From Candidatus Pelagibacterales bacterium (GTDB taxonomy: Bacteria > Pseudomonadota > Alphaproteobacteria > TMED109), in assembly GCA_002720535.1 (NCBI GenBank), contig PBIU01000005.1:48385-85834 (forward strand): a DNA stretch of 37,450 nucleotides. Direction: 5' to 3'. The number at the start of each line of letters is the position of its first letter. Position 1 is the stretch's first letter. This document shows, piece by piece, positions 1-37,450 of this stretch. The notes under the pieces were generated by a model that ran no database searches, had not been told where the DNA came from, and saw nothing but the letters and a program-made list of their open reading frames with translations. The position numbers and the translations under genes were made by a program.

Positions 1-102
1 TTATTAAAAACAAAATATGGTAACTTATTATTTCCTACATATAAGGAAGGATTAAAATCCATATACCATAATTATGAAATGCAATCTTGGTATAAAGATT
101 GA
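1..102 (+). CDS. 3' end of an unidentified gene (5' truncated by window)
   Basis: Frame 1 is open from the first base to a TGA at 100-102, giving a 33-residue C-terminal tail that ends in the residues MQSWYKD. Its composition looks protein-like (LLFPTYKEGLKSI and similar) but the fragment is too short to assign to a family. The last 31 bases overlap the 3' end of the minus-strand hydrolase, so the two genes would be convergent. It could be a chance open frame, because AT-rich non-coding DNA usually carries stops sooner but not always. Confidence 0.45.
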   Translation, partial: LLKTKYGNLLFPTYKEGLKSIYHNYEMQSWYKD

Positions 103-830
103 ACTATTATTAAGATTTTTTTTAATTGTTTTTCATTAGAAAGTCTATGATCCCCATTTTTTATAATAATAAGCTCTGAATTTTCATTATTATTTTTTTT
201 GAAGACCTTTAAGCTTTCTTTCCAGCTAACCGATTTATCTTTATCTCCATGAATAAGTTTTAAAGGTAAAGAAAATATATTTTTTTTATTAGTTAATATT
301 AGGTTCTTATTCCCTTGTTCAATATTATTTTTTGTTATTATATAACCATTAGAATCGTACTCTGATGGTATTTTGGTAAATCCTTTTTTAAGAATTTCAT
401 TTTTTTGTGTTTTATTTAATTCTTTTTCCCATAATCTCGCAGTAAAATCTGGAGCTGCAGCAATAGTTACTAACCCTTTAATTTTTGTTGGATTCATTAA
501 ACTTATTTTTAAAGCAATCCATCCTCCCATACTTGAACCTATAATTATTTGAGGCTTTGATGGTATTTTATTTAGTATTTCTAATGCATCCTCAATCCAT
601 TCTTGTATAGAAGTATTTATAAACTTTTCAGAAGATTTTCCATGACCAGAATAATCAAATAAAGTACATTCATATTGATTTTTTTTACACCACTCAAATA
701 TATGTTGAGCTTTACTACCAGTCATATCTGAACAAAAACCACTAAAAAACATAAAGCCAATCTGAGATTTACCTTTATAATATTGGTATGCAATTTTTCT
801 ATTATGGCTTGTATGTAATATTTTATGCAT
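72..830 (-). CDS. alpha/beta hydrolase
   Basis: A 252-residue single-domain alpha/beta hydrolase, probably cytoplasmic, since no signal peptide is visible. The nucleophile elbow is GSSMGG with Ser100. The acid is in HGDKD (Asp196 or Asp198) and the catalytic His228 is in GDH. An oxyanion-hole-like GF(C)SDM segment sits near residue 31. The closest overall style is the YqiA/proline-iminopeptidase-like esterases, but the substrate cannot be read from sequence. ATG at 830 is chosen because no coding-like sequence precedes it. The gene is divergent from the GT4 gene at 892. Hydrolases of this kind are often found near infC in alphaproteobacteria (family knowledge). Confidence 0.85.
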   Translation of the reverse strand: MHKILHTSHNRKIAYQYYKGKSQIGFMFFSGFCSDMTGSKAQHIFEWCKKNQYECTLFDYSGHGKSSEKFINTSIQEWIEDALEILNKIPSKPQIIIGSSMGGWIALKISLMNPTKIKGLVTIAAAPDFTARLWEKELNKTQKNEILKKGFTKIPSEYDSNGYIITKNNIEQGNKNLILTNKKNIFSLPLKLIHGDKDKSVSWKESLKVFKKNNNENSELIIIKNGDHRLSNEKQLKKILIIVQSLYQDCIS

Positions 831-891
831 TAAAGTAATCTCATTATTATTAATTTTATAAATTGAAGTGAATATATTTTGAAAGAATTTT

Positions 892-2055
892 ATGACTGTA
901 GATATAAAAAATTATAGAATTTTGCAAGTTTTACCTCATTTAAATAGTGGTGGACTAGTCTCAGGCGCAATAGAAATTTCTAACGCTTTGCAGAAATCAG
1001 GTCATATTTCTTATGTTGCTTCAAATGGTGGAAGAAGAGAACGAGAGATTATTAGAGAAGGCGGTATAGTACTTCTGCTGCCTCTGGCTAGTAAAAACCC
1101 TATTACAATATTTAGAAATATTTATAGACTATCTAAAATAATTCAGAAAAATAAAATAGATATTATTCATGCTAGGAGCAGAGCTCCAGCTTGGAGTGCC
1201 TATTTTGCAGCAAAAAAAATGAATATTCCTTTTATTACTACCTTTCATGGCACATATTCCATAAAAGGAAAATGGAAAAAAAAATATAATAGTGTAATGA
1301 CTAAAGGTGATAAGGTTATAGCTATAAGTAATTTTATTAAAAAACATATTCTAAATAACTATAATATTAACCATCAAAAAGTAGTTACTATCCATCGAGG
1401 AATTAATCTTGATACTTTTAACCATTTAGAAGTTTCTGATGAAAGATTAATTTCTTTTTGTAAAAAGTTTAACATACCTGAAGATAATTTTGTTATTTTA
1501 TTACCTGGAAGAATAACTAGATGGAAGGGGCATAAAACTCTCATTGAAGCGGTTGCTATGCTTGGAAGAGAAGATATTGTTTGTCTATTTGTTGGAGATA
1601 TTCAAGGACGAAATAAGTATTATAATGAATTAAATTCACTTATAGATAAATTAGGCCTGACCAATAATTTTAGAATTATTGAAAATCAAATTGATATGGC
1701 TGCAATATATAAATTAGCAGATGTCGTAATTTCTGCATCGACTGACCCTGAAGCTTTTGGGAGAGTAGTTGCTGAAGCACAGGCAATGGGTAGACCAACA
1801 GTAGCAGTTAATCATGGAGGTGGACCAGAAATTATTATAAATAATGTTACTGGATGGTTATTTAAATCAGGAGATGCAATTGATTTGTCAGACAAAATAC
1901 TTAAAGCGATAGATTTGGATGACTTGGAAAGGAAAAATATGGCCTCTAAAGCTATAGAAAGAACCTCATTAAATTTTAATAATGATACAATGTGTTTTAA
2001 AACATTAGAAATTTATTCAGATTTAATAAATAGAAATATTAAAAATGAAAAATAA
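892..2055 (+). CDS. glycosyltransferase family 4 (GT-B)
   Basis: A 387-residue GT-B glycosyltransferase that probably adds a sugar to a lipopolysaccharide core or other lipid-linked glycan at the inner face of the cytoplasmic membrane. The N-terminal donor/acceptor domain starts with LQVLPHLNSGG, the usual glycine-rich loop of GT4 enzymes. The C-terminal domain has the family signature E-x7-E in EAFGRVVAEAQAMGRP (about residues 286-301), followed by the G-GG-P-E motif. The last 11 bases overlap the GT9 gene, so the two are translationally coupled. Sugar specificity is unknown. Confidence 0.9.
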   Translation: MTVDIKNYRILQVLPHLNSGGLVSGAIEISNALQKSGHISYVASNGGRREREIIREGGIVLLLPLASKNPITIFRNIYRLSKIIQKNKIDIIHARSRAPAWSAYFAAKKMNIPFITTFHGTYSIKGKWKKKYNSVMTKGDKVIAISNFIKKHILNNYNINHQKVVTIHRGINLDTFNHLEVSDERLISFCKKFNIPEDNFVILLPGRITRWKGHKTLIEAVAMLGREDIVCLFVGDIQGRNKYYNELNSLIDKLGLTNNFRIIENQIDMAAIYKLADVVISASTDPEAFGRVVAEAQAMGRPTVAVNHGGGPEIIINNVTGWLFKSGDAIDLSDKILKAIDLDDLERKNMASKAIERTSLNFNNDTMCFKTLEIYSDLINRNIKNEK

Positions 2056-2998
2056 TATTTTAGTTATTAAACATGGAGCCTTAGGCGATATAATTCTTGC
2101 TGGTTCTGCTATGCAAGCTATAAGAAATTATCATAAAAATGATAATATTATTTGTCTTACTACAATTAAATTCGAAGGCTTATTAAAGAGCTCACCTTGG
2201 TTTGACTTGGTTTTGATTGACCCTAAGCCAAAGTGGAGGGATTTAAAAGATTGGAATATATTAAGAAAATTTTTTATAAAATATAAATTTACAAATATTT
2301 ATGATCTTCAAACTTCTCATAGATCTAATTTATATTTTTTCTTATTTTGTTTTTTAAAAAAATCTCATTGGTCCGGAATAGCCTTAGGAAGTAAATATAG
2401 ACATAGTAATAAGAATAGAAAATTTATGCATACAATTGATAGGCAAAAGGATCAATTAAAATTAGCAGGGATTCAATATGATTTTTTGCCAGATTGGAGA
2501 TGGTTAGCAGATAATTATGATAATAGAAGTATATTGCCAAAAGATAAATTCATAATCATTGTGTCTGGTGCTGCTAAACATAGAAAAAATAAGAAATGGT
2601 CTGCAGAAAGTTATGCATATTTAATTGAATATCTATCAAATATTGGAATTAAATCTATTTTAATAGGAGGTAATGAAGAGTTTAAAAATATAAATAATAT
2701 CATTACAAAAGTTAGTCATTCTGTAAAAAACAAACCCTTAAATTATGCGGGAAAAACTTCTTTTAAGGATATAGTTTTTTTGAGCAAATATGCAATGTGC
2801 GCTATTGGAAATGATACGGGCCCTATGCATTTATTAGCTACGTGTCGTTTAAATTTAATAGTTTTATTTGGAGCTGGTTCTAATCCAGATTTATGTGCAC
2901 CATTAGGAAAAAATGTTCATATACTTCATAAAGATATTATTAGCGATATTAAAGCTGAGGAAGTATTTAAAATATTGAAAAATATAGGAATAGATTGA
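2045..2998 (+). CDS. glycosyltransferase family 9 (heptosyltransferase-like)
   Basis: A 317-residue member of GT9, the family of LPS heptosyltransferases (WaaC/WaaF/WaaQ). The N-terminus has the typical ILVIKHGALGDIILAGSAM segment, in which the family has RxGALGD. The C-terminal domain has IGNDTGPMHLLATC, the nucleotide-sugar site of the family. The length is normal to slightly short. It overlaps the GT4 gene by 11 bases and ends 123 bases before infC. It probably acts in LPS core assembly; whether the donor is ADP-heptose is not shown by the sequence. Confidence 0.88.
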   Translation: MKNNILVIKHGALGDIILAGSAMQAIRNYHKNDNIICLTTIKFEGLLKSSPWFDLVLIDPKPKWRDLKDWNILRKFFIKYKFTNIYDLQTSHRSNLYFFLFCFLKKSHWSGIALGSKYRHSNKNRKFMHTIDRQKDQLKLAGIQYDFLPDWRWLADNYDNRSILPKDKFIIIVSGAAKHRKNKKWSAESYAYLIEYLSNIGIKSILIGGNEEFKNINNIITKVSHSVKNKPLNYAGKTSFKDIVFLSKYAMCAIGNDTGPMHLLATCRLNLIVLFGAGSNPDLCAPLGKNVHILHKDIISDIKAEEVFKILKNIGID

Positions 2999-3107
2999 AA
3001 ATTTTATAAAATAATATATAGATAGATTGAATATAGATATTTTTAATAAATTTTAATTTGTTTTTATTTTATAAATATGTATTTTTTTAATAATATTATA
3101 ATAATAT

Positions 3108-3124
3108 AGAGGAGCAGAAGTATA
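3108..3124 (+). promoter_or_regulatory. infC ribosome binding site and ATA start codon
   Basis: A strong Shine-Dalgarno sequence AGAGGAG at 3108-3114 is placed 7 bases before ATA at 3122, in frame with the IF3 coding sequence. No ATG, GTG or TTG occurs in this frame until ATG 3227, which would delete the IF3 N-terminus. Initiation at AUU or AUA is a known feature of infC and lets IF3 repress its own translation. Confidence 0.85.
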
Positions 3125-3718
3125 AATAAAAAAAATAGTAAACAAAATTCCTTTTCTGAAGATTTACACAAAATAAATAATCAAATTACTACAGATCCTA
3201 TAAGAGTTATAGATAGTGAAGGAGCAATGCTAGGTATATTACCTTTAAGAGAAGCAATAGAAAAAGCTGAAGATTTAGGTTTAGACTTAGTAGAAGTATC
3301 TCCTAATGCAAAGCCGCCGGTTTGCAAGATAATTGAATATGGTAAATTTAAGTATGCAGCACAGAAAAAAGCTGCAGAAGCTAGAAAAAAGCAAAAAACC
3401 GTTGAAGTTAAGGAAATAAAATTTAGACCAAATATCGATACAAATGACTATGAAATCAAGATGAGAAGTGTAAGAAAATTTATAAATGCGGGCGATAAGG
3501 TTAAAATTACTATGCGTTTTAGAGGTAGAGAAATGACTCACCAAGATATAGGTGTAAAAGTATTAAGACGCATAAGAGAAGACCTAGATACTATTGTGAA
3601 AATTGAACAATTTCCTAAGTTAGAGGGAAGGCAAATGGTACAAGTTTTCGCTCCTAATATTTCAGAAAAAGTAAATACTAAAAGCGAGAAAAGAATATTA
3701 TCAGATAAAGAACAATAA
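3122..3718 (+). CDS. infC: translation initiation factor IF-3
   Basis: IF-3 binds the 30S subunit, blocks premature 50S joining and proofreads the start codon and initiator tRNA. With the ATA start at 3122 the protein is 198 residues, normal for the family. The N-domain contains IRVIDSEGAMLGILPLREAI and the conserved DLVEVSPNAKPPVCKI, followed by YGKFKYAAQKKAAEARKKQK (the linker helix). The C-domain contains EIKFRPNIDTNDYEIKMR and MRFRGREMTH. The first ATG (3227) would remove about 35 conserved residues, so it is not the start. It is the first gene of infC-rpmI-rplT, followed by pheST. Confidence 0.97.
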   Translation: MNKKNSKQNSFSEDLHKINNQITTDPIRVIDSEGAMLGILPLREAIEKAEDLGLDLVEVSPNAKPPVCKIIEYGKFKYAAQKKAAEARKKQKTVEVKEIKFRPNIDTNDYEIKMRSVRKFINAGDKVKITMRFRGREMTHQDIGVKVLRRIREDLDTIVKIEQFPKLEGRQMVQVFAPNISEKVNTKSEKRILSDKEQ

Positions 3719-3743
3719 TACTTGTAAATTCTTTTTTTATAAC

Positions 3744-3772
3744 TTGCATATTTTTCTATAGATATATATATA
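3744..3772 (+). promoter_or_regulatory. possible promoter upstream of rpmI
   Basis: TTGCAT at 3744-3749 is followed after 17 bases by TATATA at 3767-3772, which would place transcription start near 3779 in the infC-rpmI gap. The region is so AT-rich that chance matches are common. A small CCTC/GAGG hairpin with loop (3775-3790) follows. An internal promoter before rpmI would be consistent with infC operons elsewhere, but this is only a sequence match. Confidence 0.3.
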
Positions 3773-3810
3773 GAACCTCTAAATATTGAGGATTTTATGA
3801 GGAATATATA

Positions 3811-4014
3811 ATGCCTAAGATTAAAACAAAAAGTGGTGCAAAAAAGCGATTTAGTTTAACAAGCTCTGGAAAGGTTAAAATGAATCAAGCTGGAAAAAGG
3901 CATGGTATGATAAAGAGAACAACAAAATTTATTAGAAATGCTAGAGGATCTACTGTTATGGTGGATGCAGATGCTAAAATAGTAAAAAAGAATTTTTTAA
4001 GAAATAGTTTATAA
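3811..4014 (+). CDS. rpmI: 50S ribosomal protein L35
   Basis: A 67-residue, very basic protein that begins [13 protein letters not shown] and carries [12 protein letters not shown], both standard for bL35. The length matches the family. ATG is preceded by GAGGAAT. It lies between infC and rplT as in most bacteria and is presumably co-translated with rplT 26 bases downstream. Confidence 0.97.
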
Positions 4015-4039
4015 GAAATAATTATGAAGAGGAATTACA

Positions 4040-4390
4040 ATGTCTAGAGTTAAACGCGGAGTTACTGCTCACAGTAGACATCTTAAAGTAATAAAAGCTG
4101 CAAAAGGTTCTAGGGGTAGACAAAAAAATACTTTCCGTGCCGCTATACAAAGAGTTGAAAAAAGTGGTCAATATGCTTATAGAGACCGAAAAGCTAAAAA
4201 AAGAACTTTTAGAGGTTTATGGATACAAAGAATCAATGCAGCTGCAAGAGAACTTGGTATGACATATGGTGTATTAATTAATAGATTAAATACTGCAGGT
4301 TTTGATATTAATAGAAAAATGTTAGCTGATCTTGCAGTAAGAGAACCAGATTCTTTTAAATCTATTGTTGAAAAAGTAAAAAACTCTTAA
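4040..4390 (+). CDS. rplT: 50S ribosomal protein L20
   Basis: A 116-residue bL20. It begins [22 protein letters not shown] and contains [24 protein letters not shown], the 23S rRNA-binding parts of the family, and a C-terminal globular part ending near [11 protein letters not shown]20 assembles early in the 50S subunit, and in some bacteria it represses the rpmI-rplT mRNA. An AGAGGAAT ribosome site precedes the ATG. I did not find a convincing L20-binding pseudoknot by eye. Confidence 0.97.
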
Positions 4391-4513
4391 TTTTAACTAT
4401 AAAATTTTGGTTTTTTTATAATCTTAAATTATAATAATTTTCATGTTTAAAAGTAAAATAATTTCTTCACTTTGATATGTGTATGTCTATTAAATGAAAG
4501 AGCTTAGGTTGTA

Positions 4514-5596
4514 ATGTCTGATACTAAAGAAATAGAAGATAAAATACTTAGTGAGATATCTAAAATAAAATCATTAAAAGAACTTCAAGAAATTAAAATA
4601 CAAGAATTAGGAAAGAAAGGACGTGTTTCTATCCTAATGAGGTCTTTGTCTGATGTAAGTAGCGAAGAAAAAAAAATTTTGGGCAAGAGCTATAATGAAT
4701 TACGAGTTAATATATTGAAGGCATTTGAATCTAAAGAGCTCGAAATTAGAGATGCAGATATTCTTAATAGAATAGAAATTGAAAAGCTTGATGTTACTCT
4801 TCCAGTAAGACCGGGAAATGATAATGATGAAGGTAAAATTCATCCTATAAGTAGAACAATTGATAATATTATAGATATATTCTCAAATTTTAATTTTACA
4901 GTTGAAACTGGTCCAGATATTGAAAATGATTTTCACAATTTCACAGCATTAAATATTCCAGATGATCACCCTGCTAGACAAGACCATGATACATTTTATA
5001 TTTCTAATCAAGATAATCAAGAGAGAAAACTATTAAGAACACATACTTCTCCAGTGCAAATAAGAACAATGATAAATAAAAAACCTCCAATAAGAATTAT
5101 TGCTCCAGGTAGAACTTTTAGATGTGATGATGATGCAACTCACTCGCCTATGTTTCATCAAATAGAAGGTTTAGTTATTGATAAAAATATTAATATGGGG
5201 CATTTAAAAGGCCTATTAAGGGCTTTTTGTGAAGAATTTTTTGAAGTTAGTAATTTACCAATTAGGTTTAGGCCTTCTTTTTTCCCTTTTACAGAGCCAA
5301 GTGCAGAAATAGATATAGGTTATAATAAAATAGGTAACTCTATTAAGATAGGGCAAGGATCAGATTGGTTAGAAGTAATGGGTTGCGGAATGGTACATCC
5401 TAATGTGTTTGTTAATTGTAATTTAGATCCAGAAGAATGGCAAGGGTTTGCTTTTGGGCTAGGGGTAGAGAGATTTGCTATGTTAAAATATGGAATATCT
5501 GATTTGAGAAACTTTTATGAAGGCGATATTCGATGGTTGAATCATTATGGTTTTAGTACAACAAATAGTCCCAATTTTGATTTTAAGGAGGATTAG
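4514..5596 (+). CDS. pheS: phenylalanyl-tRNA synthetase alpha subunit
   Basis: A 360-residue class II synthetase catalytic subunit that forms an alpha2-beta2 enzyme with PheT and charges tRNA-Phe. The N-terminal 100 residues are the helical tRNA-binding arm. The catalytic core has the motif 1 region (HPISRTID... VETGPDIENDFHNF), motif 2 with FRCDDDATHSPMFHQIEG, and motif 3 with GLGVERFAMLKYGISDLR near the C-terminus. The length is normal. It is separated from rplT by 123 bases with no clear terminator, and from pheT by 3 bases. Confidence 0.97.
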   Translation: MSDTKEIEDKILSEISKIKSLKELQEIKIQELGKKGRVSILMRSLSDVSSEEKKILGKSYNELRVNILKAFESKELEIRDADILNRIEIEKLDVTLPVRPGNDNDEGKIHPISRTIDNIIDIFSNFNFTVETGPDIENDFHNFTALNIPDDHPARQDHDTFYISNQDNQERKLLRTHTSPVQIRTMINKKPPIRIIAPGRTFRCDDDATHSPMFHQIEGLVIDKNINMGHLKGLLRAFCEEFFEVSNLPIRFRPSFFPFTEPSAEIDIGYNKIGNSIKIGQGSDWLEVMGCGMVHPNVFVNCNLDPEEWQGFAFGLGVERFAMLKYGISDLRNFYEGDIRWLNHYGFSTTNSPNFDFKED

Positions 5597-5602
5597 GCAT
5601 TG
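5585..5602 (+). promoter_or_regulatory. pheT ribosome binding site and TTG start
   Basis: AAGGAGG at 5585-5591 lies inside the last codons of pheS and 8 bases before TTG 5600. This decides for a TTG start, which gives the expected N-terminus [12 protein letters not shown] of PheT. Confidence 0.85.
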
Positions 5603-8008
5603 AAGTTTTCTTTATCATGGATTTCTGAGCATATAAAGTTTATCCCTGATATAACTGCTGAGATTATAGGCAATAGTTTAACAAACCTAGGGCTAGAAGT
5701 AGAGTCAATTTATAATCCTGCAGATAAGTTAAAAGATTTTATTATTGCTGAAATTATTGAGGTTAATTCCCATCCTAATGCAGATAAATTAAGTATATGT
5801 AAGGTAGATTTAGGTAAAAAAATAGTTTCAGTAGTCTGCGGTGCGAAAAATGTAAGAAAAAGTCTTAAGGTAGTATTCGCGCCTTTAGGTGTTACTATTC
5901 CATCTAGTGGTTTAGTTTTAAAAAAGAAAGAAATTAGGGGCTATACAGGAGAGGGCATGTTATGTTCTGCTGAAGAATTATGTCTTGAAGAAGATAGTGA
6001 TGGTATAATTGAGCTTTCAAATGATGCTCCAAAAGGACATAGCTATTCAGACTGGTCAGGTATCTCTGATCCAATTTTTGAAATTGGATTAACTCCAAAT
6101 AGAGGAGATTGTACAAGTGTAAAAGGTATTGCAAGAGAACTTGCAGTTATTGGATTAGGTGTACTAAAAGATAGTGGTAAAACTAAAATTAATGGAAGTT
6201 TTAAATCACCAATTAATTGGAATATAAAATTAGATCAAGAAAATGAAAATGCCTGTACTTATGTTACAGGAAGATATTTTAAAGGTTTAAAAAATATTGA
6301 AAGCCCAAATTGGTTAAAAAATCGATTAAATTCAATTGGTTTAAAGCCTATTTCTGCATTAGTAGATTTAACAAATTTTTTGACTTTTGATTTAGGGCGC
6401 CCCCTACATGTTTTTGACGCTAATAAATTAGATGGAAATTTATGTATTAGAATGGCAAATAAAGGGGAGAAAATAAAAGCTCTAGATAATAAGTATTATA
6501 ATTTAAATAATAATATATTAATTATCGCAGATGATTCCTCACCTGTTTCTATTGCTGGAGTTATGGGTGGAGAAGAGAGTTCATGTGATGAAAATACTAC
6601 AGAAGTATTTTTAGAGTCTGCTTATTTTTCTTCACGTAGTGTAGCAGCATCTGGAAGAAGTCTAAATATAATCTCTGATGCAAGGTATCGTTTTGAAAGA
6701 GGAGTGGATCCAAATTTTGTGGATGAAGGAATAAACATTATGACTAATTTAGTTTTAGAAATTTGTGGAGGAGAAGTAAGTCATGAGGTAAGTTCTGGAG
6801 ATAATAAATTTAAGAAAAAACAAATAGAATATGACTGCTCTAAAGTAAATAAAATTGGAGGAGTTAATATAGACAAAATAGATCAAATAAATATTTTAGA
6901 AAAACTAGGCTTTGAAATAGAAGATAAAAATCAAAAATTAAAAGTTAGTATTCCCTCATGGAGGCATGATATTGCACAAGAAGTAGATATAGTTGAAGAA
7001 CAATTGAGAATAAAAGGATATGATCAGCTTCAAGAAAAATCACTAGATAGTAATTACTCATTAAAGAATAAAATATTAAGTTTTGATGAGTATAGGAATA
7101 GAATAACTTCAGAAACTTTGGCAAAAAGAGGTTTGTATGAGTCAGTTACATTTTCTTTTTTATCCATGAAAGATTTCAAAATGTATTCAGAAAATATAAA
7201 ACCCTTAATATTAGATAATCCAATCTCTGAAGATTTGTCAGTAATGAGGCCTTCTTTATTGCCAAATTTAATAAATAATTTTATTAAAAATAATAATAAA
7301 GGACTTAAAAATTATGGTCTTTATGAGGTAGGGGCAGTATATTTAGGAGATCAAGATAGAGATCAAGTTTTATCTTCTGCAGGCATTAGATCTGGAGGAA
7401 TTTTAGAGAGACATTGGGCCGTAAAGCAGAGAGAAGCAGATATATATGATGCTAAAAAAGATTTATATAATGTTTTAGAAGCTAATGGAATAAATTTAAA
7501 TAGTCTTAGCATAGTTGAAGATGTTCCAAAATGGTATCACCCAGGTAGGGCTGGCTCAATTAAATTGGGTAAGACTATATTAGGTTATTTTGGAGAATTA
7601 CATCCTAAGTATTCAGATATATATGGGATGAGGATTGTGTGTTTTGAACTTTTTCAAAATAGAATACCAAGAATAAATAAAAACAAATATAATAAAGAGC
7701 ATATTTCATACAGTTTGATGCCTTTAAAGAGAGATTTTGCTTTTTTAGCTGATATTAATACTTTATCTGAAGATATAATAAGCTCTATTAAAGACTCTTT
7801 AGATTCTTTTACTCATGTTAAATTATTAGAGATAAATTTATTTGATGTATATATGGATAAGGTATCTTCAACAAAACATAAATCTATTGCAGTAGAAATT
7901 ATTATACAACCTCTAGAAAAAACACTAAAAGATATTGAAATTTCAGATATTTCTAATGCTATTATAAATAATGTAAAAAAAGAAACCAATTCGGTATTAA
8001 GAAACTAG
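5600..8008 (+). CDS. pheT: phenylalanyl-tRNA synthetase beta subunit
   Basis: An 802-residue beta subunit of PheRS, normal length. Domains in order: the N-terminal hairpin; an OB-fold tRNA-binding domain around residues 40-150 ([22 protein letters not shown]); the B3/B4 editing domain ([21 protein letters not shown] and [20 protein letters not shown]); B5 ([25 protein letters not shown]); the catalytic-like module; and a C-terminal anticodon-binding domain ([13 protein letters not shown]). Its TAG stop ends in the first G of tRNA-Ser, so the two are almost certainly on one transcript. Confidence 0.97.
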
Positions 8009-8097
8009 GAGGAGTGGCCGAGCGGTCGAAGGCGCACGCTTGGAAAGCGTGTATACAGGAAACTGTATCGTGGGTTCGAATCCCATCTCCTCCGCCA
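8008..8097 (+). tRNA. tRNA-Ser(GGA)
   Basis: A 90-base serine tRNA with encoded CCA. The acceptor stem GGAGGAG (8008-8014) pairs with CTCCTCC (8087-8093), followed by discriminator G and CCA. The anticodon stem CACGC/GCGTG encloses loop TTGGAAA with anticodon GGA, which reads UCC and UCU. A long variable arm (TATACAG GAAA CTGTAT) marks the serine class, and the T-loop is TTCGAAT. The 5' G is the last base of the pheT stop codon, so the 5' end must be released by RNase P from the pheT mRNA unless a promoter lies within pheT. Confidence 0.96.
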
Positions 8098-8170
8098 GTT
8101 GTACTTTTATATTAAGTATGGTTAAAAATATTTCTTTTATAAATATATTAAAGTATTTGAGAAGTTTACT

Positions 8171-8251
8171 TATAAATTACAGAAAAATTCAGATTATATT
8201 AATGGTCAAAATTTAGTAGTTGACGGCGGATGGAGCGCTAAAGGCTTATGA
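8171..8251 (+). pseudogene. 3' relic of a short-chain dehydrogenase (SDR)
   Basis: The frame ending at TGA 8249-8251 encodes SDYINGQNLVVDGGWSAKGL, the typical C-terminus of classical SDR oxidoreductases (YI-GQ-VVDGG). The frame is closed by TAA at 8123. Nothing resembling a Rossmann fold, a catalytic YxxxK or a start codon lies between the tRNA and this tail, so only the last 20 or so codons survive. Its stop overlaps the ATG of the SIS gene as ATGA, the classic operon join. This indicates that a full SDR gene once stood upstream and was deleted up to the tRNA. Confidence 0.75.
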
Positions 8252-8850
8252 GTAAATTAGAATTATATAATAATAAAACTTATTTTAATGAAGTTTCAAA
8301 ACAAATTTCACTTTTAACAGAAGAAATTGAAAAGATTGACCAGATTTCAAGATTAATTTTTAATGCCAATAAAGAAAAAAGAAAAATTTTAGTTGCAGGT
8401 AATGGAGGATCTTGTGCAGATGCGGAACATTTTGTAGGGGAATTGGTTTGTACTTTTTTAGATAGAAATAGAAGCGCTATATCTGCAATAAATTTATCCT
8501 CTAATAATGCAGCTATAACAGCTTGGTCTAATGATTTTAATTATGAAAGTTATTTAAAAAGACAGGTAGAAGCTTATGGTAATCTTGGAGATATTCTTAT
8601 ACTTCTATCTACTAGTGGTGGCAGTATAAAAAATAAACAATCTATGAACTTAATTCACGCATGTGATCAAGCAAATCATATGGGAATTAAAACTATTTCC
8701 CTGATTGGTAGAGATGGAGGAATATTAAAAGAGAAGTCTGATGATTATATTCTTATTAAATCTGATCAAACTTCAGTAATACAAGAGTGTCATATGTCTA
8801 TCCTTCATGCTATATGTAATAATTTAGATATTTTGATGAAACAAAACTAA
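8248..8850 (+). CDS. SIS-domain sugar-phosphate isomerase, GmhA-like
   Basis: A 200-residue SIS-fold protein close in pattern and length to phosphoheptose isomerase GmhA, which converts sedoheptulose-7-phosphate to D-glycero-heptose-7-phosphate for LPS or S-layer glycans. Visible motifs are GNGGSCADAEHFVGELV with His61 and Glu65 (the metal/catalytic pair of GmhA), the phosphate loop STSGGS (120-125), GRDGG, and the C-terminal QECHMSILHA with His182. The next genes make and activate a 3-deoxy-ulosonic acid-type sugar, so this enzyme may supply its aldose phosphate rather than LPS heptose. A second, unrelated GmhA elsewhere in the genome cannot be excluded. The start ATG overlaps the SDR relic stop. 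Confidence 0.85.
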   Translation: MSKLELYNNKTYFNEVSKQISLLTEEIEKIDQISRLIFNANKEKRKILVAGNGGSCADAEHFVGELVCTFLDRNRSAISAINLSSNNAAITAWSNDFNYESYLKRQVEAYGNLGDILILLSTSGGSIKNKQSMNLIHACDQANHMGIKTISLIGRDGGILKEKSDDYILIKSDQTSVIQECHMSILHAICNNLDILMKQN

Positions 8851-8861
8851 TTATTAATTTA

Positions 8862-8891
8862 TTGACGTTCATTATATGAACATGATATAAT
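8862..8891 (+). promoter_or_regulatory. promoter of the neuB-cupin operon
   Basis: TTGACG at 8862-8867 and a perfect TATAAT at 8886-8891 are separated by 18 bases, a near-consensus sigma-70 promoter. The predicted transcription start is near 8898, about 43 bases before the TTG start at 8941. A palindrome fills the spacer. Eighteen bases around the -35 box (taatttattgacgttcat, 8855-8872) are identical to those of the regulator promoter at 16344-16361. Confidence 0.8.
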
Positions 8892-8906
8892 GTTCATTAT
8901 GTGAAC
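8867..8906 (+). promoter_or_regulatory. tandem operator pair GTTCA-N5-TGAAC
   Basis: Two 15-base palindromes lie at 8867-8881 (GTTCATTATATGAAC) and 8892-8906 (GTTCATTATGTGAAC), with centres 25 bases apart. The first exactly fills the space between the -35 and -10 boxes; the second covers the predicted start point. This placement fits repression. The same pair with the same spacing stands before the winged-helix regulator gene (16356-16395), whose product is the natural candidate binder (inference). Confidence 0.8.
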
Positions 8907-8940
8907 ATGTAATAATTATATATTTTACTGGAGCAAATAA

Positions 8941-10425
8941 TTGGAAGATTTTAAAAATTTAGTTATTTTTGAAATGGCTAATAACCACCAGGGTAGTTTA
9001 GATCATGCATTAAATATAATTGATGTCTATTCTAAAATTGTAAAAGATAATAATATAAATGCAGCTATTAAATTACAATTTAGAAATATTTCTACATTTA
9101 TTTCTAAAATACAATTAAAAGAAAAAACTAACAAACATATTGATAGATTTCTTGATACTGAATTAACTCAAAAACAATTTTCAATTATATGTAAAAAAAT
9201 AAAAGATTCTGGCATGAAATTGATTATTACGCCATTTGATGAAGTGTCAGTAGATAATGCATTAAAACAAAATGTTGATATTATAAAAATAGCAAGCTGT
9301 AGTGCGGATGATTGGCCATTAATAGAAAAAATAGCTAAAACCAAAAAGTCTGTTATAGCCTCTACCGGAGGTCAAGATATAAAGGCAATCGATAAAATAC
9401 AGAGGTTTTTGGAGCATCGTGAAATTAATTTTGCTTTAATGCATTGTGTTTCTCTCTACCCAGCTTTGCCAAAAGAGGCCAATGTAGGTTTTATTAAAAG
9501 ATTAAAAAGTAGATATCCTAATACGATAATAGGATACTCAGGTCATGAAGCACCTAGTGATCTTATGACAATTGTTTGTGCTATCGGATGTGGAGCGGTT
9601 TTATTTGAAAGGCATATTGGTTTGCCAACGAATCAAATTACTTTGAATAAATATTCTATGGATCCAGAAGAAACAAAAAAATGGATTGATGTAATTAAAA
9701 ACGCACAGAGTATATGTATGGGTGAGACTGATAAAAATATGACCAAAACTGAGTTAACTTCCATTCAAGAATTAGCAAGAGGTACTTTTTGTAAAATTAA
9801 TATTAAAAAAGGACAAAAAATAAATGATAAGGATGTATATTTTGCTTTTCCACTTGAAAATCAGCAATTGAGCTCTGGTAAATTTTTAGCGGGGATTATT
9901 GCTGAAAAAGATTACTTAAAAGATGATGCAATAACTCAAAAGGTTGAAACTAAACAAGCAAATATTATAAGAGAGCATGTTCATTCATACAAAGGAATGT
10001 TTGAAGAAGCAAGTATTGCAGTAGGAAAATATGAAAGTATGGAGTTATCCCATCACTATGGGTTAGAGAATTTAGCAGAAACAGGTGTAATTCTTATTAC
10101 AATCATTAATGATATTTATTGTAAAAAGTTAGTAGGGTTATTAAAAGGTCAAAAACATCCTACTCATAGACATTATAAAAAAGATGAAACTTTTCATGTT
10201 CTTCAAGGAAAAGTTATAGTTGTAAGGAACGATGTTAAACATATTTTAAATAAAGGTGATAAAATAGATATTAGAGCAGGAGATTGGCATTCGTTTGAGT
10301 CAAAAGAAGGTGCTATTTTTGAGGAAGTATCTACAACTAGTATTGTAGGTGATTCTGAATATAAAGATATTAAAATAAATAATTTAGATCCATATGAAAG
10401 AAAAAGTCAAATATACAAATGGTAA
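8941..10425 (+). CDS. NeuB-family ulosonic acid synthase fused to a C-terminal cupin
   Basis: A 494-residue two-part protein. Residues 1-265 form a NeuB/SpsE TIM barrel, which condenses phosphoenolpyruvate with an aldose to a 3-deoxy-ulosonic acid. Visible motifs are EMANNHQG (family EIGxNHxG), KLQ, MHCVSLYPA, GYSGHE and ERHIG. Residues about 270-335 are a SAF domain (ARGTFCKINIKKGQ). Residues about 340-494 are a cupin resembling D-lyxose isomerases, with likely metal ligands His406, His409, His411, Glu416 and His450. The cupin may isomerise the sugar precursor or product (inference). TTG start follows GGAG by 7-8 bases. The promoter and operators lie just upstream. Motif drift from EIGxNH suggests a substrate other than ManNAc. 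Confidence 0.85.
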   Translation: MEDFKNLVIFEMANNHQGSLDHALNIIDVYSKIVKDNNINAAIKLQFRNISTFISKIQLKEKTNKHIDRFLDTELTQKQFSIICKKIKDSGMKLIITPFDEVSVDNALKQNVDIIKIASCSADDWPLIEKIAKTKKSVIASTGGQDIKAIDKIQRFLEHREINFALMHCVSLYPALPKEANVGFIKRLKSRYPNTIIGYSGHEAPSDLMTIVCAIGCGAVLFERHIGLPTNQITLNKYSMDPEETKKWIDVIKNAQSICMGETDKNMTKTELTSIQELARGTFCKINIKKGQKINDKDVYFAFPLENQQLSSGKFLAGIIAEKDYLKDDAITQKVETKQANIIREHVHSYKGMFEEASIAVGKYESMELSHHYGLENLAETGVILITIINDIYCKKLVGLLKGQKHPTHRHYKKDETFHVLQGKVIVVRNDVKHILNKGDKIDIRAGDWHSFESKEGAIFEEVSTTSIVGDSEYKDIKINNLDPYERKSQIYKW

Positions 10426-10462
10426 GTTTTTTGGTCAAACAATTATATTTTAATTTAGTGTT

Positions 10463-10858
10463 TTGGTTGATTATATGCAAAGATTCGAATCTCAAATATT
10501 AGAAGAATATAAAAATAATATTAGAAAAAATAATAAAACTCTTGTAGTAGATATTGATGGAGTAGTTGCAAGTATAGTAGAAGATGGAGATTATTTTAAA
10601 GCTAAGCCAATAAAAAAAAACATATCTATTTTAAATAATCTAAAAGAATGTGGTTTAAAAATAATTTATTATACTGCAAGAGGCTCAGTGTCTGGAATAG
10701 ATTGGGAAGATGTTACTAAGGAACAATTTAAAAGATGGAAAATAAAATTTGATGAGCTTAAATTTGGCAAGCCAGCAGCAGATTTATATATAGATGATAA
10801 GGCAGCGACGCCTCCTATTTTATTGGAGTTAGAAAAAGAGATAAAAAATAAATTTTAA
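10463..10858 (+). CDS. HAD-like phosphatase, capsule-biosynthesis type
   Basis: A protein of 131 residues (TTG 10463) or 127 (ATG 10475); neither start has a clear ribosome site. LVVDIDGVV carries the HAD DxDx(V/T) nucleophile motif, YYTARGS is motif II with Thr, and KPAADLYIDDKA supplies the Lys and the acidic motif III/IV. The size matches small capless HAD proteins found in capsule loci. Placed between the NeuB-like synthase and the CMP-transferase, it could remove the phosphate from an ulosonate phosphate, as the Kdo-8-P and Kdn-9-P phosphatases do (inference). Confidence 0.78.
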   Translation: MVDYMQRFESQILEEYKNNIRKNNKTLVVDIDGVVASIVEDGDYFKAKPIKKNISILNNLKECGLKIIYYTARGSVSGIDWEDVTKEQFKRWKIKFDELKFGKPAADLYIDDKAATPPILLELEKEIKNKF

Positions 10859-10958
10859 GTCTTATATTATATTTTGCATATAAAAAAATATATTTAAACG
10901 TATATTAGATAAAATTATTCTGACTTTTTCATTAATTTAAACTAGATAAGGATTATAT

Positions 10959-11600
10959 ATGCTAATAAAATCACTTATTACTGCGAGAGGTGGGTCTAAG
11001 TCAGTACCTAAAAAGAATATAATACCTCTTAAAGGTAAACCATTAATTTCCTATTCTATTTTAGCTAGTTTAGAATCAAATGTTTCTGAAACTTGGGTGT
11101 CTACAGAGGATAAAGAGATTAAAAAAATTTCTATGAAATGGGGTGCAAAAGTAATAGATAGACCTAAAGAGTTCGCTACAGATACTATACTAAATGAACC
11201 TTCTCTAATACAATTTGCGGATCAAGAAAAATTTGATTTATTAGTATTTATTCAGCCAACAGGTCCTTTTATAACTTCAAAATATATAAATGAAGGAATA
11301 AATATGATGATTTCAGGTAATTATGATTCTGTTTTTACCGCTACAAAAAAACATTGGGTTCCAACCTGGGATAAAAATATTAATCCAATTGAATGGGATA
11401 TTTATAGTCGTCCTAGAAGACAAGATAGAGATGAATATTATGAAGAAACAGGAATGTTTTATATTACATCTAAAGAAAGGTTGTTAAATACTGGTATAAG
11501 GTATAGTGGGAAAATAGGAATAGTAAAAATACCTTCATATGATAGCTTGCAAATAGATAGTAGGGAAGACCTTGAACTTATTGAAAAAATTATATCTTGA
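10959..11600 (+). CDS. acylneuraminate/CMP-sugar cytidylyltransferase (NeuA-like)
   Basis: A 213-residue cytidylyltransferase that activates a nonulosonic acid as its CMP derivative. The N-terminus ITARGGSKSVPKKNIIPLKGKPLI is the CTP-binding signature of NeuA/PseF/LegF enzymes. FIQPTGPF (family LQPTSP) and DSVFTATKKH follow, and DSREDLELIE closes the fold (family IDTxxDL). The length is typical of short forms without an extra hydrolase domain. AAGGATTATAT precedes the ATG. It lies 100 bases after the HAD gene and overlaps the next gene by 4 bases. It may serve this operon's own sugar, the pseudaminic pathway further on, or both. Confidence 0.9.
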   Translation: MLIKSLITARGGSKSVPKKNIIPLKGKPLISYSILASLESNVSETWVSTEDKEIKKISMKWGAKVIDRPKEFATDTILNEPSLIQFADQEKFDLLVFIQPTGPFITSKYINEGINMMISGNYDSVFTATKKHWVPTWDKNINPIEWDIYSRPRRQDRDEYYEETGMFYITSKERLLNTGIRYSGKIGIVKIPSYDSLQIDSREDLELIEKIIS

Positions 11601-12862
11601 AAAGTATATTTAAGAATTTAGGCTTTAGAAGAAGTAAAAGTAAATTTATTTATATTTTCTTAAATAATAAAATTATTTCTTTAGATACAATTGTTCCAAT
11701 AATTTTAGATGTTAAATCAAGAAATGAGACAATTAAGGTCATCTATATAACTTTTGACTATAATACTTATGAATTTATTAAATTAAATAAATTATTATTT
11801 AAGGCTATAAAAGAAGTAGGGGATTTAATACTTTTAGGTAGATACAAAAACTCTAAATATTTTAATAATAAAAATATAGGCAAGTATCATTATAAAAGAT
11901 TAAATTTTATAATTCATTTAGCTAAAATACTGCCGCATTTTCTAGCATTAATTTATAATCTTATTACTACTAAAGTAATATTTATACATTTTCGCGCTTT
12001 AAACACGTGGCCTTTAAAGTTACTATACTATTTTAACAAAAATAATACTATTTTTTCCAGTGCAGATAGCTCTGGTTATTCTGAACAAGCGTATAATGCG
12101 GATCGATCTGTCCATGAACAAAGAACTGATCTTAATAAATTTTTGGGCCCCTCACCTAAAGGAAAGAGTGTTATTGCTTTTTCAAATAATTGGCCATTAC
12201 TGAAACATCCAGCATTATTAAATTCTAAAAAATATATTATTAGATCGTCGCATAGTAGAAAAACATGGATAGATTATTTGAAAAGTAATTTTAATAATCT
12301 AATTAAAGAAGAAACTAATGTTGAGTTAACAAACGATTGTTGTTTATTACTTTTGGGACATATTGGGCAAGAGGCATCAGGAGCGATGTTTTTAAAAAAT
12401 AAAAATAGTTGGACAACTTTAGTGGAAGATATTTTAGATATAATTCATGAAGAATGTCCACAATTTAAAATATTAATAAAACCGCACATAATTACGGATA
12501 TGTCTTTATTACAAAGTATTTTAAACAAAAGAAAAAATTTGAATGTAATAATTACTTCTTTGCATCCAGCATTGTTATCTGTAAAAACAAGATTTTCAAT
12601 AGCTTCGCATTATACTACGGCATTTCAGTCTATTCATGATATTGGAGGAATAACTATTGAATATACAGATCAAAAAGAAAAATATAGAAAAAAATTGAAT
12701 TATAAATCCAAAAGACCAGAATATACTACTTATTTTTTTAATAATGATGAGCAAGGTTTTAGAAGCCTTTTAAAAGATATAAGAAATAATAAAGTAAAAT
12801 CAGAACTGAAACGTGGTTATGACGATGATCCTTCAAATTTATTAAATTATTTATCAGAATAA
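11597..12862 (+). CDS. probable glycosyltransferase of a surface glycan, family not assigned
   Basis: A 421-residue protein with a TTG start overlapping the cytidylyltransferase stop (4 bases). I cannot place it in a named family. It shows two alternating alpha/beta halves compatible with GT-B. The C-terminal half holds FKILIKPHIITD (about residue 293), then SLHPALLSVKTRFSIASHYT with TTAFQSIHDIGG, which resembles the KPHP and S-x-T/S segments of capsule-type transferases such as sialyl- or Kdo-transferases. A hydrophobic stretch near residues 105-125 could touch the membrane. From its position, it may transfer the CMP-sugar made by the preceding genes (inference). Confidence 0.6.
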   Translation: MKSIFKNLGFRRSKSKFIYIFLNNKIISLDTIVPIILDVKSRNETIKVIYITFDYNTYEFIKLNKLLFKAIKEVGDLILLGRYKNSKYFNNKNIGKYHYKRLNFIIHLAKILPHFLALIYNLITTKVIFIHFRALNTWPLKLLYYFNKNNTIFSSADSSGYSEQAYNADRSVHEQRTDLNKFLGPSPKGKSVIAFSNNWPLLKHPALLNSKKYIIRSSHSRKTWIDYLKSNFNNLIKEETNVELTNDCCLLLLGHIGQEASGAMFLKNKNSWTTLVEDILDIIHEECPQFKILIKPHIITDMSLLQSILNKRKNLNVIITSLHPALLSVKTRFSIASHYTTAFQSIHDIGGITIEYTDQKEKYRKKLNYKSKRPEYTTYFFNNDEQGFRSLLKDIRNNKVKSELKRGYDDDPSNLLNYLSE

Positions 12863-12870
12863 TTTGTATA

Positions 12871-13746
12871 TTACCAATTTCTTGGATCCCAATGATCTCC
12901 TGAGAAGGTCTTACATTTTTTTAATACTTCAATAATATCAGTTTTTTTAATTTTAGTATTTTTAATATCTAATATATCTATAAACTGTTTTGAGTTATCA
13001 ATTCCTATAACTAATTTTGCTTTTGGAATTATATAGTTTATACATAATATAGCTAAATGTATTCTACTAATATTTAACTCTTTAGCAATATTTCTGAAGA
13101 ATAATAAACCTGCCCTTGCATCCTGTAAATTTAATGGTAATAATTTTGGATCTATATTTAATAATCCCTGGATTAAAACTGACCTTATTTGGACTTCACC
13201 TTTATTTTCCATAAATTCATTGATTTTGTCAGATAATAGTATTTGTTGATTGAAAATATTTCCTGGAGCCTGTATTACCTTAATTTTAGGATCTATAAAT
13301 ATATGTTTTTCTTCATAAATAGATAGGCCAAATTTATTTATCAGTTTTTTATTTAGAATTGTATTTATAAATTGCTTAACTTCAATTCTATCCCAGTCAT
13401 TAATGTTATGTAAAAATAAATTATTAACTTTTACAACATTCAAATCCTTAACACTTTTATAAAAAATTTTATCAATATCTTTAGATTTGTTTTTAATTAG
13501 ATTGGGTATTTTAGTATTAATAATGGGCTTTACTTTATAATCTTTAACCCATTTTCCTATTATATTATGAGAATTTTTGTATGCATAGGCAGTATCATAG
13601 TTATGTAATCCATGATCATAACATAAGTTGAGAAGATCAATTTTATCTGAGGTTATAATTTCTTGATTTTTATTAGCAATGCCATAGTTACTACCTAATT
13701 GTGCAGTTCCTATTATAATAGTATCTTTTACATTTAATGAACTCAT
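12871..13746 (-). CDS. aldo/keto reductase
   Basis: A 291-residue AKR-fold oxidoreductase that would reduce a carbonyl with NADPH. The catalytic tetrad is visible: Asp51 and Tyr56 in YDTAYAY, Lys79 in NTKI, His113 in FLHN. It begins with GTAQLGSNYG, the standard first strand of the family, and has the IRSVLIQGLL strand. Closest in style are the AKRs found in polysaccharide loci, next to sugar-nucleotide enzymes. It is convergent with the probable glycosyltransferase (8-base gap) and divergent from lepA. Specificity is unknown. Confidence 0.88.
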   Translation of the reverse strand: MSSLNVKDTIIIGTAQLGSNYGIANKNQEIITSDKIDLLNLCYDHGLHNYDTAYAYKNSHNIIGKWVKDYKVKPIINTKIPNLIKNKSKDIDKIFYKSVKDLNVVKVNNLFLHNINDWDRIEVKQFINTILNKKLINKFGLSIYEEKHIFIDPKIKVIQAPGNIFNQQILLSDKINEFMENKGEVQIRSVLIQGLLNIDPKLLPLNLQDARAGLLFFRNIAKELNISRIHLAILCINYIIPKAKLVIGIDNSKQFIDILDIKNTKIKKTDIIEVLKKCKTFSGDHWDPRNW

Positions 13747-13843
13747 ATTTTATATTTTTTTATTTTATCATTTATAAATTTAATATAGACATATTATTTA
13801 TATAATTGGTATTTTTTTTACTAATTTTTAGTTTGGTGTTTTT

Positions 13844-15646
13844 ATGACTGATAATATTTATATTAGAAATTTTGCTATAATAGCTCATATTGATCATGGA
13901 AAATCAACTTTATCTGACAGATTAATAGAATTCTGTGGAACAGTAAGTAATAGAGAAATGAAAGATCAAATTCTTGATTCTATGGAAATTGAAAGAGAAA
14001 GAGGTATTACTATTAAAGCTCAAACTATTCGTTTAGAGTATAAATCAGAAAATGGTAAGAATTATATTTTTAACTTGATAGACACTCCAGGACACGTTGA
14101 TTTTTCATATGAGGTGTCTAGATCATTAGCAGCCTGTGAGGGGGCCTTACTTCTAGTGGATGCTAGCCAAGGAGTTGAGGCTCAAACTTTAGCTAATACC
14201 TGGCTTGCTTTGGAGGCTAACTTAGAAATTATTCCTGTATTAAATAAAGTGGATTTACCTGCTTCAGAGCCAGAAAGAATTAAAACACAAATAAATGATC
14301 TAATAGGACTTGATACATCAAACGTGTTGAACGTGTCTGGAAAAACAGGAGAGGGAGTAGAAGAATTATTAGAGCTCATAATTAAAACCATACCTTATCC
14401 TATTGGAAATAGTAAGGCACCATTAAAAGTATTATTAATAGATGCTTGGTATGATTCATATCTAGGAGTAATGGTTCTTGTAAGAGTGCACGATGGAGTA
14501 ATAAAAAAAGGTATGAAAGTTAAATTAATGAAATCTAAGAGGGAGTACCAAATTGAACAAGTAGGAATATTAGATCCTAAACCTAGAATAGTTAATAGTC
14601 TAAGTGTTGGAGAGGTAGGCTTTATAACTGCTGCTATTAAATCAGTCTCAGACGCCTGGGTCGGAGATACTATTACTAATTTTAAAGAGCCTGCATTAGA
14701 ATCATTGCCTGGATTTAAAGAAAGTATACCCGTCGTTTTTTGTGGCCTTTATCCCACAGATGCAGGAGAATTTGATAAGTTAAGAGATTCTCTGGCAAAA
14801 CTTAGATTGAATGATACTTCTTTTCATTTTGAAATTGAATCAAGTGCAGCACTAGGACTTGGCTTTAGATGTGGCTTTTTAGGTTTACTTCATTTGGAAA
14901 TAGTTCAAGAACGCTTAGAGCGTGAATTTGATTTGGATTTAGTGACAACAGCTCCAAGTGTAATTTATGAAGTTAAAATGAATGATGGTAATATTACTAA
15001 AATACATAACCCAGCTGATTGGCCCGAATTAATTAAAATAAATGAAATAAGTGAGCCTTGGATAAGAGCTACAATATTTTGCCCAGATGATTTTTTAGGA
15101 AAAATATTAAAACTTTGTAATGAAAAAAGAGGTACGCAAATAGATTTAAGTTATGTTGGTAAAAGAGTTATGCTAGTATACGATCTTCCGCTAAATGAGA
15201 TAATTTTTGATTTTAACGATAATTTAAAGTCTATAAGTAGGGGGTATGCTAGTTTTGATTATGAAATAAAGAATTATAAGCCAGGTAATTTAGTTAAGGT
15301 AGGTATTCTTATTAATTCAGAAAGCGTAGATAGTTTATCATTTATAGTACATAGAGAAAATGCAGACCATAGAGCAAGAGGCATTTGTGAGAAATTAAAA
15401 GGATTAATTCCTAGGCAGTTATTTAAGATTGCCATTCAAGCAACTATTGGTGGAAAAGTTATAGCTAGAGAGACAGTTAGTGCCTTAAGAAAAGATGTAA
15501 CCGCTAAGTGTTATGGAGGCGATATTACAAGAAAGAAAAAGCTATTAGAAAAACAAAAAAAAGGTAAAAAAAGAATGAAGCAAGTAGGTAATGTTGATAT
15601 TCCTCAGGAGGCTTTTTTAGCAGCATTAAAAGTAGATATAGGTTAA
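13844..15646 (+). CDS. lepA: elongation factor 4 (LepA), back-translocating GTPase
   Basis: A 600-residue translational GTPase, family length. G1 is AHIDHGKST (about residues 14-22), the switch region is [14 protein letters not shown]3 is DTPGHVDF, and G4 is NKVD. The LepA-specific C-terminus includes [16 protein letters not shown], the conserved [25 protein letters not shown] region and [27 protein letters not shown]. It is a core gene lying between two glycan gene blocks. No strong Shine-Dalgarno is seen; the ATG at 13844 gives the standard N-terminus. Confidence 0.98.
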
Positions 15647-15647
15647 T

Positions 15648-15666
15648 ATTGTTATTTTCTAACAAT
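15648..15666. terminator. possible weak bidirectional terminator after lepA
   Basis: A perfect 7-base inverted repeat ATTGTTA-TTTTC-TAACAAT starts one base after the lepA stop and includes the stop of the minus-strand ORF, at the junction of two convergent genes. The stem has only one G-C pair on each arm and no clear T-run follows, so as an intrinsic terminator it would be weak. Confidence 0.25.
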
Positions 15667-15897
15667 GTATATTAAAAATATAACTTGTATTAAAACTAAA
15701 AAGAATAAAAGCTTTAAATTAAGTATTGGTATAAAAATATTAGCCCAAATACTATAGTGTATAAATTCCACATATTTTTGTAATCCTATTAAAGAATTCA
15801 CATGTAAATTTTTCCAAAACACTCCAATGGAAATGCTATCTATATAAAAAGTAGAGAATAATAATAGTATAGTAATAAAAAAATAAAATATTTTCAT
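15652..15897 (-). CDS. small predicted membrane protein, function unknown
   Basis: An 81-residue ORF that starts with a hydrophobic helix (KIFYFFITILLLFSTFYI) and ends with a long hydrophobic stretch (NLKLLFFLVLIQVIFLIYIV) before a positive tail, so it looks like a small inner-membrane protein with two or three passes. It is convergent with lepA (5-base gap) and divergent from the DMT gene. No ribosome site is visible before its ATG and I recognise no family. Hydrophobic ORFs arise easily in AT-rich DNA, so it may be spurious. Confidence 0.45.
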   Translation of the reverse strand: MKIFYFFITILLLFSTFYIDSISIGVFWKNLHVNSLIGLQKYVEFIHYSIWANIFIPILNLKLLFFLVLIQVIFLIYIVRK

Positions 15898-15953
15898 AAT
15901 TTTACTATAGATTATTTTTTATTTAGTTTAATACTATATTAATATTTATTTTT

Positions 15954-16346
15954 ATGGAAAAAATTTTGTTAACCTATATTCAAATAGTACAATTAATATC
16001 TTTTACATTTCTTATGTCTCTGGGCCAGGTTCTATTTAAAAAGACGGCAATAACGCTTTCTGTCTCTATGGCTTCACAAAACAACCCTTTGGGTTTAATT
16101 GAAGGAATAATTAGAGCTTTATCAGTTCCATGGCTTTATATGGCTTTATGTGTTTATGCAATGGCTACAGTTTTTTGGTTATATATTTTACAGAGAGTTC
16201 CTTTATCTTTAGCTTATCCTTTTTCTGCTTTAGCAATGGTTATAGTCCCAATAATTGCAATATATTTATTTGGCGAAAAATTATCTTGGTCTTACTGGAT
16301 AGGGGTCTTCTTTATTTTTACTGGAATTATAATAATAGCTCGATAA
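15954..16346 (+). CDS. small DMT/EamA-type transporter (SMR/ArnE-like)
   Basis: A 130-residue integral membrane protein with four predicted helices (about 8-25, 55-75, 80-98 and 105-128). LSLAYPFSALAMVIVPI and a final WIGVFFIFTGIIII match the EamA/SMR fold. Single four-helix units of this type include ArnE/ArnF, which flip undecaprenyl-phosphate-linked aminoarabinose, and similar proteins in glycan clusters. It would dimerise to act. It directly precedes the regulator promoter at 16351. The substrate is not known; a role in moving a lipid-linked sugar is an inference from context. Confidence 0.8.
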   Translation: MEKILLTYIQIVQLISFTFLMSLGQVLFKKTAITLSVSMASQNNPLGLIEGIIRALSVPWLYMALCVYAMATVFWLYILQRVPLSLAYPFSALAMVIVPIIAIYLFGEKLSWSYWIGVFFIFTGIIIIAR

Positions 16347-16350
16347 TTTA

Positions 16351-16380
16351 TTGACGTTCATAATGTGAACATGCTATCTT
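16351..16380 (+). promoter_or_regulatory. promoter of the winged-helix regulator operon
   Basis: TTGACG (16351-16356) and TATCTT (16375-16380) are separated by 18 bases, the same spacing as the promoter at 8862-8891. The bases 16344-16361 are identical to 8855-8872. The expected start point is near 16387. The ATG codons at 16365 and 16371 lie upstream of this point, which argues that the regulator begins at ATG 16413. Confidence 0.75.
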
Positions 16381-16395
16381 GTTCAAAAATTGAAC
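16356..16395 (+). promoter_or_regulatory. tandem operator pair before the regulator gene
   Basis: Palindromes GTTCA-TAATG-TGAAC (16356-16370) and GTTCA-AAAAT-TGAAC (16381-16395) have centres 25 bases apart. They overlap the spacer and the predicted start point exactly as at 8867-8906. The central five bases differ between copies while the arms are invariant in all four, which points to a dimeric DNA-binding protein that reads the arms. Autoregulation by the gene just downstream is the simplest reading. Confidence 0.8.
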
Positions 16396-16412
16396 ATTAT
16401 AAAGTTTTAAAT

Positions 16413-17030
16413 ATGTCGAATAAAGATAATAAACATAATGATATGACGTTAGAATTACTTTCAGCAGTAGAAGCTGATAGTAGAATAACACAGAGAAGCT
16501 TAGCTAACACGCTAGGTATAGCTCTTGGGCTAACAAATTCATATTTAAAAAAATGTATCGAAAAGGGGCTTGTAAAAATAAAACAAGTCCCCGCTAATAG
16601 ATATGCTTATTACCTTACTCCTAGCGGTTTTACTGAAAAATCTCGTTTGACGGCAGAATATTTAAAGGCATCATTTAGCTTTTATAGACGAGCTAAAACT
16701 GATTTAACAAATATTATAGATAATTGCTATAACAATAATAAATTTAGAATAATTTTATCAGATTTCTCAGAATTATCTGAAATAGCAACAATTATATCAC
16801 TTAGTAGAGATATTGAATTGGTTGGAATAATTAGTAATAATGATAATGGTAAGGTTTTAAATAATATTCCTGTAATAAGAAATATTAAGACTTTTAGGAA
16901 ATTTGATGCTGTAATAATTACTGATATTTATAATACTAAGTCTAGATATGAATATTTATCTAAAATAATTTCTCCAAACAAAATAATGGTTCCTAATTTA
17001 ATATCATTTGAAAATAAAGGAGATAATTAA
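16413..17030 (+). CDS. winged-helix transcriptional regulator of the glycan operons
   Basis: A 205-residue protein from ATG 16413; a longer frame from 16365 exists, but its start would precede the promoter -10 box. Residues about 10-72 form a MarR/Lrp-like winged helix (LELLSAVEADSRITQRSLANTLGIALGLTN, then KGLVKIKQV and YYLTPSG as the wing), as in EPS-associated MarR-type regulators. Residues about 110-195 look like a small Rossmann-like sensor domain (FRIILSDFSELSEI, ELVGIIS, FDAVIITDI). It probably binds the GTTCA-N5-TGAAC pairs at 8867-8906 and 16356-16395 (inference). One base separates its stop from the next ATG, so it is co-translated with the RfaH-like gene. Confidence 0.8.
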   Translation: MSNKDNKHNDMTLELLSAVEADSRITQRSLANTLGIALGLTNSYLKKCIEKGLVKIKQVPANRYAYYLTPSGFTEKSRLTAEYLKASFSFYRRAKTDLTNIIDNCYNNNKFRIILSDFSELSEIATIISLSRDIELVGIISNNDNGKVLNNIPVIRNIKTFRKFDAVIITDIYNTKSRYEYLSKIISPNKIMVPNLISFENKGDN

Positions 17031-17034
17031 TATG
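17016..17034 (+). promoter_or_regulatory. ribosome binding site that fixes the RfaH-like start
   Basis: AAAGGAG at 17016-17022, inside the end of the regulator gene, is 9 bases before ATG 17032. The alternative TTG at 17008 would put this site inside the gene. The ATG gives the standard RfaH/NusG N-terminus MNWYVV. Confidence 0.8.
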
Positions 17035-17526
17035 AACTGGTATGTTGTAAATACTAAGATAAATAAAGAACAACTGGCTGAAAAACATCTAAATAGGCAA
17101 GGTTTTATTACTTATTTTCCTAAATATAAAAAAATTATAAGTCATGCAAGAAAAGTAACTTCAGTTATTAGACCATTATTTCCTAGGTATATTTTTGTAA
17201 AAATTGATTTATATTCACAAAGATGGGCTTCAATTAATTATACTAATGGAGTTTCCAGATTAGTTTCTATGCATAATATACCAGTAAAAGTATCTAAAGA
17301 GGTAATCAGTAATATAAAATTGCAGGAAGATAATGATGGTTTAATGCATATTTCTTATGCCCAAACTTTTAAAGAAGGTGATGAAGTTAAAATTCATGAC
17401 GGAATATTTTCAGGAGTAACAGGTTTATTTCTAGGTTTGACTGATGATAATAGAGTTAAGGTTTTACTTAATTTATTAGGTAAAGAAATAACTTACTCTT
17501 CAGCAAGTGTTTCAGCTGTTAGATAA
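17032..17526 (+). CDS. RfaH/NusG-like transcription antiterminator
   Basis: A 164-residue NusG-family specialised elongation factor. The N-terminal NGN domain begins NWYVVNTKINKEQLAEKHLNRQG and has RPLFPRYIFVKID, the RfaH-type signature (family PLFPxYxF). The C-terminal KOW part has FKEGDEVKIHDGIFSGVTGLF. RfaH-type proteins bind RNA polymerase at ops sites early in long surface-polysaccharide operons and suppress pausing and Rho termination. Here the gene sits near the start of a plus-strand run of some 20 kb of glycan genes, and an ops-like motif follows 48 bases after its stop, so it probably acts on its own operon. The general NusG is not in this window. Confidence 0.88.
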   Translation: MNWYVVNTKINKEQLAEKHLNRQGFITYFPKYKKIISHARKVTSVIRPLFPRYIFVKIDLYSQRWASINYTNGVSRLVSMHNIPVKVSKEVISNIKLQEDNDGLMHISYAQTFKEGDEVKIHDGIFSGVTGLFLGLTDDNRVKVLLNLLGKEITYSSASVSAVR

Positions 17527-17573
17527 GTTATAAAATTTTAAATTAGATATCTGGATAAGGCTTCACCCAGAGT

Positions 17574-17581
17574 GCGGTAGC
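17574..17581 (+). promoter_or_regulatory. ops-like element (RfaH loading site) in the leader before the deacetylase
   Basis: GCGGTAGC on the plus strand matches the core of the enterobacterial ops element (GGCGGTAGYNT); the first base is T instead of G and the end is TA rather than NT. It lies in a 98-base non-coding gap just after the RfaH-like gene, in a locally G/C-richer stretch (17558-17581) that stands out in this AT-rich DNA, as expected for a JUMPStart-type leader. I saw no other exact copy in the window. Confidence 0.6.
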
Positions 17582-17611
17582 TATTGTCAAAATTAATTTA
17601 TATTTATTAGT

Positions 17612-17627
17612 GGAGGATATAGCAATG
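17612..17627 (+). promoter_or_regulatory. ribosome binding site that fixes the PIG-L start
   Basis: GGAGG at 17612-17616 lies 8 bases before ATG 17625. The frame also opens at GTG 17610, but that codon overlaps the ribosome site, so ATG 17625 is the real start. Confidence 0.85.
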
Positions 17628-18320
17628 AAAGTAAAAAATAATAGTAATCAATCAATATTATGTGTAATTGCTCATCCAGATGATGAGGCTTTGGGAGTAG
17701 GCGGCACATTAATTAAGCATATAGATAAAGGTGACGAGGTTAATATTGTTATTTTTTCAATAGGAGAAACTTCTAAAATTAAAAAAAATATTAATCCTGA
17801 TAGAAGACTTGAAAGCGCTGAGAATTGGTCTAAAGAAGTGGGAAGTAATATTTATAGTATTTTGAATTACCCGGATCAAAAACTTGATACAGTTCCAAAA
17901 CTTGAAATTATTCAAACGTTAGAAACGATATTTAAAAAAATAAAACCTGATATAGTTTATACGCATCATGACGGTGACATAAATCATGATCATCAAATAG
18001 TTAGTCATGCGATATTAACTGCTTTGCGACCAATGAATTCTTTTAATTTAAAACCGGAGATAAGAACATTTGAAACAATATCTTCTACGGAACAAGCACC
18101 TAATACTGATAAATATATATTTAAACCTAACTTATATGTAGATATTGAAAATGTATGGGAAAAAAAAATAAAGGCCTTAAAAAATTATAATAATGAATTA
18201 GCTACTTATCCTCATCCTAGGTCTATTAAATCAATAGAAGCGCTCGCTGTTAAAAGAGGCACTGAGTCAGGTTTAAAAAAAGCAGAAGCTTTTTATATTA
18301 TGAGAAAGATTTGGCTATAG
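17625..18320 (+). CDS. PIG-L/LmbE family deacetylase
   Basis: A 231-residue zinc-dependent N-deacetylase of the PIG-L superfamily, which removes acetyl groups from GlcNAc-type sugars. The zinc and base motif is AHPDDE (His17, Asp20, Glu21) and the third ligand is His123 in HHDGDINHDH. The C-terminal AVKRGTESGLKKAEAF is usual for bacterial members. It is the first gene after the ops-like leader. In this cluster it may deacetylate a sugar nucleotide or a lipid-linked sugar, perhaps making the free amine used by the amidotransferase or acyltransferase genes downstream (inference). Confidence 0.9.
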   Translation: MKVKNNSNQSILCVIAHPDDEALGVGGTLIKHIDKGDEVNIVIFSIGETSKIKKNINPDRRLESAENWSKEVGSNIYSILNYPDQKLDTVPKLEIIQTLETIFKKIKPDIVYTHHDGDINHDHQIVSHAILTALRPMNSFNLKPEIRTFETISSTEQAPNTDKYIFKPNLYVDIENVWEKKIKALKNYNNELATYPHPRSIKSIEALAVKRGTESGLKKAEAFYIMRKIWL

Positions 18321-18326
18321 CTAATA

Positions 18327-20123
18327 ATGTTTAACTTGCGCAAGATATATTATAAGATATTAGATCTAATATTAATTTATAAGGCCTTAGATGTTGTTTC
18401 TATTAGCAGAACACTATTTTTGATACTTATTATAATATTTGTAATGCTATTTGATGCCTTAAGTATTATGTCTGTAATGCCTTTAGTACAATTTATTCAG
18501 GCAGATCAAAATATTGAGCAGTTTATTGATTCAACAAATTATGGACAATATTTAGTTAACTTTTATAGTTTTTTTACTATTCCTTTAACACTATTAAATT
18601 TATCTATAGTTTTAGTCATATTTGTAATTATGAGACAATTTATGAATATATTTGAAGTTCTGGAGACTGAGAGAACTAGGTTATTAATAGCAAAAGATTT
18701 ATCTATAAATTGTTTTAAAAGTATTATGTTTTCTAAAGCAGAATATATAAGAAGTTTAAAACAAGGACAATTTACAGCATTATGTGAAAGTGAATGTACG
18801 AGGACAAGTTTATTATTTAAAACATTCTTACAATTCATAAGTGCAGGGTTACAAATTTCTGCTTATGCTACAGTTATGTTTTTTGTTGCACCATTTATGA
18901 CTAGTGCTGCTTTATTAATAATAGTATTATTAATTTTTTCATTAATATCTTTTGTTAAGAAAACTCATAAAGCAGGAGAATTAGTGGTTACTCTCAGAAA
19001 AAAATTTTATAATTTTGTAAGTGAAAATTTTTCTTTATGGAGGTTATTTAAATTTGGATCTTTAGTAAATAATGAAATAAATAAGATTAAATATTTGGCA
19101 GAAAATTATGCTGATACTCAACTAAAAATAATCAAATATAGTAATATTTCACGGTTTATTCTAGCTGTTGTTGCAATGTGTCTATGTGTTATATTTTTAA
19201 ATCTATCCGTTAACTATTTTAGTTTTGATTTTGCTAAAATAACCTTATTTTCAATTATATTTATTCGTTTAATACCTTTAGGTACTAGATTAAATGGTTT
19301 AATCAATTCTTTGGTTGCATATGCTCCATCACTTTATGTAATAAATAAAATATTAAATGATTCAATAGAAAATAAAGAAGAATTGATAAAGGGCATTAGA
19401 TTTAAAGGAAATAATACTTCTATAGAGTTTAAAGATGTATGTTTTTCATACTCTAAAAATAAAAATAATAAAATTTTACGTAATATAAATTTGGTGATTC
19501 CTTCTAATAAAGTAACAGCAATAGTTGGTAAATCTGGAGCGGGTAAATCAACATTAATAGATTTATTGCCTAGAATAATTTCTCCTGACTCAGGAGAAAT
19601 TTATATAGGTGGTAAAAATATTAATACTTATTCTTTAGAATCCATTAGAAATAAAATATCTTTTGTCTCTCAAGATACAATCTTATTTGATGGCTCTATA
19701 AAGGCGAATATTAGTTATTACTCTCCTGAATCAAAAAAAGATGATATTATTAAAGCAAGTAAATTATCTGGTGCTCATGAATTTATTAATAAACTACCAA
19801 ATACATATGAATATAATATTGGAGAAAAAGGCCAAAAACTATCAGGAGGTCAAAAGCAAAGATTAATTTTAGCTAGAGCATTTTTATCTAAGTCAAAGAT
19901 TTTAATTTTAGATGAGGCTACTAGTTCTCTTGACCATGTTTCTGAAAAGCACGTGAAGAAAGCTATTAATGAATTTATACATATGAATAATTCAACTATT
20001 ATTATTATAGCTCATAGGCATACAACTATTGAAAATGCAGATTTAATTGTTTATTTGGAAAATGGACAAGTAAAAGATACCGGTAGCCCAAAGACTATAT
20101 TGTCAAAGTATTTAAAAGCATAA
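18327..20123 (+). CDS. ABC transporter, MsbA/PglK-type flippase
   Basis: A 598-residue half-transporter with fused membrane and ATPase domains. Residues about 25-335 hold six predicted helices, and residues about 365-598 the ATPase. Walker A is VGKSGAGKST (about 398-407), the Q-loop FVSQD, the signature LSGGQKQR (about 505-512), Walker B ILILDEATSSLD (about 525-536) and the H-loop IAHR. The type resembles PglK, which flips lipid-linked oligosaccharides, or MsbA. It lies 6 bases after the deacetylase in a glycan operon, so export of the lipid-linked glycan is the likely role. It presumably works as a homodimer. Confidence 0.9.
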   Translation: MFNLRKIYYKILDLILIYKALDVVSISRTLFLILIIIFVMLFDALSIMSVMPLVQFIQADQNIEQFIDSTNYGQYLVNFYSFFTIPLTLLNLSIVLVIFVIMRQFMNIFEVLETERTRLLIAKDLSINCFKSIMFSKAEYIRSLKQGQFTALCESECTRTSLLFKTFLQFISAGLQISAYATVMFFVAPFMTSAALLIIVLLIFSLISFVKKTHKAGELVVTLRKKFYNFVSENFSLWRLFKFGSLVNNEINKIKYLAENYADTQLKIIKYSNISRFILAVVAMCLCVIFLNLSVNYFSFDFAKITLFSIIFIRLIPLGTRLNGLINSLVAYAPSLYVINKILNDSIENKEELIKGIRFKGNNTSIEFKDVCFSYSKNKNNKILRNINLVIPSNKVTAIVGKSGAGKSTLIDLLPRIISPDSGEIYIGGKNINTYSLESIRNKISFVSQDTILFDGSIKANISYYSPESKKDDIIKASKLSGAHEFINKLPNTYEYNIGEKGQKLSGGQKQRLILARAFLSKSKILILDEATSSLDHVSEKHVKKAINEFIHMNNSTIIIIAHRHTTIENADLIVYLENGQVKDTGSPKTILSKYLKA

Positions 20124-20153
20124 TGTATTATTAATAAATATATATCTAAAAAA

Positions 20154-21830
20154 GTGAATAATATGGAAAATATATACTATGGGAAATTTATTCCTGGCAA
20201 TATAGAACAATGGAGAATGTATGAAAATGAAGATAATATAATTTGGCTTGCTGGCGATAATCTAGATAAAAAATTTAATCATTTTATTAAATATATTTCT
20301 AAAAATAAAGTTATTAATAATAATATTCTAAAAAAATTTATTCAAGATATTGATGATCACTTTGGATTATTATGTTTTAATAAAAATTGGATATTTGCCT
20401 GTGTAGATTTTACTCGAAGCTATCCTTTATTTTGGAAAAAAATTGAAGGAAAATTTTTATTTTCCCCGCAAGCAATTAATATTTTAGATAAAAATAAGGA
20501 TTTAATAGATGAAGACCAACTTATTGCATTTAGAATGTCTGGTTATACTATTGATAAGGGAAGTCTGTGGAAAAATATTAGGGGTCTTAATGCAGGAGAA
20601 TTTATTTTTATCGAAAATGAAAAAGATTATATAATACAGAATTATTTTTCTTATAGGCCGTGGAAATATGTTAATAAATCATATTCTGAGTTTAAAATTC
20701 AATTAAAATATGAAATAAATAAAATTATAAAAGATACCATAAGTAAGGCTAATGGAAGAACTATAGTAATTCCATTATCTGCAGGTTTAGATTCACGATT
20801 GATAGCATCAGGTTTAAAACATTTTAATTATACTGACGTAAAATGTTTTACTTATGGATTAAAAGATAATTATGAAAGTAAGGCATCTAAAATTATAGCT
20901 AATAAGTTGGGATATGAATGGAAATTTGTAGAAATAAACCAAAAAAAAGCTAAAAATTTTTATTTAAGCCTAAATTATAAAAATTTTATGAATAATAGCC
21001 AAGATGGATGTGCTACATCTACTATCCAAGGTTTATATGCTATAAATAATCTCTTAAAAAATAATTATATAAATATTGATGATGTAGTTATAAATGGAAA
21101 TTCAGGAGATTTTATTTCAGGAGGCCATATACCCAAAAAAAATATTTTAAAAGGTAAAAATATAACTTTATTGTTTGATGAGGTTTTTGAAGAGCACTTC
21201 GAAAAACATTATTCACTTTGGCAAAATTTAAAAAATAAAAAAAATAAAAATATAATTAAGCGCCTACTTTTAAATCAAATTCAAAATAGTATAGAAGAGA
21301 ATGGTATTTATTTAAATACTCATGGAATTGCTGAAACACTAGAATATCAGAATAGACAAACTAAGTATGTTATTAATGCCCAAAGAATTTATGAATTTTA
21401 TAATTTGAAATGGCAACTTCCTTTATGGAATAAATCATTTATAAAATTTTGGGAGAACGTACCTATAGATTTTAAAAAAAATCAAAAGTTGTATAAAGAT
21501 GCTCTTTTAGAATTAAATATGGGAGGAGTTTGGAATGAAGAATATAATGTTAAAAATTATGTATCACCAAAATGGGTAAGAGTATTAAGAGTATTTTTAA
21601 AAGCTTATTTTTTATTTTATGGAAAAAATAAATGGCACAATTTTGAAAAAAAATACTTAGAATATTGGACAGATAATATTTGTGGTCAGAGCATGCTTCC
21701 CTATAAAAATATTATTAAAAGTAAAAATATAAGTAGGCATTATGTTTCTTGGCTTACAATTTTTTCTGAGGATTTAATGTTAAATTCTAATTGGCAACAT
21801 CAAGATAATTATAAAGATTTAGAGATATGA
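20154..21830 (+). CDS. asparagine-synthase-like protein without the catalytic cysteine
   Basis: A 558-residue protein (GTG 20154 or ATG 20163). The N-terminal 160 residues keep the AsnB glutaminase fold outline (DDHFGLLCF, CVDFTRSYPLFWKK, LFSPQAINIL) but start ENIYYGK, lacking the MCG with nucleophile Cys2 that hydrolyses glutamine. The C-terminal half is a PP-loop ATP pyrophosphatase with PLSAGLDSRLIASGL (family SGGLDSS). It may form an amide or activate a carboxylate with another ammonia source, or have a different role; such proteins recur in glycan clusters without a known function. It overlaps the next glycosyltransferase by 4 bases. Confidence 0.78.
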   Translation: MNNMENIYYGKFIPGNIEQWRMYENEDNIIWLAGDNLDKKFNHFIKYISKNKVINNNILKKFIQDIDDHFGLLCFNKNWIFACVDFTRSYPLFWKKIEGKFLFSPQAINILDKNKDLIDEDQLIAFRMSGYTIDKGSLWKNIRGLNAGEFIFIENEKDYIIQNYFSYRPWKYVNKSYSEFKIQLKYEINKIIKDTISKANGRTIVIPLSAGLDSRLIASGLKHFNYTDVKCFTYGLKDNYESKASKIIANKLGYEWKFVEINQKKAKNFYLSLNYKNFMNNSQDGCATSTIQGLYAINNLLKNNYINIDDVVINGNSGDFISGGHIPKKNILKGKNITLLFDEVFEEHFEKHYSLWQNLKNKKNKNIIKRLLLNQIQNSIEENGIYLNTHGIAETLEYQNRQTKYVINAQRIYEFYNLKWQLPLWNKSFIKFWENVPIDFKKNQKLYKDALLELNMGGVWNEEYNVKNYVSPKWVRVLRVFLKAYFLFYGKNKWHNFEKKYLEYWTDNICGQSMLPYKNIIKSKNISRHYVSWLTIFSEDLMLNSNWQHQDNYKDLEI

Positions 21831-23053
21831 ATATTTTATTTGTTACAAGACTCTATTCTGGCTTTGAAAATAGTTTATACAAAAAGCTATGGCAGCCTGA
21901 AGGAGTTCCCACAATCTATAATCTTTTTAATAGATTAAGTATAAATCACAATTTATCTATTATTTTTACGGCAAAAGATTCTGGATCTACATATTCCTCA
22001 AACTGGAAAGAAACTCGGGATAAAAATATTAAATTAAATAACTTTAAAGCTGATATTACAGTACTCTGTGGAACTAAATATTTTTTTAGTTTTATACCTA
22101 GAAAATTAGCAATGGTTATGAGAGATATAAGACAATTATTCCAAATTTTTATGTATGTAAAAAAAATAAAGCCAGATTTAATTTATTGTGATTCAGCTAA
22201 TGTAGTTATTGCATTTGTTTTAACTAAAATTTTTCCTAAAAAACCAATTGTTGTAAGGGTATTAGGGATATGTTCATTTTGGAGATCAATAACTAATAGT
22301 AAGAGAATTGTTCATAGAATATATAAATATGCATTTAAGGGAAAGTTTGCAGCTGTTATAGGGACTCAAGATGGAAGTGGAATAGAATATTGGTTTAAAG
22401 ATACTTTGCATAAAACTATTCCGAGATATGTTTTACTTAATGGAGTGGATAAAGCTCCTAATATAAGGAAATTAAATAAAAAAATTAAGACTATTTTATT
22501 TGTAGGGAGACTAGAAGAATATAAAGGAATTTTTAATTTTTTAAATGCTATTATTCAAATACTTAAAGAAGGTAAACATGAATTAAATATTATTATTATT
22601 GGTGATGGAACTTTGTATGAAAGAGCTATCGGATTATGTCAAGAATCCGGTTTTTTCAATAGCTTTCAATTCTTAAGAAGTATACCTCATAATCAAGTAT
22701 TAAAACATCATACACAATCTGATATATATGTTTCTGCAAATACTGATGGAAATCTTATTAATACTAACCTTGAAGCAATCAGTGCTAATGCATGTATGAT
22801 TATTCCAAAGCCTCAGTATGATAGATTTATAGATATTGAAACATTTAAATTATTAGCTGATGCGGTTAATTATTATGAGGTAAATAATATTAAGGATTTA
22901 AAGTCTAAAATATTATTTTTGTTACAAAATCCAAATAAAATTAATGAGTATAAAAGAAAACTTTCTTCTTATAAATTAAAATTTATTAGAACTTGGAATG
23001 AAAGAATTAATGAGGAAGAAGATATATTAAAAGCAATTGTTATGAAAAAATAG
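21827..23053 (+). CDS. glycosyltransferase family 4-like
   Basis: A 408-residue GT-B enzyme. The N-terminus MNILFVTRLYSGF opens the first Rossmann half. The second half begins IKTILFVGRLEEYKGIFNFLNAI, standard for GT4, and continues IIGDGTLYERA and a signature-like ANTDGNLINTNLEAISANACMIIPK (about residues 303-327), where Glu (NLEA) stands for the EAxxxG donor motif. Its first ATG overlaps the preceding stop (ATGA). Donor and acceptor are unknown; it acts in assembling the same glycan. Confidence 0.85.
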   Translation: MNILFVTRLYSGFENSLYKKLWQPEGVPTIYNLFNRLSINHNLSIIFTAKDSGSTYSSNWKETRDKNIKLNNFKADITVLCGTKYFFSFIPRKLAMVMRDIRQLFQIFMYVKKIKPDLIYCDSANVVIAFVLTKIFPKKPIVVRVLGICSFWRSITNSKRIVHRIYKYAFKGKFAAVIGTQDGSGIEYWFKDTLHKTIPRYVLLNGVDKAPNIRKLNKKIKTILFVGRLEEYKGIFNFLNAIIQILKEGKHELNIIIIGDGTLYERAIGLCQESGFFNSFQFLRSIPHNQVLKHHTQSDIYVSANTDGNLINTNLEAISANACMIIPKPQYDRFIDIETFKLLADAVNYYEVNNIKDLKSKILFLLQNPNKINEYKRKLSSYKLKFIRTWNERINEEEDILKAIVMKK

Positions 23054-23066
23054 TGAGTAAAATATT

Positions 23067-24896
23067 ATGTGCGGTATATTTGGGTTAATTGGAAATAATA
23101 AAAATAGTTTGGCTGATATTCACAAGCTAGCTAAGTATTCAAAAAGAAGAGGTTCCGACTCTTCTGGAGTATTGCTATTTCAAGATAAGTATTTAGTAGA
23201 GAGGGCTGATTTTAATATATCAAAACTTGTAAAAAAATTAGATATCAATAATCCTGAATTATTTCTTGGAATAGGAAGATTAATTACTAATGATAATGAA
23301 ATGAATCAACCCTTTTTAAGTGATGATATATGTGTTTTCCATAATGGGATTGTAGTAAATGATCATGAAATTTTTGCAGAAGAAAAAATTAAGCGCTTAA
23401 GTTCTCTAGATACAGAAGTTTTCCAAGCGCTGATAAAAAAATATATAAAGAATAACAATTTAAAAGAATTTAAAGAAATATTTTTATCTAAATGTAAGGG
23501 CACATTTTCAGTAGCTATAGCTTTACCAAAATTAGGAAGATTATTACTATTTTCTAATCATGGAAGCTTATATTTAGGGTATAAGGAAAATCTAATAATT
23601 TTTTCTTCAGAAAAACATCATTTATTAAGTCTTCAATGTAAAAATATAATTAACTTAAACAAAAATATTAAGATTATAGATATTCCTAAAGTTAATAATG
23701 AAAAAATTTTATTGAAAGATCATAAAATTAAAAGAAGATTACTTGTTTCTAAAAGAAAATTTTCACATTATAAAGAAAAACTTCTAGATAAAACTAATCC
23801 TCAAGTTCTAAGGTGCAGAAAGTGTGTACTTCCACATACTTTTCCATTTATAAGCTTTAATCAGGAAGGAATATGTAACTATTGCACAAATCATAAAACT
23901 AGGATTGCTTCAAAACCTAAACAGGACTTAGAAAAAATATTAGAGAATTATAGAAAAAAAAGTGGTCCAGATTGTATCGTTCCTTTTTCAGGTGGAAGGG
24001 ATAGTTCATATGCTCTTCATTTAATTGTAAATGAGTTGAATATGAATCCTATTACTTATACATATGATTGGGGTATGACATCGGATATTGGGCGACGAAA
24101 TATTAGTAGAGTATGCTCTCAGCTAGGAGTTGAAAATATTATTGTCTCTGCTGATATAAACAAAAAAAGAAATAATATAAGAAAGAATATTAATGCTTGG
24201 CTAAAAAATCCCCATTTAGGAATGGTAAATATATTTACTGCCGGGGACAAACATTTTTATAAATATATTGAAGATATAAAAAAAGAAACCAACATTAGTC
24301 TTAATTTATGGGGATATAGCCCATTTGAGGTTACACACTTTAAAGCAGGGTTTTTAGGGTATCCTCCAGATTTTCAAACAGCAAGGACCTATACTTATGG
24401 TGCATTAAAACAATTAAGATATCAATTCTTAAGATTAAAAGCTATGTTTAAAAACCCCGCTTATTTTAACCTTTCTTTGTTAGATTCTTTATCAGGGGAA
24501 TATTATCGTAGTTTCAAAAAGAAAGAAGATTATTATTATATATTTGATTATCTTCCATGGGATGAAAAAGTAGTAGATAAAACATTAATCAATGAATATA
24601 AATGGGAGTTAGCTAGAGATACTTCTACTACTTGGAGAATAGGAGATGGTACAGCTGGATTTTATAATTATATATATTATACTATAGCTGGTTTCACGGA
24701 GCATGATACATTTAGAAGTAACCAAGTTAGAGATGGAGTAATATCAAGGGAAGAAGCATTATCATTAGTTGAAATAGAAAATAGGCCTAGATTTGATAAT
24801 ATTGCAGAATACCTAGAAATGTTAGATTTAGATTTTGAAACTGTAATAAATAGAATTAACTCAGTACCAAGGTTATGGTATCAAAATCCTAAATAA
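23067..24896 (+). CDS. glutamine amidotransferase (class II) fused to a WbpG/PseA-type N-acetyl-sugar amidotransferase
   Basis: A 609-residue fusion. Residues 1 to about 205 are an Ntn-type glutaminase starting MCGIFG, with nucleophile Cys2 and FHNGIVVN. Residues about 245-609 match N-acetyl-sugar amidotransferases (WbpG, PseA, LegG): two CxxC pairs (Cys250/253, Cys270/273) and the PP-loop SGGRDSS (308-314), then TYDWGMTSDIGRRN and LWGYSPFE. These enzymes turn an acetamido into an acetamidino group, using ATP and ammonia. WbpG normally takes ammonia from a separate HisH-like subunit; here the ammonia source appears to be fused. The pseudaminic genes follow directly, so an acetamidino-pseudaminate precursor is a likely product (inference). 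Confidence 0.85.
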   Translation: MCGIFGLIGNNKNSLADIHKLAKYSKRRGSDSSGVLLFQDKYLVERADFNISKLVKKLDINNPELFLGIGRLITNDNEMNQPFLSDDICVFHNGIVVNDHEIFAEEKIKRLSSLDTEVFQALIKKYIKNNNLKEFKEIFLSKCKGTFSVAIALPKLGRLLLFSNHGSLYLGYKENLIIFSSEKHHLLSLQCKNIINLNKNIKIIDIPKVNNEKILLKDHKIKRRLLVSKRKFSHYKEKLLDKTNPQVLRCRKCVLPHTFPFISFNQEGICNYCTNHKTRIASKPKQDLEKILENYRKKSGPDCIVPFSGGRDSSYALHLIVNELNMNPITYTYDWGMTSDIGRRNISRVCSQLGVENIIVSADINKKRNNIRKNINAWLKNPHLGMVNIFTAGDKHFYKYIEDIKKETNISLNLWGYSPFEVTHFKAGFLGYPPDFQTARTYTYGALKQLRYQFLRLKAMFKNPAYFNLSLLDSLSGEYYRSFKKKEDYYYIFDYLPWDEKVVDKTLINEYKWELARDTSTTWRIGDGTAGFYNYIYYTIAGFTEHDTFRSNQVRDGVISREEALSLVEIENRPRFDNIAEYLEMLDLDFETVINRINSVPRLWYQNPK

Positions 24897-24932
24897 TGCT
24901 AGTTATTGTTAAATTAAAATAGGGAAATAAAT

Positions 24933-25934
24933 TTGGATTTTAATAATAAAAATATATTAATTACCGGAGGAACTGGATCTTTTGGAACTAAATGCGTTGA
25001 AACTCTTTTAAGAGATTATAAACCTAAAAGACTAGTAATCTTTAGTAGAGATGAATTAAAACAATATGAAATGAGTCAAGTCTATTCGGAAGAAAAATTT
25101 TCATGTTTAAGATATTTTTTGGGCGATGTCAGGGATGGGGAAAGAGTAAAAAGAGCATGCGCTAACATTGATATAATTATTCATGCAGCTGCAATGAAAC
25201 ATGTTACTGCATCAGAATATAATCCCACAGAATGTATAGAAACTAATATAAATGGAGCTAAAAATATTATAGATGCATCAATTGAAAATAATATAAAGAA
25301 AGTTATTGCTCTTTCTACAGATAAAGCCGCCAGTCCAATAAATCTGTATGGTGCGACTAAACTGTGTTCAGATAAATTATTTATTGCTGCAAACAATTTG
25401 TCAGGTAAACATAAAACTCGTTTTTCAGTAGTAAGATATGGAAATGTCATAAATTCTAGAGGAAGTGTTATTCCACATTTTAATAAGTTATTGAAAGGTG
25501 GTAAAAAAAAACTGCCATTAACTAATATTAATATGACTCGGTTTGTAATAACCCTGGACCAGGGAGTTCAATTTGTACTAAAGGCATTTACAAATATGAG
25601 CGGAGGTGAAATATTTATTCCTAAAATACCTAGTATGAATATTATAGACTTAGTCACTTGTATGGCAGGAGAAGGGCAGTATAAAGAAGTTGGTATAAGG
25701 CCAGGTGAAAAGTTACATGAGGTTATGATTCCTAGAGAAGAATCTTTGAATTGTATTGAAATGGATGATTATTATATAATCCAACCAATGTTTTCATGGT
25801 GGAACACTGAGCAGTTAAAATTAACAATAGGTAATAATGGAAAAAAGGTTGCCAAATCTTTTGAGTATTCAAGTGACTCAAATACTAATTTCTTAAGTTT
25901 AGATGATATAAAAAGAATTTTAGGTCAAAAATAA
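24933..25934 (+). CDS. pseB: UDP-N-acetylglucosamine 4,6-dehydratase (inverting), PseB
   Basis: A 333-residue extended SDR that starts pseudaminic acid synthesis by converting UDP-GlcNAc to UDP-2-acetamido-2,6-dideoxy-L-arabino-hexos-4-ulose. The NAD motif is TGGTGSFGTK (11-20). The catalytic residues are Asp130 and Lys131 in STDKAASP and Tyr139/Lys143 in YGATK, arranged as in PseB/FlaA1. VRYGNVINSRGSVIPHF is also typical, as is the length. TTG start; AGGGA precedes it. It begins the pse block 37 bases after the amidotransferase fusion. Confidence 0.93.
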   Translation: MDFNNKNILITGGTGSFGTKCVETLLRDYKPKRLVIFSRDELKQYEMSQVYSEEKFSCLRYFLGDVRDGERVKRACANIDIIIHAAAMKHVTASEYNPTECIETNINGAKNIIDASIENNIKKVIALSTDKAASPINLYGATKLCSDKLFIAANNLSGKHKTRFSVVRYGNVINSRGSVIPHFNKLLKGGKKKLPLTNINMTRFVITLDQGVQFVLKAFTNMSGGEIFIPKIPSMNIIDLVTCMAGEGQYKEVGIRPGEKLHEVMIPREESLNCIEMDDYYIIQPMFSWWNTEQLKLTIGNNGKKVAKSFEYSSDSNTNFLSLDDIKRILGQK

Positions 25935-25967
25935 TATTTTCTTAAATTTTTATCAAAAATTAAATAG

Positions 25968-26948
25968 ATGATGAGATTAGCCATAAGAGTATCTTCTGCG
26001 AGCAGTTCAGGCAGAGGACATTTTGAAAGGTGTTTAGCTATAAGGAGCTATATACCAGAAGGTGTATTTTGGTTTGTAGATTATGAATCAGACTATATAA
26101 AAAATAAAATTTTTAAATCTGATAAAATATTTTATGAAAATGGGAAAAATAAATTTAATATATTAAAAAATAATCTGGAAAAATATTCTATTAATTGTAT
26201 TTTAATTGATAGCTATGCGATTAATAGTAAAGATATTCATAACATAAGTAATAATATACCAATAGTCGTTTTTGATGACCAAAATACTAATACAATAGCT
26301 GACATATTAATATGTCCTCATCCTTTAAATTATAATGATATTCAAGGTAAAAAATATCTTATTGGCCCAAAATATGCACCAATTTCTAATAAATTCAGTT
26401 TTTTTGAAAAAGAAAATAGTAAAGATAAAAAGATTTTAATTTCTTTTGGTGCTTATGATAGTAATGGAATTACATTAAATGTTATTAAGTCAGTTAAAAA
26501 GTTTATTGAAGATAGTAAATATAATTTAAATATAATAATTATTTTAGGAAAGGAATCTCCAATTATTACAAAAGTTCAACATGAAATTCAAAATTTATCT
26601 AATTATAAATTAATACTAGATTGCGATAAAATGGAAAAAATATATAAAAATTGTGATATTGCTATTGGTTCACCAGGTCTATCTTATTTAGAAAGAATGG
26701 CCTCAGGGACACCGAGTATATTGATATCTCAGAATAAATTGCATGATATCTTGATTAATAAATGGGTAGATTTGGGTTGTGGAATAAAAGCTGAAAATTC
26801 TGCTAATTCAATAGAATATACATTAAAAAAATTGATTTTAGATGATAACCTTCACCAGGAATTAATACTTAAGGGTAAAAATACAGTAGATGGCAAAGGT
26901 GCGGAAAGAATTGCAAAAGAAATTATTAATATGGTTAGTATAAAATGA
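25968..26948 (+). CDS. pseG: UDP-2,4-diacetamido-trideoxy-altropyranose hydrolase, PseG-like
   Basis: A 326-residue GT-B-fold hydrolase that releases UDP to give 2,4-diacetamido-2,4,6-trideoxy-L-altrose. The N-terminus RVSSASSSGRGHFERCLAI corresponds to the PseG R-DAS-xIGxGHxxRC motif, with the catalytic His18. VVFDDQ, IGPKYAPI (family GPxYALL), ISFGAYDS (family SFGGxDP) and IGSPGLSYLERMASGTPSI follow in the family order. The drift in GGxDP and the loss of the first Asp in the DAS motif are noted but do not change the call. It overlaps pseC by 4 bases. Start is ATG 25968 or the adjacent 25971. Confidence 0.85.
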   Translation: MMRLAIRVSSASSSGRGHFERCLAIRSYIPEGVFWFVDYESDYIKNKIFKSDKIFYENGKNKFNILKNNLEKYSINCILIDSYAINSKDIHNISNNIPIVVFDDQNTNTIADILICPHPLNYNDIQGKKYLIGPKYAPISNKFSFFEKENSKDKKILISFGAYDSNGITLNVIKSVKKFIEDSKYNLNIIIILGKESPIITKVQHEIQNLSNYKLILDCDKMEKIYKNCDIAIGSPGLSYLERMASGTPSILISQNKLHDILINKWVDLGCGIKAENSANSIEYTLKKLILDDNLHQELILKGKNTVDGKGAERIAKEIINMVSIK

Positions 26949-28123
26949 TTAAATATCCTTATTCAAAACCTGAGGTAACTAAGTCAGATATTAATGAGGT
27001 AAAAAAGGTATTATTAGGTGGGTATTTGAGCCAAGGAGAAAAAATTCATAAATTTGAATATGAGTTATCAAGATATTTTGATAGTAAAAATGCTATAGTT
27101 TGTAATTCGGGAACAGCAGCATTACATTTAATTTATATGGCTCTAGGAATTGGACCTAAAGCTGGACTCTTAACAACACCTATAACTTTCTTGGCTACTG
27201 CTAATGCAGCAAAAATGTGTAATGCATCAGTATATTTCGCAGATGTAGATCATATATCAGGCCTCTTGACTGCAGATACAATAGAAAAATCTTTAAAAAA
27301 ATATAAAAATAAAATTAAAGTAATTACATTGGTACATTTAGGAGGTAAAATATGCGATTTAGAATCAATATCTAAAGTAGCAAAAAAATATAATTGCTTA
27401 ATTGTAGAAGATGCAAGTCACGCAGCAGGAGCTGAATATTATGATAAAGGTGGAGTTAGTAGTAAGGTAGGAAGTAATAAGTATAGTATTGCAACGGCGT
27501 TTAGTTTTAATGCTATCAAACATGTTGCTATGGGCGAAGGGGGTTGTGTATCAACTAATAATAAAATAATAGCTGATAAAATTAAAAATTTAAGAAGTCA
27601 TGGTATGTTAAGGCAAAAAAATAAATTGCTTTATAAACCTAAAGAACATGCACCTTGGTATTATGAAATGCAAGAGTTAGGTTGGAATTATAGAGCTGAT
27701 GAGACTTCATGTGCATTAGGATTAAGCCAACTTAAAAGATTGCAAAGAGGAATATTTAAAAGGAGAAAAATAGCAAGATATTATTTTAATGAATTAAAAG
27801 ATATAGATTGTATTATTCTACCAGCTAATATTAAAAGTATTAATCAGAGTGTTTGGCATTTATATCCACTACTTATAGATTTTAAAAAAATAGGTATTAG
27901 TCGTAGTCATATGATGAAACAATTATTGAAATATGGAATTCAAACACAAGTTCACTATATACCTTTATTTATGCAACCATATTATAGAAATAGAAATTTT
28001 TTCTTATTTAAAGAATCCATAAAATATTATGATTCTACATTAAGCATCCCTTTATATGTGCAGCTTAATAAAAAAGATATTATTTATATAAGTTCAAAAA
28101 TTAAGAGTGTAATAAATCATTAA
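26945..28123 (+). CDS. pseC: UDP-4-keto-sugar 4-aminotransferase, PseC-like
   Basis: A 392-residue PLP enzyme of the DegT/DnrJ/EryC1 family that adds the 4-amino group to the PseB product using glutamate. The N-terminus begins YPYSKPEVTKSDI, then SQGEKIHKFEYELSRYF and CNSGTAALHL. EDASHAAGAEY holds the PLP-ring Asp region, and the Schiff-base lysine is Lys192 in FNAIKHVAMGEGG (family FHPVKxITTGEGG). TQVHYIPLFMQPYY is the C-terminal signature. Length and order fit PseC. It overlaps pseG by 4 bases, so both are translated together. Confidence 0.92.
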   Translation: MIKYPYSKPEVTKSDINEVKKVLLGGYLSQGEKIHKFEYELSRYFDSKNAIVCNSGTAALHLIYMALGIGPKAGLLTTPITFLATANAAKMCNASVYFADVDHISGLLTADTIEKSLKKYKNKIKVITLVHLGGKICDLESISKVAKKYNCLIVEDASHAAGAEYYDKGGVSSKVGSNKYSIATAFSFNAIKHVAMGEGGCVSTNNKIIADKIKNLRSHGMLRQKNKLLYKPKEHAPWYYEMQELGWNYRADETSCALGLSQLKRLQRGIFKRRKIARYYFNELKDIDCIILPANIKSINQSVWHLYPLLIDFKKIGISRSHMMKQLLKYGIQTQVHYIPLFMQPYYRNRNFFLFKESIKYYDSTLSIPLYVQLNKKDIIYISSKIKSVINH

Positions 28124-29921
28124 TCCTAGCGTAGTATTTTGTGATTCATATGAGGCTTTAAATACGCTTTATTCTAGAGGTTTGTCTGAGACTACTAAAA
28201 TAATTACAAAATCCCCACGAATATTAAGCTCTAATAATAATTATGTTCAAGATTTAGAAAAAGATGTAAATAATAAATATAATGAAATTTATAGAAATAA
28301 ATCAAAAGAATATACTTATGAAATTTATAATAGTTTAAAAAAAGAAAAAAATATTTCTGAATATAGCTTGTTATGTTCACAAAAATTTTTGAAATTTTAT
28401 AATCAAATATATTTTGCAAGTTTATTTAGCGATAGTTTTCTAGGAAGAGAATTTTGGGTAATTAAGCCCATTTGTAAAGATAAAAAAATAAATTATGCTA
28501 TTTCTTCTGATATTTATAATATTTTAGAGCTTCACCCAAATTGTAAAATCAAGGAAATTCCAGTCAATTCAACTAATGAAAGATCCGCTCGTGGGGATAG
28601 TAAAGTAAGTCTTTATTCACGCTTACGTATCGTAGGGTATAAAGGCATATTTTGGAATTTTTTGAATTTAATATCTTTTTTATTTAAAAGTAATAAAGTT
28701 AAAATAGCTATAATAAGTAGTAACGAATTAGTGAGAGATATTAGTTTTTATCTTTTATGGAGAAAGAATCTTAATATATTTTACTTTAAGAAATTTTTTA
28801 ATTTTAAAAATAAAATAGTGATTATTAAAAATGAAAATATAATTAAAAATATTAGTGTTATTGTAAATAAAATTTTTCTAAAAGCATTGAGGGACGTACC
28901 ATCAGAAACTATTAGAGAATTATTAATAGCTAAATGGAACATAGAATTAATAGATATTATTAATTCATATAGAACATATAAGCATAATATTAAAAATATT
29001 TTAGATAAAAAAAAGATAGATTTTATTTTAATTGGTTATTTAGATATGCTTAAAGGGCTTGCTCTTCATAATATATGTCAAAATAAAAGTATACCCTTAA
29101 TATCATGCCAACATGGTATTACAAGAGAGATAATATTTGATCCTAACATGAGATCAATATTTTTTGAAACGAGTTTTAGCGACTATTTATTTTGTTATAA
29201 TGATATGTCTAAGAAAGTTACGCAGTCTGCAATGTATTATAATCAAAATAATATTTATAATATCGGTCTTCCTTCTGATTATAGAAACTTTATTTCTAAA
29301 AAAAATAAGAGTAAAGAAATTTGTTATATTTCTACAATTTTATTATCCGGCGGTATTCCAAATTTTATAGCACCTGAAAAGGATATTGAATTAATAAATT
29401 GGGAATTAAAACTGATAAATAAAGTTTTTAAAAAAACTATAAAGACTATAGATTATAAACCTTATCCTGCTATTAGATATGCAGAAAATGACATTAGTAT
29501 TCAGGCTGTTAAGGAAGATAATAATCTAAAATTAGTGGGTACTCATATAGATTTAAGATATATAATTTCAAATTATGGCCTATTAATAACTTCTGGTGCT
29601 ACAAGTACTTTAGGATGGTGTGTTCAATCTAACATTCCTTTAATAATTATAAATAGAAAAGGCTCGCTTTCAATAAAAGAAAGCGTAATTCATGATTTTA
29701 AAAAAGCTTTTTTTATTTTTGATGATTCAGATGAAAATTGGACTAAAAAATTAAAATCATTTTTAGAAAAAGAATATTCAGATATATTAAAGTTATGGAG
29801 AAATAAATTAGATACTAGACCTGCTATTATAAAAAAGTATTTTGGTGATGTTAACTTAAATGCAGGCAAGAATGGTGCAAATATTATTAATAATATAATT
29901 AGAGAACAAAAATTTGGATAA
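28119..29921 (+). CDS. probable surface-glycan transferase (GT-B-like), family not assigned
   Basis: About 600 residues; the frame is open from 28116, after a TAA at 28113. The first standard start codon is TTG 28182, but the 20 codons before it read as protein (NPSVVFCDSYEALNTLYSRG) and continue smoothly, so translation probably begins near the pseC stop at ATT 28119 or ATC 28116. The C-terminal 300 residues show GT-B-like features: SCQHGITREI, IYNIGLPSDYR, ISTILLSGGIPNF and ITSGATSTLGWCVQSNIPLIIIN, as in capsule and LIC12162-like transferases. I cannot name the substrate. It lies inside the pse block, so it may transfer the pseudaminic residue (inference). It overlaps the next gene by 8 bases. 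Confidence 0.65.
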   Translation: MNPSVVFCDSYEALNTLYSRGLSETTKIITKSPRILSSNNNYVQDLEKDVNNKYNEIYRNKSKEYTYEIYNSLKKEKNISEYSLLCSQKFLKFYNQIYFASLFSDSFLGREFWVIKPICKDKKINYAISSDIYNILELHPNCKIKEIPVNSTNERSARGDSKVSLYSRLRIVGYKGIFWNFLNLISFLFKSNKVKIAIISSNELVRDISFYLLWRKNLNIFYFKKFFNFKNKIVIIKNENIIKNISVIVNKIFLKALRDVPSETIRELLIAKWNIELIDIINSYRTYKHNIKNILDKKKIDFILIGYLDMLKGLALHNICQNKSIPLISCQHGITREIIFDPNMRSIFFETSFSDYLFCYNDMSKKVTQSAMYYNQNNIYNIGLPSDYRNFISKKNKSKEICYISTILLSGGIPNFIAPEKDIELINWELKLINKVFKKTIKTIDYKPYPAIRYAENDISIQAVKEDNNLKLVGTHIDLRYIISNYGLLITSGATSTLGWCVQSNIPLIIINRKGSLSIKESVIHDFKKAFFIFDDSDENWTKKLKSFLEKEYSDILKLWRNKLDTRPAIIKKYFGDVNLNAGKNGANIINNIIREQKFG

Positions 29922-30495
29922 TATTAAAGCTTTAAAAGAAAGTGATATTTATATAAGGCCGTTATTAAGCGAAGATATAACAGTTAGATATCTATCATGG
30001 TTTAAGAACGATATTGTAACTAAGTTTTTAGATGCAAAAAATTTAAAAAAAAATGAAGTTATAAAATACTTAAATTATGGGAAGGAATCAGGTAGTTACT
30101 ATATTTATGCTATATGTCTAAAATCAAATGATATGCATATAGGAAATATTAAAATAGGTCCTATAAAAAGGAAAGATGGAATATCAGATTTAGTTACTGT
30201 TATTGGAGATGATTATTATTGGGGTAAGGGTTTTGCCAAATACGCAATCATTTCTGCAATAGATATTGGTTTTAATCAAGGAGGCATAAGAAAATTTAGT
30301 GCAAGTATTAATTCTTTAAATATTTCATCTTTAAAAGCTTACACATCGGCAGGAATGAAAAAAGAGGCTATTATTCAGAATTATTTTTATAATAATGTAG
30401 AAAATGAAATTATTATTTCGGATAAAATATATGTTGGGTGTGAAAATAAAAAATTTAATATGGATCTTTTGCAGAGTTGGGAGCCTTTTTCCTAG
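29914..30495 (+). CDS. pseH: GNAT N-acetyltransferase, probable PseH
   Basis: A 193-residue GNAT-fold acyltransferase with a TTG start overlapping the preceding gene by 8 bases. It starts IYIRPLLSEDITVRYLSWFKND, like RimJ/RimL- and PseH-type enzymes. The acetyl-CoA loop region is GDDYYWGKGFAKYAI (family GxGxA), and the C-terminal SASINSLNISSLKAYTSAGMKKE matches the N-x-xS-xAYxxxGF motif. In the pseudaminic pathway PseH acetylates the 4-amino group made by PseC, and no other acetyltransferase is in the block, so PseH is the best call. Confidence 0.78.
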   Translation: MDNIKALKESDIYIRPLLSEDITVRYLSWFKNDIVTKFLDAKNLKKNEVIKYLNYGKESGSYYIYAICLKSNDMHIGNIKIGPIKRKDGISDLVTVIGDDYYWGKGFAKYAIISAIDIGFNQGGIRKFSASINSLNISSLKAYTSAGMKKEAIIQNYFYNNVENEIIISDKIYVGCENKKFNMDLLQSWEPFS

Positions 30496-30519
30496 AGGTT
30501 TTAGGGTATATATCTAATC

Positions 30520-31539
30520 ATGAAAACTAATTTTAAAATATTTAATAAGAATATTTATCAAGACTCGCCTTGTTTAATAATTGCAGAAATTGGAATTAAT
30601 CACCTTGGGGAAGTAAAACTATGTGAAGAAATGATATTATCTGCGTTAGATGCGGGAGCAGATTGTGTTAAATTACAAACTGTAAATGTGGAAGAAAGTT
30701 ATCATCCAAATACGGAATCATATAGAGTTTTTAAAAATGCGGAACTAAATATTGAAGAACTTAAATACCTTATTAAAATAACTGAAAAAAATAATGGTTT
30801 TTTATTTTCTACACCGGGTGATATATCTTCCTTAAATTTATTGAGTCTTTTAAATATACAAGCATATAAAATTTCTTCAGGTCTTTTAGGTAATTTACCA
30901 TTAATACAAGAAATTTCTAAAACTAATATGCCTATAATTTTATCTACTGGCATGGCTTCGGAAATTGACATTGATAGAGCTTTAAGTCAAATCAAGAATT
31001 ACGAAAAAACAAATATAGCCCTATTACACTGTGTATCAATTTATCCAGCTAAAAATGAGTTTTTAAATTTACAGTTTATAAGACATCTATCAGAAAAATA
31101 TAATGTTATATCTGGTTATTCAGATCATAGTATAGGCCCTCTAGCCTGCATTTCTGCAGTTGCAAGCGGAGCAAAAATAATTGAAAAACATTTTACTATA
31201 GATAATAATATTACAGGTGCTGATAATAGTTTATCAATGAATCCAAAAGAATTTAAATCTATGTGTAAAAATATTAGAGAGACTGAAGAAATGTTGTATG
31301 GTTCAACATTTAAACCTCATCCTTTGGAAGAAAGTTTAAAAAAATCTAGATATAGAAAAATAGTTGCTGGAGTAAATATTAATAAAGGGGATGAAATAAA
31401 TTTATCTAATGTAAACTTTATGAGAATAGACGATGATTTAGATTCAATTGATGCGTCTGAATGGAATTTATTTTCCGGTAAAAAAAGTAAAAAAAATATT
31501 CAAAAATTTAGTCCTATTACTTTAAAATGTATTTTGTAA
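30520..31539 (+). CDS. pseI: pseudaminic acid synthase, PseI (NeuB family)
   Basis: A 339-residue NeuB-type synthase that condenses PEP with 2,4-diacetamido-trideoxy-altrose to pseudaminate. The motifs are IIAEIGINHLGEV, ADCVKLQT, FSTPGD, KISSGLLGNLPLI, LSTGMAS, LLHCVSIYPA, GYSDHSIGPLA and IEKHFTIDNNITGADNSLSMNP. The SAF domain at about 280-335 (RYRKIVAGVNINKGDEI) closes it. Unlike the NeuB-like protein at 8941 it has no cupin and retains the standard motifs. Length and position at the end of the pse block support PseI over NeuB or LegI. Confidence 0.9.
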   Translation: MKTNFKIFNKNIYQDSPCLIIAEIGINHLGEVKLCEEMILSALDAGADCVKLQTVNVEESYHPNTESYRVFKNAELNIEELKYLIKITEKNNGFLFSTPGDISSLNLLSLLNIQAYKISSGLLGNLPLIQEISKTNMPIILSTGMASEIDIDRALSQIKNYEKTNIALLHCVSIYPAKNEFLNLQFIRHLSEKYNVISGYSDHSIGPLACISAVASGAKIIEKHFTIDNNITGADNSLSMNPKEFKSMCKNIRETEEMLYGSTFKPHPLEESLKKSRYRKIVAGVNINKGDEINLSNVNFMRIDDDLDSIDASEWNLFSGKKSKKNIQKFSPITLKCIL

Positions 31540-31603
31540 TACTATGGCTGAAAATTATACATACTTAAAGCATGGTCTATATTTATAAACTTAGGATATC
31601 TTA

Positions 31604-32656
31604 ATGTTTAAACATAGAGTTTTAATAACAGCAGTCTCAGGTGCTTTGGGACCACAAAATATTAATTTTATGAAGAACTCAATTAAAGGAGATGTATGGG
31701 TTTTAGGTGTAGATGTAAAACATAATTATGTTGCAGAAAATAATGCTAATGAATTTGCATTAGTTCCCCTAGGAAATACTAAAAAATATATTTCTAGAAT
31801 TCAGGAATTAATTAACCTTCACAAGATTACAATGGTACTTCCCTGTTCAGATGAGGAAGCTATAAACTTATCAAGAAATAGAGAAGTTATAGAGAGTAAA
31901 AGTACATTATTAGCAACAGCAAAAATATCGACTATTAAAACTATATCTAATAAAATACTTACTTATAATTTTTTTAAAAAAGTTGGTATAACAGTGCCAG
32001 ATTTTAGAGTATGCAATAATGAACTAGAATTAATTAAACATGCCTCAAATTTTTATCAAGAAAGGGGCTCATTTGTTATAAAAGATGCTATTGCTAGGGG
32101 TAATAGAGGAACAATATTGGTAGATAAAACTATTAAAGGTAGGCAAGATTATATGGGCTCCAGAGAATTACATATGGGTTGGGAATATTTTAATGATAAT
32201 TTTAAGAAGTTTGTGGATCAAACTTTTCCGAAATTAATTACTGAGCGCCTTTATGAGCCGTGTTATGATATAGATGTATTATCAAAGGATGGAAAGTTAA
32301 TAAATGCTATTGCTCGGGAAAGAATAAACCCTGCAGGTGTTCCTTATCATGGAAATATTATGAGAAATAATAATAAATTAACTAATTTAGCAAAAAAAGT
32401 GTCTGAGTATCTAGAATTAACTTGGTTATATGACATTGATATAATGACTAGAAAAGATGGAACACCTGTATTATTAGAAGTAAATCCCAGGCCAAGTGGT
32501 AGCTCAGCCGCTTCTATGCAGTGCGGAGTTCCCCTTTATAAAAACTTATTAGAGTTATTTGAGAGAGATGATTTTCAAGAAAAAAATTATTTTGTCGATG
32601 GAACAATTATTAGTCCTAGTTTTATATGTAATGTTATTAAACCGAAAATAAAGTAA
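31604..32656 (+). CDS. ATP-grasp ligase (CarB-like), substrate unknown
   Basis: A 350-residue ATP-grasp protein that would activate a carboxylate as acyl phosphate and join it to an amine. The N-terminal half is a pre-ATP-grasp Rossmann domain (RVLITAVSGALGPQN, WVLGVDVK, MVLPCSDEEAI). The ATP-binding part contains SFVIKDAIARGNRGT (lysine and glycine-rich loop), a C-terminal DIDIMTRKDGTPVLLEVNPRPSGSSA with the metal-binding Glu and Asn, and LITERLYEPCYDIDVLSKDG. It lies 64 bases after pseI and 1 base before the LeuA-like gene. Such ligases may attach an amino acid or acyl group to a sugar (inference). Confidence 0.85.
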   Translation: MFKHRVLITAVSGALGPQNINFMKNSIKGDVWVLGVDVKHNYVAENNANEFALVPLGNTKKYISRIQELINLHKITMVLPCSDEEAINLSRNREVIESKSTLLATAKISTIKTISNKILTYNFFKKVGITVPDFRVCNNELELIKHASNFYQERGSFVIKDAIARGNRGTILVDKTIKGRQDYMGSRELHMGWEYFNDNFKKFVDQTFPKLITERLYEPCYDIDVLSKDGKLINAIARERINPAGVPYHGNIMRNNNKLTNLAKKVSEYLELTWLYDIDIMTRKDGTPVLLEVNPRPSGSSAASMQCGVPLYKNLLELFERDDFQEKNYFVDGTIISPSFICNVIKPKIK

Positions 32657-32657
32657 T

Positions 32658-33812
32658 ATGAAGAATATTAAATTTCAAGATACCTCTTTGAGAGATGGAG
32701 AACAAACTCCAGGTGTTGCATATAACCTCCAAGACAAAATTAGAATTACAGAACAACTAATAAAATTAAATGTTGATAGTATTGAGGTTGGTTTTCCTGC
32801 TGCTTCAAAAGATGAAGCAGCAATTGTAAAAGAAATTTCATTAAAATATAAAAATAATAAAAATATATTTTGCGTTTTTGCAAGGGCTATTAAGGAAGAT
32901 ATAGATATTGCTTATGAAAGTATTAAAGAAGCAAAATTCAAAAGATTACAAATTGTTGCTCCTGCATCTGACATACACATTAAATATTCTACCAGTAAAG
33001 ATAAAAAATCTATACTTAAAGATTTAGAGGCAGCTATTAAATATGCGTCTTCAAAATTTCAAGATATTCAATTTACCGCACAAGACGCTCCTCGAGCAGA
33101 TTTAAAATTTTTAAAAAAACTAATAGACACAGCTATTAAAAATGGAGCAAGAATTGTTTGCTTGCCAGATACTTCTGGTTTTTGCTTGCCAGAAGAATAT
33201 GGAAAATTAATTTCTTCAATAAAAAAACATATAAGCTTAAATGATGTTACAATATCAGCTCATTGCCATAATGATTTAGGGTTAGCAGCAATAAATACTA
33301 TTGCTGCAATAAAAGCAGGTGCTGATCAAGTAGAATGTACTATAAATGGAATAGGAGAAAGAGCTGGTAATACTCCTATGGAAGAAATTGCCGTTATAAT
33401 AAATTTAAAATATAAGGAATTATATACTAATGCTTTAAACTTAAAATATTTTAAAGAAGTTAGTAATATAATGTCTGATATAACAGGTTTACAAGTCCAT
33501 GTTAATAAACCTTTGTTTGGAAAGAATGCATTTCTACATTCTTCCGGCATGCATCAAAAGGCTATTATAAATAATAAAGAAACTTTTGAAGTTATTAATG
33601 CAGAAGATTATGGAATAAAAGGGGGTAAACTATCAATAGGAAAATTATCTGGTAAAGCTGGTGTTGTTAACTACTTAAAACAGATGAATATTATTTTAGA
33701 TGATAAAGAATTAAAAAAAGTTATGGAATTAATAAAAAAAGAAGCAATAAATATTAAAGAGTTTAATAAAGATAAAATTATTAGAATACTTAAAAAACAA
33801 AATATTAATTGA
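32658..33812 (+). CDS. 2-isopropylmalate/homocitrate synthase-like condensing enzyme
   Basis: A 384-residue DRE-TIM metallolyase that joins acetyl-CoA to a 2-oxo acid. The motifs are QDTSLRDGEQTPGV (7-20), VEVGFPAAS-type IEVGFPAAS, FTAQDAPRADLKF, the metal ligands His202 and His204 in AHCHNDLGLA, NGIGERAGNTPMEE (230-243) and SSGMHQ. It stops after the catalytic and connector regions, with no LeuA regulatory domain, like NifV/homocitrate or FrbC-type enzymes. Finding it inside a glycan island, one base after an ATP-grasp ligase and directly followed by an SpsF-HemL fusion, suggests it makes a special organic acid for sugar decoration rather than leucine (inference). Confidence 0.85.
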   Translation: MKNIKFQDTSLRDGEQTPGVAYNLQDKIRITEQLIKLNVDSIEVGFPAASKDEAAIVKEISLKYKNNKNIFCVFARAIKEDIDIAYESIKEAKFKRLQIVAPASDIHIKYSTSKDKKSILKDLEAAIKYASSKFQDIQFTAQDAPRADLKFLKKLIDTAIKNGARIVCLPDTSGFCLPEEYGKLISSIKKHISLNDVTISAHCHNDLGLAAINTIAAIKAGADQVECTINGIGERAGNTPMEEIAVIINLKYKELYTNALNLKYFKEVSNIMSDITGLQVHVNKPLFGKNAFLHSSGMHQKAIINNKETFEVINAEDYGIKGGKLSIGKLSGKAGVVNYLKQMNIILDDKELKKVMELIKKEAINIKEFNKDKIIRILKKQNIN

Positions 33813-35870
33813 ATGAAAAATAATAAAAAAATTATAGCTATTATTCAAGCTAGAGTTAATTCTACGAGGTTACCCAATAAGGTATTATTAAAACTTAATA
33901 AAGTCCCGACAATAATAAGAATGATTGATAGACTTAAGATATCTAATCTTATCGACGAAATTTGGGTAGCCACAGGTACGTCTAAAATTAATGATAAGCT
34001 TGTAAGAATTTTAGATTCATCAAAAAATATTAATGTATTTAGAGGAGATGATCTTGATGTATTATCAAGATATATTGAGGTAGCTAAAAAAACTAAAGCA
34101 AATATTATTATAAGATTAACCGGGGATTGTCCGCTAATAGACTCTGAAATAGTTGATAATACTGTTAAATTATTGATTGATAAAAAAGCTGATTATGCTT
34201 CTAATATAATTAAAAGAACATACCCAGATGGATTAGATGTTGAGGCATTTACATATAAGACTTTATTGGAAACAGATAAAAATGCACCTAAAGGTTTTTG
34301 TCGTGAGCATGTTACAACCTATATGCATGGTTTATACAAAAGCAAATATCCAAAGGGTGATTTTAAAAGAGTATCATTAGAGAATTCTGTTGATTTTAGT
34401 AATTTACGTTGGACATTAGATGAAAAAAAAGATTTTGATTTTTTAAACTCTATTTTTTCAAATTTATCTTATAATGCTTCCTGGTTAGAAATTATTTCAT
34501 TTTTATTAGATAATCCCTTATTACAAATGAATAATAGTATAATAGATTCTAACGAAGGGGCAGTAGATAAAACATTATCAAGTTATAGTAGATATAATAA
34601 AAGTAACAAATTTTTTAAAAAAGCAATAAAATATGTTCCGTTAGCAAGTCAAACATTTTCTAAAAGTTATATTCAGTGGCCAAAGGGGGAAGCACCATTA
34701 TTTATCGAACGAGCATACGGTTCCCAAGTAGTGGATATAGATAAAAACCATTATATAGATTATATATTAGGCTTATTGCCGATAACTCTGGGGTATTGTG
34801 ATAGAGATGTGGATAATGCTGTTATCTCTCAAATTATGAAAGGAAGTATATTTTCTCTACCTTCTAAATTAGAAACTATTCTTGCTGAAAAGTTAGTTAA
34901 TTTAATTCCTTCTGCAGAAATGGTAAGATTTGGAAAAAATGGATCTGATGCGACAACTGCGGCTATAAGATTAGCAAGGGCATATACAAATAGAGATATG
35001 ATAGCTGTTTCTGGTTATCACGGCTGGCATGATTGGTATATAGGTAGTTCCACAAGAGATTTAGGAGTGCCTAATACAGTTAAGAAACTTACACATAAGT
35101 TTATTTTTAATGATGCAGAAAGTTTAAAATATTTGTTTAAGAAGCACCCTAATAAATTTGCTGCTGTTATATTGGAACCAGCAGGATTAGTAGAAACAAA
35201 AGTTAGTTTCCTTAAAGAAATAAAAAAGATATGTAAAGAAAATAAAACATTATTAATATTTGACGAAATAATAAGTGGTTTCAGAATAAATATGGGTGGA
35301 GCACAATTAGAATATGGAGTTAAGCCAGATTTATCGTGTTTTGGCAAAGGTATGGCAAATGGATATCCGTTATCAGCATTAGTGGGATCAAAAAAAATTA
35401 TGAAATTAATGGAAGAAATTTTCTTTTCTTCGACTTTTGGAGGGGATACTATCTCACTCGCAGCATCCATTGCAACAATTGAAAAATTACAAAAAAATCA
35501 AGTAGTAAAAAAAACTAGATTATACGGTAAAAAGTTAATACTGGAATTAAATAAAGTTTGTAAAAATGAGAATATAGATTCTTTTATAAAAATATCTGAT
35601 ATAGATTGGTGGCCTCAGATAATAATTGAAGATCCTCCAATAGAAAAATTCTTATTAATAAGTTTATTAAGACAAGAGCTATTAAAGACTGGAATTATGG
35701 TTAATTCAACCTTTAATTTGTGTTATGCACATACTGTTCCAGAAATAATGGAAGCTACTGTTAAAAGATTTAAGCAGGCAGTTACAAACCTAAAGGTATT
35801 TATAGAATCTCCAAATCCAAAAAAATATTTAAAAGGTAATTTAGTTCAAACTACTTTTAAGGTTAGGTAA
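33813..35870 (+). CDS. fusion: SpsF-like cytidylyltransferase plus class III (GSA-like) aminotransferase
   Basis: A 685-residue two-domain protein beginning right at the LeuA-like stop (no gap). Residues 1 to about 240 match SpsF-type nucleotidyltransferases (IAIIQARVNSTRLPNKVL, DEIWVATGTS, VFRGDDLDVLSRYIE, RLTGDCPLID). Residues about 265-685 match glutamate-1-semialdehyde aminomutase and related class III PLP enzymes: YVPLASQTFSK, GLLPITLGYCDRDV, MVRFGKNGSDATTAAIRLARA, SGYHGWHDW, LIFDEIISGF and the PLP lysine Lys512 in FGKGMANGYP. It may aminate a keto sugar or acid and activate it with CTP (inference). The missing pseF function could reside in the first half. Confidence 0.88.
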   Translation: MKNNKKIIAIIQARVNSTRLPNKVLLKLNKVPTIIRMIDRLKISNLIDEIWVATGTSKINDKLVRILDSSKNINVFRGDDLDVLSRYIEVAKKTKANIIIRLTGDCPLIDSEIVDNTVKLLIDKKADYASNIIKRTYPDGLDVEAFTYKTLLETDKNAPKGFCREHVTTYMHGLYKSKYPKGDFKRVSLENSVDFSNLRWTLDEKKDFDFLNSIFSNLSYNASWLEIISFLLDNPLLQMNNSIIDSNEGAVDKTLSSYSRYNKSNKFFKKAIKYVPLASQTFSKSYIQWPKGEAPLFIERAYGSQVVDIDKNHYIDYILGLLPITLGYCDRDVDNAVISQIMKGSIFSLPSKLETILAEKLVNLIPSAEMVRFGKNGSDATTAAIRLARAYTNRDMIAVSGYHGWHDWYIGSSTRDLGVPNTVKKLTHKFIFNDAESLKYLFKKHPNKFAAVILEPAGLVETKVSFLKEIKKICKENKTLLIFDEIISGFRINMGGAQLEYGVKPDLSCFGKGMANGYPLSALVGSKKIMKLMEEIFFSSTFGGDTISLAASIATIEKLQKNQVVKKTRLYGKKLILELNKVCKNENIDSFIKISDIDWWPQIIIEDPPIEKFLLISLLRQELLKTGIMVNSTFNLCYAHTVPEIMEATVKRFKQAVTNLKVFIESPNPKKYLKGNLVQTTFKVR

Positions 35871-35905
35871 ATTAAATATTTTTAATTTAGATATAGTAAA
35901 ATAAA

Positions 35906-36784
35906 ATAATAAATAATTCAGAAATAGAACATAAAAAAATTTTTAAAGATATTAATTTATATCTTAAAAAATTTAAAATACATGCATGGATGGATGCGGG
36001 ACTTTTGTTAAAATATACCAGAGGTCAAAATATTTTTCCGTCCTCAGATATAGATTTTGGAATTAAATCAGAAGATACTAAAAAATTAGTTTTGTTTTCA
36101 AAATATATAAAAGATCAAGGTTATTTGGTAACTACTATTGGTAATACTAATGTTATTTTTGAAGGCATAACTATAGTAAAAAAATATAATCAAGATCAAT
36201 ACATAACTATAGACATATACATTTATTATGATCTATATAATCATTACTGTAGGCCTAATAGTCATAAACCAATAAAGCAATATTATATTTCTAGGAATTT
36301 ATTTCGTATTTTTAATAAGTTTAATATAATTAATAATCTAAAATATTTTAGAGATATGTATATAATTGGAATAATTTTAAAATACCTTTCTTGTATTTAT
36401 TCAAAAATTTATTTTAGAGTTGCTACAACATCTCAATTTGCAATACCAAAAAATTTACTAGATAGTTTTAAAGAAGTAGAGATTTTTGGTACTATAGTAT
36501 TTATTCCTAAAAATAATATTGAATATATGCGTTGGCGTTATGGAATTAAATGGAAAATCCCTAATAAAAATTGGAGATTAACTGATGGGAAGATGTTGTT
36601 TTTGAATAATCTAAAAAGTTACTGGTCTTTTTATTCTTCAGCACCAGGCTTTACAAATTCTAAATTATCAATGAATAAAAATAAAACTAAAATTAAATCA
36701 ATTTTTGAATTTAATGAAAATGAGATAGAAATTATGAAAAAATCAAAAATTATATCAAAGTCAATTAAGGATAAATTTGAGTAA
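35906..36784 (+). CDS. LicD/fukutin-like transferase
   Basis: About 292 residues if translation starts at ATA 35906 (or 35909). The first ATG, at 35990, falls inside the conserved region, and the frame is open back to a TAA at 35897. The upstream codons read YLKKFKIHAWMDAGLLLKYTRG, matching the LicD opening (W-DxGTLLGxxR), and FPSSDIDFGI gives the DxD pair of the family. A further family feature is EYMRWRYGIKWKIPNKNW. LicD proteins transfer phosphocholine or phospho-sugars to glycans. There is no clear ribosome site, so the start is uncertain; 35990 would lose about 28 residues. Confidence 0.72.
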   Translation: MINNSEIEHKKIFKDINLYLKKFKIHAWMDAGLLLKYTRGQNIFPSSDIDFGIKSEDTKKLVLFSKYIKDQGYLVTTIGNTNVIFEGITIVKKYNQDQYITIDIYIYYDLYNHYCRPNSHKPIKQYYISRNLFRIFNKFNIINNLKYFRDMYIIGIILKYLSCIYSKIYFRVATTSQFAIPKNLLDSFKEVEIFGTIVFIPKNNIEYMRWRYGIKWKIPNKNWRLTDGKMLFLNNLKSYWSFYSSAPGFTNSKLSMNKNKTKIKSIFEFNENEIEIMKKSKIISKSIKDKFE

Positions 36785-36797
36785 TTTAGTGAATAAA

Positions 36798-37450
36798 ATG
36801 TATAAGTTTTCTTGGAAGTCAAAAGGACGAACACTTTTATGGTTAGAAGATAAATTACATTATTCTAGTGTTCCTAAATTAATAGTTTTTACCTATAGTG
36901 AATGGAAAAATAATAAAGAAAAAATATTAAACAAAATTAAAGTAAAATTCATAGATAATAAAATTGCTGTTAGATCTTCAAGTATTAATGAGGACTCCCT
37001 ATATTTTTCTAATGCAGGCGCCTTTGAAAGTTATTTAAATATAGATTTTAATGATAGAAAAAAAATCATAGATACAGTAAATGCTGTATTTAAAAGTTAT
37101 GGAAAGTTACTTTCTAATAGTGATGAATTAATTATTCAAAAAATGGTCGATCAAATTTCAGTTTCAGGAGTGATTTTTACTCATGAAATGAAAAATAGAG
37201 CACCTTATTATTCTATAAATTATGATGATATATCAGGCTCTTCTACAACTGTAACATCTGGATCAAGTAGATATAGTAATAAAACTCTTTATATTCATAG
37301 AGACTCATTAGACGGCGTACGTTCAAAAAGGTTTTCAAAACTTTTACCCTCTATCATTGAATTAGAAAATATATTTAATAGCGATGAACTAGATATTGAA
37401 TTTATCATTACAGATAAATTTGAAATTATAATATTACAAGTTAGACCTAT
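36798..37450 (+). CDS. PEP/pyruvate-binding (PEP synthase N-terminal) domain protein, cut by window end
   Basis: The open frame runs from ATG 36798 (or GTG 36789) to the end of the window, 217 residues so far. The segment IAVRSSSINEDSLYFSNAGAF (residues 56-76) is the ATP-grasp-like nucleotide-binding motif of PEP synthase and pyruvate phosphate dikinase (family VRSSATAED-x-AG). VSGVIFTHE, and EFIITDKFEIIILQVRP at the edge, follow the family pattern (LQxRP). Housekeeping PEP synthase has a different N-terminus and context. In a glycan cluster such proteins are known but unassigned; a phosphotransfer role with the LicD-like neighbour is possible (inference). Confidence 0.8.
   Translation, partial: MYKFSWKSKGRTLLWLEDKLHYSSVPKLIVFTYSEWKNNKEKILNKIKVKFIDNKIAVRSSSINEDSLYFSNAGAFESYLNIDFNDRKKIIDTVNAVFKSYGKLLSNSDELIIQKMVDQISVSGVIFTHEMKNRAPYYSINYDDISGSSTTVTSGSSRYSNKTLYIHRDSLDGVRSKRFSKLLPSIIELENIFNSDELDIEFIITDKFEIIILQVRP

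Follow-up and report, generated by a model that had tools for sequence, protein, structure and literature searches.

A candidate single-chain glutamine-dependent sugar amidotransferase with a GlmS-type glutaminase and an NASAT-like domain

How enzymes of the WbpG type acquire ammonia and hand it over is poorly understood, and the solved structure of an N-acetyl-sugar amidotransferase (NASAT; 8wex) contains no ammonia donor. The alphaproteobacterial DNA analysed here, a stretch of 37,450 nucleotides (the window), carries a gene that appears to encode both a glutaminase and an NASAT-like domain (Table 1). This raises the question whether the product is a sugar amidotransferase supplying its own ammonia, and which sugar it would modify. 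We think it likely that the fusion is a single-chain glutamine-dependent amidotransferase of a surface-glycan sugar, in which a Cys2 glutaminase would feed NASAT-like acetamidino synthesis. The NASATs (WbpG, WbuX, PseA) are represented by the NCBIfam model TIGR03573, whose curated cut-off is 203.2 bits.

Table 1. Features of the window
Feature	Position	Strand	Remarks
Second NeuB-family-like protein	8941-10425		494-aa frame
Asparagine-synthase-like protein	20154..21830	+	558 aa; PF00733; lacks N-terminal nucleophile Cys
GT4-type glycosyltransferase	21827..23053	+	408 aa; Glycos_transf_1; ends 13 bases ahead of fusion
Fusion gene	23067-24896	+	ATG start; 609 aa; begins MCGIFG; no internal stops
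GlmS-like Ntn (class II) glutaminase, N-terminal	23067..23786	+	residues ~1-240; predicted nucleophile Cys2
NASAT-like (WbuX/WbpG-related) PP-loop domain, C-terminal	23814..24896	+	residues 250-609
pseB, UDP-GlcNAc 4,6-dehydratase (inverting)	24933..25934	+	TIGR03589, 513 bits (cut-off 408)
Pse-like nonulosonate genes, whole run	25968..31539	+	Pfam/NCBIfam
pseG-like	25968-26948	+	below NCBIfam cut-off
pseC-like	26945-28123	+	below NCBIfam cut-off
579-aa protein	28182-29921	+	no Pfam, NCBIfam or PDB sequence match
GNAT/pseH-like	29914-30495	+	
NeuB/PseI family synthase	30520-31539	+	below NCBIfam cut-off
ATP-grasp ligase and isopropylmalate/homocitrate-synthase-like protein	31604-33812		within Pse-like operon
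Cytidylyltransferase (CTP_transf_3, SpsF-like) fused to class III aminotransferase	33813-35870		aminotransferase of glutamate-1-semialdehyde type

Domain composition of the fusion protein

The N-terminal part of the protein was recognised by the Pfam models GATase_7 (1.5e-11, above the model's own cut-off) and GATase_6, and residues 2-238 matched the NCBIfam glmS model at 7e-17. A short linker separates this part from the tetracysteine/PP-loop part, of which residues 250-593 matched TIGR03573 (WbuX) at 2.6e-41. The latter match scored 142 bits, below the cut-off. By this score the C-terminal domain, although NASAT-related, is outside the formal limits of the TIGR03573 family, as is the whole fusion. 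Among PDB sequences the fusion matched 8wex, an N-acetyl sugar amidotransferase from Legionella, and 1xff, the glutaminase domain of GlmS, and a profile of the fused proteins matched the same Legionella NASAT and residues 1-248 of E.coli GlmS. A preliminary description of this DNA had placed an Ntn glutaminase (Cys2) and a CxxC...CxxC/PP-loop amidotransferase in one chain. Independent detection of both domains by Pfam, NCBIfam and PDB searches bears this out and refines it in two points: the glutaminase is of the GlmS-like kind, and the C-terminal domain scores below the family cut-off.

In an alignment of eight divergent fused proteins the glutaminase positions C2, R28, R71, T74, N93, G94 and D115 were invariant (for comparison, the glutamine site of GlmS comprises C1, R26, R73, T76, N98, G99 and D123). 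The fusion thus has the N-terminal Cys and the conserved glutamine-site residues of an Ntn glutamine amidotransferase. Equally invariant were the zinc-type tetracysteine C250/C253/C270/C273 and, following it, the PP-loop SGGRDS at 308-313. Thirteen residues of the C-terminal domain, including the four Cys and SGG.DS, were common to at least 90% of 37 stand-alone NASATs. The fused proteins also contain five residues (W378, L379, P382, L384 and G428) that align with gaps in almost all stand-alone NASATs.

Relatives of the protein carry the public names 'hypothetical protein', 'glucosamine 6-phosphate synthetase' and '7-cyano-7-deazaguanine synthase', as would be the case if it were a GlmS or AsnB of the ordinary kind under a wrong name, or two genes joined by accidental read-through. 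This explanation, to which we assign a negligible probability, was refuted by the model scores and by the independent full-length copies. The glmS match reached 61 bits against a cut-off of 418 and covered only model positions 1-255 of 607, without the SIS part; the asn_synth_AEB model gave 49 bits against 267, short of an AsnB assignment, and the Pfam search found no match to PF00733 (Asn_synthase) in the fusion. Independent assemblies contain the full-length chain with identities of 37-76%, and a further copy (89%) is interrupted by a contig end.

The AlphaFold model of the fusion had a pLDDT of 76 and a pTM of 0.77. With Foldseek its C-terminal half matched 8wex and its N-terminal half the GlmS glutaminase (1xff). 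The best whole-chain matches were to AsnB with an rmsd above 20 Å, so the relative placing of the two domains is unproven. As far as the model goes, the AsnB matches reflect the domain order and not a proven domain arrangement. The predicted model gave no sign of an ammonia channel.

The asparagine synthetase-like domain order is what one would expect if the fusion, like the AsnB-like sugar amidotransferases, converted a uronic acid to its carboxamide and did not form an amidine on an N-acetyl group. The distance of its sequence from TIGR03573 members fits this as well, and the cluster of one fused relative (G357) encodes a nucleotide-sugar dehydrogenase of the kind that makes uronates. However, the match of the PP-loop domain is to NASAT, with none to PF00733, the NASAT tetracysteine is kept, and there is no uronate-forming dehydrogenase among the annotated genes of the window. 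We therefore regard carboxamide formation as improbable and prefer amidine formation on an N-acetyl sugar.

Distribution and phylogeny of the fused proteins

At least nine further bacterial genomes or plasmids were found to encode full-length fused relatives. Since these are independent assemblies, a chance or assembly artefact is ruled out. Identity to the window protein was 76% in G005, 61% in G010, 57% in G013 and G653, 53% in G082, 52% in G357 and on two Agrobacterium plasmids, and 37-38% on one Solidesulfovibrio plasmid; the contig-interrupted copy belongs to G007. A match in G751 (246-605, with one stop) was considered as a stand-alone form and rejected, as the protein is a full fusion of 626 aa. 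A single-protein scan of genome contigs returned near relatives only in G007 and G005. The genome sampling was centred within Pseudomonadota. At E <= 1e-30 the fusion was present in 4 of the 385 alphaproteobacterial genomes sampled; in the Pseudomonadota sample it occurred in 3 of 399 genomes, against 41 of 399 with an NASAT over the cut-off, and in the window's own family in 5 of 28. No match was found in phages.

When a tree was built from 47 NASAT domains, all ten that come from fused proteins formed a single group with a support of 100/100. The fused and stand-alone labels required one change on this tree, whereas shuffled labels needed 9.2. The neighbours of the group were seven stand-alone NASATs, but the program warned of a long-branch meeting, which makes this join unsure. 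The stem of the fused clade was long (1.56 changes per column) and its TIGR03573 scores, 118-144 bits, were all under the cut-off. Together these suggest that the substrate, and even the chemistry of the bond formed, may differ from those of the stand-alone enzymes. Judged by sequence, the fused proteins are a small, mis-annotated clade. In the open-access literature no paper was found on a GlmS-type glutaminase fused to an NASAT. Because the clade lies below annotation cut-offs and is wrongly named in public records, acetamidino sugars are probably under-predicted.

Gene neighbourhood and the probable substrate

The conserved neighbour of the fusion was a GT4 glycosyltransferase, of two types in the two subclades. 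In the window's subclade it always directly preceded the fusion, with identities to the window's GT4 of 73-74% in G005 and G007 and of 50-53% in G010, G013 and G653. The asparagine-synthase-like gene was linked to this pair in G005, G007, G013 and G653. In the second subclade (G082, G357 and Agrobacterium) a WcaI-like GT4, 48-53% identical among themselves, directly followed the fusion. GT4 enzymes generally take NDP-sugars, not CMP-sugars. Their conservation beside the fusion therefore points to a sugar nucleotide or a lipid-linked sugar as substrate. The clusters of the second subclade also encoded a PglC-like initiating transferase and a DegT aminotransferase (3/3) and a NeuD/PglD-type acetyltransferase (2/3), a composition that would suit a bacillosamine-type diacetamido sugar.

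The preliminary description had the fusion directly ahead of pseB, which was confirmed by an interval of 36 bases and a PseB score well over the cut-off, and took pseudaminate or its precursor as the substrate. The fusion would then be a self-sufficient PseA, converting CMP-pseudaminate or a Pse precursor to its acetamidino form. Besides its place within a run of Pse-like genes, this reading is favoured by the presence of a NeuB/PseI-family synthase in all six genomes of subclade A, often in the gene island of the fusion, and of PseB above cut-off in five of the six. An AnsB-type protein of Tannerella forsythia (Tanf_01265, 605 aa) has moreover been proposed, with no test, to form an acetamidino group on Pse (PMC6120980). 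However, among the loci compared pseB adjoined the fusion in the window only, whereas the GT4 is conserved, and a GT4 would as a rule take an NDP-sugar. G357, listed as 100% complete, carries the fusion and gave neither a NeuB/PseI match nor a PseB above cut-off, indicating that the fused clade does not require nonulosonates. No annotated Pse synthase lies near the fusion in the Agrobacterium and Solidesulfovibrio plasmid clusters, and G010 has a separate NASAT with HisH and HisF2 in a legionaminate-like cluster. A pseudaminate-related substrate is therefore unsupported for the clade, and as a general account of the fusion we consider it unlikely. In the window's organism, given the synthase in all six subclade-A genomes, pseudaminate or a precursor is a possible substrate, not a property of the family.

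A wider proposal is that the fused proteins constitute a separate family, in which a GlmS-type glutaminase was wired to an NASAT-like domain independently of HisH/HisF2 and which makes amidines on a non-nonulosonate sugar with a dedicated GT4. We hold this tentatively, at somewhat less than even chances. If true, positively charged amidine surface sugars would exist in marine alphaproteobacteria, a group in which such sugars have yet to be sought.

Several other genes of the window deserve mention. The NeuB/PseI synthase scored better as NeuB, and a second NeuB-family-like protein, encoded about 13 kb upstream of the fusion, was 31% identical to residues 71-300 of this synthase. The 579-aa protein has distant homologues (28-29%) in the glycan clusters of G005 and G013 and is possibly a nonulosonate transferase. 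The ATP-grasp ligase and the isopropylmalate/homocitrate-synthase-like protein possibly make an unusual acyl group and attach it to the nonulosonate. Of the cytidylyltransferase-aminotransferase fusion, a full-length copy with 61% identity was found in G005 (L049:11927-13981).

Ammonia supply and comparison with known systems

The earlier statement that WbpG-type enzymes usually rely on a separate HisH-like donor agrees with the finding of HisH or HisF2 within about 1.5 kb in 21 of 30 stand-alone NASAT loci. When wider stretches were searched, two more loci (G066 and G398) had HisH/HisF2 within a few kb, and in G197 HisH was about 6 kb from the NASAT. Several of the partnerless NASATs (in G095, G353, G062 and on one Alistipes plasmid) adjoin NeuB-family genes. 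The accompanying remark that PseA lacks a clear partner is open to doubt, as HisF, HisH and PseA of Campylobacter have the consecutive locus tags Cj1314c-Cj1316c (PMC12102941).

In the window's genome, a draft of 89% completeness, the single TIGR03573 match was the fusion itself, and neither a stand-alone NASAT nor a HisF2 above cut-off was found. All matches to the HisF2 model were below cut-off; two of them lie side by side and resemble ordinary histidine genes. Self-supplied ammonia is therefore the best reading, and the self-sufficiency proposed earlier is plausible on the gene content. In G013, G357 and G751, too, the fusion was the only NASAT-type protein. G005, G007, G010, G653 and G082 encode stand-alone NASATs besides the fusion, showing that there it is not their replacement but has a job of its own.

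Another type of fusion, HisF2-NASAT in one open frame with a similar linker, was detected in two genomes, at L083:505-3018 (G068:C9) and at L081:5506-7599 (G353:C17, the second NASAT of G353). A HisH match (321-920) is located upstream on the same strand of L083. From the existence of this second type it appears that the ammonia supply was probably hard-wired to NASAT more than once. Long frames in L038 and L045 were rejected as further fusions, their upstream parts resembling no recognised protein. A separate observation is an NRPS-like open frame of 1873 codons (L058:8136-13754; G028:C119), in which condensation and adenylation parts were recognised by eye and an NASAT-like CxxC/SGGKDS domain lies inserted near residue 916.

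In the mechanism that we propose, removal of Met would allow the GlmS-type domain to hydrolyse glutamine via Cys2 and release ammonia. The NASAT-like PP-loop domain would use ATP to activate the N-acetyl group of the sugar, and addition of the ammonia would convert it to an acetamidino (amidine) group. The fusion would stand in for HisH/HisF2, the separate proteins from which most stand-alone NASATs obtain ammonia. Its substrate would probably be a diacetamido sugar, linked to a nucleotide or a lipid, that the adjacent GT4 also handles. The activity, the passage of ammonia between the domains, the amidine chemistry and the substrate are all predicted properties. With a one-chain version that has its own glutaminase, the whole reaction could be assayed, and the structure solved, with one purified protein.

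Compared with known systems, the fusion shares with WbpG/WbuX-type NASATs (LpNASAT, 8wex) the tetracysteine, the SGGxDS PP-loop and the surface-glycan cluster setting. It differs from them in the N-terminal glutaminase, the SGGRDS form of the loop, W378/L379/P382/L384, the sub-cut-off score and its separate clade. The accessible text of the NASAT structure paper (PMC10607449) covers the tetracysteine and the PP-loop as well as WbpG/WbuX, with no mention of a donor domain. Tanf_01265 resembles the fusion in length, AnsB-type annotation and proposed reaction, a comparison made by description only, and may be a relative. GlmS and AsnB, like the fusion, have an N-terminal Cys2 glutaminase joined to a synthase domain, which in AsnB is also of the PP-loop type; the second domain is, however, SIS in GlmS and PF00733 Asn_synthase in AsnB, whereas that of the fusion is NASAT-like with a zinc-type tetracysteine. 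The WbpG-HisH-HisF2 three-gene system has the same job as is predicted for the fusion, the use of glutamine-derived ammonia for an acetamidino sugar. There the donor is a separate class I (HisH, triad-type) glutaminase, whereas in the fusion it is GlmS-like, of the Ntn type and in the same chain. We infer that the fused clade consists of NASAT-like enzymes with a built-in glutaminase, which would work like WbpG together with its ammonia donor.
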